64,000 nt of DNA from Pseudooceanicola batsensis HTCC2597 (GTDB taxonomy: Bacteria > Pseudomonadota > Alphaproteobacteria > Rhodobacterales > Rhodobacteraceae): contig NZ_CH724131.1 in NCBI RefSeq assembly GCF_000152725.1, forward strand, positions 1,289,856-1,353,855. Direction: 5' to 3'. Shown piece after piece: positions 1-64,000 of this stretch. The position numbers were made by a program, and so were the translations under genes. Position 1 is the first letter of the stretch. Every line of letters begins with the position of its first letter. A model generated the notes under the pieces. It was given only the letters and a program-made list of their open reading frames with translations. It did no database searches and was not told the DNA's origin.

Positions 1-324
1 GCCGTCTACTGCGCGACCAAGGCGGCGGTCATCAGCCTGACCCAGTCGGCCGGGCTGGACCTGATCCGGCACGGCATCAAGGTCAACGCCATCGCCCCCG
101 GCGTGGTCGAGGGCGACCACTGGGACGGGGTCGACGCGCTGTTCGCGCGATACGAGGGCAAGAGGCCAGGACAGAAGAAGCAGGAGGTCGGCGCGGCGGT
201 GCCCTACGGCCGCATGGGTCGCGCCGAGGACCTGACCGGCATGGCCGTCTTCCTCGCCTCGGACGAGGCCGAATACATCGTCGCCCAGACCTACAACGTC
301 GACGGCGGCAACTGGATGAGCTGA
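1..324 (+). CDS. smoS: Sorbitol (polyol) dehydrogenase, SDR family, 3' part only
   Basis: The window opens inside this gene. Frame 1 is open from base 1 to the TGA at 322-324 and gives the last 107 residues. YCATK near the start of the fragment is the YxxxK catalytic Tyr/Lys pair of short-chain dehydrogenases, and the chain ends in the usual VDGGN-type tail. The stretch around GVVEGDHWDGVD resembles SmoS of rhodobacters, a cytoplasmic NAD-dependent enzyme that oxidises D-sorbitol to D-fructose. The sorbitol assignment rests on this resemblance and on the next two genes, mannitol 2-dehydrogenase and fructokinase, which reproduce the end of the known smo/mtl polyol operon. Its stop overlaps the next start (TGATG), so translation is probably coupled. 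Confidence 0.8.
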   Translation, partial: AVYCATKAAVISLTQSAGLDLIRHGIKVNAIAPGVVEGDHWDGVDALFARYEGKRPGQKKQEVGAAVPYGRMGRAEDLTGMAVFLASDEAEYIVAQTYNVDGGNWMS

Positions 325-1814
325 TGACCCCCAAGGAACCGGCCCGCGTGAAACTTTCGAACGAGACCCTCGCCAACCTTCCTGAGACGATCGCCCGCCC
401 GGTCTACGACCGCGGTGCGCTGAGCCCCGGCATCGTGCATATCGGGCTGGGCAATTTCCACCGGGCGCACCAGGCGTGGTATCTGCACCGGCTGATGCAG
501 CAGGGCGAGGCGCTCGACTGGGCGATCATCGGCGCCGGGGTCCGCCCCTATGACGAGGCGCAGCGCCGGCGGCTGGCGGCGCAGGATCATCTCACCACGC
601 TGATCGAACTCGACCCCTCCGGCACCCGGGCCGAGGTGATCGGCCCGATGATCGACTACCTTCCCGTGACCGAAGGCAACGGCCCCCTGATCGACTGCAT
701 GGCGGCGCCGGAGATCCGCATCGTCTCGCTCACCGTGACCGAGGGCGGGTACTACATCGACCCGGCCGGCGGCGGTCTGGACACCGAACATCCCGACATC
801 CGTCACGACGCCGCCCATCCCGAGACCCCCCGCACCGCCTTTGGCGCGATGGTGGCCGCGCTGAAACGGCGCCGTGCGGCGGGCCTCGGCGCCTTCGCCG
901 GACAGAGCTGCGACAACCTGCAGGGGAACGGGGCGATCCTGCGCCGCACGGTGGTCTCGCTCGCGCGGCTTTCGGACCCCGGTCTCGCCGACTGGATCGA
1001 CGCGAACGCCAGCTTTCCCGACGCGATGGTCGACTGCATCGTCCCGGCCACCGGTGAAAAGGAACGCGCCCTCGCCGCCGCGCTCGGCATCGACGATCTC
1101 GTCCCGGTCAGCCACGAGAATTTCCGCCAATGGGTGATCGAGGACGATTTCTGCGCCGGGCGCCCGGACTGGGACCGGGCGGGCGCGCAGTTCTCGGACG
1201 ATGTTCACGGCTACGAGATGCAGAAGATCCGCATCCTGAACGCGGGCCACCAGATCATCGCCGCCCCCGCCGAGGTGCTGGGCATCGAGACCATCGCCGA
1301 GGCCATGGCCGACGCCCGGATCCGCACCCTCTATCGCCGGGTCGCCACGCAGGAGATCGCGCCGCACGTGGTGCCGGTGGCGGGCATGTCGCCGACGGAG
1401 TACATCGACCTGATCGAGCGGCGTTTCGCGAACCCGGCCATCGTCGACACGGTGCGCCGCGTCGCCTTCGACGGCTCGTCCCGGCATCCCGGGTTCCTGC
1501 TGCCGACCCTCCGGGACGCCCTGGCCACCGGCGCCCCGGTCGAGGGCCTGGCCCTGGTCGAGGCGCTCTGGGCCCGCATGTGCCAGGGCACGCGCGAGGA
1601 CGGCAGCCGGATCGCGCCCAACGATCCCTGGTGGGACAGCCTGACCGCCGTGGCCGAGACCGCCCGAACCCGCCCCCGCGCCTGGCTCGAGATGCGCCGG
1701 ATCTACGGCGACCTCGCCGATGCCGGGATCTTCGCCCGGGCCTTCGAGACATGGCTGGCGAAGATATGGCAGGATGGCGTGGCCCCCGCCATCGACGGCT
1801 ATCTCGCCCGCTGA
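324..1814 (+). CDS. mtlK: Mannitol 2-dehydrogenase
   Basis: Predicted to oxidise D-mannitol to D-fructose with NAD in the cytoplasm. The 496-residue length fits the long-chain, zinc-independent mannitol dehydrogenase family. An N-terminal Rossmann segment, HIGLGNFHRAHQ (about residues 39-50), carries the family GNFHRAH signature. The segment KIRILNAGH gives Lys301, Asn306 and His309, the same spacing as the catalytic Lys-Asn-His set of the Pseudomonas fluorescens enzyme. The ATG at 324 overlaps the stop of the dehydrogenase before it by one base. The gene is followed after 60 bases by fructokinase, so the three genes convert sorbitol and mannitol to fructose and then to fructose 6-phosphate. 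The ABC importer genes expected upstream would lie outside the window. Confidence 0.93.
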   Translation: MTPKEPARVKLSNETLANLPETIARPVYDRGALSPGIVHIGLGNFHRAHQAWYLHRLMQQGEALDWAIIGAGVRPYDEAQRRRLAAQDHLTTLIELDPSGTRAEVIGPMIDYLPVTEGNGPLIDCMAAPEIRIVSLTVTEGGYYIDPAGGGLDTEHPDIRHDAAHPETPRTAFGAMVAALKRRRAAGLGAFAGQSCDNLQGNGAILRRTVVSLARLSDPGLADWIDANASFPDAMVDCIVPATGEKERALAAALGIDDLVPVSHENFRQWVIEDDFCAGRPDWDRAGAQFSDDVHGYEMQKIRILNAGHQIIAAPAEVLGIETIAEAMADARIRTLYRRVATQEIAPHVVPVAGMSPTEYIDLIERRFANPAIVDTVRRVAFDGSSRHPGFLLPTLRDALATGAPVEGLALVEALWARMCQGTREDGSRIAPNDPWWDSLTAVAETARTRPRAWLEMRRIYGDLADAGIFARAFETWLAKIWQDGVAPAIDGYLAR

Positions 1815-1874
1815 CGGCGGCGCGGGCCGAGGCGCCCTGATGCCACCGACTGGAACCCCGACCCGAGGCCCGAC

Positions 1875-2825
1875 ATGATCCTCTGCTGCGGCGAAGCCCT
1901 GATCGACATGATCCCCGCCCCGACCGACGCCGGGCGCGAGGGGTTCGTGCCCCACTCCGGGGGGGCGGTCTTCAACACGGCCATCGCCCTGGGACGGCTC
2001 GGCGTGCCGGCGGGGATGCTGACCGGCCTCTCGACCGACATGTTCGGCGCGCAGCTGATGGGCGATCTCGCGGCCAGCCGTGTCGATACGGGTCACGTCA
2101 TCCGGTCGGACCGCCCCAGCACCCTGGCCTTCGTGCGGCTGACCGGGGGCAAGGCCGACTATTCCTTCTTCGACGAGAATTCGGCCGGGCGCATGCTGAC
2201 GCCGGACGCGATGCCGGACCCGGCGCCGGGGGTGCGGGCGATGTTCTTCGGCGGCATCAGCCTGGCCTGCGAGCCCGCCGCCGGGGGCTATGCCGATCTC
2301 GCCACGCGCCGGGCCGGGGACCGGGTCGTCATGATCGACCCGAACATCCGCCCCGGGTTCATCGCCGATCCCGCCCGCTACCGCGCCCGGCTGGAGGCCA
2401 TGATCGCCGCGGCGGATATCGTCAAGCTCTCGGATGAGGATCTGGACTGGCTGGACCCCGGCCCCGAACCGGCCGCGGAGCGGATCGGCGGTCTGCTGCG
2501 CAGGGGCCCCGCCCTCGCCATCATGACCCGCGGGCGCGCGGGCGCCGTCGCCGTCCGGTCCGACGGCACGAAGATCGAGGTGCAGGGCCGGGACGTCACG
2601 GTCGTGGACACGGTCGGCGCGGGCGACACGTTCAACGCCGGCCTGCTGGCCAGCCTCGACGGCCAGGGCCTTCTGACTAAGGCCGCCCTCCGCAGCCTGC
2701 CGGAGGGTGCCCTGCGCGCCGCGCTTTCCTTCGCCGCCGAGGTGGCGGGGGTCACCGTCTCGCGCGCCGGGGCAGACCCGCCCTGGGCACATGAGGTAGG
2801 GGGTGGCGGGCGTTCTCCGGACTGA
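1875..2825 (+). CDS. mtlZ: Fructokinase, PfkB family
   Basis: A 316-residue sugar kinase of the PfkB (ribokinase) family. The N-terminal CGEALIDMIP and the phosphate-binding DTVGAGDTFNAG segment (Asp245 to about 256) are both present; Asp251 in GAGD is the expected catalytic base. In this position, directly after sorbitol and mannitol dehydrogenases, the likely substrate is the fructose they release. The gene starts 60 bases after mtlK and ends the polyol operon. The symbol follows the corresponding gene of the Rhodobacter polyol operon and is an inference from context; another ketose or aldose kinase of the same family cannot be excluded from sequence alone. Confidence 0.88.
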   Translation: MILCCGEALIDMIPAPTDAGREGFVPHSGGAVFNTAIALGRLGVPAGMLTGLSTDMFGAQLMGDLAASRVDTGHVIRSDRPSTLAFVRLTGGKADYSFFDENSAGRMLTPDAMPDPAPGVRAMFFGGISLACEPAAGGYADLATRRAGDRVVMIDPNIRPGFIADPARYRARLEAMIAAADIVKLSDEDLDWLDPGPEPAAERIGGLLRRGPALAIMTRGRAGAVAVRSDGTKIEVQGRDVTVVDTVGAGDTFNAGLLASLDGQGLLTKAALRSLPEGALRAALSFAAEVAGVTVSRAGADPPWAHEVGGGGRSPD

Positions 2826-3375
2826 CGGCTGTCGCGCAGGATGGCAGAGGACGGGGATGCGGGGAGACCGGGAGATCCCCGGTCGGGGCCGGGGATGCCG
2901 GGTGTGCAGGACCCGCTGACCTCGGACCCGGTCGGGGGGCTGTCTGCCCCCCGCCGCGCGGGCGCGCGGCTCCCCCCGAGGATATTTTCCGGACCAAAGA
3001 AGCGGGGGCGGGCGCGGGTCGGGAGGTCGCGACGAGCGGCCGGGCCTCCGTCTCGATGCGGACGGTCCGGAGTGGGTCGGTCGAGGCGGCGCGATGGCGA
3101 GGCGCGCGGCGGCGGTCGTGGCCGGGAGGTCGCCGGGTGTCACGGGACGGCCCGTGGCGGCCCGTGGCGGTCCGCTTCCAGCTCGTGACAGGCGGCGTGC
3201 CGGGTGGCGCGGGCCGCGGCCTCGCGCAGGGGGGGCGGCCTGACGGGCCGGAGGCCTCGGGGCGGCCACCGCGGGCGGGACGATCCGCGCCCGCCTGTCG
3301 GGTCGACGCGGACCGTCGCCCCCTTCACGGGACATGGCAGCCGGGCGCGGGGCCCCGGGAGCACGGCACGCGGGA
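2826..3375. other. Gene-free convergent spacer
   Basis: The 550 bases between the ends of the fructokinase gene and the leftward DUF475 gene hold one full copy of the composite hairpin repeat (2934-3003). The rest is very GC-rich sequence whose open frames on both strands look like composition artefacts: no ribosome-binding site and no recognisable domain. A short direct repeat of GGCCCGTGGC lies near 3147-3170. No gene is supported. Confidence 0.6.
2934..3003 (+). repeat. Composite hairpin repeat, copy 1 (full length)
   Basis: Three parts in order. Hairpin I is GGGGGGC (2934-2940), a 5-base loop and GCCCCCC (2946-2952). Hairpin II is GCCGCGCG (2953-2960), GG, CGCGCGGC (2963-2970). The core (2976-3003) reads CCGAGGATATTTTCCGGACC then AAAGAAGC. 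It lies 108 bases past the fructokinase stop and reads in the same direction. Related copies start at 12112, 32889 and 62291 on this strand, and end at 18139, 36144 and 47459 on the other. Confidence 0.8.
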
Positions 3376-4449
3376 TCACCCCGCCGCGGCGCGGTTCCAG
3401 CGGATCGAGGACCAGAGCGCCACGCCGATCAGCAGGGCGCCGCCCAGACCGGTGATCACCTCGGGGATCTCGACGAAGGACTGCAGGAACATGATCACGG
3501 CGAGGATCGTGATCGCGTAGAAAGCCCCGTGTTCCAGGTAGCGGTACTGGCTCAGCGTGCCCTTCTCGACCAGCATGATGGTCATCGAGCGCACGTACAT
3601 CGCCCCGATCCCCAGGCCGATGGCGATGACGAAGAGGTTCTGGCTGAGGGCGAAGGCGCCGATCACCCCGTCGAAGGAGAAGGAGGCGTCGAGCACCTCG
3701 AGATAGAGGAAGGCCCCGAGCCCGCCCTGCGCGCCCGTCTTCATCGCCTCGTTCCGGTCGAGGATCCCGCCCAGGACCTCGACCGCGAGAAAGGTGATGA
3801 GCCCCCAGATCGCCGAAACGAGGAAACTGTGCCCCTTGTCCCCGCCATGCAGCTGGCTGATCGCCATCACCACCCCCAGGACCAGCGCGATTTCGATCCC
3901 CTTGACGCTGGCGTAGCGGGCGATCCGCTCTTCCAGCCAGCGCACCCAGTGGATGTCCTTTTCGTGGTCGAAGAAGAAGCCCAGCCCCACCATCATCAGG
4001 AACGTGCCGCCGAAGGCCGCGATCGAGAGATGCGCCTCGTGCATGATCCGGGCGTAGGCTTCGGGCTCGCTCGCCGCGAGGCGGATGGCCTCGACGGGCC
4101 CGATGTCCGCCGCCACCACCACGATGAGCAGCGGAAACACGATGCGCATGCCGAAGACCGCGATCAGGATCCCCCAGGTCAGGAACCGGCGCTGCCAGAC
4201 GGGCGACATGTCCTTGAGCTTGTTGGCGTTGACGATGGCATTGTCGAAGGAGAGGCTGATCTCGAGCACGGCGAGCACCGCGCATATGAAGAAGATCGTC
4301 AGCGTTCCCTCGACCGTGCGGGACCCGGCCCAGCCCAGCCAGCCGCCGAGGATCAGGCCGGCCGCGGTCACGGCGAAGGCCCAGAAGAAATAGCTTATCG
4401 CGCCCCTGTCGCGGCGCTCCGGCAGAGGGCCGGTATGGTGTGAAGACAT
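3376..4449 (-). CDS. DUF475 family integral membrane protein (TerC-like)
   Basis: A 357-residue polytopic membrane protein with about eight hydrophobic segments. It contains LEISLSFDNAIVNANKLK and, in the second half, a matching FSFDGVIGAFALSQN, the internally repeated SFD-containing helices of the TerC/DUF475 group. These proteins are often associated with metal (including manganese) handling or membrane stress; the substrate here is unknown. The ATG at 4449 was chosen because the longer open frame upstream is rich in Arg and has no ribosome-binding site. The gene runs in the same direction as the holin-like and DUF883 genes to its right but is separated from them by 156 bases, so shared transcription is possible and not certain. 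Confidence 0.8.
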   Translation of the reverse strand: MSSHHTGPLPERRDRGAISYFFWAFAVTAAGLILGGWLGWAGSRTVEGTLTIFFICAVLAVLEISLSFDNAIVNANKLKDMSPVWQRRFLTWGILIAVFGMRIVFPLLIVVVAADIGPVEAIRLAASEPEAYARIMHEAHLSIAAFGGTFLMMVGLGFFFDHEKDIHWVRWLEERIARYASVKGIEIALVLGVVMAISQLHGGDKGHSFLVSAIWGLITFLAVEVLGGILDRNEAMKTGAQGGLGAFLYLEVLDASFSFDGVIGAFALSQNLFVIAIGLGIGAMYVRSMTIMLVEKGTLSQYRYLEHGAFYAITILAVIMFLQSFVEIPEVITGLGGALLIGVALWSSIRWNRAAAG

Positions 4450-4605
4450 GCGTACCCGTCGTGCGGCTCGGTCGCGTTCGGTGCCGACATCACGAACGCG
4501 CCGCCACGTCCGCCAGAGGGGCCCGGTCACCACCCTTGGGTTCGCCCGATTGTCGCATCTGCCGCGCGGCATGCAAGGCCCGCGCAGCAGATTTCTTTTG
4601 CACGC

Positions 4606-4932
4606 TCAGGGCCGGGGCCGCATGGCCGAGCGCGCGGCCGCCCCGGCGCCGAACCCCTGCGCGAAGGCGGCGCCGAGCCCTCCGGCCGTGAGACCCGCCG
4701 CCGCCGCGGGCGGAGGCGCCACATGGGGCCGGCGCGTTCCGAGGGCCACCACCAGGGCGCCGAGGCCGAAATAGGCACACCCGATCACCAGCGCGGCGAA
4801 CTGCGCGTCGCGCGCCGCGGCCAGCGCGATCCAGGCGGCGACGGTCAGGAACCCGGCCCCGATCAGCATGAGAAAGGCGCCGGCCAGCCCGAAGCCGGCG
4901 CGCCGCACGGACAGTCTGAGAGCGGTCAGCAT
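4606..4932 (-). CDS. Small phage-holin-like membrane protein
   Basis: A 108-residue protein with two hydrophobic hairpin segments (about residues 11-36 and 45-63), an Arg-containing N-terminus, and an Ala/Gly/Pro-rich tail. This layout is typical of the small holin-like or DUF1469-type inner-membrane proteins of proteobacteria, which are often encoded next to DUF883/YqjD proteins. It begins 14 bases after the end of the DUF883 gene in the same direction, so the two are very probably cotranscribed. Function is unproven; the family name does not imply that a phage is present, and no other phage gene is seen here. Confidence 0.65.
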   Translation of the reverse strand: MLTALRLSVRRAGFGLAGAFLMLIGAGFLTVAAWIALAAARDAQFAALVIGCAYFGLGALVVALGTRRPHVAPPPAAAAGLTAGGLGAAFAQGFGAGAAARSAMRPRP

Positions 4933-4946
4933 CTGGCCCGCCCCGA

Positions 4947-5297
4947 TCAGCGGCGCGCCGAGATCAGCCCGAGCAGAAAGCCGACGCCCGCCGCGATCCC
5001 GACGGCGGCGGTCGGATTCTCGCGCACGGCGCTTTCGGCCTGCGCATAGCCGGACCGGAGCTGCGCCTCGGCGTCGTGGCCCATCTTCTCGGCGCGGGCA
5101 CGCATGTCATCGGCGGTGCGGTTGGCGGCCCGGCGGGCCTCTTCGCCGCGGGCGCGGCCGTAGCCGGCAACGGCGCGGGTCAACTCGGCCACATCGGCCT
5201 GCAGCGCGGCGATCTGTTCCTTGACGTCGTCGGCGCTGGCGCCGGCCTTGGAATTCTTGCCGCCGGTGCCGTTCGAGGTCGCGGTGGTGTCTGCCAT
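4947..5297 (-). CDS. DUF883 (ElaB/YqjD-type) membrane-anchored protein
   Basis: A 116-residue protein with a polar, helical, Ala/Glu/Arg-rich body (about residues 24-95, probably coiled coil) and a C-terminal hydrophobic anchor, AAVGIAAGVGFLLGLISARR, ending in two arginines. This is the ElaB/YqjD/DUF883 layout; E. coli members are stationary-phase, inner-membrane proteins that bind ribosomes. AGGAGA stands in good position before the ATG. Upstream on the same strand is a site matching the EcfG general-stress promoter (GGAAC, 16 bases, CGTT), which fits a stress protein. It is the first gene of a pair with the holin-like gene. Confidence 0.82.
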   Translation of the reverse strand: MADTTATSNGTGGKNSKAGASADDVKEQIAALQADVAELTRAVAGYGRARGEEARRAANRTADDMRARAEKMGHDAEAQLRSGYAQAESAVRENPTAAVGIAAGVGFLLGLISARR

Positions 5298-5333
5298 CGG
5301 GTCTCTCCTGTCTGTTCGGATCCTTTCCGCAAC

Positions 5334-5358
5334 AACGTCATCAACAACCGATTGTTCC
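5334..5358 (-). promoter_or_regulatory. EcfG-type (general stress sigma factor) promoter
   Basis: Read on the minus strand: GGAAC (complement of 5354-5358), exactly 16 bases, then CGTT (complement of 5334-5337). This equals the alphaproteobacterial EcfG consensus GGAAC-N16/17-CGTT. It lies 37 bases upstream of the DUF883 start codon, a normal promoter distance. The site is seen directly; use of it is an inference. Confidence 0.65.
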
Positions 5359-5462
5359 CGAAACGCCGCCCCTCACCCGCCGAATGCCGGATCTTCGACC
5401 CATTTTCGACGCATTCGAGCTTTAGGAATTCCCAAACCCTTCCTTGAGACGTTCATGGGGAA

Positions 5463-6134
5463 ATGACGCACATGCAAGCAATCCTGTTCCGCCCCCTCGT
5501 CCTGCCGCTCGCCCTGGTGGCCGGCCTCGTCATGTCCAGCGCGACACCTTCGCAGGCCGGTCTCTTCGACTGCTTCTTCGGAGGCTGCTGGAACTGGGGC
5601 GGCGGCGGGGGCGGCGACGATGACGACGGTGGCGCGGCCAACGAGGATGTGGCCCCCACGGGGATCATCCATCCCGTCTACATGGTGGGGTCGTCCTTCT
5701 TCCCCGACCGCGTGCATGCCCAGCCCGGCGACGAGATCAAGTTCTACAACCTCGCCTATACCAGCCAGAGGATCCGCGCGGACGATTATTCGTGGGAAAG
5801 CGACTATCTCTCCCGGAACGACTCCTGGTCGCTGATCGTGCAGGCCGACACCGAACTCGAATTCCGCAAATCCGGCTATGGCGGAACCTATTACGGCGAG
5901 ATCAAGCTGCAATCGCCACCCTCGGCGGTCGATTTCGGCGACCTGGTGGATCCGGACGGCAATGTCGTGGGCAAGGATGGCAGCGCGATCGGCCTGGCCG
6001 AGGGGCTGGGCGAGACGCTGGCGCATGTCGGCGGCAGCCTGCGCGATGTGGGCGGCGGCCTGACCTCGGCGCTCTTCGGAGACGGCAATGGCGGCGAGCT
6101 CGGCCTCGGCACACTCGGCCTCGGCAACAACTGA
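5463..6134 (+). CDS. Secreted protein of unknown function, possible cupredoxin-like fold
   Basis: A 223-residue protein with a clear signal peptide (hydrophobic residues 8-30, cleavage near SQA-GL). After it comes a low-complexity stretch of glycines and aspartates (about residues 45-60), then a segment of about 85 residues with alternating polar and hydrophobic positions (QPGDEIKFYNLAY ... GYGGTYYGEIKLQ) that reads like a beta sandwich; the PGDEIKFYN start recalls cupredoxins, but I see no conserved Cys-His-Met copper set. The last 50 residues are Gly-rich. ATG at 5463 precedes a second in-frame ATG at 5472. It is transcribed away from the DUF883 gene. I do not recognise the family. Confidence 0.65.
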   Translation: MTHMQAILFRPLVLPLALVAGLVMSSATPSQAGLFDCFFGGCWNWGGGGGGDDDDGGAANEDVAPTGIIHPVYMVGSSFFPDRVHAQPGDEIKFYNLAYTSQRIRADDYSWESDYLSRNDSWSLIVQADTELEFRKSGYGGTYYGEIKLQSPPSAVDFGDLVDPDGNVVGKDGSAIGLAEGLGETLAHVGGSLRDVGGGLTSALFGDGNGGELGLGTLGLGNN

Positions 6135-6137
6135 CCG

Positions 6138-6800
6138 TCACCCGGCCAGCGGGTCGACCAGCCCGGCGCCGGAGGCACGGTTCGAGTTCACCTCGGTCCC
6201 GACGCGATACATCGCATAGACCGCGTCGGGCGCGGCCCGCATCAGAGGTGCCGCACCCCTGCCCTCTTCGCCCAGCCACAGCGCCCAGTCCTTCGGCTCA
6301 AGTATGACCGGAATACGGTTGTGGATGTCCGCCATCGCGCCCCCGGCCTCCGTCGTGACGATGGCGCAGGCCGTCAACGCCTCGTCGCCCCGCGCCCATG
6401 CCTGCCAGATGCCGGCCACGACCATCGGCGCCCCGTCGCGCCGGTGGATGAACCAGGGCAGCTTCTGCCCGCCGGCGCGGTCCCATTCGTAGAACCCGTC
6501 CATCGCGATCAGGCAGCGCCGCGCGCGCGCGGCCTCGCGGAAGGCCGGCTTCTCGGCGATCGTCTCGGACCGGGCGTTGATCAGCAGCGGACCGTCGGTC
6601 GGCGTCTTGTACCAGTGCGGAACGAATCCCCACCTCATGGCGGTCAGGCGCCGCCGCCCGTCGCCGAGAGAACAGACGTTCACCGGTACGGTCGGGCAGA
6701 CGTTGAAGTTCGGCACCTCGGCCAGGTCATTGGCGGGCGCCGCCTCGAAGAGCTGCGCCATCGCCTCCGGAGGCAGGGTGACCGCGAACCGCCCGCACAT
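6138..6800 (-). CDS. yedK: SOS response-associated peptidase (SRAP, HMCES/YedK family)
   Basis: A 220-residue protein starting MCGRFAV; Cys2 becomes the N-terminal catalytic residue that forms a thiazolidine link to abasic sites in single-stranded DNA. The family NARSET segment is present (about residues 75-80), followed by RCLIAMDGFYEW with the conserved Glu and by the late ADIHNRIPVIL segment with the active-site His. These proteins shield abasic sites at replication forks. It converges on the secreted-protein gene with a 3-base gap and lies 7 bases downstream of the DUF1992 gene on the same strand, so those two may share a transcript. Confidence 0.92.
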   Translation of the reverse strand: MCGRFAVTLPPEAMAQLFEAAPANDLAEVPNFNVCPTVPVNVCSLGDGRRRLTAMRWGFVPHWYKTPTDGPLLINARSETIAEKPAFREAARARRCLIAMDGFYEWDRAGGQKLPWFIHRRDGAPMVVAGIWQAWARGDEALTACAIVTTEAGGAMADIHNRIPVILEPKDWALWLGEEGRGAAPLMRAAPDAVYAMYRVGTEVNSNRASGAGLVDPLAG

Positions 6801-6807
6801 GCCGGGC

Positions 6808-7116
6808 TCAGCGCGCCCAGGCCTTGCGGGCCATGTCGATCCGCGCCTCCATCATGGACATCGACTTCATGATCTCGGTCCGCTTCGTCCGATCGGTCAC
6901 GCCGGCGAGTTCCGCCCGCAGCCGCCGGAGTTCGCGCCCGAGCGAGACGAATTCCGGCTCGGCCCCGTTCTCTTCCATGATGCGGCGGATGAGGGCGTTC
7001 TCGGGATCGTCGACGCGCGGCAGCGGCTTGCCCGCGCCCGGCAGGTCGTCGAAGGCGCCGTTCTTTTCGGCCTCGGCGATCCGGGCCGAGATGAGGTCCA
7101 TCAATGGGTGATCCAT
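6808..7116 (-). CDS. DUF1992 / DnaJ-homologue-subfamily-C-28 domain protein
   Basis: A 102-residue soluble protein. The N-terminal part, LISARIAEAEKNGAFDDLPG followed by GKPL, is the signature of the DUF1992 (DNAJC28-type conserved) domain, and the rest is charged and helical. Function is not established for the family. ATG at 7116 is the first start that keeps the family N-terminus; the open frame continues upstream only into Arg/Pro-rich non-coding sequence. It ends 7 bases before the yedK start. Confidence 0.8.
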   Translation of the reverse strand: MDHPLMDLISARIAEAEKNGAFDDLPGAGKPLPRVDDPENALIRRIMEENGAEPEFVSLGRELRRLRAELAGVTDRTKRTEIMKSMSMMEARIDMARKAWAR

Positions 7117-7197
7117 GGCACGAAGATAGGACCGAAAGGGCCGGAGGGAAAGAGCGCCGCGCAAGTCGGGGGGCCCGGCGCGAGGGACCGGGCGCGG

Positions 7198-7227
7198 GTC
7201 ATCCTCGGGCTCGACCCGAGGTTCTCC
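7198..7227 (+). repeat. Dispersed palindromic repeat (CCTCGGG family), copy R1
   Basis: A 30-base element centred on CCTCGGG (7203-7209), CTCGA, CCCGAGG (7215-7221), flanked by GTCAT and TTCTCC. The identical 30 bases occur in reverse orientation at 39218-39247. It lies between the DUF1992 and SGNH genes, which point away from each other. Confidence 0.8.
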
Positions 7228-7374
7228 TGCCCCCATGCGGCACATCCCCGACGAGATCGTCGGGGCGAGCCGGGGATGCCTCTCGCACCGGGGCGCCCAT
7301 GCGGCCCCGAGGGGCCATGACGGATTGCACGGGGCAGCTTGACCCCGGACCCGGCGGGATCATTTCCTTACCGC

Positions 7375-8028
7375 ATGACACGCTGGCTGCTCCTCACCCT
7401 CGCCCTCGCCCTCTCTCTTCTCGCCGCCTGCGGCCGTGGTGTGCCTCAGGATGCGCGGATCGTCGTCGCCGGAGATTCGGTCATGGCCTGGAACCGCAGC
7501 GCGGGCGCTTCGGTGGCGGACCGGCTCGAGGCGCGGCTGGGAGAGCCCGTGGGCGATGTCTCTCTCCCGCTGGCGCAGGTCACAGGCGGACGCGGGCCGC
7601 TGAACATCCCCGCGCAACTCGACGGGGTCCGGGCGCCCTGGGTGGTGCTGAACGGCGGCGCCAACGACCTGAGCGGCTGCGATTGCGCGCGCTGCGAACC
7701 GGTTCTCGACCGGCTGATCTCGGACGATGGGAGACGCGGCGCGAACCCGGCGCTGGTGACCGATCTGCGCGCGCGCGGATCGCGGGTGGTCTGGGCGGAT
7801 TACTACACCTCGCCGCGCTACGCGGGTACGGCCTGCGAGGCGCCCTACCGGGTGCTCGAAACCCGTCTGGCGCGCATGGCGGCCTCAGATCCCGGGGTGA
7901 CGCTGGTCGACATGGACAGGGTGTTCAGCCCCGACGACCTTTCGCTCTTCGCGTCGGACCGGACCCACCCGTCGCGCAAGGGATCGGCGCGCATGGCCGA
8001 CACGATCGCCCCGTTGCTGCGACGGTGA
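7375..8028 (+). CDS. SGNH/GDSL hydrolase, predicted lipoprotein
   Basis: A 217-residue exported esterase-like protein. The signal peptide ends in a lipobox, LLAAC, with Cys near residue 19, so membrane anchoring by lipid is expected. The SGNH blocks are visible: block I VVAGDSVMAWN with the catalytic Ser, block III NGGAND, and block V DRTHPSRKG with the Asp and His. The family includes acyl hydrolases and lysophospholipases acting in the periplasm; the substrate is unknown. ATG at 7375 was chosen because the signal peptide starts there; the frame is open for 12 codons upstream without a ribosome-binding site. Confidence 0.85.
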   Translation: MTRWLLLTLALALSLLAACGRGVPQDARIVVAGDSVMAWNRSAGASVADRLEARLGEPVGDVSLPLAQVTGGRGPLNIPAQLDGVRAPWVVLNGGANDLSGCDCARCEPVLDRLISDDGRRGANPALVTDLRARGSRVVWADYYTSPRYAGTACEAPYRVLETRLARMAASDPGVTLVDMDRVFSPDDLSLFASDRTHPSRKGSARMADTIAPLLRR

Positions 8029-8482
8029 GAGCCGCGCGTCCGCGCCCCCGGGGCGGTCCGCTTCCCCTCTCGCGGTGAGCTCTCCCACCCCGGCGCGACA
8101 ACGCCGCGCCAGAACCGGGCCGACGCCGTCCCGGCCGTTCCGGTTCCTGTGGTTGCCCGACGATCGCGCACGAGGGCGGCCCGCGAGCACCGCCCCGAGC
8201 GGCGCGCCGGCACGTCCCGCCGGGCGGGCCGGGCGGGCGACCGCCCCGGTGTGCCGCGCACATTCGGGTGTTGCGGAACCTGTCGCTCGGCACCCCCTCC
8301 AACCTCGGCGATGCCCCCGCACCCCCGCCCAGAGGGTGCGCCGGACCAGCCGCCTCACCGACACGGGACCCCGATAAAAAACGCCCCCGCAGGCCACTGC
8401 GGAGGCGTCGGGAGCCGGCGGTCGCTCCACCAGCAGATGATGCGCCCCGCCGGTTTCGTCCGCGAGGCCGGGCCAGTGCCCC
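8029..8482. other. Gene-free convergent spacer
   Basis: The 454 bases between the SGNH gene and the leftward 5'-nucleotidase gene hold the terminator of the latter (8374-8408). Open frames on both strands here are Arg/Pro/Ala-rich composition artefacts with no ribosome-binding site. Nothing else is seen. Confidence 0.6.
8374..8408 (-). terminator. Rho-independent terminator of the 5'-nucleotidase gene
   Basis: On the minus strand a near-perfect hairpin (ACGCCTCCGCA, short loop, TGCGGGGGCGT) is followed directly by TTTTTT. It stands about 75 bases past the stop of the nucleotidase gene. This is the clearest classical terminator in the window. Confidence 0.85.
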
Positions 8483-10051
8483 TTACTTCTGCGTGATCCG
8501 GCCGTCGGTATAGGGTGCGTAGGGCCCCTGCTCCGCCAGGTATTCCGCCGTCACATCGGCCAGATCGGGGCCGAAGTCATAGGCGTTCTCGGCATCGCGG
8601 AACATGGAATAGCCGTCGCCGCCGTTGCGGACATAGTTGTTGGTCACCGCGAGATAGGTCTTCTCGGGGTCGATTGGCACGAATTCCTCGCCCTCCTTCA
8701 CCATCACGTCCGACACGCGGCTGCCCGGCTCGGCCGAGGCGTCGAAGGTGAACTTGAGCCCCGCCACCTGCGGGAAGCGGCCGGCGCCGTCCTCGATCTG
8801 GCTGACGCCGTTCTCGAGCGCCTCGACGATCGTCGCGCCGGAGGCCTCGAAGGTCGACAGCGTGTTCTGGAACGGCAGCACCGTCAGAACCTCGCCCATG
8901 GTCACCTCGCCCGCGTCGATCGAGGCCCGCAGACCGCCGCTGTTGGCGATGGCGATCTGCACGCCCTGATCCGCCACGCGGTCGAGCATCGCATCGGCGA
9001 CCAGATTGCCCATGCTGCATTCCTGCGCACGGCAGACGTCCCGGTTGCCTTCGATCGCCTCGGAGGTTTCGGCCACGACCCGGTTGCGAATCTCGTCGAG
9101 CGGCGCGGCGGCTTCGCCGATGCGCGCCTTGACCTCTTCGTTCTCGGTCACGGCGGCATCCATGATGATCGGCGCGCCGCTGGCCTCGGTCACCTTGCCC
9201 GCGTCGTCGAAGGTCACGTTCAGCTCGCCCAGGAACTTGCCGTAGGCATAGGCCTGCACGATGGCCGTATCGCCGATCATGGTGGGATAGGCGCCCTCGG
9301 CCCCGTCCATGTCGCCCAGCAGCGTGTTGGAATGGCCGCCGACGATCACGTCGACGCCGGTGGTATTCTCGGCCACCTGCTTGTCGACGTTGTAGCCGGA
9401 GTGGGAGAGCACGATGATCTTGTTCACGCCATCGCCGGTCAGCTTGTCGACCTCGCCCTGCACGGCCTCTGACGGGTCGGTGAAGACGATGTTGGGCCCC
9501 GGCGAGGCCAGTTCAGGGGTGTCCTGCGGCGTCAGGCCGATCAGGCCGATCCGCTCGCCGCCCTGTTCGATCACGGTGGATTTCATCAGCACGTCCGCCA
9601 GCAGCGCCTCGCCCGAGACGTCGGCGTTGGACATCAGCACCGGGAACTCGACCGCGTCCATGAAGCCGCGCAGGACCTCGGGGCCGTCGTCGAATTCGTG
9701 GTTGCCCACGGTCATCGCGTCATAGCCCATCCGGTTCATCATCTCGGCGGCGAGCTTGCCCTTGTAATAGGTGTAGAACAACGTGCCCTGGAACTGGTCG
9801 CCCCCGTCCACGAGGATCGAGTTGTCCGACCGCGCGCGGGCCTCTTCGATGGCGGTGACCAGGCGGGCCGAGCCGCCGAAGCATTCGCCGGCGTCGTTGT
9901 CCTCGGCCGAGCAGCCCGAATCGTATTTCGAGATCGGTTCGAACCGGGCATGGAAGTCGTTGGTATGCAGGATGGTGAGCGAATAGTCGGCAGCGGCGGA
10001 CCCGGCCGTCAGGGCCAGCGCGGCGGTACCGGTAAGCAGACGCGTCAACAT
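8483..10051 (-). CDS. Periplasmic 5'-nucleotidase / bifunctional metallophosphatase
   Basis: A 522-residue secreted enzyme. A signal peptide (residues 1-22, ending SAAA-DY) precedes the calcineurin-like metallophosphatase domain with HTNDFHARF, DGGDQFQGT, GNHEFD and GGHSN, all metal-ligand motifs, at roughly residues 28-240. The C-terminal 5'-nucleotidase domain (about 330-500) has NSGGLRASI and the nucleotide-binding NNYVRNGGDGYSMF. It should strip phosphate from nucleotides outside the cytoplasm, feeding nucleoside uptake. Two Cys pairs in the exported part could form disulfides. ATG at 10051 begins the signal peptide; the open frame upstream lacks a ribosome-binding site. A strong terminator follows. 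Confidence 0.9.
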   Translation of the reverse strand: MLTRLLTGTAALALTAGSAAADYSLTILHTNDFHARFEPISKYDSGCSAEDNDAGECFGGSARLVTAIEEARARSDNSILVDGGDQFQGTLFYTYYKGKLAAEMMNRMGYDAMTVGNHEFDDGPEVLRGFMDAVEFPVLMSNADVSGEALLADVLMKSTVIEQGGERIGLIGLTPQDTPELASPGPNIVFTDPSEAVQGEVDKLTGDGVNKIIVLSHSGYNVDKQVAENTTGVDVIVGGHSNTLLGDMDGAEGAYPTMIGDTAIVQAYAYGKFLGELNVTFDDAGKVTEASGAPIIMDAAVTENEEVKARIGEAAAPLDEIRNRVVAETSEAIEGNRDVCRAQECSMGNLVADAMLDRVADQGVQIAIANSGGLRASIDAGEVTMGEVLTVLPFQNTLSTFEASGATIVEALENGVSQIEDGAGRFPQVAGLKFTFDASAEPGSRVSDVMVKEGEEFVPIDPEKTYLAVTNNYVRNGGDGYSMFRDAENAYDFGPDLADVTAEYLAEQGPYAPYTDGRITQK

Positions 10052-10269
10052 GGGGAACCTCTTCTGTTGGATTATGCAGCGATGGTGGCGCGGCGCGCGG
10101 GGATAGTCAAAGGCGATCGTAGCGGCAAGCCGCGATCCGCGCGGCCCGGAGCCCGCCATGCCCGCTCCGGCCCCGTTCCCGCGCCGCGGGGCGCGGGTCG
10201 CGGGTGACGTCGTGGCCCCGCGCCGCGCCGGGGATTGACCGTCGCAGCGGTCTGGGCCATGCCACGCCC

Positions 10270-10608
10270 ATGGCGATCTACAAGATATTCCGGCGCGCCG
10301 AATGGGACGACCTGGCGCGGCACGGCGAGACCGCGGGGGCGCCGGTCGACCTCGCGGACGGGTTCATTCATTTCTCGACCGCCGCGCAGGCGCCCGAGAC
10401 CGCGGCGAAACACTTCGCCGGGGCCACCGGGCTGGTGCTCGCCGCGGTGGAGGCCGAGGCCCTGGGCGATGCGCTGAAATGGGAGGTGTCGCGCGGCGGC
10501 GCGCTGTTCCCCCATCTCTACCGGCCCCTGCGGCGCGCGGATATTCTGTGGCAGGCCGACCTGCCGCTGGTGGACGGGCGCCACGTCTTTCCGGACCGCA
10601 TGACATGA
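10270..10608 (+). CDS. DUF952 family protein
   Basis: A 112-residue cytoplasmic protein. [12 protein letters not shown], the central [11 protein letters not shown] and the late [16 protein letters not shown] match the DUF952 family (small globular proteins related to glutathione S-transferase-like and ADP-ribosyl-binding folds; no agreed function). It is the first gene of a tight trio: its TGA overlaps the pyrD ATG (ATGA). The link to pyrD is common in this family of bacteria but does not explain its role. Confidence 0.85.
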
Positions 10609-11663
10609 GCCTCGCGGAACGGATCGGACTGAGGGCGCTGCGGTCGGTCGATCCCGAAACCGCGCACCGCCTGGCCCTGAAGGGGCTGAAACTCGGGCTC
10701 GTCCCGCTGCCGGGCGCGATCACCTCGCCCCGGCTTGCCACCGAGGTCGCCGGGCTGGACCTGCCCAACCCCCTCGGGCTTGCGGCCGGGTTCGACAAGA
10801 ACGCCGAATGCCTGGCACCGCTGGGTCGCGCCGGGTTCGGCTTTGTCGAGGTCGGAGCGGCCACGCCCCGGCCGCAGCCGGGAAACCCGCGCCCGCGGCT
10901 CTTCCGCCTGCCCGGGGACGGCGCGGTGATCAACCGCTTCGGCTTCAACAACCACGGGATGGAGGCCATCGCCACCCGGCTCGAGCGCCGGCCGCAGGGC
11001 GGCATCGTCGGCCTGAACCTCGGGGCGAACAAGGACAGCGCCGACCGGTCCGAGGACTACGCCCGCGTGCTGGCCCGCTGCGGACCGCATGTCGATTTCG
11101 CCACGATCAACGTCAGCTCGCCCAACACCGAGAACCTGCGCGACCTGCAGGGGGCGGCGGCGCTCGAGGCGCTGCTGCTCAAGGTGACCGAGGCGCGCGA
11201 CTGGCTGCCCCGGCGCATCCCGCTATTCCTCAAGATCGCGCCGGACCTGACCGAGGCGGAACTGGCCGATGTCGCGCGGATCGTGATCTATCGCGGCATC
11301 GACGGCATCGTCGCCACCAACACGACGCTGAGCCGCCGGGGCCTGACCGACGCGCACCGCACCGAAAAGGGCGGGCTTTCGGGCGCGCCGCTCTTCGCGC
11401 CCTCGACCCGGGTGCTGGCCCGGCTTCACGACCTGACCGGGGGCAACGTGCCGCTCATCGGCGTCGGCGGCATCGCATCGGCGGAAGACGCCTATGCCAA
11501 GATCCGCGCCGGTGCTTCGGCCTTGCAGCTCTATACCGCCCTGGCCTATCAGGGCCTGTCGCTCGCCGCCGGGATCCTGCGCGGGCTGGACGCTCTGCTG
11601 CAACGCGACGGCTATGCCAATGTGGCCGAGGCCGTCGGGACAGGACGGAAGGACTGGCTTTGA
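10605..11663 (+). CDS. pyrD: Dihydroorotate dehydrogenase (quinone)
   Basis: Oxidises dihydroorotate to orotate with FMN and passes electrons to the quinone pool; fourth step of pyrimidine synthesis. The 352-residue length and the N-terminal extension ([20 protein letters not shown]) mark the membrane-associated class 2 enzyme. [14 protein letters not shown], the [12 protein letters not shown] block with the catalytic Ser, FLKIAPDL and [12 protein letters not shown] follow in order. The start overlaps the DUF952 stop by four bases and its own stop overlaps the TTG start of the next gene. Confidence 0.95.
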
Positions 11664-12004
11664 TCCTCTGGCACAACCCCCGCTGCTCCAAGTCGCGCCA
11701 GGCGCTGGCGCTGATCGAATCGCATGGCCACCGGCCCAAGATCCGCGCCTACCTGCACGACGCCCCGAGCGAGGACGAGATCCGCGGCGTCCTGGCGAGT
11801 CTGCGCCTGGCCCCCATCGGCATGATGCGGCGGTCGGAGAAGAGGTTCGCGGAACTGGGCCTGAGCGCGCAGTCCGAGCCCGACACGCTGATCGCCGCCA
11901 TGGCGGAGAACCCTATCCTGATCGAACGTCCGATCCTGATCGTGGGCTCGCGCGCCGCCATCGGCCGGCCGGTCGAGAACCTCCTGCCGCTGCTCACGGA
12001 CTGA
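11660..12004 (+). CDS. ArsC/Spx family protein (arsenate reductase-like), TTG start
   Basis: A 114-residue thioredoxin-fold protein. [12 protein letters not shown] carries the Cys9-x-x-Ser active-site pattern, and [20 protein letters not shown] is the late family segment with the conserved Arg. Family members reduce arsenate with glutaredoxin (ArsC) or act like YffB; no arsenic gene is nearby, so a general thiol role is as likely. The frame has no ATG near the family start; TTG at 11660 overlaps the pyrD stop (TTGA), giving an N-terminus of the right length. Translation therefore probably depends on coupling to pyrD. Confidence 0.82.
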
Positions 12005-12111
12005 CCGAACGGACCCCGCCCCGGGTCGGGCCCCATTGAGACCTGTGGCGCACGGCGCATTCCCCGCTGCGCGGGCGCTTGCCGTTCGGGCGGCGCCCCC
12101 GGCCCGACCGC

Positions 12112-12158
12112 GCGGGGCTCTGCCCCGCACCCCGGGATATTTTCCGGACCAAAGAAGC
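12112..12158 (+). repeat. Composite hairpin repeat, copy 2
   Basis: Hairpin I GCGGGGC (12112-12118), TCT, GCCCCGC (12122-12128) is followed directly by the core ACCCCGGGATATTTTCCGGA then CCAAAGAAGC. Hairpin II is absent. It lies 107 bases past the ArsC-like stop in the same orientation, between convergent genes. Confidence 0.8.
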
Positions 12159-12189
12159 AGGGGCGCGCGCATGGGCCGGGGGGGCGGTC

Positions 12190-13515
12190 TCAGGCGGCCT
12201 CCGGCGGCAGGTCGGCCGAGGCTTCGAGCGCGGGGTATTTCCAGGCCAGGGTCGCGCCGCGGGCGATGAAGGAGACGAGCAGCGCCATCCAGAGCCCGTG
12301 GTTGCCGAAGGCCGGGATCAGCGTGACCACGGCGAGGCAGTAGATCGCGAAGCTGACGGCCATCATGTTGCGCATGTCCCGGGACCGCGCCGCGCCGATG
12401 AAGATGCCGTCGAACATCCAGCTGGCGCAGCCGGCGAGCGGCGCCGCCACCATCCAGGGCAGATAGTCGCGCGCGGCGAGCCGCACCTCGGGCGCCGTGG
12501 CCATCAGGTCGATGATCATCCCGCCCGCGAGGGCGAAGACCAGCGCCATGAGGACGCAGATGGCGCCCCCCCAGATGCCGGTCATCACGCCGCCCCGGCG
12601 CAGGGCCGCGCGGTCGCGGCGGCCGAGCGCCTGGCCGACGAAGGCCTCGGCCGCGAAGGCGAACCCGTCCATCGCATAGGCGGTGATGAACATGAACTGC
12701 ATCAGCACCTGGTTCGCGGCCAGGTGCACGTCGCCGAAATCCGAACCGAAGTAGATGAACGAGACCAGGATCATCTCGAGCAGCAGCGACCGGATCAGGA
12801 TGTCGCGGTTGACCACCGCCATGCGCGTCAGCCGGGCGCGGTCGAAGACCCGGGGCCAGTCGCGCCAGGCGGGGACGCGGAAGGCCGCGCGGCAGAGCCA
12901 GAGCCCGACGAGGCAGCCGGTCCATTCCGCGATCAAGGTGGCCGTGGCCACCCCCGACACGCCCCAGTCGAAGCCCAGCACGAAGAGCAGGTCGAGCCCC
13001 ATGTTGAGCCCGTTCATCAGCACCTGGACGACAAGCACCGCGCCGGTCCTTTCCTGCGCGATGAGCCAGCCGGTGATGCCGAAGACGGCGATCGCCGCCG
13101 GCGCCGACCAGATGCGGATGCCCATGTAGGCCCGCGCCAGCTCCTCGACCTCGGGCGAGGCGGGCGAGAGGGCGAAGGCCGCGCCGAAGATCGGCCCCTG
13201 CAGGAGGATCAGCGCCAGCCCGCCGGTCGCCGCGATCAGCAGGGCGCGGGTCAGCAGGGCCGCGACCTCGTGGCTCTGGCCGGCGCCGATCGCGTTGGCG
13301 GTCAGGCCGGTGGTCCCCATCCGGAGAAAGCCGAACATCCAGTAGATGGCGGTGAGGGTGATGCCGCCGATCCCCACGGCGCCGATCGGCGCCGCCGCGC
13401 CCATCTGCCCCACGACGCCCGTGTCCACGGCCGCCAGCAGCGGAACGGTGGCGTTCGACAGGACGATCGGCAGGGCGATCCGGAGCACGCGGCGATGCGT
13501 GATCGGATCAGCCAT
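12190..13515 (-). CDS. MATE family efflux transporter
   Basis: A 441-residue inner-membrane protein with about twelve hydrophobic segments. The N-terminal LRIALPIVLSNATVPLLAAV followed by DTGVVGQ is the DinF-type MATE start, and the second half repeats the pattern around FMFITAYAMDGFAFAAEAFVG. MATE pumps export organic cations, drugs or oxidised bases in exchange for Na+ or H+; the substrate is not predictable. Its start codon lies inside the last codons of the thioesterase gene upstream (8-base overlap), so the three genes 14508-12190 form one translationally coupled unit. Confidence 0.9.
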   Translation of the reverse strand: MADPITHRRVLRIALPIVLSNATVPLLAAVDTGVVGQMGAAAPIGAVGIGGITLTAIYWMFGFLRMGTTGLTANAIGAGQSHEVAALLTRALLIAATGGLALILLQGPIFGAAFALSPASPEVEELARAYMGIRIWSAPAAIAVFGITGWLIAQERTGAVLVVQVLMNGLNMGLDLLFVLGFDWGVSGVATATLIAEWTGCLVGLWLCRAAFRVPAWRDWPRVFDRARLTRMAVVNRDILIRSLLLEMILVSFIYFGSDFGDVHLAANQVLMQFMFITAYAMDGFAFAAEAFVGQALGRRDRAALRRGGVMTGIWGGAICVLMALVFALAGGMIIDLMATAPEVRLAARDYLPWMVAAPLAGCASWMFDGIFIGAARSRDMRNMMAVSFAIYCLAVVTLIPAFGNHGLWMALLVSFIARGATLAWKYPALEASADLPPEAA

Positions 13516-14038
13516 CGCCGTCTCCGTCCCCGGGACGGCGGGGCATCAGGAAATGGCCCGTGGCCTGGGCGAAGGGCCGGTCGCGGTTGTCCTGCCAGGC
13601 CTCGGCCTGGACGCTGGCGTAGCGGCGGCCCGACCGGGTGATGCGCGCCCGGGCATACCCGTCGCGCGGCAGGCCCGAGCGCAGGTAGTCGATGGTGAAG
13701 TCGATGGTCTTGGGCAGGCGCGGCATCCGGTCATCGGCGGGATCGAGCGCCCCGCTCTCGACCTCGTCCCAGAGCATCGACCAGCCAAGCTCGACCACGG
13801 CCGCGATTTCGAGAAAACCCGCGATCACCCCGCCGTGCAGCGCCGGCAGCATCGGGTTGCCGATCAGCCTGTCGTCGAAGGGCAGGATGGCGGTGAGCTC
13901 GTCCCCGCGCCGGTCGAAGCGCACGCCGAGAAACTGCGCGTAAGGCACCCGCCCGACGAGCGCCGCCAGCGCCGCATCGCGCCGCTGCTTGATCACCTGG
14001 ACCGGTTCGGGCCGGTCCTGTGGCCTCTTCGCGCTCAT
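13508..14038 (-). CDS. PaaI-type hotdog thioesterase (second of two)
   Basis: A 176-residue hotdog-fold protein of the PaaI/YbgC group. The central LPALHGGVIAGFLEIAAVVE carries the HGG motif with the expected acidic residue in the following helix, and TIDFTIDYLRSG is the strand that lines the acyl-CoA site. It probably hydrolyses an acyl-CoA. ATG at 14038 overlaps the stop of the paralogue upstream (ATGA). The two thioesterases are distant paralogues placed head to tail before the MATE gene. Confidence 0.85.
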   Translation of the reverse strand: MSAKRPQDRPEPVQVIKQRRDAALAALVGRVPYAQFLGVRFDRRGDELTAILPFDDRLIGNPMLPALHGGVIAGFLEIAAVVELGWSMLWDEVESGALDPADDRMPRLPKTIDFTIDYLRSGLPRDGYARARITRSGRRYASVQAEAWQDNRDRPFAQATGHFLMPRRPGDGDGDG

Positions 14039-14508
14039 GACGCCGCCGCGAAGGTGAAGGCGCCGGTCGCCGCCGCCACGGGCCGCTCGGTGTCGTCGTC
14101 CAGCGCCTCGGCCCGCACGAAGGCGACCGAGCGGGTGACGTGATAGCATTCGGCCCGCGCGATGACGGCCTGACCGGGCGTGGCGGCGCGCATGTAGTCG
14201 ATGCGCAGATCCAGGGTCGCCGTGCCGCCGGTATTCTCGGGATGACAGATCACCGCCGCGCCGCAGGTCGAATCGAGCAGGGAGGACACGGCTCCGCCGT
14301 GCAGCACCCCGGTGTCGGGATCGCCCACGAGTTCGGCGCTGTAGGGCAGCAGGAATTCGGCCCGGCCCTCCCCGAGGCTGCGCACCTCGAGCCCCAGCGC
14401 CTTGGCGTGCGGCAGCGCCTCCATGAACTGGCGGGTCATCCGGATGACCTCTTCCCGGGACCGGCGCCGGGACGGTTTCGAAGGCTCGGGGGTATCGTTC
14501 GGCGGCAT
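14035..14508 (-). CDS. PaaI-type hotdog thioesterase (first of two)
   Basis: A 157-residue hotdog-fold protein. DTGVLHGGAVSSLLDSTCGA shows the HGG motif and the active-site Asp in the next helix; ATLDLRIDYMRAATPGQ is the conserved strand. A good ribosome-binding site (AAAGGAG) precedes ATG 14508, which is why the longer frame upstream was rejected. It is the promoter-proximal gene of the thioesterase-thioesterase-MATE unit. It is divergent from the first MerR gene with 161 bases between. The acyl-CoA substrate is unknown; the neighbouring beta-oxidation genes make fatty acyl-CoA plausible. Confidence 0.86.
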   Translation of the reverse strand: MPPNDTPEPSKPSRRRSREEVIRMTRQFMEALPHAKALGLEVRSLGEGRAEFLLPYSAELVGDPDTGVLHGGAVSSLLDSTCGAAVICHPENTGGTATLDLRIDYMRAATPGQAVIARAECYHVTRSVAFVRAEALDDDTERPVAAATGAFTFAAAS

Positions 14509-14669
14509 GGCGGCTCCTTTGCGGGGACTATGCTCGCCAAAGCGCAGGAGGGGCAAGCCCCGCCCGCCGTTACCCGGCCACCACCTTGCGGCGAGGCCGG
14601 ATTCGGGACAAGATGCCCCCGCGTCAGAATCCAAGGCGTTCAGGCACAACCAGGGCGGAGACCCGGCAG

Positions 14670-15083
14670 ATGACCGAATCACGCATAAGTTTCAAGGAGA
14701 TGTGCGCCAAGTTCGACGTGACCCCGCGGACGCTGCGGTATTACGAGTACATCGAACTGCTCAGCCCCGAGCGCGAGGGCCGCTCGCGCTTCTATTCCTC
14801 CCGCGACTGCGCCCGGATGAAGCTGATCCTGCGGGGGCGCAAGTACGGCTTTTCGCTGGAATCCATCCGCCAGTGGCTCGACATCTACGACGAGGAGGGC
14901 TCGGCCGCCCAGATGAAGATCTGGATCGAGAACGCCGACGCCCAGCTGGACGAGCTGCGCCGCCAGCGCGAACAGATCGACGAGACGATAGAAGAGCTTC
15001 AGGCGCTGCGCGACCGCACGGCGGCCTCTTCCGAGGCCTTTCGCGAATCGAAGGACGCGGTGGCGGATATCGTCGAGAAATAG
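14670..15083 (+). CDS. MerR family regulator, first paralogue
   Basis: A 137-residue MerR-type protein: winged-helix DNA-binding part (KFDVTPRTLRYYEYIELLSP, about residues 14-33), conserved RGRKYGFSLESIRQWLDIYD, then a coiled-coil dimerisation helix to the end. No metal-binding cysteines are placed as in metal sensors, which fits the LiuR/MmgR-like subgroup that governs acyl-CoA and branched-chain degradation genes. About half of its first 85 residues match the second MerR protein at 15271. It lies at the head of the beta-oxidation cluster. ATG at 14670 keeps the family N-terminus. Confidence 0.85.
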   Translation: MTESRISFKEMCAKFDVTPRTLRYYEYIELLSPEREGRSRFYSSRDCARMKLILRGRKYGFSLESIRQWLDIYDEEGSAAQMKIWIENADAQLDELRRQREQIDETIEELQALRDRTAASSEAFRESKDAVADIVEK

Positions 15084-15149
15084 GCGCGCCGGTCGCGCCG
15101 GAGACCCTCGCGATTTACAAAAGTTTCACGAATGGCGGGTTTACCTTGC

Positions 15150-15164
15150 TTGATGTTACGTCAA
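15150..15164. promoter_or_regulatory. Inverted repeat, likely MerR-family operator
   Basis: TTGATG (15150-15155), TTA, CGTCAA (15159-15164) forms an inverted repeat with one mismatch. A further CGTCAA half-site lies at 15198-15203. Both are in the AT-rich 187-base gap before the second MerR gene. MerR regulators of acyl-CoA catabolism often bind such sites in front of their own gene; which protein binds here is not known. Confidence 0.5.
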
Positions 15165-15270
15165 CTTTGAAATGACGCGACGTACCGCTTACGCTTGCGT
15201 CAACCACCGTTGTATCGAGAGCTGTGTTCTGGTTTTTGACCATTTGATCAAAAATCGTCGGAAGTGAACC

Positions 15271-15675
15271 ATGAACACCCAAGACCAGATGACGATCCGC
15301 GAGATGTGCGAAGCCTTCCAGGTCACCGCGCGCACCCTGCGGTTCTATGAAGCGAAGGAGCTCTTGTTTCCGATCCGTATCGGCCAGAAGCGGCTTTTCA
15401 CCCGGCGCGACCGGGCCCGGCTGAAACTGATCCTGCGCGGCAAGCGCTTCGGATTCAGCCTCGAGGAAATCCGCCAGCTGCTCGACCTCTACGACATGGG
15501 CGACCAGCAGCACACGCAGCTGATCCAGACCTACGAGGTCGCCGAGCAACGACTGGCGGACATGGAGAAGCAGCGTGACGATCTGAACGCCGCGATCGCG
15601 GAACTGAAAGAGCAGATGGACTGGGGCGCCAAGATGATCGCGTCCCTGAAACAGGACAAGAAGGCGGCGGAATAA
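15271..15675 (+). CDS. MerR family regulator, second paralogue
   Basis: A 134-residue MerR-type protein. Winged helix EAFQVTARTLRFYEAKELLF, then LKLILRGKRFGFSLEEIRQL and a C-terminal coiled coil. It is close in length and sequence to the MerR protein at 14670 and probably arose by duplication. It has its own AT-rich upstream region with an inverted repeat at 15150, and is followed after 27 bases by the acyl-CoA dehydrogenase, its most likely target besides itself. The inducer would be a pathway CoA ester by analogy with LiuR-like proteins; this is an inference. Confidence 0.85.
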   Translation: MNTQDQMTIREMCEAFQVTARTLRFYEAKELLFPIRIGQKRLFTRRDRARLKLILRGKRFGFSLEEIRQLLDLYDMGDQQHTQLIQTYEVAEQRLADMEKQRDDLNAAIAELKEQMDWGAKMIASLKQDKKAAE

Positions 15676-15702
15676 CCCCTCCGCCGACAAAGGGAGAGAG
15701 CC

Positions 15703-17481
15703 ATGCCGACCTTTACCGCCCCCGTCAAGGACATGCAGTTCATCCTGCACGACGTTCTGAAGACGTCCGAGCAGGATGTGACCGGGTACGACGATCTCGA
15801 CCGGGACTTCACCGCCGCGATCCTCGAAGAGGCCGGCAAGCTCGCCTCCGAGGTCTTCGCGCCGCTGAACGCCGTCGGCGACAGCCAGGGCGTGACGCTT
15901 GAGAACGGTGTGGTCCGCACCCCCGAGGGCTTCAAGGAGGCCTTCGAACGGTTCCGCGAAGGCGGCTGGGCCGGGCTGGACTGCGACCCCGACTACGGCG
16001 GCCAGGGCCTGCCCTACCTGCTCTCGACCGCCACGGGCGAGATCTTCTCGTCCTCGAACATGGCCTTCATGATGTACCCGGGCCTGACCCACGGCGCCTA
16101 TTCCGCCATCCATGCCCACGGGACGGACGCGCAGAAGCAGACCTATCTGCCCAAGATGGTCAGCTGCGAATGGACCGGCACGATGAACCTGACGGAGCCG
16201 CATTGCGGCACGGACCTGGGCCTCATGCGGACCAGGGCCGAGCCGCAGGACGACGGCTCCTATGCCATCACGGGGCAGAAGATCTTCATCTCCGCCGGCG
16301 ATCACGACATGTCCGAGAACGTGATCCACCTTGTCCTCGCCAAGATCCCCGGCGGTCCCGAAGGCATCAAGGGCGTGTCGCTCTTCATCGTGCCCAAGTT
16401 CCTCGTCAAGGACGACAACACCCCCGGCGACCGCAACGCCGTCTCGGTCGGCAAGGTCGAGGAGAAGATGGGCATCCACGGAAACGCCACCTGCGTGATG
16501 AACTACGACGGCGCGACCGGCTACCTCCTGGGCGAGGAGCACAAGGGCATGCGCGCCATGTTCACCATGATGAACGAGGCGCGCCTGGGCGTGGCGATGC
16601 AGGGCCTCTCCCAGGCCACCGTCGCCTACGAGAACGCGCTGGCCTATGCCAAGGACCGTCTGCAGGGCCGCGCCGTCACCGGCGCCGAGAACCCCGACGG
16701 CCCGGCGGATCCGCTGATCGTCCACCCCGACATCCGCCGGTCGCTCATGGACCAGAAGAGCTTTGTCGAGGGCGCCCGCGCCTTCGGCCTCTGGTCCGCC
16801 TCGCTGATCGACCGCTCGCATCGCATGGGCGACGACCAGGCCGAGGGGCTCGTCTCGCTCATGACCCCGGTGCTCAAGGGCTTCCTCACCGATCAGGGCT
16901 TCGACATGACCGTGCTGGCACAGCAGATCTACGGCGGTCACGGCTATATCGAGGAATGGGGCATGTCGCAGTTCACCCGCGACGCCCGCATCGCCATGAT
17001 CTACGAAGGCGCGAACGGCATCCAGGCGCTCGACCTCGTCGGCCGCAAGCTGGCGGCGCAGGGCGGCAAGCCCGCCATGGCCTTCTTCGAGGAGATCAAG
17101 GGGTTCATCAAGGAGAACTCCGATGACGAGGACCTGAAGGCCAACTTCATGGACCCGCTCAAGACCGCGTCCAAGCAGCTGCAGGAAGCGGCGATGTTCT
17201 TCATGCAGAACGGCATGAAGAACCCGAACGAGGCGCTCTCGGGCTCCTACGATTTCATGCACCTCTTCGGCCACGTCTGCCTGGGCTACATGTGGGCCCG
17301 CATGGCGGTCGTCGCGAAGGCCGCGCTGGCCGCCGGTGCCGAGGACCGAGACTTCTACGACACCAAGCTCGCGACAGGCCGCTATTACATGGCCCGCCGT
17401 CTGCCCGCCTGCGCCATGCACGTGGCCCGGATCACCTCCGGCGCCGAAACCGTCATGGCACTCGACGCGGCCAACTTCTGA
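15703..17481 (+). CDS. Acyl-CoA dehydrogenase, large (FadE5/DmdC-like) type
   Basis: A 592-residue flavoprotein, longer than the common 380-residue type by a C-terminal helical domain. [11 protein letters not shown] (about residues 163-173) is the FAD/acyl-CoA contact region, FISAGDHD follows, and [18 protein letters not shown] carries the catalytic-base Glu and FAD contacts (about residues 432-449). This subgroup includes FadE5-like enzymes and DmdC, which oxidises methylmercaptopropionyl-CoA in marine relatives. Substrate choice cannot be read from sequence; the thiolase and FadJ-type genes downstream favour ordinary beta-oxidation. AGGGAGAG precedes the ATG. Confidence 0.9.
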
Positions 17482-17568
17482 GCCGGGACCAACCCGCGCC
17501 ATGCGATCCGACGGGGGGCGTCAGCCTCCGCTCACGGGATCCGGCGGCCCACCCGCCGGTCGAGGCAG

Positions 17569-17603
17569 GGATGTCCGTGCAGGGGGGGCTTGCACGGACA
17601 TCC
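17569..17603 (+). promoter_or_regulatory. Perfect 13-bp stem-loop after the acyl-CoA dehydrogenase gene
   Basis: GGATGTCCGTGCA (17569-17581), a 9-base G-rich loop, TGCACGGACATCC (17591-17603). It lies 88 bases past the dehydrogenase stop and 35 bases before the next gene, with no T-tract, so it is more likely an attenuator, processing or mRNA-stability element than a simple terminator. Confidence 0.6.
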
Positions 17604-17638
17604 GAACGCCCCAACTGCGGTCATGGAGGACAGACCCG

Positions 17639-17851
17639 ATGCCGAAACGCTTCCGCCTGACCCGCCGCTTCCCCGTGGCGATGACCGAGGACGGCTACCG
17701 TAGGCTGAAACGCTTTGCCGGGGAGGCCGGCCTGGACGAGGGCGAGGCGCTCTCCTTTCTCTTCGAGAACTTCGACAGCGTGACGGACGAGGACAACCTC
17801 ACCCACAGGCTGCGCCTGTTCAATTCGGAACTGGAGGACCGCAAGCGGTGA
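17639..17851 (+). CDS. Small conserved-looking protein, unknown
   Basis: A 70-residue, strongly charged soluble protein (MPKRFRLTRRFPVAMTEDGY start). The body (RRLKRFAGEAGLDEGEALSF) is helical and could be a small ribbon-helix-helix-like or regulatory protein, but no signature is certain. A ribosome-binding site (GGAGGACAG) stands before ATG 17639. It sits between the acyl-CoA dehydrogenase and glutathione-transferase genes, all in one direction, with a hairpin on one side and repeats on the other, so it may be separately expressed. Confidence 0.6.
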   Translation: MPKRFRLTRRFPVAMTEDGYRRLKRFAGEAGLDEGEALSFLFENFDSVTDEDNLTHRLRLFNSELEDRKR

Positions 17852-17900
17852 CGGAGCCGCGCACATCTCGGGCCTCGTATTGGCGGTTGCGGCGGGATGC

Positions 17901-17931
17901 CTCCGGCGGGAGTATTTCCGGCAAGATGAAG
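17901..17931 (+). repeat. Composite repeat, core-only copy
   Basis: CTCCGGCGGGAGTATTTCCG followed by GCAAGATGAAG. A small CTCC-GGCG-GGAG hairpin takes the place of the large GC hairpins. It lies 49 bases past the small-protein stop in the same direction. Confidence 0.75.
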
Positions 17932-18085
17932 AGGCAGGCGCGCAAGATGATCCACCCCGTCCCGCTCCACGCGATTGGTTACCCGATATGTCGGGACGGG
18001 GCTTCACCTTGCACGTCCATCGGCTCTCCAGCCTGTGACGCGGATGCAGTATGGGCGCATTAACCTTAACGCGGGATGAATCCCC

Positions 18086-18139
18086 CTTCATCTTGCTGAA
18101 ATACTCCACGGGGGGCGCGGGGGGTGTGAGACCCCCCGC
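18086..18139 (-). repeat. Composite repeat with hairpin I, reverse orientation
   Basis: On the minus strand: hairpin GCGGGGGG (complement of 18132-18139), 7-base loop, CCCCCCGC (complement of 18117-18124), then the core GGAGTATTTCAGCAAGATGA ending at 18086. It stands 27 bases before the GST start and faces away from it. Confidence 0.75.
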
Positions 18140-18166
18140 CTGCGCAACGGTCAAGGGAGGACGACC

Positions 18167-18802
18167 ATGATCAAACTCTACTGTTTCGGGGAAAGCGGCA
18201 ATGCCTACAAGGCCGCCCTGCCCCTCTCGCTCTCCGGTCTCGACTGGGAACCGGTCAAGGTGGACTTCTTCGGCGGCGAGGCGCGCAGCCCCGAGTACCG
18301 GACGCTCAACAACATGGGCGAGGTCCCCGTGCTGGTCGACGGCGACGTCACGATCACCCAGTCCGGTGTCATCCAGATGTACATCTCGGAAAAGACCGGG
18401 AAGTTCGGCGGTTCCTCCGAAGAAGAGGAGCGCGAGGTCCTGCGCTGGATGTTCTGGGACAATCACAAGATGTCCTCGCAATGCGGCGTGCAGCGCTTCC
18501 TGATGAATTTCCTCCCCGAGGAAAAGCGCCCGCCCGAGGTGATCGCCTTCAACGCCGGCCGTCTCAACTCCGCCTTCAAGACGCTGGAGACGGCGCTCCA
18601 GGGCCGCGACTGGCTGGTGGGCGACGGACCGACCAATGCGGATTTCTCGTGCTGCGGCTATCTCTTCTATCCCGAACCCTTCGGATTCCTGCGCAACGAC
18701 TGGCCCGAGATCGACCGCTGGCTGAAGAACATCCAGTCGCTGGACGGCTGGAAACACCCCTATGACCTGATGCCCGGTCGGCCTTCCGACCGCGGCCTTT
18801 GA
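18167..18802 (+). CDS. Glutathione S-transferase family protein
   Basis: A 211-residue two-domain protein. The thioredoxin-like N-terminal part ends with the GEVPVLVDGD segment and the TQSGVIQMYI helix start (cis-Pro and the Ser/Gln that bind glutathione), and the C-terminal helical domain has the NADFSCCGYLFY motif with the N-capping Asp. The exact reaction is unknown. A strong ribosome-binding site (AGGGAGGACG) precedes ATG 18167. It lies 16 bases before the thiolase gene in the same direction, so it is part of the beta-oxidation transcript. Confidence 0.87.
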   Translation: MIKLYCFGESGNAYKAALPLSLSGLDWEPVKVDFFGGEARSPEYRTLNNMGEVPVLVDGDVTITQSGVIQMYISEKTGKFGGSSEEEEREVLRWMFWDNHKMSSQCGVQRFLMNFLPEEKRPPEVIAFNAGRLNSAFKTLETALQGRDWLVGDGPTNADFSCCGYLFYPEPFGFLRNDWPEIDRWLKNIQSLDGWKHPYDLMPGRPSDRGL

Positions 18803-18818
18803 AACCAAGGAGGCAGAC

Positions 18819-20030
<1,212 letters not shown>

Positions 20031-20267
20031 CGGTGCGCCGCCAGCCTCTCCGGATCGAGGGACGCGCCCGCTTCCGGGCGGACGCACCCGTTCCGGACGT
20101 GGCCTGGCGGTTCGTCCCGACACAGTCGGACCGCGGTCGTGCGGCATTCCGCAGCGCCGATATGCCCTCCCGGAGAGAGGGTCGGGCGCGTCCCGGGACT
20201 GGACGCCCCGGGACCGGAACCGACACCCGTGACACTCGAAATTCCACCCTGTCGAAAGGGATCTGAA

Positions 20268-22451
20268 ATGACCGAATTCACCATGGAAAAAGGCGCCGAC
20301 GGCGTCGCGATCATCACCTGGGACCTGCCCGGCCGGTCCATGAACGTTCTCACCCTCAAGGGCGCCGAGGAACTCGAGGCCGCCGTCACCGACGCGCTGG
20401 CCGACGACGCGGTCAAGGGCATCGTCATCACCTCCGGCAAGGACAGCTTCGCCGGCGGTATGGATCTCAACGTCCTCGCCGGAATGAAGGACAACGGGGC
20501 CGAGGGCGTCTTCGACGGCGTCATGCAGTTGCACAACATGCTGCGCAAGATCGAACGCGCGGGAATGGAGCCCAAGACCAACAAGGGCGGCAAGCCGATC
20601 GCGGCCGCCCTGCCCGGCACCGCCATGGGCATCGGGCTGGAGCTGCCGCTGGCCTGCCACCGCATCTTCGTCGCCGACAACCCCAAGGCCAAGCTCGGCC
20701 TGCCCGAGATCATGGTCGGCATCTTCCCCGGCTCCGGCGGAACCACGCGGCTGGTGCGCAAGCTGGGCGTGATGGGCGCCTCGCAGTATCTGCTGCAGGG
20801 CAAGTCGGTCGATCCGAAGAAGGCCAAATCCGCCGGCATCATCGACGAGGTCGCCGCCGATCCGGTCGCCGCCGCGAAGGAATGGGTCCTGAGCGGGCCC
20901 AAGATCGTGAAACCCTGGGATGAGAAGGGCTACAAGATGCCCGGCGGCGCGCCTTACCACCCGGCCGGCTTCCAGACCTTCGTCGGCGCCAACGCCATGG
21001 TGAACGGCCAGACCTGGGGCGCCTTCCCGGCGGCCAAGGCGCTGCTCTCGGCCGTCTACGAGGGCGCGATGGTCCCCTTCGACACCGCCCTCAAGATCGA
21101 GGCGCGCTGGTTCACCAACGTCATCATGAACCCCTCGTCGGGGGCGATGATCCGGTCGCTCTTCCTCAACAAGGAAGCGCTGGAGAAAGGCGCGAACCGC
21201 CCCGAGGCCCCGGACCAGACCGTCAAGAAGGTCGGCGTCATGGGCGCGGGCATGATGGGCGCGGGCATCGCGCTCGTCTCGGCCCAGGCCGGGATCGAGG
21301 TCGTGCTGATCGACCAGAAGCAGGAGGCCGCCGACAAGGGCAAGGCCTACGCGGAATCGTATTTCGAGAAGGGTATCAAGCGCGGCAAGTCCACGCCCGA
21401 AAAGGCCGAGGCGGTCCTGAAGAAGATCACCGCCACCACAGATTACGACCAGCTCAAGGATGCCGACCTCATCATCGAGGCGGTGTTCGAGGATGTGGGC
21501 GTGAAGGCCGAGGTCACGAAGAATGTCGAGGCCGTGGTCCCCGAGGACTGCATCTTCGCCACCAATACCTCGACCCTGCCGATCTCGGATCTGGCGAAGG
21601 CCAGCAAGCGGCCCGAGCAGTTCATCGGCATCCATTTCTTCTCGCCGGTCGAGAAGATGGCGCTGGTCGAGATCATCAAGGGCAACGAGACGGGCGACCG
21701 CGCGGTGGCCAAGGCGCTCGATTACGTGCGCCAGATCCGCAAGTCGCCGATCGTGGTGAACGACGCGCGCTTCTTCTACGCAAACCGCTGCATCATCCCC
21801 TACCTGAACGAGGGGGCGCGCATGGTGGCCGAGGGCGTCGAACCGGCGCTGGTCGACAATGCCGCCCGCCTTCTGGGGATGCCCGTGGGGCCGCTGCAAC
21901 TGATCGACGAGACCTCGATCGACCTCGCGGTCAAGATCGCCAAGGCCACGAAAGAGGCGCTCGGCGACAAGTATCCCGCCGACAACAAGCCCGTCGATGA
22001 CCTGATGTTCGCCCTCTACGATCAGGGGCGGCTGGGGCGGAAGTCCAACGCGGGCTTCTACAGCTACGACGAAAAGGGCAAGCGCGAGGGCCTATGGGAG
22101 GGGCTCGACGATCTGACGCCCACCCAGGACGACCAGCCCGACGTGACCGAGGTGCAGCATCGCCTGATGTTCGCCCAGGTGCTCGAGGCGGTCCGCGCGC
22201 TCGAGGAAGGCGTGCTGGAGGATATCCGCGAAGGCGACGTGGGCGCGATCCTCGGCTGGGGCTTTGCGCCCTGGTCCGGCGGCCCGTTCAGCTGGCTCGA
22301 CATTCTCGGTGCGGAATACGCCGCCGAGCGCTGCGACCAGCTGGCGCAGAAGTTCGGGCCCCGGTTCAGCTGCCCCGACCTGCTGCGCGACATGGCATCC
22401 AAGGGCCAGACCTTCTATGGCCGGTTCGGGCAGAACGCACAGGCGGCCTGA
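20268..22451 (+). CDS. fadJ: Bifunctional enoyl-CoA hydratase / 3-hydroxyacyl-CoA dehydrogenase
   Basis: A 727-residue fusion that hydrates trans-2-enoyl-CoA and oxidises the 3-hydroxyacyl-CoA with NAD. The crotonase half (about residues 1-190) has SFAGGMDLN and the GLPEIMVGIFPGSGGT oxyanion/Glu region. The dehydrogenase half starts at KKVGVMGAGMMGAGIA (GxGxxG Rossmann, about residue 325) and has the FSPVEKMALVEII segment and the PLQLIDE/APWSGGP parts of the C-terminal domains. ATG 20268 follows GAAAGGGAT; the longer frame upstream is non-coding. A bidirectional-looking hairpin terminator follows at 22481. Confidence 0.93.
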   Translation: MTEFTMEKGADGVAIITWDLPGRSMNVLTLKGAEELEAAVTDALADDAVKGIVITSGKDSFAGGMDLNVLAGMKDNGAEGVFDGVMQLHNMLRKIERAGMEPKTNKGGKPIAAALPGTAMGIGLELPLACHRIFVADNPKAKLGLPEIMVGIFPGSGGTTRLVRKLGVMGASQYLLQGKSVDPKKAKSAGIIDEVAADPVAAAKEWVLSGPKIVKPWDEKGYKMPGGAPYHPAGFQTFVGANAMVNGQTWGAFPAAKALLSAVYEGAMVPFDTALKIEARWFTNVIMNPSSGAMIRSLFLNKEALEKGANRPEAPDQTVKKVGVMGAGMMGAGIALVSAQAGIEVVLIDQKQEAADKGKAYAESYFEKGIKRGKSTPEKAEAVLKKITATTDYDQLKDADLIIEAVFEDVGVKAEVTKNVEAVVPEDCIFATNTSTLPISDLAKASKRPEQFIGIHFFSPVEKMALVEIIKGNETGDRAVAKALDYVRQIRKSPIVVNDARFFYANRCIIPYLNEGARMVAEGVEPALVDNAARLLGMPVGPLQLIDETSIDLAVKIAKATKEALGDKYPADNKPVDDLMFALYDQGRLGRKSNAGFYSYDEKGKREGLWEGLDDLTPTQDDQPDVTEVQHRLMFAQVLEAVRALEEGVLEDIREGDVGAILGWGFAPWSGGPFSWLDILGAEYAAERCDQLAQKFGPRFSCPDLLRDMASKGQTFYGRFGQNAQAA

Positions 22452-22480
22452 CCGTCCCGAACCGACCGAACTGAGAACGG

Positions 22481-22509
22481 AAAACCGCGGCCAAGGTCGC
22501 GGTTTTCGC
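22481..22509 (+). terminator. Terminator after the FadJ-type gene
   Basis: AAAACCGCG (22481-22489), 8-base loop, CGCGGTTTT (22498-22506): a perfect 9-bp stem whose 3' arm supplies the T-run. It lies 30 bases past the stop and ends the beta-oxidation transcript. Confidence 0.85.
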
Positions 22510-22697
22510 ATTTTGGCAGCGATCGTGAAAGCCTGCGCCTCTTGCCGATCCCGGACGGTCGCGGCGGCAAACGCTCCGGCCTCTGCCCGGCCGCCCTAGG
22601 CAGAGGGAACCATTCACATTCTTTGAGTGGCCGGAATCGGCGGATCGGAGTATATTGGTGCCGAGGCGAGCAGTCGTTTTTCTGGGAGGAACTGGAA

Positions 22698-23600
22698 ATG
22701 ACTATGGTCTCGTTAAGGGCGCCCGCGCGCCTTCTTGCATTCGCACTGGCCCTCAGCCTGCCGTCATCGGCGCAGGCCACGACCGTCACTTCGGGCCAGC
22801 TGAAACTGGCGCTCGCCGGAGGCGAGGAAGTGCTCATCGACCTCGCCCTCGAGCTTCTGCTCGAGGGGATCAACGGCTCCCGCGGGGCGGCCGCCATCGC
22901 GGTGGTCAAATCCTACGGCGACAGCGACGCGGCCGGCTGTCCGGGCTGGGGCTGCGACACCGGAGAGGTGACGGCCAATGCGGCCGATGCCGATGGCTCG
23001 GCCGAGGCGCGCGCCCGCAGCAATCCGCCCCTCGGCGCCTTCCGTGGGGTCCGCGCCAAGGCCAGCGGCAAGGTCGCGTCCTCGCGCGCGGCCATCACCT
23101 GGAAGGGCAAGGTCAAGGCCGAAGCCGAAGGCAACCTGCCCGCACGGCTGAACGGCGCCTTGCCCGACGCAGCCGATGTGAACCAGGCCGTGGCGACACT
23201 CAACTACGTGATGCCCGAGCTCGACATTCTGGCCGAAAGCCAACGCGGAAGCTTTGCGCTGACGCATGACTGGAACGGGCTGAGAACCTTCGACGGAGGT
23301 CTGCACTTCGACGAAACCGCACCGCTGCCGGTGTTCTCCGACGATCTTCTGGGCTATGAATCCGCCTTCACGAACAGCGCAGGGTCGATAAGCTCGTCCG
23401 CGCTGATGGTGACCCAGTCCGTCTCCTTTGCGATCGACTACGCCAGTTTCCTGGCGGATCAGTCCTTCGTCGCCGATTTCGAGGGCGAGGCCGAGGCGCG
23501 CGCTTCGGTGGTGCCCCTGCCTGCCGGGATCCTGCTGTTGTCGGGGGCGTTGATCACCCTCGGCATCGGGCGCCGCCGGCCCTCGGGGCGGAAGGCATGA
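22698..23600 (+). CDS. VPLPA-CTERM sorting-domain secreted protein
   Basis: A 300-residue exported protein. Signal peptide at residues 1-28 (LLAFALALSLPSSAQA). The C-terminus has VPLPAG (residues 272-277), a hydrophobic helix and a basic RRRPSGRK end: the VPLPA-CTERM tripartite signal, recognised by an exosortase-type peptidase in Rhodobacteraceae, so the mature protein is probably processed at the cytoplasmic membrane and released or anchored outside. The middle is Ala/Gly/Ser-rich with one close Cys pair (CPGWGC). Function unknown. GGGAGGAA precedes ATG 22698. It stands alone between a terminator and a convergent ABC operon. Confidence 0.8.
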   Translation: MTMVSLRAPARLLAFALALSLPSSAQATTVTSGQLKLALAGGEEVLIDLALELLLEGINGSRGAAAIAVVKSYGDSDAAGCPGWGCDTGEVTANAADADGSAEARARSNPPLGAFRGVRAKASGKVASSRAAITWKGKVKAEAEGNLPARLNGALPDAADVNQAVATLNYVMPELDILAESQRGSFALTHDWNGLRTFDGGLHFDETAPLPVFSDDLLGYESAFTNSAGSISSSALMVTQSVSFAIDYASFLADQSFVADFEGEAEARASVVPLPAGILLLSGALITLGIGRRRPSGRKA

Positions 23601-23655
23601 TCCCTTCGCTCTGCGCTCGGGGCGGCGGGGCGATGGCCGCCGCCGCCCTCGGCGC

Positions 23656-24420
23656 TCAGCCCTGCAGCCGCTCGGCCCAGCCCGCGAAGATCTTTTCCAG
23701 CGCGACCACGCCGTAATAGAGCAGGATGCCCAGCACGGCGAGCGCGATGAGAACGGCGAACATCAGCGGATAGTTGGAATTCGTCTGGCCCGACAGGAAC
23801 AGCGCCCCCAGGCCCCGGCCATGGGGCGAGATGATCTCGACCAGGTTGGTGCCGATGAAGGCCAGCGTGACCGAGACCTTCAGCGCGCCGAAGAATTCCG
23901 GCAGGGTCTTGGGCAGCGCGATCTTGCGGAAGATCGTCACCTTGCTGGCACCGAGCGACCGCAGGATGTCGCGGTATTCCGGTTCCAGCGTCGACAGCCC
24001 GATCCCGACCGAGACGGCTATCGGAAAGAACGAGATCAGGAAGGCCATCAGCACCGTGTTGAAATTGTGCTGTCCGATGAAGAGCAGCGCCAGCACCGGC
24101 ACCAGCGTCGCCTTGGGCACCGCGTTGAAGCCGACGAGCAGCGGATAGAGCCCGTCCCGAGCGATGCGGCTGAACCCCATGATCATGCCCAGGAGCGTGC
24201 CGAAGATCACCGCCAGCCCCAGCCCCGCAACGGTCCGCCAGAGCGTCTGCCAGCTGCCGACCAGGAACAGTTCCCAGAACCGGGCATAGGCCTTGGGCAG
24301 GTCCGAAGGCGAGGCCATAACGTAGTCGGGCCAGCCGTTGGCCCAGACGAGGAACTCCCAGAAGGCGACGAAGAGGCCGATCGCCAGGATCGGGACACCG
24401 ATTTTCTGTGCCATCCGCAT
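23656..24420 (-). CDS. ABC transporter permease (NitT/TauT type)
   Basis: A 254-residue inner-membrane permease with about six hydrophobic segments. The cytoplasmic loop YRDILRSLGASKVTIFRKIA with LPEFFGALK after it is the EAA-type motif that docks on the ATPase. The size and N-terminus match SsuC/TauC/ThiX-type permeases. ATG 24420 overlaps the stop of the ATPase gene (ATGA). It is the last gene of the operon substrate-binding protein, ATPase, permease; the substrate is not defined. Confidence 0.9.
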   Translation of the reverse strand: MRMAQKIGVPILAIGLFVAFWEFLVWANGWPDYVMASPSDLPKAYARFWELFLVGSWQTLWRTVAGLGLAVIFGTLLGMIMGFSRIARDGLYPLLVGFNAVPKATLVPVLALLFIGQHNFNTVLMAFLISFFPIAVSVGIGLSTLEPEYRDILRSLGASKVTIFRKIALPKTLPEFFGALKVSVTLAFIGTNLVEIISPHGRGLGALFLSGQTNSNYPLMFAVLIALAVLGILLYYGVVALEKIFAGWAERLQG

Positions 24421-25220
24421 CAGTGCACCGCCGGTCCGGGCTGCCGCCCCTGGGCGATGCGGATCTGGTCCCGCAGCGTCGCCAGCATCTCGGCGCATTG
24501 CGGCGTGTAGAGACCGTCGAGCTGCCGCAGCCCCTCGCCCGGGTAGCCTACGTCGAGAACGAACTGCGTCGTGGCCGGCCGGCCCGAGAGCACGATCACC
24601 TGGTCGCCCAGATACACGCTTTCGCGCAGGTCGTGGGTGATCAGCACGGCGGTGAACGGCTCATTCGCGCGCAGCTGGTGCATGGTCTGCCAGAGATCCT
24701 CGCGCGTGAAGGCGTCGAGCGCGCCGAAGGGTTCGTCCATGATCAGCACGTCGGGCTTGTGCACGATGGCCCGGCAGAGCGAGGCGCGCTGGCGCATCCC
24801 GCCCGACAGCTCCGACGGGCGCTTGTTCTCGAACCCCTCGAGGCCCACCAGCGACAACAGCTCCATCGCCCGCGCCTTGCGGTCGGCCGAGGGCATCGAG
24901 GGCGCGACGATCTCGAGCGGCAGGATCACGTTCTGCAGGATCGTCCGCCATTCCAGCATCACCGGGTTCTGAAAGGCCATGCCGACGGTCTTGCGCGGCG
25001 ACTTGACCAGTTCGCCGTGCAACCAGACTTCGCCGCGGTCGGGCTTCATCAGCCCCGCGACCAGCCGGGTCAGCGTGGACTTGCCGCAGCCCGAGGGGCC
25101 GACGACGGCGGCGAATTCGCCCTCCGGCACGGTGAGGTTGAGATCGTCCAGAACCGGCAGCGGCCCGTTCGGTGTCTTGTAGGCGTGGGTCACGCCCTTG
25201 ATGTCGATGAGATTGTCCAT
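24420..25220 (-). CDS. ABC transporter ATP-binding protein (NitT/TauT type)
   Basis: A 266-residue ATPase: Walker [10 protein letters not shown] (about residues 41-49), Q-loop FQNPVML, ABC signature LSGGMRQR, Walker [13 protein letters not shown], and the H-loop in ITHDLRE. It belongs with TauB/SsuB/ThiZ ATPases. It lies 45 bases after the substrate-binding protein gene and overlaps the permease start. Confidence 0.92.
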
Positions 25221-25265
25221 GCAGATACGGTGGGGCCGGCAGGGATGCCGCCGGCCCCCGGGCCC

Positions 25266-26285
25266 TTACTCGAGCATCCGGCTGCCCGCGTCGGGCAGGT
25301 AGCTGTCGTCGAAATAGAGCGCCGCGTCGGGTTCGTTAGTGAACTCGTAGACCGATTTCGTCTGTTCGATCGCCGCGTCCATGCGGGCCGGGTCGATGCC
25401 GCCGATGCCGTTCTCGGCGACGTAGTCGGTCAGGACATTGGCGTCGATCGCCATCTGCAGGCGCTCGGTCTCGAGGTCCGCATCGGCGGCCGGGTTGCGC
25501 TCGATCAGCGAAGTGATGGCGCCGGAGGGATCGGCGATGGCGCCCTTCCAGCCCCTTGCGATGGCGGTCAGGAAACCGGTCACGGCCTCGGGGTTCTCGG
25601 CGGCGAAGTCGGTGTTCACGATGATCGCATTGCCGTAGAGTTCCACCCCGTGATCGGCCATCAGGATGACGCTGATGTCATCCTCGGGCACGCCCAGCCG
25701 CTTGAGGTTCAGCGTCGAGGAGAACGAAAAGCCGGTCACCGAGGCGACCTTGCCCTCGGCCAGCATCGGCTCGCGCGTGGGGAAGCCCACGGGCTCGACC
25801 GTGATGGCCTCCATGTCGAGGTCGTTCTCGGCGGCGAAGATCGGGAACTGCGCCCAGGCCCCGTCCGGCGGCGGCGCGCCCAGCACCGTCCCCTCGAGGT
25901 CCTTCGGAGCCTCGACGCCGAGCGACTTGCGGCCGACCACCGAAAAGGGCGGCTTGTCGTAGACCATCATGACGGCCGTGACCGGCGCATCGGGGTTCTG
26001 GTCCTTGAACCGCATCAGGCTGTTGATATCGGCGAATCCCACGGGAAAGGCGCCGGTGGCGACCTTGGGGATCGCGTCGAGCGACCCCTTCCCTTCCGAG
26101 ATCTCGACCGTCAGGCCGGCGTCCGAGAAATATCCCTCGTCGATGGCCAGGAAATAGGGCGCGGCCGGGCCTTCGAACTTCCAGTCGAGGGCGAAGGGCA
26201 TGTCGGTATCCGCCTGTGCCCCGCCGGTGGTCGCGGAAATCGCGAGCGACGCGGCGAAGGCTGCGGAGATCAGTCTGTTGAACAA
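25266..26285 (-). CDS. ABC transporter substrate-binding protein (NMT1/THI5-like), TTG start
   Basis: A 339-residue periplasmic binding protein. After a signal peptide (residues 2-24, ending GAQA-DT) the mature part opens DWKFEGPAAPYFLAIDEGYF, the NMT1/THI5-like start shared by nitrate-, sulfonate-, taurine- and pyrimidine-precursor-binding proteins. The start is decided by a perfect AGGAGG (complement of 26291-26296) five bases before TTG at 26285-26283; upstream in-frame ATGs at 26360 and 26396 have no such site and would put the signal peptide deep inside the chain. It is the first gene of the importer operon. Ligand unknown; no thiamine or sulfonate gene is nearby. Confidence 0.86.
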   Translation of the reverse strand: MFNRLISAAFAASLAISATTGGAQADTDMPFALDWKFEGPAAPYFLAIDEGYFSDAGLTVEISEGKGSLDAIPKVATGAFPVGFADINSLMRFKDQNPDAPVTAVMMVYDKPPFSVVGRKSLGVEAPKDLEGTVLGAPPPDGAWAQFPIFAAENDLDMEAITVEPVGFPTREPMLAEGKVASVTGFSFSSTLNLKRLGVPEDDISVILMADHGVELYGNAIIVNTDFAAENPEAVTGFLTAIARGWKGAIADPSGAITSLIERNPAADADLETERLQMAIDANVLTDYVAENGIGGIDPARMDAAIEQTKSVYEFTNEPDAALYFDDSYLPDAGSRMLE

Positions 26286-26386
26286 GGGATCCTCCTGTGA
26301 ATTGATCCGCCCGCTTGTCGCCCGGATCCGCGCTCCGGGGGAGCGCGGCGGCACGGCCATCGGCCTCTCCGAACGTCGAGGGGCGG

Positions 26387-26413
26387 CTGCATGCACAATA
26401 ATTGGACATGCAG
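26387..26413. promoter_or_regulatory. Perfect 7-bp inverted repeat upstream of the ABC importer
   Basis: CTGCATG (26387-26393), 13 AT-rich bases (CACAATAATTGGA), CATGCAG (26407-26413), about 100 bases before the importer start. Size and position fit a dimeric repressor site (GntR-like in style); no regulator gene is adjacent. Confidence 0.4.
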
Positions 26414-26537
26414 GTCACAAATCAAGCAAAACGCGCAAGCCGTGCGAAACCTCCGGGGTCGGTGCCGGAATTTTCACCGGCCCCGCCCTGCGCCGGAACG
26501 AAGATCGGGAGGACACCGGGGGCGGCGGCGGAAAGCG

Positions 26538-26569
26538 GAAAAGAAAAGGGCCACGGAGGGACCGTGGCC
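26538..26569 (-). terminator. Terminator of the Hint-domain gene
   Basis: On the minus strand GGCCACGG, 5-base loop, CCGTGGCC (perfect 8-bp stem, 26569-26549) is followed by CTTTTCTTTTCC. It stands about 80 bases past the Hint-gene stop. A second hairpin lies between them (26577-26596). Confidence 0.8.
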
Positions 26570-26646
26570 GAGTTGCCCCCTTGTCGACGCAAGGGGCCGG
26601 TTCGCACTGAGACAGGTGCGAGGGAAAAGGTGCGGAAAGGTCCGGC

Positions 26647-27300
26647 TCAGGCCGCCTTGGCGAAGCCGCCGTCCAGTTCTTCGCGGATCCGCGCGACCAT
26701 GGCCGCGTCGGAATAGGCCTTGACCGTGCGGTATTCGCGGCCGCCCTCGGGGCGGTTCAGCAGGCCCTGCAGATCCGAGCGCGAGGGACAGATGCACATG
26801 GCGCCGGAGCCGGCGAAGACGACCTCGTCATTGTCGAACTCGAGCGTGATCACCGTGGCGGGCGCATTCGGGGTCACGCGGGTGATGCCGCGGATGCCCT
26901 CGAGGTCCTTCGCCTGCATCAGGATGAAGGGGTCGCCGAAGGCCTCTTCGGCCGCGTCGCTTTCGACAAGCACGGACTGGTGCGGCAGCAGCACCATGTC
27001 CTGCGCATTGCCGACCGCGCCGGCGGGAACGAAAAGCGGCTGAAGGGCGCGGGGGCAGTCGCCGGTGGCGAACCAAAGCGGCTCGCGGCGCACGGTGCGC
27101 ACCTCCTGCAGGCCGTTGTCGAAGGTCACGACGCGGGCACCCGGCTCGAGCGTCTCGATCCGCTGGAACCCCATGGCCGTGGCGATCCTGGTGCCTTCCA
27201 TCAGACCCGAGCAGGCGCCGAGGACACCGCCGTCATAGGCACCGGTCATCTCGGTCATGCGGCGTGCGAGGGGGGCGCTCTTGTCGAATGCTTGGGTCAT
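26647..27300 (-). CDS. Hint (hedgehog/intein) domain protein
   Basis: A 217-residue protein. ACSGLMEGTRIATAMGFQRI followed by ETLEPGARVVTFDNG is the Hint_2 type start: Cys, then G-T-x-I-x-T, then the PGDxVxTxDNG-like turn. VLLPHQSVLV and the late GSGAMCICPS follow. Free-standing Hint proteins of this family are frequent in Rhodobacteraceae, often secreted with RTX toxins or adhesins, but no such partner is nearby. The first ATG (27309) touches GGGAGA, leaving no spacing; the ATG at 27300 has that site nine bases upstream and was chosen. A good terminator follows. Self-cleavage has not been shown for this type. Confidence 0.75.
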   Translation of the reverse strand: MTQAFDKSAPLARRMTEMTGAYDGGVLGACSGLMEGTRIATAMGFQRIETLEPGARVVTFDNGLQEVRTVRREPLWFATGDCPRALQPLFVPAGAVGNAQDMVLLPHQSVLVESDAAEEAFGDPFILMQAKDLEGIRGITRVTPNAPATVITLEFDNDEVVFAGSGAMCICPSRSDLQGLLNRPEGGREYRTVKAYSDAAMVARIREELDGGFAKAA

Positions 27301-27466
27301 TTTTTCCATTCTCCCGTCGATCGGCGTTTTGCCGTTTCTTGACAGGATCAGTTAGCGCCGGGTTGAGGGCCAGAACGGGATGGAAATGGGGCAGTTTCGG
27401 GACTTTGGCCGCGTTTTCGACACGGTCCGGCCCCTGAGCGGCCCATTGTCGGCCGCCGTGCGACAG

Positions 27467-28120
27467 TCAGGGCCCGTCGAAGCCGTATCCGAACCGCGCG
27501 ATGTCCCGGGCGCAGCAATCGGCCAGCAGCGCCGAATCGCGGTCGTCGTAGAACCTGCGGTAATCCGCCCCGGCGCCGGTCACGTTCTCCTGCGGCAGGG
27601 CGAGGGCAAAGCCCAGGTGATCGAAGAGCGGCGCGGCATCCGTCTCGAAATGTTCCAGCCGGATGAACAGGGCCGGCCGTTCCCGGCCGCTGGCGTCGGT
27701 GACGTAATGCGCGGCGGGGCTGACGCGGAAACTTTCCCGGATCAGGCGGTGGTTCAGAAAGCCGCTGAAATCCCGCGTTCGGGCGATCCGCACCGCCGGG
27801 TGATCGAAGGTCTGTTTCCGCAGCCAGTGATAATAGCTGACTGCCCGCGCCCAGGGATTGCGCACGAGGGTGAAGAGGAAAAGATCGCCGATCTCCTCCA
27901 TGGCGACCAGCCCGTCCAGATCGGCGAGCGTCGAATGCTTCCACAGCCGCCCGCGGCTCTCGATCCCCCTGACGCGGCCCCGCCGGTTGCGTGCCTTGGG
28001 CGTGTCGCCCAGCATGATGTCGTCCTTCATCGCCCGCGACTCGAGCGCCAGCGCCAGCGAGGTGCCGCCGGTCTTGGGGATGTGGATGAAGAGATAGCGG
28101 CGCCCGCGCGACAGGATCAT
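27467..28120 (-). CDS. Sulfotransferase family protein
   Basis: A 217-residue protein with the PAPS-binding 5'-phosphosulfate loop FIHIPKTGGTSL (about residues 10-21) and the 3'-phosphate motif RNPWARAVSYYHW (about 88-100). This is the short sulfotransferase_2 type seen in marine and soil alphaproteobacteria, probably acting on a polysaccharide or small metabolite. No glycan cluster is next to it. ATG 28120 was chosen because the upstream frame runs into the tandem palindrome array and is non-coding. It is divergent from the TSUP gene across that array. Confidence 0.8.
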   Translation of the reverse strand: MILSRGRRYLFIHIPKTGGTSLALALESRAMKDDIMLGDTPKARNRRGRVRGIESRGRLWKHSTLADLDGLVAMEEIGDLFLFTLVRNPWARAVSYYHWLRKQTFDHPAVRIARTRDFSGFLNHRLIRESFRVSPAAHYVTDASGRERPALFIRLEHFETDAAPLFDHLGFALALPQENVTGAGADYRRFYDDRDSALLADCCARDIARFGYGFDGP

Positions 28121-28653
28121 GGCCCCGGTTACCCCGCCCGCCCGACCCGGGGCAAGACCGGAGCCCGCCCCGCCGCCGCCTTCGCACCATGCCCGTTCCA
28201 CGTCCGGACCCGATCTCCCCCGCACCCAAAACCGAAGGTGTCCCCGGCTCCGCCCGGGGACCACACCGCCACGCCATACCACCGTCGCCCCCGGCTCCGC
28301 CCGTAGATCCCCTCCACCCCGCTCCACCGTCGCCCCCGGCCCCGACCGGGGACCTCTCCGCCACCCCGCACCAGAGTCATCCCCGGCTCCAGCCAAGGAT
28401 CCCCACCACCCCGCACCAGGATCATCTCCGGCTCCGCCCGAGGACCTCCCCGACACTCCGCACCACCGTCGTCCCCGGACCCGCCCGGGGACCTCCCCCA
28501 ACTTCGCACTACCGTCATCCCCGGCTCCGACCGTGGATCTCCCCCACTCCGATCCGCCGTCGTCCCCGCCCCGGACCACGCGGCTCTCCCCCGTCTCGCT
28601 TGCGGCCCGCCCGCCGGAGCGCTATCGCGGGTCGGACACCTACCGGACCCGCA
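28121..28653. other. Divergent spacer filled by a palindrome array
   Basis: This 533-base gap between the start codons of the sulfotransferase and TSUP genes consists mostly of the tandem array at 28238-28600. Long open frames cross it on both strands because the repeat is GC-rich and its length varies between 45 and 47 bases; they are Pro/Arg-rich and not credible genes. Promoters for both neighbours must lie at its edges or within it. Confidence 0.65.
28238..28600. repeat. Tandem array of about 7.5 palindromic units of 45-47 bp
   Basis: Units begin at 28238, 28284, 28329, 28376, 28421, 28468, 28514 and (partial) 28559. Each opens with a GTCATCCCCGGCTCCGACCG-like imperfect palindrome followed by GGGATCTCC and closes with a CACCCCGCACCA-like linker. 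Unit lengths are 46, 45, 47, 45, 47, 46 and 45. The palindrome is of the same type as the single copies at 7198, 39218 and 61232. There is no unique spacer between units, so this is not a CRISPR. Confidence 0.85.
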
Positions 28654-29394
28654 ATGGACCCCGTCTACCTGCTCGTTTTCGCCGCCGTGATGGTCGGCAC
28701 CGCCAAGGGCGGCCTCTCGACCGTCGGATCGGTGGCCGTGCCCCTCGTCGCGCTCGTGATGAACCCGGTCGTCGCCGCCGCCACCTTGCTGCCTGTCTAT
28801 ATCGTGACCGACTGGGTCGGCGTGGCGCTCTATCGGCGGACCTTCTCTCTCGCCAATCTGAAGATCCTCGTGCCCGCGATGCTGCTCGGGATCGCCATCG
28901 CGACCGTCATGGTCACCGTCGCGCCCGAGGCGCTGCTGCTGATCATCACCGGGCTGATCGGCCTGTGGTACTGCCTGCGGTCCTGGCTGCGCCGGAGACC
29001 GCCGGTCAAGACCGGACCGGCCCTGGTCCCCGGTCTCGCCTGGGGCACGCTGGCGGGTATCGCCAGCTATCTCACCCACTCCGCCGGCCCGCCCACGCAG
29101 GCCTATCTCCTGCCGCAGCGGATGCCCAAGCTGGAATATGCCGGCACCGTCGCCATCACCTTCGCCTTCGTGAACCTGTCGAAACTGCCGGGCTATGCGC
29201 TCGCCGGCCAGTTCGACGATCTGGACTGGTCGCTCATCCCCTGGCTCATCCTTGCGGGGGTCGGCGGCACGGCCCTCGGGAGCTGGCTGACCGAGATCCT
29301 GCCCGAGGCGATCTATGTCCGAGTGATCGAGGTCTTTCTCTTCCTGCTCTCGATCATCCTGCTTGCCAAGGGAACTGCCGCCCTGCTGGCCTGA
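28654..29394 (+). CDS. TSUP (TauE/SafE) family membrane transporter
   Basis: A 246-residue protein with about eight hydrophobic segments. AAVMVGTAKGGLSTVGS at the N-terminus and the matching GLAWGTLAGIASYLTHSAGP in the second half are the two internal repeats of the TauE/SafE family, which moves sulfite, sulfonates or other small anions. ATG 28654 follows the array. The acyl-CoA ligase gene begins 98 bases downstream in the same direction. If that ligase handles a sulfur-containing acid, sulfite or thiol export would make sense, but this is only inference. Confidence 0.85.
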   Translation: MDPVYLLVFAAVMVGTAKGGLSTVGSVAVPLVALVMNPVVAAATLLPVYIVTDWVGVALYRRTFSLANLKILVPAMLLGIAIATVMVTVAPEALLLIITGLIGLWYCLRSWLRRRPPVKTGPALVPGLAWGTLAGIASYLTHSAGPPTQAYLLPQRMPKLEYAGTVAITFAFVNLSKLPGYALAGQFDDLDWSLIPWLILAGVGGTALGSWLTEILPEAIYVRVIEVFLFLLSIILLAKGTAALLA

Positions 29395-29492
29395 GACCAT
29401 CGCGCGGCCACGGCCGAAAGCCTCCTCAACCCGCTTCCCCTCGCCCCGCCTTCTGCGCTATTGCGGATGGCGGACCTGACAGGGAGGATGCC

Positions 29493-31121
29493 ATGGGCTG
29501 GATGGCCGACGAAACCGGGCTGGAAAAGTGTGCCGCCAATTACGTGCCGCTCACTCCGCTCAGCAACCTGCGCCGCGCCGCGCGCATCTGGCCGGGGCGC
29601 GAAGCGCTGGTCTACGGCAGCTTCCGCAAGACCTATGCCGAGTATCACGAGCGCGTCACCCGCCTCGCCTCGGCCCTCGCCGGGCTGGGCGTGACGCCGG
29701 GGGACGTGGTCGCCACGATCCTGCCCAACCTGCCCCCCCATGCCGAGGCGCATTTCGGCGTTCCCGCCTGCGGCGCCGTGCTCAACGCGATCAACACCCG
29801 GCTGGACGCAGGCACCGTCGCCTATATCCTCGACCATGGCGGGGCCAAGGTCGTGCTCTGCGACAGCCAGTTCGTCTCGGTCCTGGCCGAGGCGATGGAG
29901 CGGATGGAGGGGCCCAGACCGCGCGTCATCGAATGCCCCGACGATCAGGCCGGGGTCCACTCGCGCTCGGACTACATGACCTACGAGGATTTGCTGGCCC
30001 GGGGCGACCCCGCCTTCGACTGGATCATGCCCGAGGACGAATGGGAGAGCATCGCGCTCAACTACACCTCCGGCACCACCGGCCGGCCCAAGGGCGTGGT
30101 CTATCACCACCGCGGTGCGCATCAGAACGCGATGGGGCAGATCCTGTCGTGGCGGATGCAGCTCTACCCGCGCTACCTGACCATCGTGCCGCTCTTCCAC
30201 TGCAACGGCTGGTGCCATACCTGGATGATCCCGCTGCTCGGCGGCACCGTGGTCTGCTGCCGCGACATCACCGCACCCGCCCTCTTCGCAGCCTTCGCCG
30301 ACGAGGGCGTGACCCATTTCGGCGGAGCGCCCATCGTGCTGAACATGCTCGTCAACGCCCCCGAGGATCAGCGCCGGCCCTTCGAACAGACGGTCGAGGT
30401 CTTCACCGCCGGCGCGCCCCCCGCCCCCGCGACGCTCGCCCAGATCGAACCGATGGGCTTCAACGTCACCCAGGTCTACGGCCTGACGGAAACCTACGGC
30501 CCCGCGACCGAATCCACCTGGGACGACGACCTATGGGGCGATCTCACCGGCGACGCCCGCGCCGCGAAGAAGGCCCGCCAGGGCGTGGCCATGCCCGCCT
30601 ACGAACACATCACCGCCATGACCTCGGACATGGAGCAGATCCCCATGGACGCCGAGGCCACAGGCGAGATCATGATGCGCGGCAACGGGGTGATGAAGGG
30701 CTATCTGAAGAACCCCGAGGCCACAAAGGAAGCGTTCAAGGGCGGCTATTTCCATACCGGGGACATCGCGCTCCAGCATTCCGACGGCTATCTCCAGATC
30801 GCCGACCGCGCCAAGGACATCATCATCTCGGGCGGCGAGAACATCTCCTCGGTCGAGGTCGAGGGCGTGCTGATGGGTCACCCGGACGTGCTGCTCTGCG
30901 CCGTTGTCGCCAAACCGGACGAGAAATGGGGCGAGGTCCCCTGCGCCTTCGTCGAACTCAAGGACGGGCGTGAGGGCGACGAGGCCGCACTGATCGCCTA
31001 TGCCCGCGAACGGCTGGCCGGTTTCAAGACGCCCAAGAAGGTCGTGTTCCGGGAATTGCCCAAGACCTCGACCGGAAAGATCCAGAAGTTCGAACTGCGC
31101 CGGCAGGTTCGCGAGGGCTGA
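29493..31121 (+). CDS. Acyl-CoA ligase (AMP-forming, medium-chain/DmdB-like)
   Basis: Activates a carboxylic acid to its CoA ester through an acyl-AMP. 542 residues. The P-loop YTSGTTGRPKG (about residues 192-202), the VYGLTETYGP motif (about 329-338), the YFHTGDIA hinge region and the C-terminal Lys in PKTSTGKIQKFELR are all in place. AGGGAGG precedes ATG 29493; the frame is open far upstream through the palindrome array, which is not coding. Sequence and length fit the medium-chain ligase group that also contains methylmercaptopropionate-CoA ligase DmdB; the substrate is undecided. Confidence 0.9.
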   Translation: MGWMADETGLEKCAANYVPLTPLSNLRRAARIWPGREALVYGSFRKTYAEYHERVTRLASALAGLGVTPGDVVATILPNLPPHAEAHFGVPACGAVLNAINTRLDAGTVAYILDHGGAKVVLCDSQFVSVLAEAMERMEGPRPRVIECPDDQAGVHSRSDYMTYEDLLARGDPAFDWIMPEDEWESIALNYTSGTTGRPKGVVYHHRGAHQNAMGQILSWRMQLYPRYLTIVPLFHCNGWCHTWMIPLLGGTVVCCRDITAPALFAAFADEGVTHFGGAPIVLNMLVNAPEDQRRPFEQTVEVFTAGAPPAPATLAQIEPMGFNVTQVYGLTETYGPATESTWDDDLWGDLTGDARAAKKARQGVAMPAYEHITAMTSDMEQIPMDAEATGEIMMRGNGVMKGYLKNPEATKEAFKGGYFHTGDIALQHSDGYLQIADRAKDIIISGGENISSVEVEGVLMGHPDVLLCAVVAKPDEKWGEVPCAFVELKDGREGDEAALIAYARERLAGFKTPKKVVFRELPKTSTGKIQKFELRRQVREG

Positions 31122-31464
31122 GGACCGCACCCGGGTCGGATCGACGGACCGGGGCGCGTCCCGGCGGCGATCGGCCGCCAGGGCGGGCTGCAAGGGCGGG
31201 CCCGGTCGATCCGATCGCCGCAGTCCGGCGCGTGCGCCCCCGGCAGACGGCGGATCTGCGGATCCGGCGCGCCGACCCGGCCCCTCCCCGGCATTGGGGT
31301 CGGCGCGCCCCCGTTCGGACGGTACATTCGGCAATGACAGGTTAAAGGACGCGCCGAGAATCCACCCCGGCCCGGTTCGGGCGTTTCTTGCCGAGACATG
31401 GGCGGAATTGCTCCGATCCGGGACCCGTGCTAGCTTGACACCAGAGGCAGAGCAGGCCCGGAAC
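31122..31464. other. Spacer with a candidate promoter
   Basis: These 343 bases after the ligase gene are GC-rich and contain no credible gene. A candidate promoter for the next gene lies at 31408-31436. Confidence 0.5.
31408..31436 (+). promoter_or_regulatory. Candidate sigma-70 promoter
   Basis: TTGCTC (31408-31413), 17 bases, TAGCTT (31431-31436), placed 28 bases before the start at 31465. The TAG-type -10 inside GCTAGC is also seen before the sirtuin gene (55443). Confidence 0.4.
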
Positions 31465-32490
31465 ATGACGGCATTCACGCAATACCAGCAGCTCAGCGCG
31501 GCGGGCCTGTGGCGCGATACGCCCGAGGCGCAGCGCCGGGACGTGACGGCGACCATCGGCCAGGAGACGCTGACGCTCACCGATCCGCAGGGCCGCCCCC
31601 TCGCCCACTGGTCCATCGCCGCCATCGGCCGGGCCAACCCGGGCGAGACACCGGCCGTCTTCCACCCCGACGGCGACCCCGGCGAGACGCTGGAACTGGA
31701 CGAGACGCAGGCCGAGATGATCGCCGCGCTGGATCGGATGCGGACGCTCGTGGAGCGCCGCCGGCCCCATCCCGGCCGCCTCCGCCTGGTGATCCTCGTG
31801 GCGGTCCTGCTGGCGGTGGTCGGCGGCGGCGTGTTCTGGCTGCCCGACGCCATGCGCCGTCATGCGGTTTCGGTCGTGCCCAAGGCGAAGCGGGCCGAGA
31901 TCGGCGAGATGCTGAAGGACGAGATCGCCCGCGTCTCGGGTCCGCCCTGCAACCGCCCCGAGGGACAGGCGGCGCTGGACCGGCTGGCGCGGCGTGTCGC
32001 CCCGGACGAACCCGGCCTGAACGTCCAGGTGGTCCGGCAGGGCGTGACCGGCGCGCTGCTGCTGCCCGGCCGGGCGATGCTGCTGAACCGCGCCCTGATC
32101 GAGGATTACGAGGAACCAGACGTGGTCGCCGGCTACATGGTGGCCGAACTTCACCGCGCCGCCTCGGGCGATCCGCTGGCGGGCCTGCTGGACCGGGCCG
32201 GGCTGGCGGCCTCGTTCCGCCTGCTCACCACCGGCGACCTGCCGCGCGGCGCGCTGCGCAACTACGCCGAACACCTGCTGACCGGCAACCGGGCGCGCCC
32301 GCTCGCCGAGGCGCTTCTGCCGCGTTTCGAGGCGGCGGGGGTGCGGTCCAGCCCCTATGCCTACGCGCTGGACGTGACCGGGGAATCCGTCCTCGAACTG
32401 ATCGAGGCCGATCCCCATGCGGGCGAGGCGCCGCCGCCCCTGCTGCGCGATGCCGACTGGCTGCGGCTGCAGACGATCTGCGGCGCGTGA
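31465..32490 (+). CDS. Membrane protein with a degenerate M48-like peptidase segment
   Basis: A 341-residue protein: polar N-terminal domain (about 1-95), one membrane segment (LRLVILVAVLLAVVGGGVFW, about 105-125), then a C-terminal domain. The latter resembles soluble M48 metallopeptidase domains: LLLPGRAMLLNRALIEDYEE is followed by DVVAGYMVAELHRAASGDP, where HExxH is expected. Here the first His and the second His are not in register (AELHR), so zinc catalysis is unlikely. Function is unknown; it may be a scaffold or ligand-binding relative. No signal peptide; the N-terminal part should be cytoplasmic. Confidence 0.65.
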   Translation: MTAFTQYQQLSAAGLWRDTPEAQRRDVTATIGQETLTLTDPQGRPLAHWSIAAIGRANPGETPAVFHPDGDPGETLELDETQAEMIAALDRMRTLVERRRPHPGRLRLVILVAVLLAVVGGGVFWLPDAMRRHAVSVVPKAKRAEIGEMLKDEIARVSGPPCNRPEGQAALDRLARRVAPDEPGLNVQVVRQGVTGALLLPGRAMLLNRALIEDYEEPDVVAGYMVAELHRAASGDPLAGLLDRAGLAASFRLLTTGDLPRGALRNYAEHLLTGNRARPLAEALLPRFEAAGVRSSPYAYALDVTGESVLELIEADPHAGEAPPPLLRDADWLRLQTICGA

Positions 32491-32554
32491 CGCCGGTGGC
32501 GGTTCCCGCACCCTGACGGCAGCGCCGAAGCGGGGAATCGGCTATGCTGGCTGC

Positions 32555-32842
32555 ATGACACGGATCTCCGCCACCCCGCCCGAGCCGGGCCTGACCGACG
32601 GCCCGGGCTGCTACGACGCGTTTTTCTCGCGAGATGGCCGGATGCGCGGACGTCTCTGGCTGGGGGTGGCGACCACCGGTATCTTCTGCCGGCAAGGCTG
32701 CCCGGCGCGGCGCCCAAAACCCGGGAACTGCCGCTGGTTCGGCTCGGCCCGGGCGTGTCTCGACGCCGGATTCCGCCCCTGCAAGCGCCGCCGACCGCTG
32801 CACGACGATCCGGCGCCGGCCGGGGCATCGCGGCACGGCTGA
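32555..32842 (+). pseudogene. Truncated Ada-type methyl-phosphotriester (zinc) domain
   Basis: A 95-residue open frame. YDAFFSRDGRMRGRLWLGVA and GIFCRQGCPARRPKPGNC match the N-terminal Ada domain, in which the first Cys accepts methyl groups from DNA phosphotriesters. Three of the four zinc cysteines of E. coli Ada (38, 42, 69) have counterparts; the fourth, in CKRC, is Arg here (RPCKRRRP). The chain then stops shortly after the domain, with none of the AraC-type or AlkA-type parts that normally follow. I read it as a decayed fragment of an ada/alkA-like gene; a free-standing domain is possible but the lost ligand argues against activity. A TATGCT hexamer six bases before the ATG suggests a leaderless start. 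Confidence 0.65.
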
Positions 32843-32888
32843 ACGCGCCGGAACATCAGCCGAACGTGGCAACGGGCGGAGAGCGGGT

Positions 32889-32961
32889 CAGGGGCTCTGC
32901 CCCTGCCCGACCCCGCAGGCGGGCCCGGGCCACCCCGGGATATTTTCAGGACCAAAGAAGC
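32889..32961 (+). repeat. Composite hairpin repeat, copy 3 (full length)
   Basis: Hairpin I CAGGGGC-TCT-GCCCCTG (32889-32905), hairpin II CCCGC-AG-GCGGG (32912-32923), core CACCCCGGGATATTTTCAGG then ACCAAAGAAGC to 32961. It lies 46 bases past the Ada-fragment stop, same orientation, and ends 14 bases before the stop of the convergent SPOR gene. Confidence 0.8.
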
Positions 32962-32974
32962 CGCTGGGTTGGGG

Positions 32975-34309
32975 CTAGCGGCGCGGAAACGCGTCGGAGA
33001 ACCCCGCGCGCCGGGCGGTCGAGAGCGCGCGCCCGAGGTCGCGGTCGTTGCCGAAGGGCCCGGCGAGAACGACCTGCGCCGTGCCCGAATGCCGGAGCCG
33101 CACCGGCAGACCGCTGGCCGCCAGGCGCCGCGCCACCGCCTGCGCATTGGACGGGGTGCGGAAGGTGCCCACCTGGATGTACTGCGCCCCCCGCGGGGCC
33201 GCCGGTTTCGCGCTGCGCGACGAGACGCGCGCCGTGGTCGCCCGGTCCCGCGGCGCGATCTCGACCGGGACCAGCCGGCGGGGCACGGTCTGGGTCCAGA
33301 CCATCTCCATCCGCCGCTTGCCCGCGAGGGTCTGTTCCGCGCGGCGGGGGTTCAGGCGATCATCCTCCCAGACCCTCTTGTAGCCCTCGGGCAACGCGAT
33401 GCCCTCCTGGCTGAGCAGGCGGTTGCGGTAGACTTGGTCCGGCACGACGCGCGCCCGGGGAGAGATCTGCGCCTGCGTCGTAGTGCGGGCGCGGGTCACG
33501 CGCTTGACCTTCTGACGCGGCACCTCGAAAACCTTTGCGCCGGGCGCCTCGGGAACCCGCGCGTCATAGGCCGGCACGGAGGAGGACGCCGCGAGAGGCA
33601 CGGCCTGGCCCGGCACGGCGACGCGCGGGGCCGCACCCGCGGGCCGTGGCAGGTGCCCGGGCGCGTAACCGGCCTGCGGGCCGCAGCGCAGGCCCGCCTG
33701 GCCGCCATATCCCATGTAGCGCTGCCCGGTCACCGAGAGACCCGGGCAGACCCCGGTCACGCGGGTGGCGGCGTGCGGCGCCCGACCGGGCGCGACGGCC
33801 CGGGGCCGGGCCTCCACGGCCGGGGCGGCCGGCACGCGGCGGGTGCGCGCGATGGTCACCGGAGCGACGGACGGCCCGGTCACCACCGGCGCCGGGCGGC
33901 TGGACCGGGATGGCGCGGCCACCGGCGCGGCCGCCGAAGACGGCCGGGCCTCGGGTCGCCTCACCGCAGCGCGCGGCGGCGCCGGGGCGGCCGTCTCGGG
34001 CCGGGCCGCCGTGATCACCGTGACCTCGGCCGCCGAGGAGGCCGCCGGGGCCGAGGTCGCGCCGGCCACCGGGGTGGGCTGGAAACCGCAGACCGGCCTG
34101 CGGTTGCGAGACATCCGGGGCACCCAGACCACGTTTCCGTCGATGCCCGCGCGCACGAAGACGCAGCCGGCGCTGTCGACATACTGCGTGCCCTTGAAGC
34201 TGGCGGGGGGGTATTCGGCCGGGCCGCGCGAGCCCTGGGCCAGCGCCGTCCCGCCCCCGGCGAGCACGGTCAGCAGGAGCAGCGAAAGGCGGCGCGAAAA
34301 TCTGTTCAT
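32975..34309 (-). CDS. SPOR-domain secreted protein
   Basis: A 444-residue exported protein. Signal peptide residues 1-24 (LLLLTVLAGGGTALA). A short Cys-containing region (CVFVRAGIDGNVVWVPRMSR) is followed by a long Ala/Pro/Arg-rich linker (about 80-340), then a C-terminal SPOR domain (about 375-444) starting AAPRGAQYIQVGTFRTPSNA. SPOR domains bind glycan strands stripped of side peptides at the division septum, so the protein should act in the periplasm or outer membrane during cell division. The linker is low complexity and differs in composition from neighbours. Confidence 0.87.
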   Translation of the reverse strand: MNRFSRRLSLLLLTVLAGGGTALAQGSRGPAEYPPASFKGTQYVDSAGCVFVRAGIDGNVVWVPRMSRNRRPVCGFQPTPVAGATSAPAASSAAEVTVITAARPETAAPAPPRAAVRRPEARPSSAAAPVAAPSRSSRPAPVVTGPSVAPVTIARTRRVPAAPAVEARPRAVAPGRAPHAATRVTGVCPGLSVTGQRYMGYGGQAGLRCGPQAGYAPGHLPRPAGAAPRVAVPGQAVPLAASSSVPAYDARVPEAPGAKVFEVPRQKVKRVTRARTTTQAQISPRARVVPDQVYRNRLLSQEGIALPEGYKRVWEDDRLNPRRAEQTLAGKRRMEMVWTQTVPRRLVPVEIAPRDRATTARVSSRSAKPAAPRGAQYIQVGTFRTPSNAQAVARRLAASGLPVRLRHSGTAQVVLAGPFGNDRDLGRALSTARRAGFSDAFPRR

Positions 34310-34372
34310 GAATACCCCCCGGTTTCCCCGCGATCCTGCCCGAGTCCCGCCTTCGAGTAAAGTGAGCGCGGC

Positions 34373-35005
34373 CTATTTTGTGCCGAACATCCGGTCGCCC
34401 GCATCCCCTAGACCCGGAACGATATACCCCTTGTCGTTCAGGTGGCTGTCGAGCGCGGCGGTGACGATCGGCACGTCGGGATGGGCCTCTTTCATCCGTT
34501 CGACGCCCTCGGGCGCGGCCAGCAGGCAGAGGAAGCGGATGTTGGTGGCGCCCGCATTCTTGAGCAGGTCGATCGCCGCGGCCGAGGAATTGCCCGTGGC
34601 AAGCATCGGATCGACCGCGATCACCAGCCGGTCGTCGAGCCCGTCGGGCACCTTGAAGTAGTACTGCACCGGCTGCAGCGTCTTCTCGTCGCGATAGAGA
34701 CCGACGAACCCGACCCGCGCCGAGGGGATCAGCTCCAGCACGCCGTCCAGCAGCCCGTTGCCCGCCCGCAGGATCGAGATCAGGGCCAGCTTCTTGCCCT
34801 CGAGCACCGGCGCGTCCATCGGCCCGAGAGGGGTCTCGGTCCGCTGCGTCGTCATGGGCAGGTTGCGGGTGATCTCATAGGCCAGCAGCTGGCTGATCTC
34901 GCGCAGGAGCTGGCGGAAGACGGCGGTGGAGGTCGACTTGTCCCGCATGATCGTCAGCTTGTGCTGGACAAGCGGGTGTTCGACGACGGTGAGATGATCG
35001 GTCAT
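34373..35005 (-). CDS. upp: Uracil phosphoribosyltransferase
   Basis: Converts uracil and PRPP to UMP (pyrimidine salvage). 210 residues, the family length. [20 protein letters not shown] is the typical start; [13 protein letters not shown] and the PRPP loop [11 protein letters not shown] follow, and the uracil-binding end [18 protein letters not shown] is intact. ATG 35005 overlaps the adenosine deaminase stop (ATGA). It is the last gene of the cdd-deoA-deoB-add-upp series. Confidence 0.96.
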
Positions 35006-35994
35006 TGCGGATGGTCCTTCAGCTTTTCGGCGATCTGGGCCCTGGTATCCGCATCGCAGAAGGCCGCGTCCAGAGCGGTTCGCGAAATTTCCAGGAAATC
35101 CGCCGGCTCCCAGCCGAAGGTCCGCTCGAGTTCCGCGTATTCCCGCGTCATCGTGGTGTGGAAGAAGGGTGGATCGTCGGTCGAGACGGTGACCCTGACG
35201 CCGCGCTCGCGCAGCTTCTGGATCGGGTGCGCGCCCCACGAGGGATAGACCCCGAGCGTCACGTTCGACCCCGGACAGACCTCGAGCGTGATGCCGTCCT
35301 CGGCCAGCCGGTCGACCAGTGCCGGATCCTCGATGGCGCGCACCCCGTGGCCGATCCGCTCGACATGCAGATCGTCGAGCGCGTCGCGCACCGACTGCGG
35401 CCCGCCCCATTCGCCGGCATGGGCGGTCAGGTGCAGCCCCGCCTCGCGCGCCATGTCGAAACTGTAGGCGAAGTCGCGAAGGCTGCCCTTGCCCTCGTCG
35501 CCGCCGATGCCGAAACCGGTGATCCAGTCGCCCGCGGTTTCCGCCGCGCAGCGGGCCGGGGCGCGGGCCCTTTCCGGCCCGAAGTGCCGGATGCAGGTGA
35601 CGATCCCCTGGCTGACGATGCCGAGGCGCGCCTCGGCGCGCTCCGCGGCCTCCTTCATCGCCAGGAGGTAGTCCTTCCAGGCCTCCACGTCCGATCCGCC
35701 GCAGAAGTCCGGCGACACGAAGGTCTCGGTGTAGATCACGCCCTGCGCGGCGCTCTCTTCGAGCACGGCCGTCAGCAGGCGGGCGTAATCCTCCGGCGTC
35801 TGCAGGACCGAGGTCGCGGCCTCGTAGACGCTGAGGAAATGCACGAAGTCGCGGTAGTCATAGCTGCCGTCCTCCCGGAAGACACCGCCCAGATCGACCG
35901 ATTTCTCGCTGGCGAGGCCGCGGATGAAATCGGGCGGCGCCGCGCCTTCGATATGCAGGTGAAGTTCGAGTTTCGGCAGGTCCTGAACGCTCAT
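35002..35994 (-). CDS. add: Adenosine deaminase
   Basis: Deaminates adenosine or deoxyadenosine to (deoxy)inosine. 330 residues. Zinc ligands His12 and His14 in [10 protein letters not shown], then HAGEWGG with the catalytic Glu region, RIGHGVRA with the active-site His, and VSTDDPPFF with the zinc Asp. AAAGGAG precedes ATG 35994. The gene is separated from deoB by 196 bases that hold a head-to-head pair of composite repeats, so it may have its own promoter there or be read through. Confidence 0.94.
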
Positions 35995-36039
35995 GTCGTA
36001 TCGCTCCTTTATGTCGCACCGCCTGCGGCGGCACGAGGC

Positions 36040-36070
36040 CTCCGGCGGGAGTATTTGCGGCAAGATGAAG
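36040..36070 (+). repeat. Composite repeat, core-only arm of an inverted pair
   Basis: CTCCGGCGGGAGTATTTGCG then GCAAGATGAAG. It faces the copy at 36090-36144; the two cores pair over 22 of 23 bases across a 19-base loop. Confidence 0.8.
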
Positions 36071-36089
36071 ACCCGGGCGCGCGCCCCTG

Positions 36090-36144
36090 CTTCATCTTGC
36101 CGGAAATACTCCGGGGGAGTCCGCAGGACGGGGGCAGAGCCCCC
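36090..36144 (-). repeat. Composite hairpin repeat, full copy downstream of deoB
   Basis: On the minus strand: hairpin I GGGGGC-TCT-GCCCCC (36144-36130), hairpin II GTCC-TGC-GGAC (36129-36119), core CCCCCGGAGTATTTCCGGCA then AGATGAAG to 36090. It lies 46 bases past the deoB stop in the direction of deoB transcription. Confidence 0.8.
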
Positions 36145-36190
36145 AGCTCCGGCCAGGCCGACGCGGTGCCGGTCAAGGGCCGCGGGCGGC

Positions 36191-37378
36191 TCACATCCGC
36201 ACCCCGAGATGCGCCGCCGCCAGCCCGGCCACCCCGGTGAAGGGCATCAGCCCCAGTTCGCCCGCGCCCTGCCCCGCAACCAGGACCGGAACCCGTTCGC
36301 GGGTGTGATCGGTGCCCGTCCATGTCGGATCGTTGCCGTGATCCGCGGTAAGGATCATCATGTCGCCGGGGCCTAGCTTCGGCAGGATCTCCCCGATCCC
36401 GCGGTCGAAGGTTTCGAGCGCCCGGGCATAACCCGAGACGTCGCGACGGTGGCCGTAGAGGCTGTCGAACTCGACGAAGTTGGCGAAGGTCAGGCTGCCC
36501 TCTCCGGCCATGTCCACGGCCCGGGCGAGATGGCGCATCAGCTCGGCATCCGAGCCTTTCACCACGTCGTCGATCCCCTGCATCGAGAAGATGTCGCCGA
36601 TCTTGCCGATCGCGTGCACCGGACGCCCCGCCGACCGGACCCGGTCGCAGAGCGTGGGCGCCGGGGGCGCGATGGCAAAGTCCCTGCGGTTGGTCGTGCG
36701 TTCGAAATCGGCGGGCCTGGCACCGACGAAGGGGCGCGCGATGACCCGGCCCACCTTCATGTCGTGCAGGACCGGCGCGAGCGACCAGCAGAGGTCGAGC
36801 AGACGCTGCAGGCCGAAGCTCTGCTCGTGCGCGGCGATCTGGAAGACGCTGTCGGCCGAGGTGTAGCAGATCGGCCGGCCGGTGCGCAGATGCGTCTCGC
36901 CCAGCTCGCGGATGATGGCCGTGCCCGAGGCGTGACGGTTGCCGAGAATGTCCTCCGTTCCGGCCAGCCGGCAGACCTCGGCCACGAGGTCCTCGGGAAA
37001 GGCGGGGGTCGTGTCCGGAAAGTAGTGCCAGTCCCAGGGCACCGGCACCCCGGCCAGTTCCCAATGCCCCGAGGGCGTGTCCTTGCCGGGCGAGACCTCG
37101 GTCGCCGCGCCCCAGAGGCCCCGCGGCTCGGCCTCCAGCCCCGGCGCCTCGGCCCCCGAGGCCAGCCGCACAGCCGCCCCGAGACCGAGCGCCTCGAGAT
37201 GCGGCACCCGAAGCGGCCCCGAGCGCCCCTCTTCCGCCATGCCGCGGGCGCAGGCGCGGGCGATATGGCCGACCGTGTTGGCGCCGGTGTCGGGCACGTC
37301 GCCGTTGAAGAAGCGGCCCGCATCCGGCGCCCCGCCGATGCCCACGGAATCCATCACGCAGAGAAAGACCCGCGCCAT
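36191..37378 (-). CDS. deoB: Phosphopentomutase
   Basis: Interconverts (deoxy)ribose 1-phosphate and 5-phosphate. 395 residues, alkaline-phosphatase superfamily. [14 protein letters not shown] at the N-terminus carries the first metal Asp, [11 protein letters not shown] and [10 protein letters not shown] the phosphothreonine region, and [12 protein letters not shown] ... [11 protein letters not shown] the C-terminal metal ligands. ATG 37378 overlaps the last base region of deoA. It uses the sugar phosphates released by DeoA. Confidence 0.95.
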
Positions 37379-38682
37379 CAGCCCACCCCGTCGCGGATCA
37401 GCGGCGGCACCTCGGGCGTCCCCTCGCTGAGGATGATCGCGGCCTGCACCTCGCGGGCCGCCTGCGCCGCGCTCTCCATGCGCGAGGCATGGACCCGGCC
37501 GAGCGTGTCGCCCCGGCGCACCCGCGTGCCGAGCGGCAGCATGTCCGACAGGCCGACCGCATAGTCGATGGCGTCCGATTCCACATGCCGCCCGCCGCCC
37601 AGGTCGACGACGGTCATGCCAAGCGCCTGCCCGTCGATTTCCGCCACGTAGCCATCCGCCGGGGCGGGAATTTCGCGGATCACGGTCGCTTCGGGCAGGT
37701 AGCGGGCAGGGTCCTCGATGAACTGCACCGGGCCGCCCATGGCCGCGACCATCCGGCCGAAACGCTCGGCCGCCGCACCGGAAGAGATCGCGGCCAGGAT
37801 CGCGGCATGGCCGCCGGCCACGTCCTCCGCCAGGCCAGCCCCCGCCAGCACGACCCCGCCCAGCGTCGCCGAGAGGTCGAGCAGCGCACCCTCGGACCGC
37901 CCGGTCAGCACCTCGCAGGAGGCCGCCACCTCGAGCGCGTTGCCGAGCGCGGGCGCGAGCGGCTGGCTCATGTCCGAGATCACCGCGGCCGTGCGGCAGC
38001 CGGCCTCGTTCGCCGTGGTCACCAGCGCCTCGGCCAGCGACTTGGCCTCGTCCATCTGCTTCATGAACGCGCCCGAGCCGATCTTGACGTCGAGCACCAG
38101 GCCGTCGAGCCCCGCCGCGAGCTTCTTGGACAGGATCGAGGCGGTGATCAGATCGAGGCTTTCCACCGTCGAGGTCACGTCGCGAATGGCGTAGAGGCGG
38201 CGGTCGGCCGGGGCGATATCCGTCGTCGCCGAGACGATGGCGCAGCCCGCCTTGCGCACGACCTCCCTGAAGCGGGTCTCGTCGAGCGCGGTGACGACCC
38301 CGGGAATCGCCTCCATCTTGTCGAGCGTGCCGCCGGTATGGCCGAGCCCCCGGCCCGAAATCATCGGCACATGGGCGCCGCAGGCCGCGAGAGCGGGCGC
38401 CAGCACCAGGCTGACGCAATCGCCCACGCCGCCCGTGGAATGCTTGTCCAGCACCGGCCCGTCGAAATCCCAGTGCAGCACCCGGCCGCTGTCGCGCATC
38501 GCCATGGTCAGCGCCACGCGTCCCTCGTCCGCCATGCCGTTGAGCAGGGCCGCCATGGCGAAGGCGCCCGCCTGCGCATCGGTGACCTGCCCGTCGGCGA
38601 GCCCCTGCGCGAACCATTGCAGTTCCGCGCGCGCGGGCGTCTCTCCGTCCCGCAGGCGTGCGATGATCCGGCGCGCATCCAT
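37378..38682 (-). CDS. deoA: Thymidine phosphorylase
   Basis: Splits thymidine or deoxyuridine with phosphate to free base and deoxyribose 1-phosphate. 434 residues. [11 protein letters not shown] is the phosphate loop, [17 protein letters not shown] the family signature, and the substrate segment [19 protein letters not shown] is intact; the C-terminal alpha/beta domain contains [12 protein letters not shown]. It starts one base after the cdd stop and overlaps deoB. Confidence 0.95.
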
Positions 38683-38683
38683 C

Positions 38684-39076
38684 TCAGCCGGCCTCCAGGT
38701 GGTCCGCCGCGAAACGGCCCGGCAGGATCTCGGCCAGGGTCAGTGTCAGGGTCGCCCCCCCGAGGGTGGCCATGGTCACCGGCACCTCGGGTCCGCCGAA
38801 TTCCGCCAGCTTCTGCCGGCACCCCCCGCAGCAGGGCACGGGGCTGGGGCTGTCGGCGATCACCGCAACCTCGGCGATGACGGTCTCTCCGGCCGCGACC
38901 ATGGCGGCGATGGCCCCCGCCTCGGCGCAGGTCCCCTCGGGGTAGGCCACGTTCTCGACATTGACCCCGGTATAGACCTTGCCCGACCCCGCGCGGATCG
39001 CCGCGCCGACCTTGAAATTGGAGTAAGGCGCATAGGCGTTCTCGCGAACCTCCCGCGCCGCTTGCAACATGTCCAT
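38684..39076 (-). CDS. cdd: Cytidine deaminase
   Basis: Deaminates cytidine and deoxycytidine to the uridines. 130 residues, the homotetrameric short type. YAPYSNFKVGAAI, the zinc/catalytic TCAEAGAIAAM (Cys and Glu) and PCCGGCRQ (two zinc Cys) are all present. GGGGAGGT precedes ATG 39076; the frame upstream adds 16 codons without a site. It is the first gene of the salvage series, so the promoter should lie in 39077-39200. Confidence 0.94.
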   Translation of the reverse strand: MDMLQAAREVRENAYAPYSNFKVGAAIRAGSGKVYTGVNVENVAYPEGTCAEAGAIAAMVAAGETVIAEVAVIADSPSPVPCCGGCRQKLAEFGGPEVPVTMATLGGATLTLTLAEILPGRFAADHLEAG

Positions 39077-39217
39077 CGTGACCTCCCCTGTGGGAGTCGC
39101 AGTCTTGGCCCGCCCGCCCGCCATTGCAAGGGGTCTCCTCGGGTCCGGGCGGGAGCGACGTCGCGGGGGCTCCGCCCCGGGTCACCGGCGCGGCGATCAC
39201 GGCGGAAGATCCTGTCC

Positions 39218-39247
39218 GGAGAACCTCGGGTCGAGCCCGAGGATGAC
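39218..39247 (-). repeat. Dispersed palindromic repeat, copy R2 (identical to R1)
   Basis: The reverse complement of these 30 bases is identical to 7198-7227, 32 kb away. A diverged third copy follows at 39267-39294 (CCTCGGG-TTCGG-CCCGGGG). Confidence 0.85.
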
Positions 39248-39373
39248 CTCTTTCCCGCTCGTGCCCGAATCCTCGGGTTCGGCCCGGGGTTCTTTCGTCG
39301 GGAAAAGCTGATGGCGATCCCTGCGGCAGGCGCGCACCATGGCGGCCGAGGCGCGGGCGGCGCCGAGGGGACG

Positions 39374-39405
39374 CCTCCGGCGGGAGTATTTCCCGCAAGA
39401 TGAAG
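39374..39405 (+). repeat. Composite repeat, core-only copy
   Basis: CTCCGGCGGGAGTATTTCCC then GCAAGATGAAGC, with the small CTCC-GGCG-GGAG hairpin and no large hairpins. It reads toward maeB, 130 bases before its start. Confidence 0.7.
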
Positions 39406-39533
39406 CGGGAGAGCCGCGTCGTGCCGGCCCGGGCGCGGGGCGGGGCCGTGGCGGCAGGTAGCCGGGCGGCACGGGACTTCCGCAGCGTCGCGAATTCGTT
39501 TAACGCTCAACCATCCTTCGGAGGAGGCCGTTT

Positions 39534-41825
39534 ATGTCGACCGAAACCCCGCGTGCCGCGCGCGAGATCCTGCGCCAGGCCGCCCTGACCTATCACGAGA
39601 CGCCGCGCCCCGGAAAACTGGAAATCCGCGCCACCAAACCGCTGGCCAACGGGCGCGACCTCTCGCTCGCCTATTCGCCCGGCGTGGCCGAGGCCTGTCT
39701 CGAGATCCGGGACGATCCGGCCAATGCCTCCCGTTATACCGCGCGGGGCAACCTGGTGGCGGTGGTATCGAACGGAACGGCCGTTCTGGGTCTTGGCGAC
39801 ATCGGCGCACTGGCCTCGAAGCCGGTGATGGAGGGCAAGGCCGTGCTCTTCAAGAAATTCGCCGGGATAGACTGTTTCGATATCGAGGTGAACGAGTCCG
39901 ACCCCGAGAAACTGGCCGATATCGTCTGTGCCCTCGAACCCACATTCGGGGCGGTCAACCTCGAGGACATCAAGGCGCCCGACTGCTTCGTCGTCGAGAG
40001 CATCTGCCGCGAGCGGATGAGGATCCCCGTCTTCCACGACGACCAGCACGGCACCGCCATCGTCGTCGGCGCGGCCGCGACCAACGCGCTTCACGTCGCC
40101 GGCAAGGCCTTCGAGGACATCAAGATCGTCTCGACCGGCGGCGGGGCGGCGGGCATCGCCTGCCTGAACATGCTGCTGAAGCTGGGCGTCCGGCGCGAGA
40201 ATGTCTGGCTCTGCGATATCCACGGGCTGGTCCACGAGGGCCGCGCCGAGGACATGAACCCGCAGAAGGCGGCCTATGCCCAGGCCACCGAGCTGCGGAC
40301 GCTGGACGAGGTGATCGACGGCGCCGATCTCTTTCTCGGCCTTTCCGGACCGGGCGTTCTGAAACCGGAGCAGGTCGCCCGCATGGCCGGGAGCCCGATC
40401 ATCTTCGCCCTGGCGAACCCCACCCCCGAGATCATGCCGGACGAGGCGCGCGCCGTCGCCCCCGATGCGATCATCGCCACAGGCCGATCGGACTTTCCCA
40501 ACCAGGTGAACAACGTCCTCTGTTTCCCGTTCATCTTCCGCGGCGCGCTGGACGTCGGCGCGACCGAGATCAACGACGAGATGGCGCTGGCCTGCATCGA
40601 TGGCATCGCCGCCCTCGCCCGCGCCACGACCAGCGCCGAGGCCGCCGCCGCCTACCGGGGCGAGCAGCTGACATTCGGCCCCGACTACCTGATCCCCAAG
40701 CCATTCGACCCGCGCCTCTCCGCCACCGTCTCGACCGCCGTGGCCGAGGCCGCGATGGCCTCGGGCGTGGCGGCCCGCCCGCTCGAGGATGTGGAGGCCT
40801 ACCGCGAGAAGCTGCGGTCGTCGGTCTTCCGGTCGGCGCTGCTCATGCGGCCGGTCTTCGACGCCGCGCGCACCGCCTCGCGACGGATCGTCTTTGCCGA
40901 AGGCGAGGACGAGCGCGTGCTGCGCGCCGCCCAGGCCATCCTCGAGGAGACGACGGAGCAGCCGATCCTGATCGGCCGCCCCGAGGTGATCGGGGCGCGC
41001 TGCGAGAGGGCGGGTCTGAAGATCCGCCCCGATACGGATTTCACCAACGTCAACCCCGAGAACGACCCCCGCTACCGCGACTACTGGACAACCTACCAGG
41101 AGATCATGGCCCGGCGCGGCGTCACCCCGGACCTCGCCAAGGCCATCATGCGGACGAACACGACGGCCATCGGCGCGATCATGGTGCACCGCGAAGAGGC
41201 CGACAGCCTGATCTGCGGCACGTTCGGCGAATATCGCTGGCATCTGAACTATATCGAGCAGGTGCTGGGCAATGCCGACCGGCATCCGGTCGGGGCCCTG
41301 TCGATGATGATCCTCGAGGACGGGCCCCTGTTCCTCGCCGACACGCATGTCCGGTCCGATCCGACTGCCGCGCAGCTGGCCGAGGCGACTGTCGGGGCGG
41401 CGCGCCACGTCAAGCGCTTCGGTCTCGTGCCCAATGTCGCGCTCTGCGGGCGGTCCCAGTTCGGCAATCAGGAGACCGAGACCGCCCGCCGCCTGCGCGA
41501 CGCCATCGCCATCCTCGACAGCGAGCCGCGCGACTTCTGCTACGAGGGCGAGATGAACGTCGACTCCGCCCTCGACGCCGAACTGCGCGAAAGGGTCTTT
41601 CCGGGCAACCGCATGCGGGGGGCGGCGAACGTTCTGATCTTTGCCCATGCCGACGCGGCCTCGGGCGTGCGCAACATCCTCAAGATGAAGGGCGGCGGTC
41701 TGGAGGTCGGTCCGATCTTGATGGGGCTGGGCAACAGCGCCCATATCGTGACCCCCTCGATCACGCCCCGCGGCCTGCTGAACATGGCGGCGATCGCCGG
41801 GACGCCGGTGGCGCACTACGGGTGA
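39534..41825 (+). CDS. maeB: NADP-dependent malic enzyme fused to a phosphotransacetylase-like domain
   Basis: A 763-residue MaeB: malate to pyruvate and CO2 with NADP+. The malic domain occupies about residues 1-430: [11 protein letters not shown], the metal/NADP region [12 protein letters not shown], and [16 protein letters not shown] as the Rossmann loop. The C-terminal third (about 435-763), with [15 protein letters not shown] and [17 protein letters not shown], is phosphate-acetyltransferase-like; in related proteins it is regulatory (acetyl-CoA response) and has no transferase activity. GGAGGAGG stands just before ATG 39534. It feeds NADPH and pyruvate when the cell grows on acids, in keeping with prpE next door. 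Confidence 0.95.
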
Positions 41826-42427
41826 AGGCAGGACCACGGTCGCGCGACCCGCGGGCGCCTGCCTGGGCGGCCGGACAGCTTGGCTGAAACCCGCGCCGGA
41901 AGCCACTACCCCTTGCGGATCGCTGGCACGCAGGGCCCGGCGCAGTTGCCCTCGCAAACCGCGGCGACGCTGGTCATGCGCGCCGCGGCCCTTGATCACG
42001 ACCTACTTCTTGATGGTCTTCGAACCCGGTTTGACGGGTTTTTCCTTCTTGTCGCCCATGGCGACCTCCTCCGGTGTCCGGCACGGCACGATGCCGCGCC
42101 TGAAACGAAATGTCGCCCGTTCACGCGGTTTGGCAAGACGGATTTCGCGGCGCATGGCTCGCTCTCGGCTGGCGTGAGCCACAAGCCGCCGATGGTTGCC
42201 GGTTCCGCCCGCGCAACCCGCCCAGCAGGGTACGTGATCTCACGCACCTTGATCGGGGCCGCGCCGCAGACCGTTCGCCCCCGGAGCGCTGTCTCCACCC
42301 GTTCCGTTCCCGATTCCGCCGGCTCGTGATTTTCCGCGCCAAAGCGCCGCGTCAGCGCCCTTGCAACTTGCGCACCGAAGATCCTTCATCCTACCACGGC
42401 GCAAACGCCGGAGGAGGAGGACACCCC
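41826..42427. other. Spacer between maeB and prpE
   Basis: These 602 bases contain one strong candidate for a very small gene on the minus strand (42003-42059). Longer open frames on both strands lack ribosome-binding sites and look like composition artefacts. The promoter of prpE should lie near 42330-42420. No repeat of the three families is present. Confidence 0.5.
42003..42059 (-). CDS. Candidate 18-residue lysine-rich microprotein
   Basis: ATG (42059-42057) to TAG (42005-42003) encodes 18 residues, MGDKKEKPVKPGSKTIKK, with seven lysines. A perfect purine-rich ribosome-binding site GGAGGAGG (complement of 42065-42072) stands five bases upstream, as good as any in the window. Codon use is typical of the region. 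It is too short for family assignment; a basic peptide of this kind could bind nucleic acid or membrane. It lies alone between maeB and prpE and runs against both. Confidence 0.45.
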   Translation of the reverse strand: MGDKKEKPVKPGSKTIKK

Positions 42428-44317
42428 ATGGGTTACAAGCACGTCTACGACAGCTGGAAAAGCGACCCCGAAGCCTTCTGGATGCAGGCTGCCGAGGCCA
42501 TCGACTGGGACCGCAAGCCCAGCCGGGCGCTGGATGACAGCAACGCGCCCCTTTACGAATGGTTCACCGACGGCATGGTCAACACCTGCTGGAACGCCGT
42601 CGACCGCCATGTCGAACAGGGCCGCGGCGATCAGGTCGCGATCATCTACGACAGCCCCGTCACCGAAACCAAGCGCGAGATCACATTTCGCGAGTTGCGC
42701 AGCCGCGTCGCCACCCTCGCCGGCGCGCTTCGCGCCAAGGGCGTTGAAAAGGGCGACCGCGTCATCATCTACATGCCGATGGTGCCCGAGACGATCGAGG
42801 CCATGCTGGCCTGCGCCCGCATCGGCGCCGTGCATTCCGTGGTCTTCGGCGGCTTTGCCAGCCACGAACTGGCCGTCCGGATCGACGACTGCACCCCCAA
42901 GGCGATCATCGCCGCCTCCTGCGGGATCGAGCCGGGCCGCACCGTCAAGTACAAGCCACTGCTGGACGGCGCGATCGAGCAGGCGACCCACAAGCCCGAC
43001 TTCTGCATCGTCTTCCAGCGCGATCAGGAGATCGCCCCGCTGACCGAGGGACGCGACCTCGACTGGCACGATGTCCAGCAGGGCGTCGCCCCCGCCGACT
43101 GCCTGCCGGTCGAGGGCAATCACCCCGCCTACATCCTCTATACCTCCGGCACCACCGGCCAGCCCAAGGGGGTGGTCCGCCCGACGGCCGGTCACCTCGT
43201 GGCGCTCAACTGGACGATGAAGAACTTCTTCAACGTCGATCCGGGGGACGTCTTCTGGGCCGCCTCCGACGTCGGCTGGGTCGTCGGGCACAGCTATATC
43301 TGCTACGGCCCTCTCATCCACGGCAACACCACCGTCGTCTTCGAGGGCAAGCCCGTCGGCACCCCCGATGCCGGCACCTTCTGGCGCGTGATCTCCGAGC
43401 ACAAGGTCCGCAGCTTCTTCACCGCTCCGACCGCCTTCCGCGCCATCAAACGCGAGGATCCCAAGGGCAAGTACCGTGAGAAATACGACCTCTCCTGCCT
43501 GCGCACGCTCTATCTGGCCGGGGAACGGGGCGATCCCGACACGATCAACTGGGCGAAGGACCTGCTCGGTATCCCGGTGATCGATCACTGGTGGCAGACC
43601 GAGCTCGGCTATCCCGCAGTCGGCAACCCCATGGGGATCGAGCCGCTTCCCGTAAAGATCGGCTCGCCCTCCGTGGCCATGCCCGGCTATGATTTCCGCA
43701 TTCTCGACGAGGCGGGCCAAGAACTCCCCCGGGGCGAGCTCGGCGCCATCGTCACGCCGCTGCCCCTGCCCCCCGGCACCTTCTCGACCCTGTGGAACGC
43801 CGAGGCGCGGTTCCGGAAAGCCTATCTCGACCGCTTTCCCGGCCACTACGAAACCGGGGACGCGGGAATGCTGGACGAGGACGGGTACCTGTGGATCATG
43901 GCCCGCACCGACGACGTCATCAACGTCGCGGGGCACCGGCTCTCGACCGGCGGGATGGAAGAGGTGCTTGCCGATCATCCGGACGTGGCGGAATGCGCCG
44001 TCATCGGCATCAGGGACGAGCTCAAGGGTCAGCTCCCGGTCGGTTTCCTCTGTCTGACCAAGGGGGTGAACCGCCCGCACGATGAGATCGTGAAAGAGGT
44101 CGTCGCCATGGTCCGCGACCAGATCGGCCCCGTCGCCGCCTTCAAGCTGGCGGTGGTGGTCGACCGACTGCCCAAGACGCGGTCGGGCAAGATCCTGCGC
44201 GCCGTCATGGTCAAGATCGCGAACGGAGAGGACTACAAGGTCCCCGCCACGATCGACGATCCCGCCATTCTCGACGAGATCGGGGATGCGCTGAAGACGA
44301 TAGGATACCCCGCATAG
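42428..44317 (+). CDS. prpE: Propionyl-CoA synthetase
   Basis: An AMP-forming acyl-CoA synthetase of 629 residues in the PrpE branch of the acetyl-CoA synthetase family: N-terminal YKHVYDSWKSDPEAFWMQAA and IDWDRKPSRALD are PrpE-like. YTSGTTGQPKG is the P-loop (about residue 238), WWQTELGYP the A5 motif, YETGDAGMLDEDG the hinge, and Lys in PKTRSGKILRAVM near the C-terminus is the acetylation-controlled catalytic Lys. It converts propionate to propionyl-CoA. GGAGGAGGAGG precedes the ATG. A terminator shared with csbD follows. The sirtuin at 55477 could control it, by analogy with CobB. Confidence 0.92.
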   Translation: MGYKHVYDSWKSDPEAFWMQAAEAIDWDRKPSRALDDSNAPLYEWFTDGMVNTCWNAVDRHVEQGRGDQVAIIYDSPVTETKREITFRELRSRVATLAGALRAKGVEKGDRVIIYMPMVPETIEAMLACARIGAVHSVVFGGFASHELAVRIDDCTPKAIIAASCGIEPGRTVKYKPLLDGAIEQATHKPDFCIVFQRDQEIAPLTEGRDLDWHDVQQGVAPADCLPVEGNHPAYILYTSGTTGQPKGVVRPTAGHLVALNWTMKNFFNVDPGDVFWAASDVGWVVGHSYICYGPLIHGNTTVVFEGKPVGTPDAGTFWRVISEHKVRSFFTAPTAFRAIKREDPKGKYREKYDLSCLRTLYLAGERGDPDTINWAKDLLGIPVIDHWWQTELGYPAVGNPMGIEPLPVKIGSPSVAMPGYDFRILDEAGQELPRGELGAIVTPLPLPPGTFSTLWNAEARFRKAYLDRFPGHYETGDAGMLDEDGYLWIMARTDDVINVAGHRLSTGGMEEVLADHPDVAECAVIGIRDELKGQLPVGFLCLTKGVNRPHDEIVKEVVAMVRDQIGPVAAFKLAVVVDRLPKTRSGKILRAVMVKIANGEDYKVPATIDDPAILDEIGDALKTIGYPA

Positions 44318-44390
44318 GCGAAACGGCTGCCGCCAAGCCGCGTAGGGTGCGTGTTCACGCGCACCGCCCCACGCACCGCCCCGGGACAGA

Positions 44391-44422
44391 GAAAGGGGCG
44401 CGGCCTCTACCGCGCCCCTTTC
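44391..44422. terminator. Bidirectional terminator between prpE and the CsbD gene
   Basis: GAAAGGGGCGCGG (44391-44403), 6-base loop, CCGCGCCCCTTTC (44410-44422): a perfect 13-bp stem between two convergent genes, 73 bases after prpE and 21 bases after the CsbD stop. T-rich ends on both sides are short. Confidence 0.8.
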
Positions 44423-44443
44423 ATCTAACGTCAGGCAGCCGGA

Positions 44444-44641
44444 TCAGTGCCGCGCGGCAAAGTCGTCCACTTCGCGTTCGGCCTCTTCCTTGGCGTAGCC
44501 ATAGCGCTCCTGCAGCTTGCCGACCAGTTTCTCGTGGTTGCCGTCCACGACATCCAGATCGTCGTTGGTCAGCTTGCCCCATTGCGACTGGGCCTCGCCC
44601 TTCATCTGTTTCCAGTTGCCTTGAATTTTATCCCAGTTCAT
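44444..44641 (-). CDS. CsbD family stress protein
   Basis: A 65-residue, highly charged helical protein. MNWDKIQGNWKQMKGEAQSQ and WGKLTNDDLDVVDGN are the CsbD/YjbJ signature; YGYAKEEAEREVDDF closes it. Family members are abundant general-stress proteins of unknown action (sigma-B controlled in Bacillus). AAAGGAGG precedes the ATG. A near-match to the EcfG promoter lies upstream (44677-44702), supporting stress control. Confidence 0.9.
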   Translation of the reverse strand: MNWDKIQGNWKQMKGEAQSQWGKLTNDDLDVVDGNHEKLVGKLQERYGYAKEEAEREVDDFAARH

Positions 44642-44676
44642 CTCTGCATCCTCCTTTGGTTGCCATTCGAAGGATA

Positions 44677-44702
44677 AACCGCAGAGGGCCCGGAGGAGTT
44701 CC
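44677..44702 (-). promoter_or_regulatory. EcfG-like promoter before the CsbD gene
   Basis: On the minus strand GGAAC (complement of 44698-44702), 17 bases, GGTT (complement of 44677-44680): eight of nine consensus bases at allowed spacing, 36 bases before the start codon. Confidence 0.45.
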
Positions 44703-44707
44703 CGGCC

Positions 44708-44929
44708 CGATCGGAGGCCGCGCCCCCAGGCTTGACCGTTCAGATCGACGCCGGACGAAGGGTGCGCCGCCACTTCGATGGGCGTAAACACCCGGGATCG
44801 GGACATCTTCCGGGCCTCCGCCAGCATGTCGTTTGTCAACACTTCGATACGGCGGCCATCGGCCTCACGGAAAAATCGGAGGCATTGATCAACCAGTTTA
44901 CCGCCGATCCCAACGCCCGTGCAGCGGAC
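44708..44929 (-). pseudogene. Decayed C-terminal fragment of a GNAT acetyltransferase
   Basis: The minus-strand frame reads CTGVGIGGKLVDQCLRFFRE, ADGRRIEVLTNDMLAEARKM and, later, SSGVDLNGQAWG. This follows the end of GNAT (MarR-GNAT type) acetyltransferases: the GIGxxLVdxCixFaR acetyl-CoA loop, then lwTNdxLxxAR, then the SFGxDLVGQtWel end. The N-terminal half, a start codon and a ribosome-binding site are missing, and several core positions have changed (for example the R/Q-x-x-G-x-G/A loop). I read it as a remnant, overlapping the CsbD promoter region at its 3' end. Confidence 0.55.
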
Positions 44930-45082
44930 GAAGGTCGCGGAACCGCACAGGGGCCGCGGGACGGGCGCTCCCTCCCCCCGGTCCCGGCGATATCCGCGCT
45001 GTGAGGGGGCCCTGCCCCCGGACGCGCCGGCCCAATTCACCTGGCACGAGGGGGCGCGAGGCGGACCGGGCCCCCGCCTGCG

Positions 45083-45844
45083 TCAGACGAATTGCTCCTG
45101 GATCAGCCGTTCCTCCAGCCCGTGACCGGGATCGAAGAGCAGGCGATGCACGATCTTGGGCTCCGACGCGATCTCGACCGAGATCACGTTGGGCACCGAA
45201 CGGCTGTCCGCGTCCGCCATGACCGGCCGCTTCTCGGGCTCCAGCACGTCGAACTGCACGCGCGAGGCCACGGGAATGAGCGCCCCGCGCCAGCGCCTGG
45301 GGCGGAACGGCGCGATGGCCGTCAGCGCCAGCACGTCCGAGTCGATCGGCAGGACCGGACCGTGCGCCGAATAGTTGTAGGCGGTCGAGCCGGCAGGCGT
45401 GGCGACCAGCGCGCCGTCGCAGACCAGCTCTTCCATGCGGACCTTGCCGTCGACGCTGATCTTGAGCTTGGCCGCCTGCGGCCCCGCCCGCAGCAGCGAG
45501 ACCTCGTTGATCGCCAGCGCCTCGGTCGCCTTTCCGTCGGCGCGCGTCGCCCGCATCCTCAGCGGGTTGATCAGCGCCAGTTCGGCATTGTCCAGCCGCG
45601 TCAGCAGATCGTCGTCGTGGTATTCGTTCATCAGGAAACCGACGGTGCCGCGATTCATCCCGTAGACCGGCGTCCTCAGATGCTGGGTCCGGTGAAGCGT
45701 GGCCAGCATGAACCCGTCCCCGCCAAGCGCCACGATGGCATCGGCCTCGTCCTCGGCCGCCTGTCCGAACCGCGCGATCAGATGGTCCCGCGCCTCGCGC
45801 GCCTTCGCCCCCCGGCTGGCGACAAAGGCCAGTTTCTTCACCAT
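45083..45844 (-). CDS. nadK: NAD kinase
   Basis: Phosphorylates NAD to NADP. A 253-residue protein: GGDG motif in [14 protein letters not shown] (residues 41-44), [12 protein letters not shown], the INEVSLLR segment, and the [20 protein letters not shown] conserved region with the catalytic Asp nearby. ATG 45844 has a weak site (GGCGGG) but fits the family N-terminus. It is divergent from glyA with 177 bases between. A single-gene transcript is likely, ending before the GNAT remnant. Confidence 0.93.
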
Positions 45845-46021
45845 CCCGCCGATCCCCTGCCGAAGTTTCCGATCTCGCCCGCAGCGTTCCGAAACAAGCA
45901 CAATCTCCCGTCCCGTGCCACCCCTGCCGCAAACATGGCCGAAAGCGTCACTTTCGCCCCTTTCTCCCCTGCCCGGTTTTCGCTAGGACCATGCCGAACC
46001 GGACCCGCAGGAGACGCCGCC

Positions 46022-47314
46022 ATGAAAGACATCAAGGACGCAGGCTTTTTCACCGAAGCGCTGGAAACCCGTGACCCCGAGATCTTCGGCGCCATCCGCA
46101 ACGAACTTGGCCGCCAGCGCGACGAGATCGAACTGATCGCCTCGGAAAACATCGTCTCCGCCGCCGTGCTCGAGGCGCAGGGGTCCGTGATGACGAACAA
46201 GTACGCCGAAGGCTATCCCGGCAAACGCTACTACGGCGGCTGCCAGTTCGTCGACGTGGCCGAGGAACTGGCCATCGAGCGCGCCAAGCAGCTCTTCGGG
46301 GCGGGCTTCGCCAACGTCCAGCCGAATTCCGGCAGCCAGATGAACCAGGCGGTGTTCCTGGCGCTGCTGAGGCCCGGCGACACCTTCATGGGGCTCGACC
46401 TGAATTCCGGCGGCCATCTCACCCACGGCTCGCCGGTGAACATGTCCGGCAAGTGGTTCAACGTCGTCTCCTATGGCGTGCGCCAGCAGGACGAACTGCT
46501 CGACATGGAAGAGGTCCGCGCCAAGGCGCGCGAGCATCGGCCGAAACTGATCCTCGCCGGCGGCACCGCCTATTCCCGCGTCTGGGACTGGCAGGCCTTC
46601 CGCGAGATCGCGGACGAGGTCGGCGCCTGGCTTATGGTCGACATGGCCCATATCGCCGGGCTCGTCGCCGGTGGCGCGCATCCCTCTCCGGTCGGCATCG
46701 CCGATGTGGTGACCACCACCACCCACAAGTCGCTCCGCGGGCCCCGCGGCGGCATGATCCTGACCAATGACGAGAGCATCGCCAAGAAGGTCAACTCGGC
46801 CGTCTTCCCCGGCCTGCAGGGCGGGCCCCTGATGCATGTCGTCGCCGCCAAGGCCGTGGCCTTCGGCGAGGCGCTGCGCCCCGAGTTCAAGGGCTACGCG
46901 GCCCAGGTCGTCGCCAACGCCCGCGCCATGGCCGATCAGCTCATGAAAGGCGGGATCGACGTGGTCTCCGGCGGCACCGACAACCACCTCTGCCTTGCCG
47001 ACCTGCGCCCCAAGAAGGTCACCGGCAAGGCCGCCGAGGCCGCGCTCGGCCGCGCGCATATCACCTGCAACAAGAACGGCGTCCCCTTCGATCCGGAAAA
47101 GCCCTTCGTGACCAGCGGCATCCGCCTCGGCACGCCGGCCGGCACCACCCGCGGCTTCGGCGAAGACGAGTTCCGCCAGATCGCCGATTGGATCGTCGAG
47201 GTGGTGGACGGACTGGCCGCCAACGGCGAGGACGGCAATGCGGAGGTCGAGGCCAAGGTGAAATCCGAGGTCGCCGGCCTCTGCGCCCGCTTCCCCCTCT
47301 ACGCCGGCATATGA
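46022..47314 (+). CDS. glyA: Serine hydroxymethyltransferase
   Basis: Converts serine and tetrahydrofolate to glycine and methylene-tetrahydrofolate; main one-carbon source. 430 residues. [31 protein letters not shown] and the PLP Lys236 in [14 protein letters not shown] are intact, as is the C-terminal [22 protein letters not shown] precedes ATG 46022. A full composite repeat follows the gene in the opposite orientation. Confidence 0.96.
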
Positions 47315-47389
47315 CCTGCAGGCGGTCGCTGCCCGCACCCGCAACGACCGCCCCCGCGCACGACCTGCGCATCCGGCGCCGCGACCCTG

Positions 47390-47459
47390 CTTCACCTTGC
47401 CGAAAATACTCCGGGGGTGAATTGAGCCCGCAGGGCTCAAGAGGGGGCCGCGCCCCCTC
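47390..47459 (-). repeat. Composite hairpin repeat, full copy after glyA
   Basis: On the minus strand: hairpin I GAGGGGGC-GCG-GCCCCCTC (47459-47441), hairpin II TTGAGCCC-TGC-GGGCTCAA (47440-47422), core CCCCCGGAGTATTTTCGGCA then AGGTGAAG to 47390. It reads in the direction of the small membrane-protein gene at 47641, which ends 181 bases away. Confidence 0.8.
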
Positions 47460-47544
47460 TTGGTCCTTCTGATTGCGCACCTCCGGTGCGACAGGGGGCC
47501 GCGCCCCCTCTTGTCCCTTCTGATCGCGCACCTCCGGTGCGACA
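47443..47544. repeat. Two tandem 51-bp hairpin units
   Basis: Units start at 47443 and 47494. Each has GGGGGC-CGC-GCCCCC, a TCTTG-TCCTTCTGAT linker and the palindrome CGCACC-TCC-GGTGCG. The two units differ at only a few bases, so the duplication looks recent. The first unit overlaps hairpin I of the composite repeat. Confidence 0.8.
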
Positions 47545-47640
47545 GGAAACAGCGCCTCCTTCTCCTCCTCGTCACCCCCCGAGCGACCGGAAACAGCGCC
47601 TCCTTCAGCAGTCCGGGCCGGACTCGCCGGCCACCAAGCC

Positions 47641-48027
47641 TCAGACCCACCCCTGCCAGAGCGCAAACAGCAGCCACAGAACGAAGAGCAGCAGGAAGTT
47701 GAAGGCCAGCGAGGCCAGCGCCCCCAGCATCCAGCCCCGGCGCCGGTCGTTGCGGTCGATCCCCCTGGCCCCGGCGATCAACCGGTCCAGTTCCCGGTCC
47801 ACCTTGAGCGGATCGATCTGCTGGCGCAGCTTCGGATGTCCGGCCAGGTCCTGCGCGGCCAGCACCGCCTCGCCCGCCTTGCGCGCCCGCGACGGAAGCC
47901 GCCGCCCCGCCCGCTTCAACGCATCCCGCAGGGTGTCCGGCTTGCCGCCGAACGCCTTGCGCAACGCCTCGCGCGCCTCTTCGGTGCGGCGGTTGAAATC
48001 CTCGTCGTTGAAAGCGCTCTCGGTCAT
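47641..48027 (-). CDS. Small membrane protein, unknown
   Basis: A 128-residue protein. The first 95 residues are charged and helical (NDEDFNRRTEEAREALRKAF), and one membrane segment near the C-terminus (LASLAFNFLLLFVLWLLFAL) follows a basic RRRGW. The tail is short and outside. I do not recognise the family; the shape fits small tail-anchored or cell-envelope regulators. ATG 48027 was chosen because the helical region begins there; the upstream frame overlaps the hydrolase gene on the other strand. Start confidence is moderate. Confidence 0.6.
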   Translation of the reverse strand: MTESAFNDEDFNRRTEEAREALRKAFGGKPDTLRDALKRAGRRLPSRARKAGEAVLAAQDLAGHPKLRQQIDPLKVDRELDRLIAGARGIDRNDRRRGWMLGALASLAFNFLLLFVLWLLFALWQGWV

Positions 48028-48115
48028 CGTCTCGGGAATACAGCGAACTGCGAAAAGGCTCAACGGGGCCGATGACGCTCTGGCGAAGCCCCGGGTCGCC
48101 GGATAGGGTCGCGCC

Positions 48116-48877
48116 ATGCTGAACATGCTTCGCCACGACGGCCCCGAAGGCTCCATCCCCCTCGTCATCGCGCACGGGCTCTTCGGCTCGGCCCGGAACT
48201 GGAACGTGATCGCCAGACGCCTGTCGCGCGATCGCACCGTGATCGCCGTCGACATGCGCAACCACGGCGAAAGCCCGCATTTCGACAGCAACGCGTATCA
48301 GGACATGGCCGATGATCTGGCCGAGGTCATGGCCCCCCTGGGCGAGGTCGACCTGCTGGGGCATTCCATGGGCGGCAAGGCGGCGATGACCCTGGCCCTG
48401 ACCCGGCCCGAACATCTGCGCCGCCTCATCGTTGCCGATATCGCACCCGTCACCTATCCGCATTCCCAGACCGACAAGATCGAGGCCATGGAAGCAGTCG
48501 ATCTCGCCTCGGTCACCCGCCGCTCGGATGCGCAGGAGCAATTGGCGCGACATGGCATCGAGCCCGCGCTGCAGGCCTTCTTCACCCAGTCGCTCGACCT
48601 TGCGGACCGGCGCTGGCGCTACAACCTGCCGGTGCTGCGCCGCGACATGGAGAAGATAATCGGCTTTCCGCAGATCGAGGGCCGGCACCAGGGACGCACG
48701 CTTTTCCTCACCGGCGCCGAGAGCGACTATGTGCAGCCCGGGCATCGCGACACGATCAAGCAGCTTTTCCCCCGCGCCGTATTCGCCAAGCTTCCCGGCG
48801 CCGGCCACTGGCTGCACGCCGACAAGCCGCGCGAGTTCGAGGCCGCCGTCACCGCCTTCCTCTCGGCGGGAGAGTGA
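48116..48877 (+). CDS. Alpha/beta-fold hydrolase (YbfF-like esterase)
   Basis: A 253-residue hydrolase. IAHGLFGSARNWN is the oxyanion region, LLGHSMGGKAAM the nucleophile elbow with the catalytic Ser, LTGAESDYV the acid region, and GAGHWLHADKP carries the catalytic His. It matches YbfF-like esterases that act on short acyl esters or acyl-CoA. No ribosome-binding site is seen; a TAGGGT hexamer stands six bases before the ATG, so the mRNA may be leaderless. Confidence 0.87.
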   Translation: MLNMLRHDGPEGSIPLVIAHGLFGSARNWNVIARRLSRDRTVIAVDMRNHGESPHFDSNAYQDMADDLAEVMAPLGEVDLLGHSMGGKAAMTLALTRPEHLRRLIVADIAPVTYPHSQTDKIEAMEAVDLASVTRRSDAQEQLARHGIEPALQAFFTQSLDLADRRWRYNLPVLRRDMEKIIGFPQIEGRHQGRTLFLTGAESDYVQPGHRDTIKQLFPRAVFAKLPGAGHWLHADKPREFEAAVTAFLSAGE

Positions 48878-49100
48878 CCGCCAATCGCGAGCCGTGAGCC
48901 GAGCGCAGGCGGCTTGTATCGCTGCACGGAGATATTCTGTCCGCGCTCCCGTACCGCGGGCAAAATCTGGTCACACGACAGACAGGACTGCGCCAAGGCT
49001 GCGCGGACGGCTCACCCCTCACGGGACCCGGCTGCAAAAATGGCGATCGCCGGCCGCCCCCCCGATCCGGGCGGACAGCCTCCCGGGAGATCGCCCCGAG

Positions 49101-50012
49101 CTACAGCGCGTTACCGATCGAGAGTTCCGCCTCGACCAGGCCCTGAGCGGCCTCTTCCGACGCCTCCTCCGAACCCGTCGTGGGGGCGTCGCTCACGGGA
49201 TCGCCTGCATCGCCCACGGGATCACGCGCCCGCCCCTCATCGGCGGGTTCGGCCGGACCGGAGGCGTCCGCGCCCGGCGTGGCGGGGAACTGTGCCAGCA
49301 CCTCGGCCAGTGCCGCGTCGACTAGCGCCTCGATCCCCGGAAGCGACGGGTTGGTGGCGGCGATCACATCCACGATGTCGGACAGCGCCTGTTGCAGAGC
49401 CTCTTCCGGCACATGCCCGAGCTGGGGATTGTCGATGCGGCCACGGGCCAGCCGGGTCGACAGAACCTCGCGCCCGGCCAGTGGATCGGGCCGGGTGAAG
49501 GGCCAGCGCGGTCCGCCCATGTAGACGGCCGCATACATGGTCTTGGCCCGCCGCTCGGGCGTGCCCCCGACGCGCAGCGCCTCGTAGAACATCCGGTGCG
49601 TGTCCCGCCAGGGCCGCGTGTGGAAATAGGTCGTGCCCTCGTTGCCGACGCCGCAATAGCTGTCATGCACCGCCGCCGCCTTGGCAAAGGGCGCGCTGGT
49701 CGGTCGCCCCACCACCGCCACGAAGGCCGGCGGGATCGAGGCGCCGTCGGTCAGCGTCCCCTCGGGCGCCACCCAGAGCTGCCCCGTCGCATCGACGAAG
49801 TTCAGCTCCGCCGCCAGCGGCTTGAACGGATAGGGCCGCCGGGGCAGCCGGACCACATTCTGCGCGAGCCTCAGCGGATCGTTGATGAAGGCGCAGATCG
49901 CGCTGCGCGGGTCCGAGCAGAACTGGCTGTCGTCGCGGCGGTCGTCGTCGGACACCTGCATGCAGGCGGAGAGGGCCAGACAGGCGGCCAAGGGGGCAAG
50001 AGATCGGATCAT
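49101..50012 (-). CDS. DUF1353 lipoprotein
   Basis: A 303-residue lipoprotein: signal peptide with lipobox ALSAC (Cys at about residue 17). The DUF1353 part (about residues 50-170) includes TLTDGASIPPAFVAVVG and AAAVHDSYCGVGNEGT, and MFYEALRVGGTPERRAKTMY. This domain family is phage- and bacteria-borne with no agreed function. The C-terminal 130 residues are acidic and Pro/Glu-rich, probably unstructured. ATG 50012 opens the signal peptide; no good site is seen before it. Confidence 0.78.
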   Translation of the reverse strand: MIRSLAPLAACLALSACMQVSDDDRRDDSQFCSDPRSAICAFINDPLRLAQNVVRLPRRPYPFKPLAAELNFVDATGQLWVAPEGTLTDGASIPPAFVAVVGRPTSAPFAKAAAVHDSYCGVGNEGTTYFHTRPWRDTHRMFYEALRVGGTPERRAKTMYAAVYMGGPRWPFTRPDPLAGREVLSTRLARGRIDNPQLGHVPEEALQQALSDIVDVIAATNPSLPGIEALVDAALAEVLAQFPATPGADASGPAEPADEGRARDPVGDAGDPVSDAPTTGSEEASEEAAQGLVEAELSIGNAL

Positions 50013-50417
50013 GGAAAAGGCACTGGACAAAGGGAACCGGAATGGCCCGAGTGTTTCCGATTTCGCGACACTCGGCAAGAGCGCCGGCCCGCCCTCCTGC
50101 CTCCGGAGTCGAGAGCCTCGCGCGCGGCTGGGTGCCGGCCCCACGTGCCGCACCGTCTCCGTCGTCGGGACCTCCGCCGCCTATCAGCCGGGAGACCGTT
50201 CGCCCGCGCCTGCCGGGGCGGGAGGCCTCCGGCCGATACCCACGCCACGGCGAAAGCCGCGCCCGCCGCGCCCGCGATGCATGTGGCCCGCGATGCACAA
50301 GGCCCGCTATGCGAGTGGCCCGCGACGGCACGAAGCGCGGTCGCGGGCTGCCCGGTAGCAAAACCGTCCCGCAGGCGGGGCTGGCCCCGGGAGGCGGCCG
50401 GCAAGAGTTCGGTGCGC
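50013..50417. other. Gene-free spacer with an imperfect short tandem repeat
   Basis: These 405 bases between the DUF1353 and dodecin genes hold no credible gene. At about 50276-50336 a GTGGCCCGCGATGCACAAG-like unit of 16-19 bases is repeated about three times with changes. The rest is GC-rich without clear structure. Confidence 0.5.
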
Positions 50418-50630
50418 CTAGCGCTCCAGCCGGAAGCCCAGTTTCACGCCGACTTGGAAATGCGCCACCTCGCCATCCTCGCCCACGTGGCCGCGGATCT
50501 GGGTGACTTCGAACCACTCGACATGGCGAATGGTCTGGCTGGCGGTCGAGACGGCCTTGCGGACGGCATCGTCCACGGACGTGTCGGACGAGCCGTAGAT
50601 CTCGGTCACGGGATAGACATGGTCTGACAT
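50418..50630 (-). CDS. Dodecin (flavin-binding)
   Basis: A 70-residue dodecin. VYPVTEIYGSSDTSVDDAVR, TIRHVEWFEVTQIRGHV with the flavin-stacking Trp and Gln, and the FQVGVKLGFRLER end are all typical. Dodecins form hollow dodecamers that bind riboflavin or FMN and are thought to buffer free flavin. AAAGGAGG precedes the ATG. It diverges from the small protein at 50833 across 202 bases. Confidence 0.93.
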   Translation of the reverse strand: MSDHVYPVTEIYGSSDTSVDDAVRKAVSTASQTIRHVEWFEVTQIRGHVGEDGEVAHFQVGVKLGFRLER

Positions 50631-50747
50631 CGGGAAACCTCCTTTGATGGTGTGCAGATGAAAGTAGGGCGGAGGCGACGGGGCGGTAGGCGGGGTTCAC
50701 CGGCACGAGGTTCGGTGCGTGCACGCCCCATCCTGCGGGCCGCCGGC

Positions 50748-50801
50748 CATGTTCCGCGCATGCCGCACGACGGTACGGAACATGCCGCGGCGCGGCGCAT
50801 T
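50748..50801. promoter_or_regulatory. Inverted repeat and EcfG-like site in a divergent promoter region
   Basis: CATGTTCCG (50748-50756) and CGGAACATG (50776-50784) form a perfect 9-bp inverted repeat. The right arm contains GGAAC (50777-50781), followed by 16 bases and CATT (50798-50801), eight of nine EcfG consensus bases, 31 bases before the start at 50833. Confidence 0.4.
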
Positions 50802-50832
50802 TCCCGGATACGGCAACCCCAAGGAGTGACCG

Positions 50833-51090
50833 ATGCTGAAACTGATGTTCCTGCCCCAGATGATGATGCTGAGCTATTTCGACACGCTGACCCGGATGAT
50901 GCGCAGCTATGGCGAACGCGCGCGGGAAGCCGGCGACCGTTCGACCGACATGGCGGAGAGCGCGACCGAAGCCGCCGCCGAGGCCACCCGCACCGCCACC
51001 CGCGAAACCGCCGGCGCGGCGCGGGCTGCGGCGCCCGGCAAGACGCCCTCGGTGGAGAGCAAGGAGGGGGATGCGAAGACGCCGGTTTGA
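50833..51090 (+). CDS. Small amphipathic helical protein, unknown
   Basis: An 85-residue protein: Met-rich hydrophobic start (MLKLMFLPQMMMLSYFDTL), then an Ala/Thr/Glu/Arg repeat-like helix (ESATEAAAEATRTATRETAG) and a polar tail. The composition recalls LEA-like stress proteins or phasin-like helices; no family is certain. AAGGAG precedes ATG 50833. An EcfG-like site lies upstream, so stress expression is plausible. Confidence 0.6.
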   Translation: MLKLMFLPQMMMLSYFDTLTRMMRSYGERAREAGDRSTDMAESATEAAAEATRTATRETAGAARAAAPGKTPSVESKEGDAKTPV

Positions 51091-51162
51091 CGGGTGCTAT
51101 GGCCGCAACGGCGCCTGCCGGGCGCCGGAACGGACACCCCTGATCGGGCGCTAAGACCGCAG

Positions 51163-51334
51163 GGTGCGTGAGTCACGCACCTTGCCGCGCCGTTGCACGC
51201 TTTTATGTTTTGTCAATTTGGCCCGCCTGCCTCCCGCGCCCCGCAGGCTGCGTGCTTGCACGCATCGCTTGGAAGGCGCAGGGCCGATGCGTCACAGGTC
51301 TGGCGCAGGGCGGCGGTGCGTGCAGGCACGCACC
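51163..51334. repeat. Cluster of three GGTGCGTG palindromes
   Basis: GGTGCGTGA-G-TCACGCACC (51163-51181), TGCGTGC-TT-GCACGCA (51249-51264) and GGTGCGTGC-AG-GCACGCACC (51315-51334). They fill the 261-base convergent gap between the small protein gene and lepA. A degraded relative lies at 44344-44363 after prpE. Confidence 0.8.
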
Positions 51335-51351
51335 TTATGGGCGGACCGGCC

Positions 51352-53151
51352 TCAGCTGTCCATCTTCAGGGCGGAAATGAACGCCTCCTGCGGGATATCC
51401 ACTTTCCCGAACTGGCGCATCTTCTTCTTGCCGGCTTTCTGCTTGTCCAGGAGCTTGCGTTTCCGGGTCGCGTCGCCGCCGTAGCATTTCGCCGTCACGT
51501 CCTTGCGCAGCGCGGCCAGCGTCTCGCGCGCGATCACCTTGCCGCCGATGGCCGCCTGGATCGGGATCTTGAACATGTGGCGCGGGATCAGGTCCTTGAG
51601 CTTTTCGCACATCGCCCGGCCCCGCATCTCGGCGCGGTCGCGGTGGACCATCATCGACAGCGCGTCCACCGGCTCGTCGTTCACGAGGATCTGCATCTTG
51701 ACGAGGTTGTCCTGCCGATACCCCTCAAGCTGGTAGTCGAAAGAGGCATAGCCCTTGGTGACCGACTTCAGCCGGTCGTAGAAATCGAACACCACCTCGT
51801 TCAGCGGCAGGTCGTAGACCGCCATCGCCCGGCCGCCCACATAGGTCAGATCCAGCTGGATGCCGCGCCGGTCCTGGCAGAGCTTCAGCACGTCGCCCAG
51901 GTAATCGTCGGGAACCATGATCGTCGCCTTGATCCGCGGCTCCTCGACATGGTCCACGTGGGTCGGATCGGGCATGTCCGCCGGGTTGTGCAGGTCGATC
52001 TTCTCGCCGTCGCGCATGTAGACATGGTAGATCACCGACGGCGCGGTGGTGATCAGCTCGATAGCGTATTCGCGCTCGATCCGGTCGCGGATCACCTCGA
52101 GATGCAGCAACCCGAGGAAGCCGCAGCGGAAGCCGAAGCCGAGCGCGGCCGAGGTCTCCATCTCGTAGGAGAACGAGGCATCGTTCAGCGCCAGTTTCTC
52201 GATCGCGTCGCGCAGGTCCTCGAACTCGGCCGAATCGACCGGGAACAACCCGCAGAACACCACCGGGACCGAAGGCTTGAAGCCCGGCAGCGGGGTCTCG
52301 CAGCCCTTCTTCTCGGTGGTGATCGTGTCGCCGACCTTGGTGTCGCGCACCTGCTTGATCTGGGCGGTGAGAAACCCGATCTCGCCCGGCGCCAATTCGT
52401 CGACCACCTGCATGGCGGGCCGGAAGACGCCGATCCGGTCGACCGAGTATTTCGCGCCGGTCTGCATCATCTTGATCTGGTCGCCCTTCTTCAGGACGCC
52501 GTCCATGATCCGCACCAGAACGACCACGCCGAGATAGGGGTCGTACCAGCTGTCCACCAGCATCGCCTTGAGCGGCGCGTCGCGCTCGCCCTCGGGCGCG
52601 GGCAGGCGGGCGATGATCGCCTCGAGCGTCTCCTCGATGCCGATGCCGGACTTGGCCGAGACCAGCAGCGCCTCGGAGGCGTCGATGCCGATCACGTCCT
52701 CGATCTGCTCCTTCACCCGGTCGGGTTCGGACGCTGGCAGGTCGATCTTGTTCAGCACCGGCACGATCTCGTGATCCGCGTCGATCGCCTGATAGACGTT
52801 CGCCAGCGTCTGCGCCTCGACCCCTTGCGTCGAGTCGACCACCAGCAGCGAGCCCTCGACCGCGCGCATGGACCGGCTGACCTCATAGGCGAAATCCACG
52901 TGGCCGGGCGTGTCGATCAGGTTCAGCACATAGGTCTCGCCGTCCTTGGCGATGTATTCGATCCGGACCGTGTTGGCCTTGATGGTGATGCCCCGCTCGC
53001 GCTCGATATCCATCGCGTCGAGAAGCTGTTCCTTCATCTCGCGGGCCGAGACGGTGTTCGTCGACTGGATCAGACGGTCGGCCAGGGTGGATTTCCCGTG
53101 GTCGATATGGGCAACGATCGAGAAGTTGCGGATATGTGCGAGGTCGGTCAT
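51352..53151 (-). CDS. lepA: Elongation factor 4 (back-translocating GTPase)
   Basis: A 599-residue translational GTPase. G1 AHIDHGKST (residues 14-22), G2 RERGIT, G3 DTPGH, G4 NKIDLP; then domains II, III and V and the LepA-specific C-terminal end ([20 protein letters not shown] then KVDIPQEAF). It binds ribosomes and eases stalled or misfolded elongation states, especially under ionic stress. ATG 53151 starts the conserved [12 protein letters not shown]. It is transcribed alone, toward the palindrome cluster. Confidence 0.97.
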
Positions 53152-53258
53152 TCGCGCCAGATACCAGAGGTTCGCGAGGCGTGGAAGATGGCATGAATTG
53201 GCCGACGCGATTTGACCGCGCGACGTGTCCGTGCACCTTTGTCGAAAGGAGGCGGACC

Positions 53259-53399
53259 ATGAACATGGGCACCTGGATCGCCATCGGCATCGGTCTCGGC
53301 GCCGGGCTTGGGGTGGCGATGGACAACCCCGGCGCGGGCATCGCCATCGGCACAGGAATCGGCGCGGCGCTCGGCGCGGCGACCTCCGGCTCTGGCTGA
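53259..53399 (+). CDS. 46-residue glycine-zipper peptide
   Basis: A 46-residue protein almost wholly made of small residues: [20 protein letters not shown] then [17 protein letters not shown]. The regular GxxxG spacing is a glycine zipper that would insert in a membrane as one or two helices. AAAGGAGG is well placed before ATG 53259, which supports a real gene. Such peptides are common and of unknown role in Rhodobacteraceae. It is followed by the MBL-fold gene 107 bases on. Confidence 0.65.
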
Positions 53400-53506
53400 A
53401 ACGACCGGGACGGGCGATGACGCCCCTGCCCCCGTTGACGCATTCGTGAAGAGTCTCCGGGGAGGCGCGCGCTAACTCCCCGGGAAACACCCAGGGAGAC
53501 GACACC

Positions 53507-54289
53507 ATGCTGAACCGACGCACCCTCCTGCTTACCGGCGCGGCCGCGACCGGCGCGACCCTCATCCGCCCCTATGCGGCCATGGCGGAAAGCCACGGCG
53601 AGATGGGCGGCGACACATACCCGACCGACGGCGGAGAGATCACGATCCACCCGGTCTCGCACGCCTCTTTCGTGATGGAGACCCCGGCGGGCGTGATCTA
53701 TGTCGACCCGGTCGGCGGCGGCGCCCTCTATGACGATTTCCCGGCTCCCGACCTCATCCTGCTGACCCATCACCACGGCGACCATTTCGACCCGGAGACG
53801 CTCGAGACGCTCTGGAACGACGATATCGAGATGATCGCCAACCCCACCGTCTTCGAGAAGCTGCCGGAGAAGATGAAGGCCAAGACCGCCTCGATGTCGA
53901 ACGGCGACACGGGCGAGGCACGCGGCCTCCCCATCGAGGCCATCCCCGCCTACAACACCACCGAGGACAGGCTGCAATATCACCCCGAGGGCCGCGACAA
54001 CGGCTATATCGTGACCATCGACGGCCTGCGGGTCTATATCGCGGGCGATACCGAGGACATCCCCGAGATGCGCGCCCTCGAGAACATCGACATCGCCTTC
54101 GTGCCGTTCAACCTGCCCTATACGATGGACGAGGAACAGGCCGCGAGCGCGGTCGCCGAATTCGCTCCGCGGTTCGTCTATCCCTATCACTACCGCGACA
54201 GCGATCCCGAGCTGTTCAAGCGGCTGCTGAACGAGGCCAACAGCGACCCCGAGGTCAGGATGGGCCCCTGGTACGGGCAGTCGATCTGA
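53507..54289 (+). CDS. Exported MBL-fold metallo-hydrolase
   Basis: A 260-residue protein. The N-terminus [18 protein letters not shown] looks like a Tat or Sec signal with twin arginines, cleaved near AMA-ES. The metallo-beta-lactamase fold follows: THHHGDH (about residue 87) carries the His/Asp metal set, and GDTEDIPEM and the late PYHY give the further ligands. It is of the UlaG-like Lactamase_B_3 type. The substrate is unknown. GGGAGACG precedes the start. Confidence 0.85.
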
Positions 54290-54898
54290 CGGGGTGAATT
54301 GCCGGACCGGCGCCATGGGCCCGGTCCGCGACCGGCGGCGACGCGAGGGCGCGACGCCGGTGCCCGGGCCCCGTCGAACTGGGCGAGGAACACGCCGCCC
54401 GGGGTGCTCCAGATGCCGACATGTGGCCGGTCGCCCCGCCGGCCCGCATGAGCAGCGGGTCGATCGCATCGGGATTCCCGGCTGTGAAGGTCTGCACGCG
54501 CCCGTCACGGGCTCGACCCACCTGCGCGTTCGGCAGTATCGAAATGACGCAGTAGGCATCGGGCAGGATCGTGTCGGCCACGACCTCCCGGGCGGTCAGG
54601 GCCGCGGTGGCCGCGGTGGCGGAAATCATTCAGTGCATGTGCCAGTTCCCGGAAATCGATCTCAGGTACCGCGAACGACACCGATGAGACGTGCCGGATG
54701 ATGTCCATCAGCCGAAGCTGATTGCCGAACCGCCTCTGCCTGCCCTCGCCCGTGCCTCGGACAGGCGGCATTTCGCGCAGCGCGCCTGTGGATATGTTGA
54801 AATTTGCCCTGCTTTTCGGCATAAGGGAAACGCGCTGTTTCCGGCGCGGGGACTATAACAGACGGTCGGACGAACCGGCCAAGGGACAAGGCAGTAGA
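54290..54898. other. Spacer with a possible decayed gene on the minus strand
   Basis: In these 609 bases the minus strand has protein-like stretches in shifting frames: RLMDIIRHVSSVSFAVPEID (about 54650-54710), ADTILPDAYCVISILPNAQV and TAGNPDAIDPLLMRAG (about 54440-54590), and GGVFLAQFDGARAPA (about 54350-54400). They read like pieces of one broken gene, but I cannot name the family. A promoter for the next gene lies at the right end. Confidence 0.35.
54797..54825 (+). promoter_or_regulatory. Candidate sigma-70 promoter
   Basis: TTGAAA (54797-54802), 17 bases, CATAAG (54820-54825), about 75 bases before the start at 54899. A TATAAC hexamer at 54854-54859 could serve as an alternative -10. 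Confidence 0.35.
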
Positions 54899-55201
54899 AT
54901 GCGCTTTTTTCTGACCGCGGCCACCGCCGCACTCTTCCTGACCACCGCAGCAGCAGAAGCCGGACCGGTGAGCCGCGCCTGTCTCGCCTCGGACCGGGGC
55001 GCGCGCAACGCGCAGGTCTGTGGCTGCATCCAGCATGTCGCGAATTCGACGCTCGACTGGTCCGACCAGCGTCTGGTGGCCAAGATCTTCCGCAAGCCGC
55101 AGATGGCCCAGGACATCAAGATGTCCGACAGCCGCCAGCACGAGGTTTTCTGGAAGAAGTACAAGGCCTTCGGGGCGACGGCATCCAGGGCCTGCTCCTG
55201 A
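54899..55201 (+). CDS. Small conserved-looking secreted protein with cysteines
   Basis: A 100-residue exported protein. Signal peptide FFLTAATAALFLTTAAAEA, then SRACLASDRGARNAQVCGCI with close cysteines, SDQRLVAKIFRKPQMAQDI, and FWKKYKAFGATASRACS at the end. Four cysteines in the mature part suggest disulfides in the periplasm. Proteins of this layout are frequent in Rhodobacteraceae; their role is unknown. It is transcribed alone. Confidence 0.72.
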   Translation: MRFFLTAATAALFLTTAAAEAGPVSRACLASDRGARNAQVCGCIQHVANSTLDWSDQRLVAKIFRKPQMAQDIKMSDSRQHEVFWKKYKAFGATASRACS

Positions 55202-55419
55202 CCCGAGCCGGCAGCTGGTGCTGACGCGGGCCGCGGCGCGCGAGGCAAAGCCATCGGCTGTGCCGCAGTGAACCGCACGCCGTGCCCCCGCCCGGCGCGC
55301 GGCCTGCCCTTCTGACCCCGCTCCGGAACGACGGGTCCGGGCTTCGGGCCGGACGTTCAGCGGCGCACGCCCCCCCGACCGCAAGAGATGCCCCGCTCCG
55401 CCCCTGCGGACAAAGAGCA

Positions 55420-55448
55420 TTCGATCCGGCGCGGCCTTGCGCTAGCCT
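55420..55448 (+). promoter_or_regulatory. Candidate promoter of the sirtuin gene
   Basis: TTCGAT (55420-55425), 17 bases, TAGCCT (55443-55448), 28 bases before the start at 55477. The -10 sits in GCTAGCC, as before the gene at 31465. Confidence 0.35.
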
Positions 55449-55476
55449 TGTGACGAGATCGAAAGGGGGCACGAAG

Positions 55477-56169
55477 ATGGACAACATCGTCATTCTGACC
55501 GGGGCCGGCATCTCGACCGAAAGCGGCATGGGCACCTTCCGCGGCGCCGGTGGCCTGTGGGAGAACCGGCGTGTCGAGGACGTGGCCACCCCCGAGGGCT
55601 TCGCGCGCGATCCCGAGATGGTGCATCGGTTCTACAACATGCGCCGGCAGAAGGCCGCCTCGGTCCGGCCGAATGCCGCGCACGAGGCGCTCGCCCGCCT
55701 TCAGCGCGAACATCCGGGCAAGGTCACACTGGTGACCCAGAACGTCGACGCGCTGCACGAGGCCGGCGGCTCGGACAGCGTGATCCACATGCACGGCCGT
55801 CTCGCCGGCGCGCTCTGCGCCGCCTGCGATCACAGGTGGGAGGCCCCGGACGAGATGCATCCGGGCTTTCCCTGCCCCGCCTGCGCCGCGCCTCACGCCC
55901 GCCCCGACGTGGTGTGGTTCGGCGAGATGCCCTATCACATGGAGGAGATCTTCGACGCCCTGTCGACCTGCACGCTCTTCGCCGCCATCGGCACCTCGGG
56001 TCAGGTCTACCCCGCCGCCGGGTTCGTGCAGGAGGCCTTTCGCGCCGGCGCCCATACGGTCGAGATCAATCTCGAACCCTCTGCGGTGGTCTCGGATTTC
56101 GCGGAAACCCGCTTCGGTCCCGCCACCCAGACCGTCCCGGCCTGGGTGGACGAGGTCCTGGGGCGCTAG
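55477..56169 (+). CDS. cobB: Sirtuin (NAD-dependent protein deacylase)
   Basis: Removes acyl groups from protein lysines with NAD. A 230-residue class III sirtuin: LTGAGISTESG (NAD loop), TQNVD, catalytic His106 in HMHGRL, and zinc cysteines at 114/117 and 133/136. Tyr53 and Arg56 (FYNMRR) reproduce the Y-x-x-R pair that marks desuccinylase/demalonylase sirtuins such as SIRT5 and CobB. Acyl-CoA synthetases such as PrpE (42428) are typical targets of bacterial CobB; that link is inference. GAAAGGGGGC precedes ATG 55477. Its end overlaps the convergent copper-chaperone gene by 4 bases. Confidence 0.93.
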   Translation: MDNIVILTGAGISTESGMGTFRGAGGLWENRRVEDVATPEGFARDPEMVHRFYNMRRQKAASVRPNAAHEALARLQREHPGKVTLVTQNVDALHEAGGSDSVIHMHGRLAGALCAACDHRWEAPDEMHPGFPCPACAAPHARPDVVWFGEMPYHMEEIFDALSTCTLFAAIGTSGQVYPAAGFVQEAFRAGAHTVEINLEPSAVVSDFAETRFGPATQTVPAWVDEVLGR

Positions 56170-56645
56170 TCGCCCATCTTCATATCGCCGTGGCCGTGGT
56201 GCGCATCGTCCTGCCGCTCGAGGTCGACGGGAATATCGACCGCGATTTCACCGGCCTTCTCGAAGACCAGCGTCACCGGGATCGTGGCGCCCTGTTCGAA
56301 CGGGTGGTTGAGCCCCATGAACATCACGTGATCGCCGCCGCGCTTCAGCCTGTGATGGCCGCCGGCCGGAACTGGAAACCCGTCCTCGACCTCGCGCATC
56401 TTCATCACGCCGCTGTCGTCGGAGAGATGGGTATGAAGCTCGACCCGCTTCGCGGCATCCGAACGCACCGCGATCAGGCGGTCGTCCTCGTCGCCGCTGT
56501 TGACCAGTTCCATGAAGGCGGCGCCGGCCATGGCCATCGGACCGGAGGACCGTGCATAGGGATCGTTGACGGTGATCTCGGCCATGGCGGCCGAGGCAAG
56601 GGCAAGGGTGGAAAGCCCGGCAAGGGCAAGGGTACGGGTGAACAT
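56166..56645 (-). CDS. PCu(A)C-type periplasmic copper chaperone
   Basis: A 159-residue exported protein. Signal peptide residues 1-22 (LSTLALASAAMA). ELHTHLSDDSGVMKMREV and GGDHVMFMGL reproduce the H...MxM...HxM copper set of PCu(A)C proteins, which deliver Cu(I) to the CuA centre of cytochrome c oxidase. The C-terminus adds a His/Met tail (DDAHHGHGDMKM) that may bind more copper. It follows the small exported gene at 57038 by 39 bases and is probably in the same transcript. Confidence 0.9.
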   Translation of the reverse strand: MFTRTLALAGLSTLALASAAMAEITVNDPYARSSGPMAMAGAAFMELVNSGDEDDRLIAVRSDAAKRVELHTHLSDDSGVMKMREVEDGFPVPAGGHHRLKRGGDHVMFMGLNHPFEQGATIPVTLVFEKAGEIAVDIPVDLERQDDAHHGHGDMKMGD

Positions 56646-56684
56646 GCTACGTGTCCTTTGATCTGAATGTCTTGGTGAACCGGT

Positions 56685-57038
56685 TCAGATCGCCGCCGGA
56701 GGCCCCCGCGCCCGCAGCACGTGATGCCGGGGCCCTGCCACGGCGTGGTCGCGCAGACGGGTTCCCGCCGTCTCGCCGACGCCCGCCACCGGCACTGCCG
56801 CGACCGGGGGCAGGTCCAGCGCGAGAATCAGCGACAGGGCGTAGTCGGGACAGAAGACCGGATCGCCGATGGGGGTCCCCTCGGCATCCACGTAGACCAT
56901 GACCGGTCCGCTGCCGGTGCAGAGTTCCATGGTACCCGAAGGCCCCGGCGCCGCATGCGCCACCGCCGCCGCCTGGGCGGTCAGCAGCATCACGAGGCTC
57001 AGCAGCCCGGGCAGGATATGACGGCAGGCATGTCTCAC
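56685..57038 (-). CDS. Small exported DUF2946-like protein, possible copper partner
   Basis: A 117-residue exported protein. Signal peptide LPGLLSLVMLLTAQAAAVAH, then MELCTGSGPVMVYVDAEGTP and GDPVFCPDYALS with spaced cysteines, then a Val/Pro-rich end. The CTGxGxxxVYVDAxGxP...CP pattern resembles DUF2946/DUF2946-like proteins that often neighbour copper chaperones. A role in copper delivery is inferred from position. It is the first gene of the pair with the PCu(A)C gene. Confidence 0.65.
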   Translation of the reverse strand: MRHACRHILPGLLSLVMLLTAQAAAVAHAAPGPSGTMELCTGSGPVMVYVDAEGTPIGDPVFCPDYALSLILALDLPPVAAVPVAGVGETAGTRLRDHAVAGPRHHVLRARGPPAAI

Positions 57039-57087
57039 GCGGTCTCTCTACACGCCGGGCGCCCCCATGCCATTGCGACAAACGGAA

Positions 57088-57120
57088 ACAGCCCCGCATC
57101 CGAAGGGGATACGGGGCTGT
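57088..57120 (-). terminator. Terminator of rpmB
   Basis: On the minus strand ACAGCCCCGTATCC, 5-base loop, GGATGCGGGGCTGT: a 14-bp stem with one mismatch, followed by TTCCGTTT. It begins about 22 bases past the rpmB stop. Confidence 0.75.
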
Positions 57121-57142
57121 CCGGAAACCATCGCGAAAGGGA

Positions 57143-57430
57143 TCAGGCGGGCGCCTGGACCTTTGCGATTTCCTTTTTGACTTTCAGCGCATTGGCGGAC
57201 AGCTCGCTGTCCTTCGCCTTGGCAAGGAACTTGTCCAGCCCGCCGCGATGATCAACCGTCCGCAGGGCGGCGGCGGAAATCCGCAGCTTGATGTTGCGGC
57301 CGAGCGCTTCCGAGCGCAGGGACACGTCGTTCAGGTTCGGCAGAAACCGGCGGCGGGTCTTGTTGTTGGCATGGCTGACATTGTTGCCAGTCATCGGGCC
57401 TTTACCGGTCAGTTCGCAACGGCGCGACAT
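57143..57430 (-). CDS. rpmB: 50S ribosomal protein L28
   Basis: A 95-residue L28: [20 protein letters not shown] then [18 protein letters not shown], the family start, followed by [19 protein letters not shown]. It is the alphaproteobacterial form with the extended C-terminus. GAGGAG precedes the ATG and a terminator follows, so it is a single-gene unit. Confidence 0.97.
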
Positions 57431-57597
57431 GGGTCACTCCTCGTCTTGGTCGTAGGGCGAAGGTCGCGCCCTCTGTCGGAAAACAAACGGGCACAGCCAC
57501 AGACCGTGCCCCGAAATCGGTCCGGGCCTGATACCCCCCTTCCCCCGACTCGTCAAGACCCGCTCCGGCCGATTCCGGGCGGGCCGCGGGGGCCCGT

Positions 57598-58575
57598 TCA
57601 GCGCAGCCGCGAGAGCATCTCCTCGGCCGCCGCGGTCGCGGTCGTCCCGCCCCCGGCGACCTCTTCCGCCAGGCGGTCCATCTCGGCCTGCATCTCCGGC
57701 GCATCGAGCCGCGCCAGCAGCCCGTTCCTGACGTCCTCGCGGAACCAGTAGCGCGCCTGCTCCGCGCGCCGCCCCTCGAAGAACCCGGTCTCGCGGCGCC
57801 ACTCCGTCAGGGCCTGCATCTCGTCCCAGGCCGCCGCCAACCCCGTCTCCTCGACGGCCGATACCGTCATCGCCTTGGGGAAGCCGTCCGGATCCTGCGG
57901 CCGCTTGCGCAGCAGGCGCAGCGCGCCGGAATAGTCGGCACAGGTCCGTGTCGCCGTCGCCCTGAGATCGCCGTCCGCCTTGTTCACCAGGATCATATCC
58001 GCCATCTCCATGATGCCGCGCTTGACCCCCTGCAATTCGTCCCCGCCCGCCGGGGCGAGCAGCAGCAGGAACAGGTCGGTCATCTCGGCCACCATGGTCT
58101 CGGACTGGCCCACGCCCACGGTCTCGACCAGGATCACGTCGAATCCCGCCGCCTCGCAGAGCGCCACCGCCTCGCGCGAGCGTCGCGCCACGCCGCCCAG
58201 CTGGGACTGCGCGGGCGAGGGCCGGATATAGGCGTTCGGCTCGCGCGAGAGCTGCTCCATCCGGGTCTTGTCGCCCAGGATCGACCCGCCCGACCGCGCC
58301 GAGGAGGGATCGACCGCCAGAACCGCCACCCGCAGCCCCCGGCCGCAGAGCATCATCCCGAAGGCTTCGATGAAAGTGGACTTGCCGACGCCCGGCGTTC
58401 CCGACAGGCCGATCCGCAGGGCCGGCGCGCGGTCATTCCTTTGCACCAGCCGTTCCAGCAGCGCGACCGCCTGGGCGCGGTGATCCGCACGGCCGCTTTC
58501 GACCAGGGTGATCGCGCGCGACAGGCTCCGCCGGTCGCCGGCTGCGATCTTCTCGGCCATCGCCTCGATTTCCAT
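57598..58575 (-). CDS. meaB: Methylmalonyl-CoA mutase-associated GTPase MeaB
   Basis: A 325-residue G3E-type GTPase that loads and protects adenosylcobalamin in methylmalonyl-CoA mutase. P-loop GLSGTPGVGKSTF (about residues 53-65), DPSSARSGGSILGDKTRM, the VETVGVGQSE switch and NKADGD are in order; the C-terminal part forms the dimerisation arm. The mutase gene is not in the window. With prpE it points to the propionyl-CoA to succinyl-CoA route. GAGGGGG precedes ATG 58575; a second in-frame ATG lies at 58560. Confidence 0.93.
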   Translation of the reverse strand: MEIEAMAEKIAAGDRRSLSRAITLVESGRADHRAQAVALLERLVQRNDRAPALRIGLSGTPGVGKSTFIEAFGMMLCGRGLRVAVLAVDPSSARSGGSILGDKTRMEQLSREPNAYIRPSPAQSQLGGVARRSREAVALCEAAGFDVILVETVGVGQSETMVAEMTDLFLLLLAPAGGDELQGVKRGIMEMADMILVNKADGDLRATATRTCADYSGALRLLRKRPQDPDGFPKAMTVSAVEETGLAAAWDEMQALTEWRRETGFFEGRRAEQARYWFREDVRNGLLARLDAPEMQAEMDRLAEEVAGGGTTATAAAEEMLSRLR

Positions 58576-58686
58576 GCCGCCCCCTCTGCGCAGATAGCCC
58601 TGTTCCGGGTCCGCTTGTGTATGCCCGCCGCCGCAACCGGCGGCAACCCGTCTGGCCTCCGGTCCCGCGATATCCGATAAGGCGGC

Positions 58687-61143
58687 ATGCCCATGGACCG
58701 CCTGCCCATCGACGACGCCCTGCCCGACCTGCTCGCCGCCCTGCGCGAAACCGGCCGCGCCGTCCTTCAGGCGCCGCCGGGCGCGGGCAAGACGACCCGT
58801 GTCCCCCTCGCCATGCGCGAAGCCGGGCTGACCGCGGGCCGTATCCTGATGCTCGAACCCCGCCGCCTGGCCGCCCGTGCCGCCGCCGACCGCATGGCGG
58901 CGAGCCTGGGGGAAAAGGCCGGGCAGACGGTCGGCTACCGCATCCGGGGCGAGAGCGTGACCTCGGCCGACACCCGGATCGAGGTGGTGACCGAGGGAAT
59001 CCTCACCCGCATGATCCAGTCCGACCCGGAACTCGCCGGCATCGGCGCGGTGATCTTCGACGAATTCCACGAACGCTCCCTCAACGCCGATCTCGGCCTC
59101 GCCCTCTGTCTCGAGATCGCCGGCGCGCTGCGCGACGACCTGATCCTGCTGGCCATGTCTGCGACGCTCGACGCCGAACCGGTGGCGACGCTAATGCAGG
59201 CCCCCGTCATCACCTCCGAGGGCCGCGCCTTTCCCGTCGACATCCGTCACCGCGACGCGCCCCTGCCCCGCGACGCGAGGATCGAAAGCGCGACGGCCGA
59301 AACGGTCCTCGCGGCCCTCGCCGAGACCGAGGGCGGCGTGCTCGTCTTCCTGCCCGGCGAAGGCGAGATCCGCCGCACCGAGGCGCTGCTGCGCGACAGG
59401 CTTCCCGGGGGGGGCGATGCCGTCCACCTGCACAGGCTCTTCGGTGCCATGCCCCTGCCGGCGCAGCGCGCCGCCATCCGCCCGGCCGAAACGGGGCGCA
59501 AGGTCGTGCTGGCCACCTCCATCGCCGAAACCTCGCTCACCATCGAGGACGTCCGCGTGGTCGTCGATGCAGGCCGCGCCCGCCGCGCCAGGTTCGATCC
59601 CGGCTCCGGCATGTCGCGGCTCGTCACCGAACGGGTTTCACGGGCCGAGGCTGCGCAACGGGCGGGCCGCGCCGGCCGTGTCGCCCCCGGCACCTGCTAC
59701 CGGCTCTGGACCCGGGGCGAGGACGGCGCCCTTCCGGCCTTCGCCCCGCCCGAGATCGAGACCGCCGATCTCGCCCCCCTCGCCCTCGAACTCGCGCTCT
59801 GGGGCGCCGGCCCCGAGGCCGTGCCCCTCCTGACCCCGCCCAACCCGGGCGCCTATGCCGAGGGCACCGCGCTGCTGGGCGACCTCGGCGCCCTCGGGGC
59901 GGACGGGCTGATCACCGATCACGGCCGGCGCATCGCCCGTCTGCCCGCCCATCCCCGGCTGGCCAACATGCTGATCCGCGCCGGGAAACCCGCCGCACCG
60001 CTCGCCGCCCTCCTGGCCGACCGCGATCCCCTGCCGCGTAGCGCCCCGGTCGATCTCTCGCTCCGGATGGACGCCCTCGCCGATTCGCGCGCCTTTGCCG
60101 ACCGGCACCCCTGGCAGGCCGACCGGGGCGCCATCGCCCGCATCCGCGACGAGGCCCGGCGCCTCGCCCGCCTGGCGCCCGACGCCGCGCGCCTGCCCCT
60201 CGCCGAAATGGCCGCGCTGGCCTATCCCGACCGCGTCGGGCAGCGCCGCAAGAGCGAGGCGCCGCGCTACGTGCTGTCGGGCGGCAAGGGGGCGATCCTG
60301 CCCGAGGGCGATCCGCTCTCTGCCGAGGGCTTCATCGTCGCCACGGATCTCGACGGCAACCCGCGCGAGGCCAGGGTGCGCCAGGCCGTCCGGATCAGCG
60401 CCGCCGAACTGCGCGAGACCTTTCCCGACCGCATCGCCTGGACGACCGTCTGCGACTGGTCCCGCCGCGATCGCCGGGTCGTGGCGCGGCAGCAGGAACG
60501 GCTGGGCGCGGCGGTGCTCGACGACCGCATCTGGAAGGACGCGCCCCCCGAGGCGATCGCCCGCGCCATGCTGGACGGCGTGCGCGATCTCGGCCTGACG
60601 GTGTCGGACAAGGCGAGGCTCTTCCTGGCGCGCGTCCGGCTGGCGGGCACCGGGACGGATCTGCCGGACTATTCCGAAGAGGCGCTGATGGCAGAACTGG
60701 AGGACTGGCTCCTGCCCTACCTCGACGGCGTCCGCGACGCGGCCGCCTGGCGCAGGTTCGACATCCTGCCGGCCCTCCGGGCGCGCCTCGACTGGGACAG
60801 CCTGCAGGCGCTCGACCGGATCGCCCCGGCGGCCTTCACCACCCCGCTGGGCCGCAAGATCCCGATCGACTATGCATCGGACCCGCCCGAAATCACGCTC
60901 CGCCTGCAGGAGCTCTTCGGCCGAACGGAGCATCCGACGATCGGCGGCACGCCCCTCAAGATCACCCTGCTCTCGCCGGCCGGCCGACCGATCCAGACCA
61001 CGGCGGATCTGCCCGGCTTCTGGGCCGGCAGCTATGCCGATGTGCGCAAGGACATGCGCGCCCGCTATCCGAAACACCCCTGGCCCGAAGACCCCGCGCA
61101 GGCCGACCCCACGCTGCGCGCGAAGCCCCGCAAGCCGGGCTGA
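58687..61143 (+). CDS. hrpB: ATP-dependent RNA helicase HrpB
   Basis: An 818-residue DEAH-type helicase. Walker A APPGAGKTT (residues 29-37), LEPRRLAARAAADRMA, the DEFH form of motif II (Asp125 to His128 in IFDEFHERS), SAT in LAMSATLDAE, and the QRAGRAGR motif VI are present, followed by the HrpB-specific C-terminal domain. Its RNA target is not known in most bacteria. No ribosome-binding site is visible; GATAAG stands five bases before the ATG, so it may be leaderless. It converges on argF across palindromes at 61232-61312. Confidence 0.94.
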   Translation: MPMDRLPIDDALPDLLAALRETGRAVLQAPPGAGKTTRVPLAMREAGLTAGRILMLEPRRLAARAAADRMAASLGEKAGQTVGYRIRGESVTSADTRIEVVTEGILTRMIQSDPELAGIGAVIFDEFHERSLNADLGLALCLEIAGALRDDLILLAMSATLDAEPVATLMQAPVITSEGRAFPVDIRHRDAPLPRDARIESATAETVLAALAETEGGVLVFLPGEGEIRRTEALLRDRLPGGGDAVHLHRLFGAMPLPAQRAAIRPAETGRKVVLATSIAETSLTIEDVRVVVDAGRARRARFDPGSGMSRLVTERVSRAEAAQRAGRAGRVAPGTCYRLWTRGEDGALPAFAPPEIETADLAPLALELALWGAGPEAVPLLTPPNPGAYAEGTALLGDLGALGADGLITDHGRRIARLPAHPRLANMLIRAGKPAAPLAALLADRDPLPRSAPVDLSLRMDALADSRAFADRHPWQADRGAIARIRDEARRLARLAPDAARLPLAEMAALAYPDRVGQRRKSEAPRYVLSGGKGAILPEGDPLSAEGFIVATDLDGNPREARVRQAVRISAAELRETFPDRIAWTTVCDWSRRDRRVVARQQERLGAAVLDDRIWKDAPPEAIARAMLDGVRDLGLTVSDKARLFLARVRLAGTGTDLPDYSEEALMAELEDWLLPYLDGVRDAAAWRRFDILPALRARLDWDSLQALDRIAPAAFTTPLGRKIPIDYASDPPEITLRLQELFGRTEHPTIGGTPLKITLLSPAGRPIQTTADLPGFWAGSYADVRKDMRARYPKHPWPEDPAQADPTLRAKPRKPG

Positions 61144-61231
61144 GCCGCGATCCCGTTCGGACGGGACGGCATGGCGGGGCGGCGCGTCCAGCCCGACGGA
61201 CAGAACGCTTCCCGCAGTCTCCATCCGGCCG

Positions 61232-61312
61232 GCATCCTCGGGTCAGGCCCGAAGTCTCCGTCCGCCGGTCGCCCGCTGGCCGGTGAGCTCCCCGGGTCAG
61301 GCCCGAGGATGC
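61232..61312. repeat. Two opposed CCTCGGG-family palindromes
   Basis: GGCATCCTCGGGTCAGGCCC then GAAGTCTCC (61231-61259), and the opposite orientation GAGCTCCCCGGGTCAGGCCC then GAGGATGC (61286-61312). They lie between the convergent hrpB and argF genes and could form one large hairpin or act as a terminator on both strands. Confidence 0.7.
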
Positions 61313-61337
61313 CCCGCGCCGGGGACCAGCCGCCAGA

Positions 61338-62264
61338 TCAGACCCCGAGGCACCAGCGCATCACGGCCTTCTGCGCATGCAACCGGTTCTCGGCCTCGTC
61401 GAAGATCACCGACTGCGGCCCGTCCATCACCGAGGAGGTCACCTCCTCCTCTCGATGCGCGGGCAGGCAGTGCATGAAGAGCGCCTCCGGGCTCGCCGCG
61501 GCCATCAGGCGGTCGTTCACCTGGTAGGCCCGCAGCAGGTTGTGCCGCCGCTCGCGCGAGGACTGGGCATCGTGCATCGAGACCCATGTGTCGGCGACCA
61601 CCAGATCCGCCCCGTCCACGCCCTTCCAGGGATCGCGCTCGATCCGCACATTCGTGCCGGCCGCCCGCGCCTGGTCCAGAAACTCCCTGTCGGGATCGAG
61701 CTGCTGCGGTCCGCAGAAGGTCAGGTTGAAGCCGAACTGCGTCGCCGCATGGAGGAAAGAGGCGAAGACGTTGTTGCCGTCCCCCAGCCAGGTCACGTTC
61801 TTCCCCGCGATCGATCCGCGATGTTCCTCGTAGGTCATCACGTCGGCCATGATCTGGCAGGGATGCGTCCGGTCCGTCAGGCCGTTGATGACGGGGACCG
61901 AGGCATAGTCCGCCATCTCCTGCAGCACGGCCTCGTCGAAGGTCCGGAGCATAATCAGATCGACGTAGCGCGACAGGACGCGCGCCGTGTCGGCGATGGT
62001 CTCGCCGTGTCCCAGCTGCATGTCCTGCCCCGAGAGCACCATCGTCTGTCCTCCCATCTGCCGCACGCCCACGTCGAAGGAGACGCGGGTCCGGGTCGAG
62101 GGCTTCTCGAAGATCAGCGCCACCATCCGCCCCGCCAGCGGCTGTTCGTCGTCCGGTGCGCCGCGGCTGCGGCCGGCGCGGGCCTCCTTCATCGACCGGG
62201 CCTGGTCGATCATCTGCCGCAGCGCGGCCCGCTCGGTGGTGTGGATGTCCAGGAAATGATTCAT
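61338..62264 (-). CDS. argF: Ornithine carbamoyltransferase
   Basis: Makes citrulline from ornithine and carbamoyl phosphate in arginine synthesis. 308 residues. Carbamoyl-phosphate loop STRTR (residues 56-60) in [16 protein letters not shown] (134-137) and HCLP (265-268) with the active-site Cys are intact. It follows argD on the same strand after 482 bases that carry a composite repeat, so it probably has its own promoter or is read through. Confidence 0.96.
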
Positions 62265-62746
62265 CGGCTGGTCCTTTGGCGGAGCGGGGAAAGGGGCTCT
62301 GCCCCTTCACGGCAATTCGGGGAATTGCCGCTCACCCCGGGATATTTTCATCAAGAAGAAGATCAGGATCTTCGCGTCACCCGTTCGGCATGAAACCCGT
62401 CGTCATCGCGCCCGCGGCCGCTGGAGGGAACCCGGCGCGGCCGCAAGAGACGGTCGCGCGGGCAGGTCGCCGGGTCAGGAGCCGGTCAGGACAGGTGCGG
62501 TCGCCGCCCCCGGCCCCCCGCCGAGACGCGGGATCGCCGACGGAGAAGCGGAAACATCGGCCGCCGCGCGGCTGGCGGGAGTGGCAGGCCGCGTCACGGG
62601 CCGGCCGGTCCGCACAGCGACCGGTCGTACTGCCGAGCGCCGCGGCTTCTCGGTCGGGAGCCCCCCGCCACGCCCGGAGATGGGGGCCGACCGGCGCGCC
62701 CCGCTGCGTCGGCACGGCCTCCGGTGCTCGCGGCCTCGGCGTCATC
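62265..62746. other. Spacer between argD and argF
   Basis: These 482 bases between two arginine genes read in the same direction hold a full composite repeat (62291-62361) in the opposite orientation and otherwise only GC-rich sequence without a credible gene. Relatives usually keep argD and argF adjacent, so this looks like an insertion or expansion. Confidence 0.55.
62291..62361 (+). repeat. Composite hairpin repeat, copy 4 (full length)
   Basis: Hairpin I AAGGGGC-TCT-GCCCCTT (62291-62307), hairpin II GGCAATTC-GGG-GAATTGCC (62311-62329), core CACCCCGGGATATTTTCATC then AAGAAGAAG to 62361. It lies 26 bases before the argF start and faces away from that gene. Confidence 0.8.
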
Positions 62747-63925
62747 TCAGCCATGTCCGGCCACCCGCTTCGCCACACGATCCAGCCGGTCCGCCGCCTC
62801 GGCGATCTCGTCGTCGCCGAGCGTCAGCGCCGGCAGCAGCCGGATCACGTTGTCGGCCGCCGGCACGGTGATCAGCTGCTCCTCGTAGCCCGCCTTGACG
62901 ACGTCGCCGTTGGCCGGCCTGCATTTGAGCCCGAGCATGAAGCCCGTCCCCCGGACCTCCTCGAAGACCTCCGGGTTCCCGGCCACCAGCCCTTCCAGCT
63001 TCTGGCGGAAGAGCGCCCCCTTGCGGCGCACCTCCTCCAGGAACCCCGGCGCGGTGATCGCCTCCACCACCGCCAGCCCCACGGCGCAGCCCAACGGATT
63101 GCCGCCATAGGTCGAGCCATGGGTGCCCGCCGTCATGCCCGACGCCGCCGCGCCGGTCGCCAGCACCGCGCCGAGCGGAAAGCCTCCGCCGATGCCCTTG
63201 GCCACCAGCATGATATCCGGCGCCACCCCGGCCCATTCATGCGCGAAGAGCCGACCGGTCCGGCCCATGCCGCTCTGGATCTCGTCGGCCATGAGCAGCG
63301 CGCCGCTCTCGTCGCAGAGCGCCCGGAGTTTCTTGAGCACCGTATCCGGAGCCACGTTGATGCCGCCCTCGCCCTGCACGGGCTCGATCAGGATGGCGGC
63401 GGTCCGCTCGCTGACGGCGGCCTCGAGCGCCTCCATGTCGCCCCAGGGCACCTGGACGAAGCCGGGCAGCAGCGGCCCGAACCCCTTGACCATCTTCTCG
63501 GTCCCGACGGCGGCGATCGCGGCCGAGGACCGGCCGTGGAAGGCCCCCGAGAAGGTGATGATCTCGACCCGGTCGGGCTCGCCCCTCTCGTAGTGATACT
63601 TGCGCGCCATCTTGACGCCCAGTTCCATGCTCTCGGTGCCGGAATTGGTGAAGAAGACCGTATCGGCGAAGGTCGCCGCCACCAGCCGGTCGGCCAGCGC
63701 CTGCTGCTGCGGGATCTCGTAGAGGTTCGACACGTGCCACAGTTTCTGCGCCTGGTCGGTCAGCGCCTGCACGATCGCCGGATGGGCATGGCCGAGAGCG
63801 GCCACCGCGATGCCCGAGCCCAGATCGAGAAAGCGGCGCCCGTCCTCCTCGATCAGCCACGAGCCTTCGCCCTTCACGAAGTGAAGCGGCGCACGGGAAT
63901 AGGTCGGCAGAACGGACGGGATCAT
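62747..63925 (-). CDS. argD: Acetylornithine aminotransferase
   Basis: A PLP-dependent class III aminotransferase of 392 residues that transaminates N-acetylglutamate semialdehyde to acetylornithine. FTNSGTESMELGVKMAR is the phosphate/PLP entry region, MADEIQSGMGRTG carries the PLP Asp, and Lys243 in VAKGIGGGFPLG forms the Schiff base. argF downstream supports the arginine role; related enzymes can also act on succinyl-diaminopimelate. The start is close to the window end; the 75 bases upstream are AT-richer and should carry the promoter. Confidence 0.94.
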   Translation of the reverse strand: MIPSVLPTYSRAPLHFVKGEGSWLIEEDGRRFLDLGSGIAVAALGHAHPAIVQALTDQAQKLWHVSNLYEIPQQQALADRLVAATFADTVFFTNSGTESMELGVKMARKYHYERGEPDRVEIITFSGAFHGRSSAAIAAVGTEKMVKGFGPLLPGFVQVPWGDMEALEAAVSERTAAILIEPVQGEGGINVAPDTVLKKLRALCDESGALLMADEIQSGMGRTGRLFAHEWAGVAPDIMLVAKGIGGGFPLGAVLATGAAASGMTAGTHGSTYGGNPLGCAVGLAVVEAITAPGFLEEVRRKGALFRQKLEGLVAGNPEVFEEVRGTGFMLGLKCRPANGDVVKAGYEEQLITVPAADNVIRLLPALTLGDDEIAEAADRLDRVAKRVAGHG

Positions 63926-64000
63926 CGCGTCATCCTCTGGTCAAAAGAGCCTTGAGGAAGCATATCCTCGAAAGCAAAGTCAATATTTTCAGGGTGGAAT

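Follow-up and report, generated by a model that had tools for sequence, protein, structure and literature searches.

A head-to-tail array of CGTC-REP-like palindromes between two divergent genes of Pseudooceanicola batsensis

Kinship to described repeats

CGTC-REPs are short palindromes of alphaproteobacteria. According to the survey by Di Nocera et al. (2013; PMC3733652), they have a CGTC-like tag, a stem of 8-9 bp with A-T outer pairs, a loop mostly of 4-5 nt (other lengths being known from a few species) and a CCA tail; the tail holds for "most" of them and is thus typical rather than strictly defining. They lie between genes, near gene 3' ends, and form mainly head-head dimers. The survey calls head-to-tail dimers "negligible" and clusters rare, and leaves open how the elements spread without a dedicated transposase. 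Two other systems invite comparison. Enterobacterial BIMEs are clusters of palindromes at regular spacing in which, according to PMC2817692, REP orientation alternates. The SMAG arrays of Stenotrophomonas maltophilia, according to PMC2613905, reiterate short palindromes and flanking DNA in tandem, with a unit number that varies between isolates.

The window analysed here, a 64,000-nucleotide stretch of the P. batsensis HTCC2597 genome, carries a tandem array at 28237-28594 that comprises seven units and a decayed eighth, all in one orientation, with a mean step of 46 bp (45/47). An earlier note, made from the letters alone, had claimed a tandem palindromic array, and this claim is borne out by Tandem Repeats Finder, by the regularity of the palindrome cores and by their common orientation. 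The program places the repeat at 28240-28568 with periods of 45, 47 and 92, a best score of 325 and, at period 45, 7.2 copies. The cores start at 28241, 28288, 28333, 28380, 28425, 28472 and 28518, and that of the decayed eighth unit at about 28564; the spacings of the first seven are, in order, 47, 45, 47, 45, 47 and 46. The seven head-to-tail units (28237..28559, + strand) occupy 28237-28283, 28284-28328, 28329-28375, 28376-28420, 28421-28467, 28468-28513 and 28514-28559. The eighth (28560..28594, +) is 43-62% identical to the others. In each unit, arms of the ATCCCCGG and CCGGGGAT types flank a loop of 6 nt and form an 8-bp stem; a GTC-type tag precedes the first arm, and a C-rich linker follows the second.

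Genome-wide, the consensus of this form (form A; 33 units from 18 loci) reads CGCACCACC GTC ATCCCCGG CCCCGA CCGGGGAT CTCCCGCCACCCCGC. Judged by its anatomy, the family fits the CGTC-type REPs, albeit with a longer loop and a different tail, and the earlier assignment of the palindromes to an alphaproteobacterial kind is upheld. Shared with the CGTC-REPs are the CGTC-like tag, the 8-9 bp stem, the A-T outer pairs, the intergenic location near gene 3' ends, the alphaproteobacterial host and, as far as the Y1 family goes, the lack of a dedicated transposase. The tag is CGTC as a consensus from which some units deviate: it reads CGTC in 11 of the 33 form A units, CCTC in 4 and TGTC in 1, and 10 of the 17 others are one letter off CGTC. 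Eight stem pairs are formed, with 91.7% of 264 cells paired, the first pair being A-T in 24/33 units and the second T-A in 29/33. The 6-nt loop of form A is longer than in most described members. Form A departs from the described type in its tail (CTC in 26/33 units, CCA in 1/33) and in its stacking into head-to-tail arrays, whose step is close to 46 bp.

The other two systems are more distant. Unlike in BIMEs, all seven units lie on the + strand; SMAG consists of another palindrome type with variable unit number, whereas the units described here have diverged. A CRISPR was rejected: the palindromes are diverged while the linkers are alike, the opposite of near-identical repeats with unrelated spacers. 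Rfam returned a sub-threshold match only. Mobilisation of a GTAG-type REP by a RAYT was likewise set aside, given the CGTC-like tag and the absence of any match to the Y1 transposase family (PF01797) in the P. batsensis genome, which is 92.35% complete; the same search was positive in 5 of 14 control genomes. The result also lends no support to a RAYT protein, whose binding to the array the earlier note had proposed to test.

The family in the window and the genome

At up to three mismatches on both strands, TCCCCGGNYCNGNCCGGGGA has 25 matches in the window, compared with 4.26 ± 2.48 in shuffled sequences, none of 100 of which reached 25. One of the family's copies, a single form A element of the same subfamily at 2876..2895 (-), was recovered by pattern match and is absent from the earlier note. 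Copies of a sister form, form B, lie at 7199..7226 (+), 39219..39246 (-) and 61285..61312 (-). The palindromes at 7198, 39218 and 61232 had been taken for single copies; in fact all are paired. The first forms a head-head pair with a weaker copy 54 bp further along, the second a tail-tail pair whose weaker copy lies 47 bp further along, and the third, at 61232, is itself the weaker, same-strand half of a pair, 54 bp before the copy at 61285. A different and younger-looking tandem duplication is present at 47442-47560, where Tandem Repeats Finder reports a 51-bp unit in 2.1 copies at 94%; an inverted repeat can be seen inside it by eye.

The palindrome occurs at many places in the genome (4.44 Mb, seven contigs). 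Form B, with a 9-bp stem and a 5-nt loop by eye, is found at 51 places with up to three mismatches, and a reversed control pattern at none; the 3.4-Mb contig holds 50 of these 51 places and 61 of the 62 matches to the family model (E of 1 or better). The form A search gave 36 units, 33 of which entered the alignment (A1) after 291525, 1007016 and 2999443 had been left out. For the analysis of loci, 36 form A places and 49 form B places of the 3.4-Mb contig were merged, which yielded 82 elements at 51 loci. Of these 36 places, those at 86590, 943739 and 943904 are form B by pattern, and four were set from the unit search (952056 and 952148, shortened in the model search, and 1318130 and 3224048, unlisted there). 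Model matches with E above about 1e-4 and no form B pattern match were dropped, as was one place on C5.

A search for further arrays, which the earlier note had proposed, shows that further, shorter ones are present in this genome. A second array lies between a gene for an HD-domain phosphohydrolase (PF13286, PF01966) and an argS-like gene (named by eye), in a junction of 328 bp where two units are good and others are worn. The argS-like junction measures 105, 117, 137, 83 and 68 bp, and lacks an array, in the five relatives nearest by the HD-domain protein, the upstream gene being uncalled in several more distant genomes. Elsewhere, past a four-unit array, a repeat of some 70-75 bp (CTCCCCAGACGCGGCGCTCGA...) is seen twice by eye (L005 about 1730-1950; G000 C2 about 952240-952460).

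With genes called by our own codon-usage script on the 3.4-Mb contig, none of the 82 elements falls inside a gene. The 51 loci comprise 25 convergent, 21 co-directional and 5 divergent junctions, so that 46 conform to the intergenic preference of CGTC-REPs for convergent or co-directional neighbours; the window array is one of the five exceptions. Window junctions of at least 60 bp divide into 21 co-directional, 9 convergent and 11 divergent ones (n=41), and the shortage of divergent loci in the family (5/51 vs 11/41) is borderline (Fisher p 0.051). Such a distribution raises the question of whether the palindromes act as RNA, as sense 3'-end hairpins after stop codons whose C-rich, G-poor linkers recruit Rho or stop exonucleases, the array being a displaced or former element of this kind. 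Besides the 46 loci and the empty gene interiors, this proposal is favored by the orientation of co-directional form A loci (6 sense, 1 antisense, 1 mixed), by the tagged end of the first unit, which lies 20-70 bp past a stop codon in 12 of 18 convergent or co-directional form A loci, and by base composition (C makes up 54% and G 21% of the array's + strand; in its linkers the shares are 57% and 14%). However, no gene ends into the divergently placed array, a terminator scan found no terminator-like site in it, and its + strand folds as RNA no better than shuffled sequences (z -0.79). The minus strand does fold better than shuffles (z -2.56, 1/100), which counts against reading the array as inert, decayed DNA. 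Co-directional loci with form B only are unbiased (5 sense, 5 antisense, 3 mixed), and at C2:952019 the array is oriented opposite to the genes beside it. On balance we consider an RNA role unlikely to explain the array.

Geometry among relatives

Pair geometry was scored with weight matrices for forms A and B, trained on the genome's own units, at a score of at least 8 and for pairs up to 70 bp apart. In P. batsensis, head-to-tail pairs number 25, head-head pairs 15 and tail-tail pairs 4 (19, 15 and 4 without the window array); the head-to-tail ones are spread over 14 of the 51 loci. The predominance of head-head pairs, an organisational trend of CGTC-REPs rather than a defining feature, is therefore not found in this genome (25 head-to-tail vs 15 head-head). 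A close relative, G008, has 132 form B places and is rich in head-head CGTC-REP dimers with preferred spacings of about 38 and 55 bp. Its geometry was taken from 53 loci, derived from 68 places with 0-1 mismatch among 100 listed of 132 counted; the matches listed form 6 head-to-tail, 33 head-head and 1 tail-tail pairs (n=40). Expressed as loci, the ratio of head-to-tail to head-head is 14:15 in P. batsensis and 5:32 among the matches listed for G008 (Fisher p 0.003). Raising the score to 12 gives 12:12 vs 3:31 (p 0.0007), and to 20, 8:8 vs 2:28 (p 0.0015), the G008 figures again being those among the matches listed.

Head-to-tail spacing is 43-49 bp in 23/25 P. batsensis pairs and 44-47 bp in 5/6 of the G008 pairs among the matches listed. 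Head-head pairs are 54-58 bp apart in 12/15 cases in P. batsensis; among the matches listed for G008 they are 38-40 bp apart in 17/33 and 52-57 bp in 15/33. Three of the six listed G008 head-to-tail linkers (L256, L260 and L270) resemble the P. batsensis linker consensus, with at most 1 of 2000 shuffles matching better. For L269, from a 54-bp pair, the match is reached by 20 of 2000 shuffles, and the remaining two listed linkers are unremarkable (283 and 476 of 2000). A 46-bp module of REP plus C-rich linker is thus common to G008 and P. batsensis, head-to-tail stacking having been amplified in the latter. One might go further and picture this module as a discrete mobile entity whose spread and head-to-tail growth need no RAYT and proceed, for example, by rolling-circle copying of single-strand circles; it would be scarce in G008 but have expanded in the P. 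batsensis lineage. We hold this to be improbable; if true, it would represent a second mode of REP proliferation.

Outside P. batsensis, form A gave one match, in one of 393 other genomes of the family. Across 21 other genomes of the genus it gave three weak matches, all in G008 and coinciding with form B places, in a scan whose model, built from P. batsensis units, was applied in each genome to 150 candidates out of several thousand from a first look. The exact head-to-tail pattern is absent from 189 other genomes of the class, a result that is weak alone, as the pattern finds one place only in its own genome. An exact, slightly shorter head-head control pattern, which has fewer fixed letters, is present in 8 of the same 189 genomes (9/190 with P. 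batsensis); its occurrences in G469, in G499 and at one of two P. batsensis places (C6) look like chance. These counts and the word "negligible" applied to head-to-tail dimers in PMC3733652 agree with the earlier view that a long head-to-tail array is unusual. Among papers found by full-text searches of the open-licence literature, no title or abstract opening reports fixed-step head-to-tail CGTC-REP arrays for Rhodobacteraceae, and viral contigs contain no exact matches. In three class-level genomes, G528, G507 and G028, the head-head pattern recurs 11, 5 and 4 times, with spacers that look alike within G528 and likewise within G028.

Site, decay and probable origin of the array

The left neighbour (27467..28120, -), called a sulfotransferase gene in the earlier note, matches no Pfam family at E 0.001; the right neighbour (28654..29394, +) encodes a TauE/SafE (TSUP) permease (PF01925, E 7.4e-28). 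Both are transcribed away from the array. The array was thought to fill the entire space between the start codons (28121-28653), but it leaves 116 bp free on its left side and 59 bp on its right (94 bp without the decayed eighth unit), and these flanks hold likely promoters. A sigma-70 scan found nothing, and the candidates were named from comparison with relatives instead. By eye, a candidate core promoter for the left gene lies at 28126..28155 (-; TTGCCC, 18 bp, TAACCG) and one for the TSUP gene at 28600..28628 (+; TTGCGG, 17 bp, TATCGC). The former's layout (CTTGC...TAAC) is seen by eye in three relatives at the same distance from the start codon within one base; a layout similar to the latter's (TTGC, 17 bp, TA) is seen in L053 and L054. 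The array sits between the two candidate core promoters and overlaps neither.

Relatives L053, L054 and L055 keep both genes, the left one being 76-81% identical to its orthologues there, and have no family palindrome between them (best scores -4.4, -3.7 and -11.7 vs 41.8 here). Absence in three relatives alone cannot separate gain from loss; we infer a gain in P. batsensis. L055 has an extra 111-codon frame between the two genes (3620-3955), glyoxalase-like by eye, which matches no Pfam family at E 0.001 and has left no trace in the window, and the notion that the array is the 3' end of a lost gene was discarded on this basis. A coding array was rejected as well: long frames run through it, but its step is not a multiple of three. 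Stop-free frames cross it at 28119-31121 (+), 28189-29394 (+) and 28129-29400 (-); from these spurious long ORFs, automatic annotation could add a false N-terminal extension to the TSUP gene.

A position between two outward-facing candidate promoters is what one would expect of a buffer or insulator acting at the DNA level, whose palindromes extrude cruciforms and so absorb negative supercoils, or else serve as binding sites for gyrase, IHF or a nucleoid protein; E. coli REPs are gyrase targets according to PMC3733652. Yet the family tends to avoid divergent sites, by the borderline comparison given above, and 5 of the 7 array units have at least one mismatched stem pair. Nor is the 45/47-bp step helically phased: it is no whole number of helical turns, which argues, if weakly, against proteins bound in phase along the array, and phased operators were set aside on unit spacing. 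A buffering role thus strikes us as quite unlikely.

The array is decayed. Its units are mutually 62-78% identical, Tandem Repeats Finder giving matches of 73-75%, and 47 of 56 stem pairs are intact, compared with 46.4 in shuffles. Column conservation is 0.80 in stems and 0.71 in linkers, a difference that is not significant (p 0.16), the stem value being biased upward by the choice of units by their palindrome. As the units are no more than 62-78% alike and the stems pair like shuffles, an old decaying spacer is favored over copy-number switching. A contingency locus, in which frequent changes in unit number tune the divergent promoters, has the tandem structure as such in its favor; the earlier suggestion of promoters varied in this way founders on units that are far from near-identical and on candidate core promoters that both lie outside the array, and we regard it as very improbable. 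Regulatory readings, then, have little support here.

If units duplicate locally, linkers from one locus should resemble each other more than linkers from different loci. Linker likeness is indeed 0.645 within and 0.567 between loci, a difference reached by 25 of 2000 permutations; without the window array the values are 0.731 and 0.569 (0 of 2000). Palindromes show no such excess within loci. This contrast between linkers and palindromes suggests that arrays grow in place. Linkers of a similar kind are, however, also present at many loci and in G008, and the linker may for this reason be functional. The palindrome, too, may be kept elsewhere in the genome: the outermost stem pair is changed on both sides (G-C for A-T) in 5 of 33 family units, a count that none of 500 shuffles attains, and 2 of 500 shuffles reach the covariation score over the 33 units, although a single inherited subtype explains the double changes too. 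RNAalifold predicted no pairs for the 33 units, and the evident palindrome was therefore counted against a supplied structure.

We think it probable that the array arose when a CGTC-REP module was amplified locally and in tandem within spacer DNA, and that it has since decayed and probably has no specific role. The module would total 46 bp, of which a tagged palindrome takes up about 28 bp and a C-rich linker about 18 bp. One or a few such modules may first have come into the spacer between the two divergent promoters, where slippage or unequal recombination would have multiplied them in head-to-tail order, in part perhaps by steps of 92-bp pairs, as the 45/47 alternation suggests; the pair step is weakly supported because identity at lag 2 (0.729) barely exceeds that at lag 1 (0.716). 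The units would have decayed after stacking. Most likely, the array now only sets the two promoters some 300 bp further apart, and does nothing more specific.

For the two neighbouring genes, then, the array probably does not matter. Its interest lies rather in the contrast between the P. batsensis lineage, where one subfamily is arranged largely in head-to-tail arrays of near-fixed step, and its close relative G008, where head-head dimers prevail: the two form a pair for studying the route by which such repeats are amplified.
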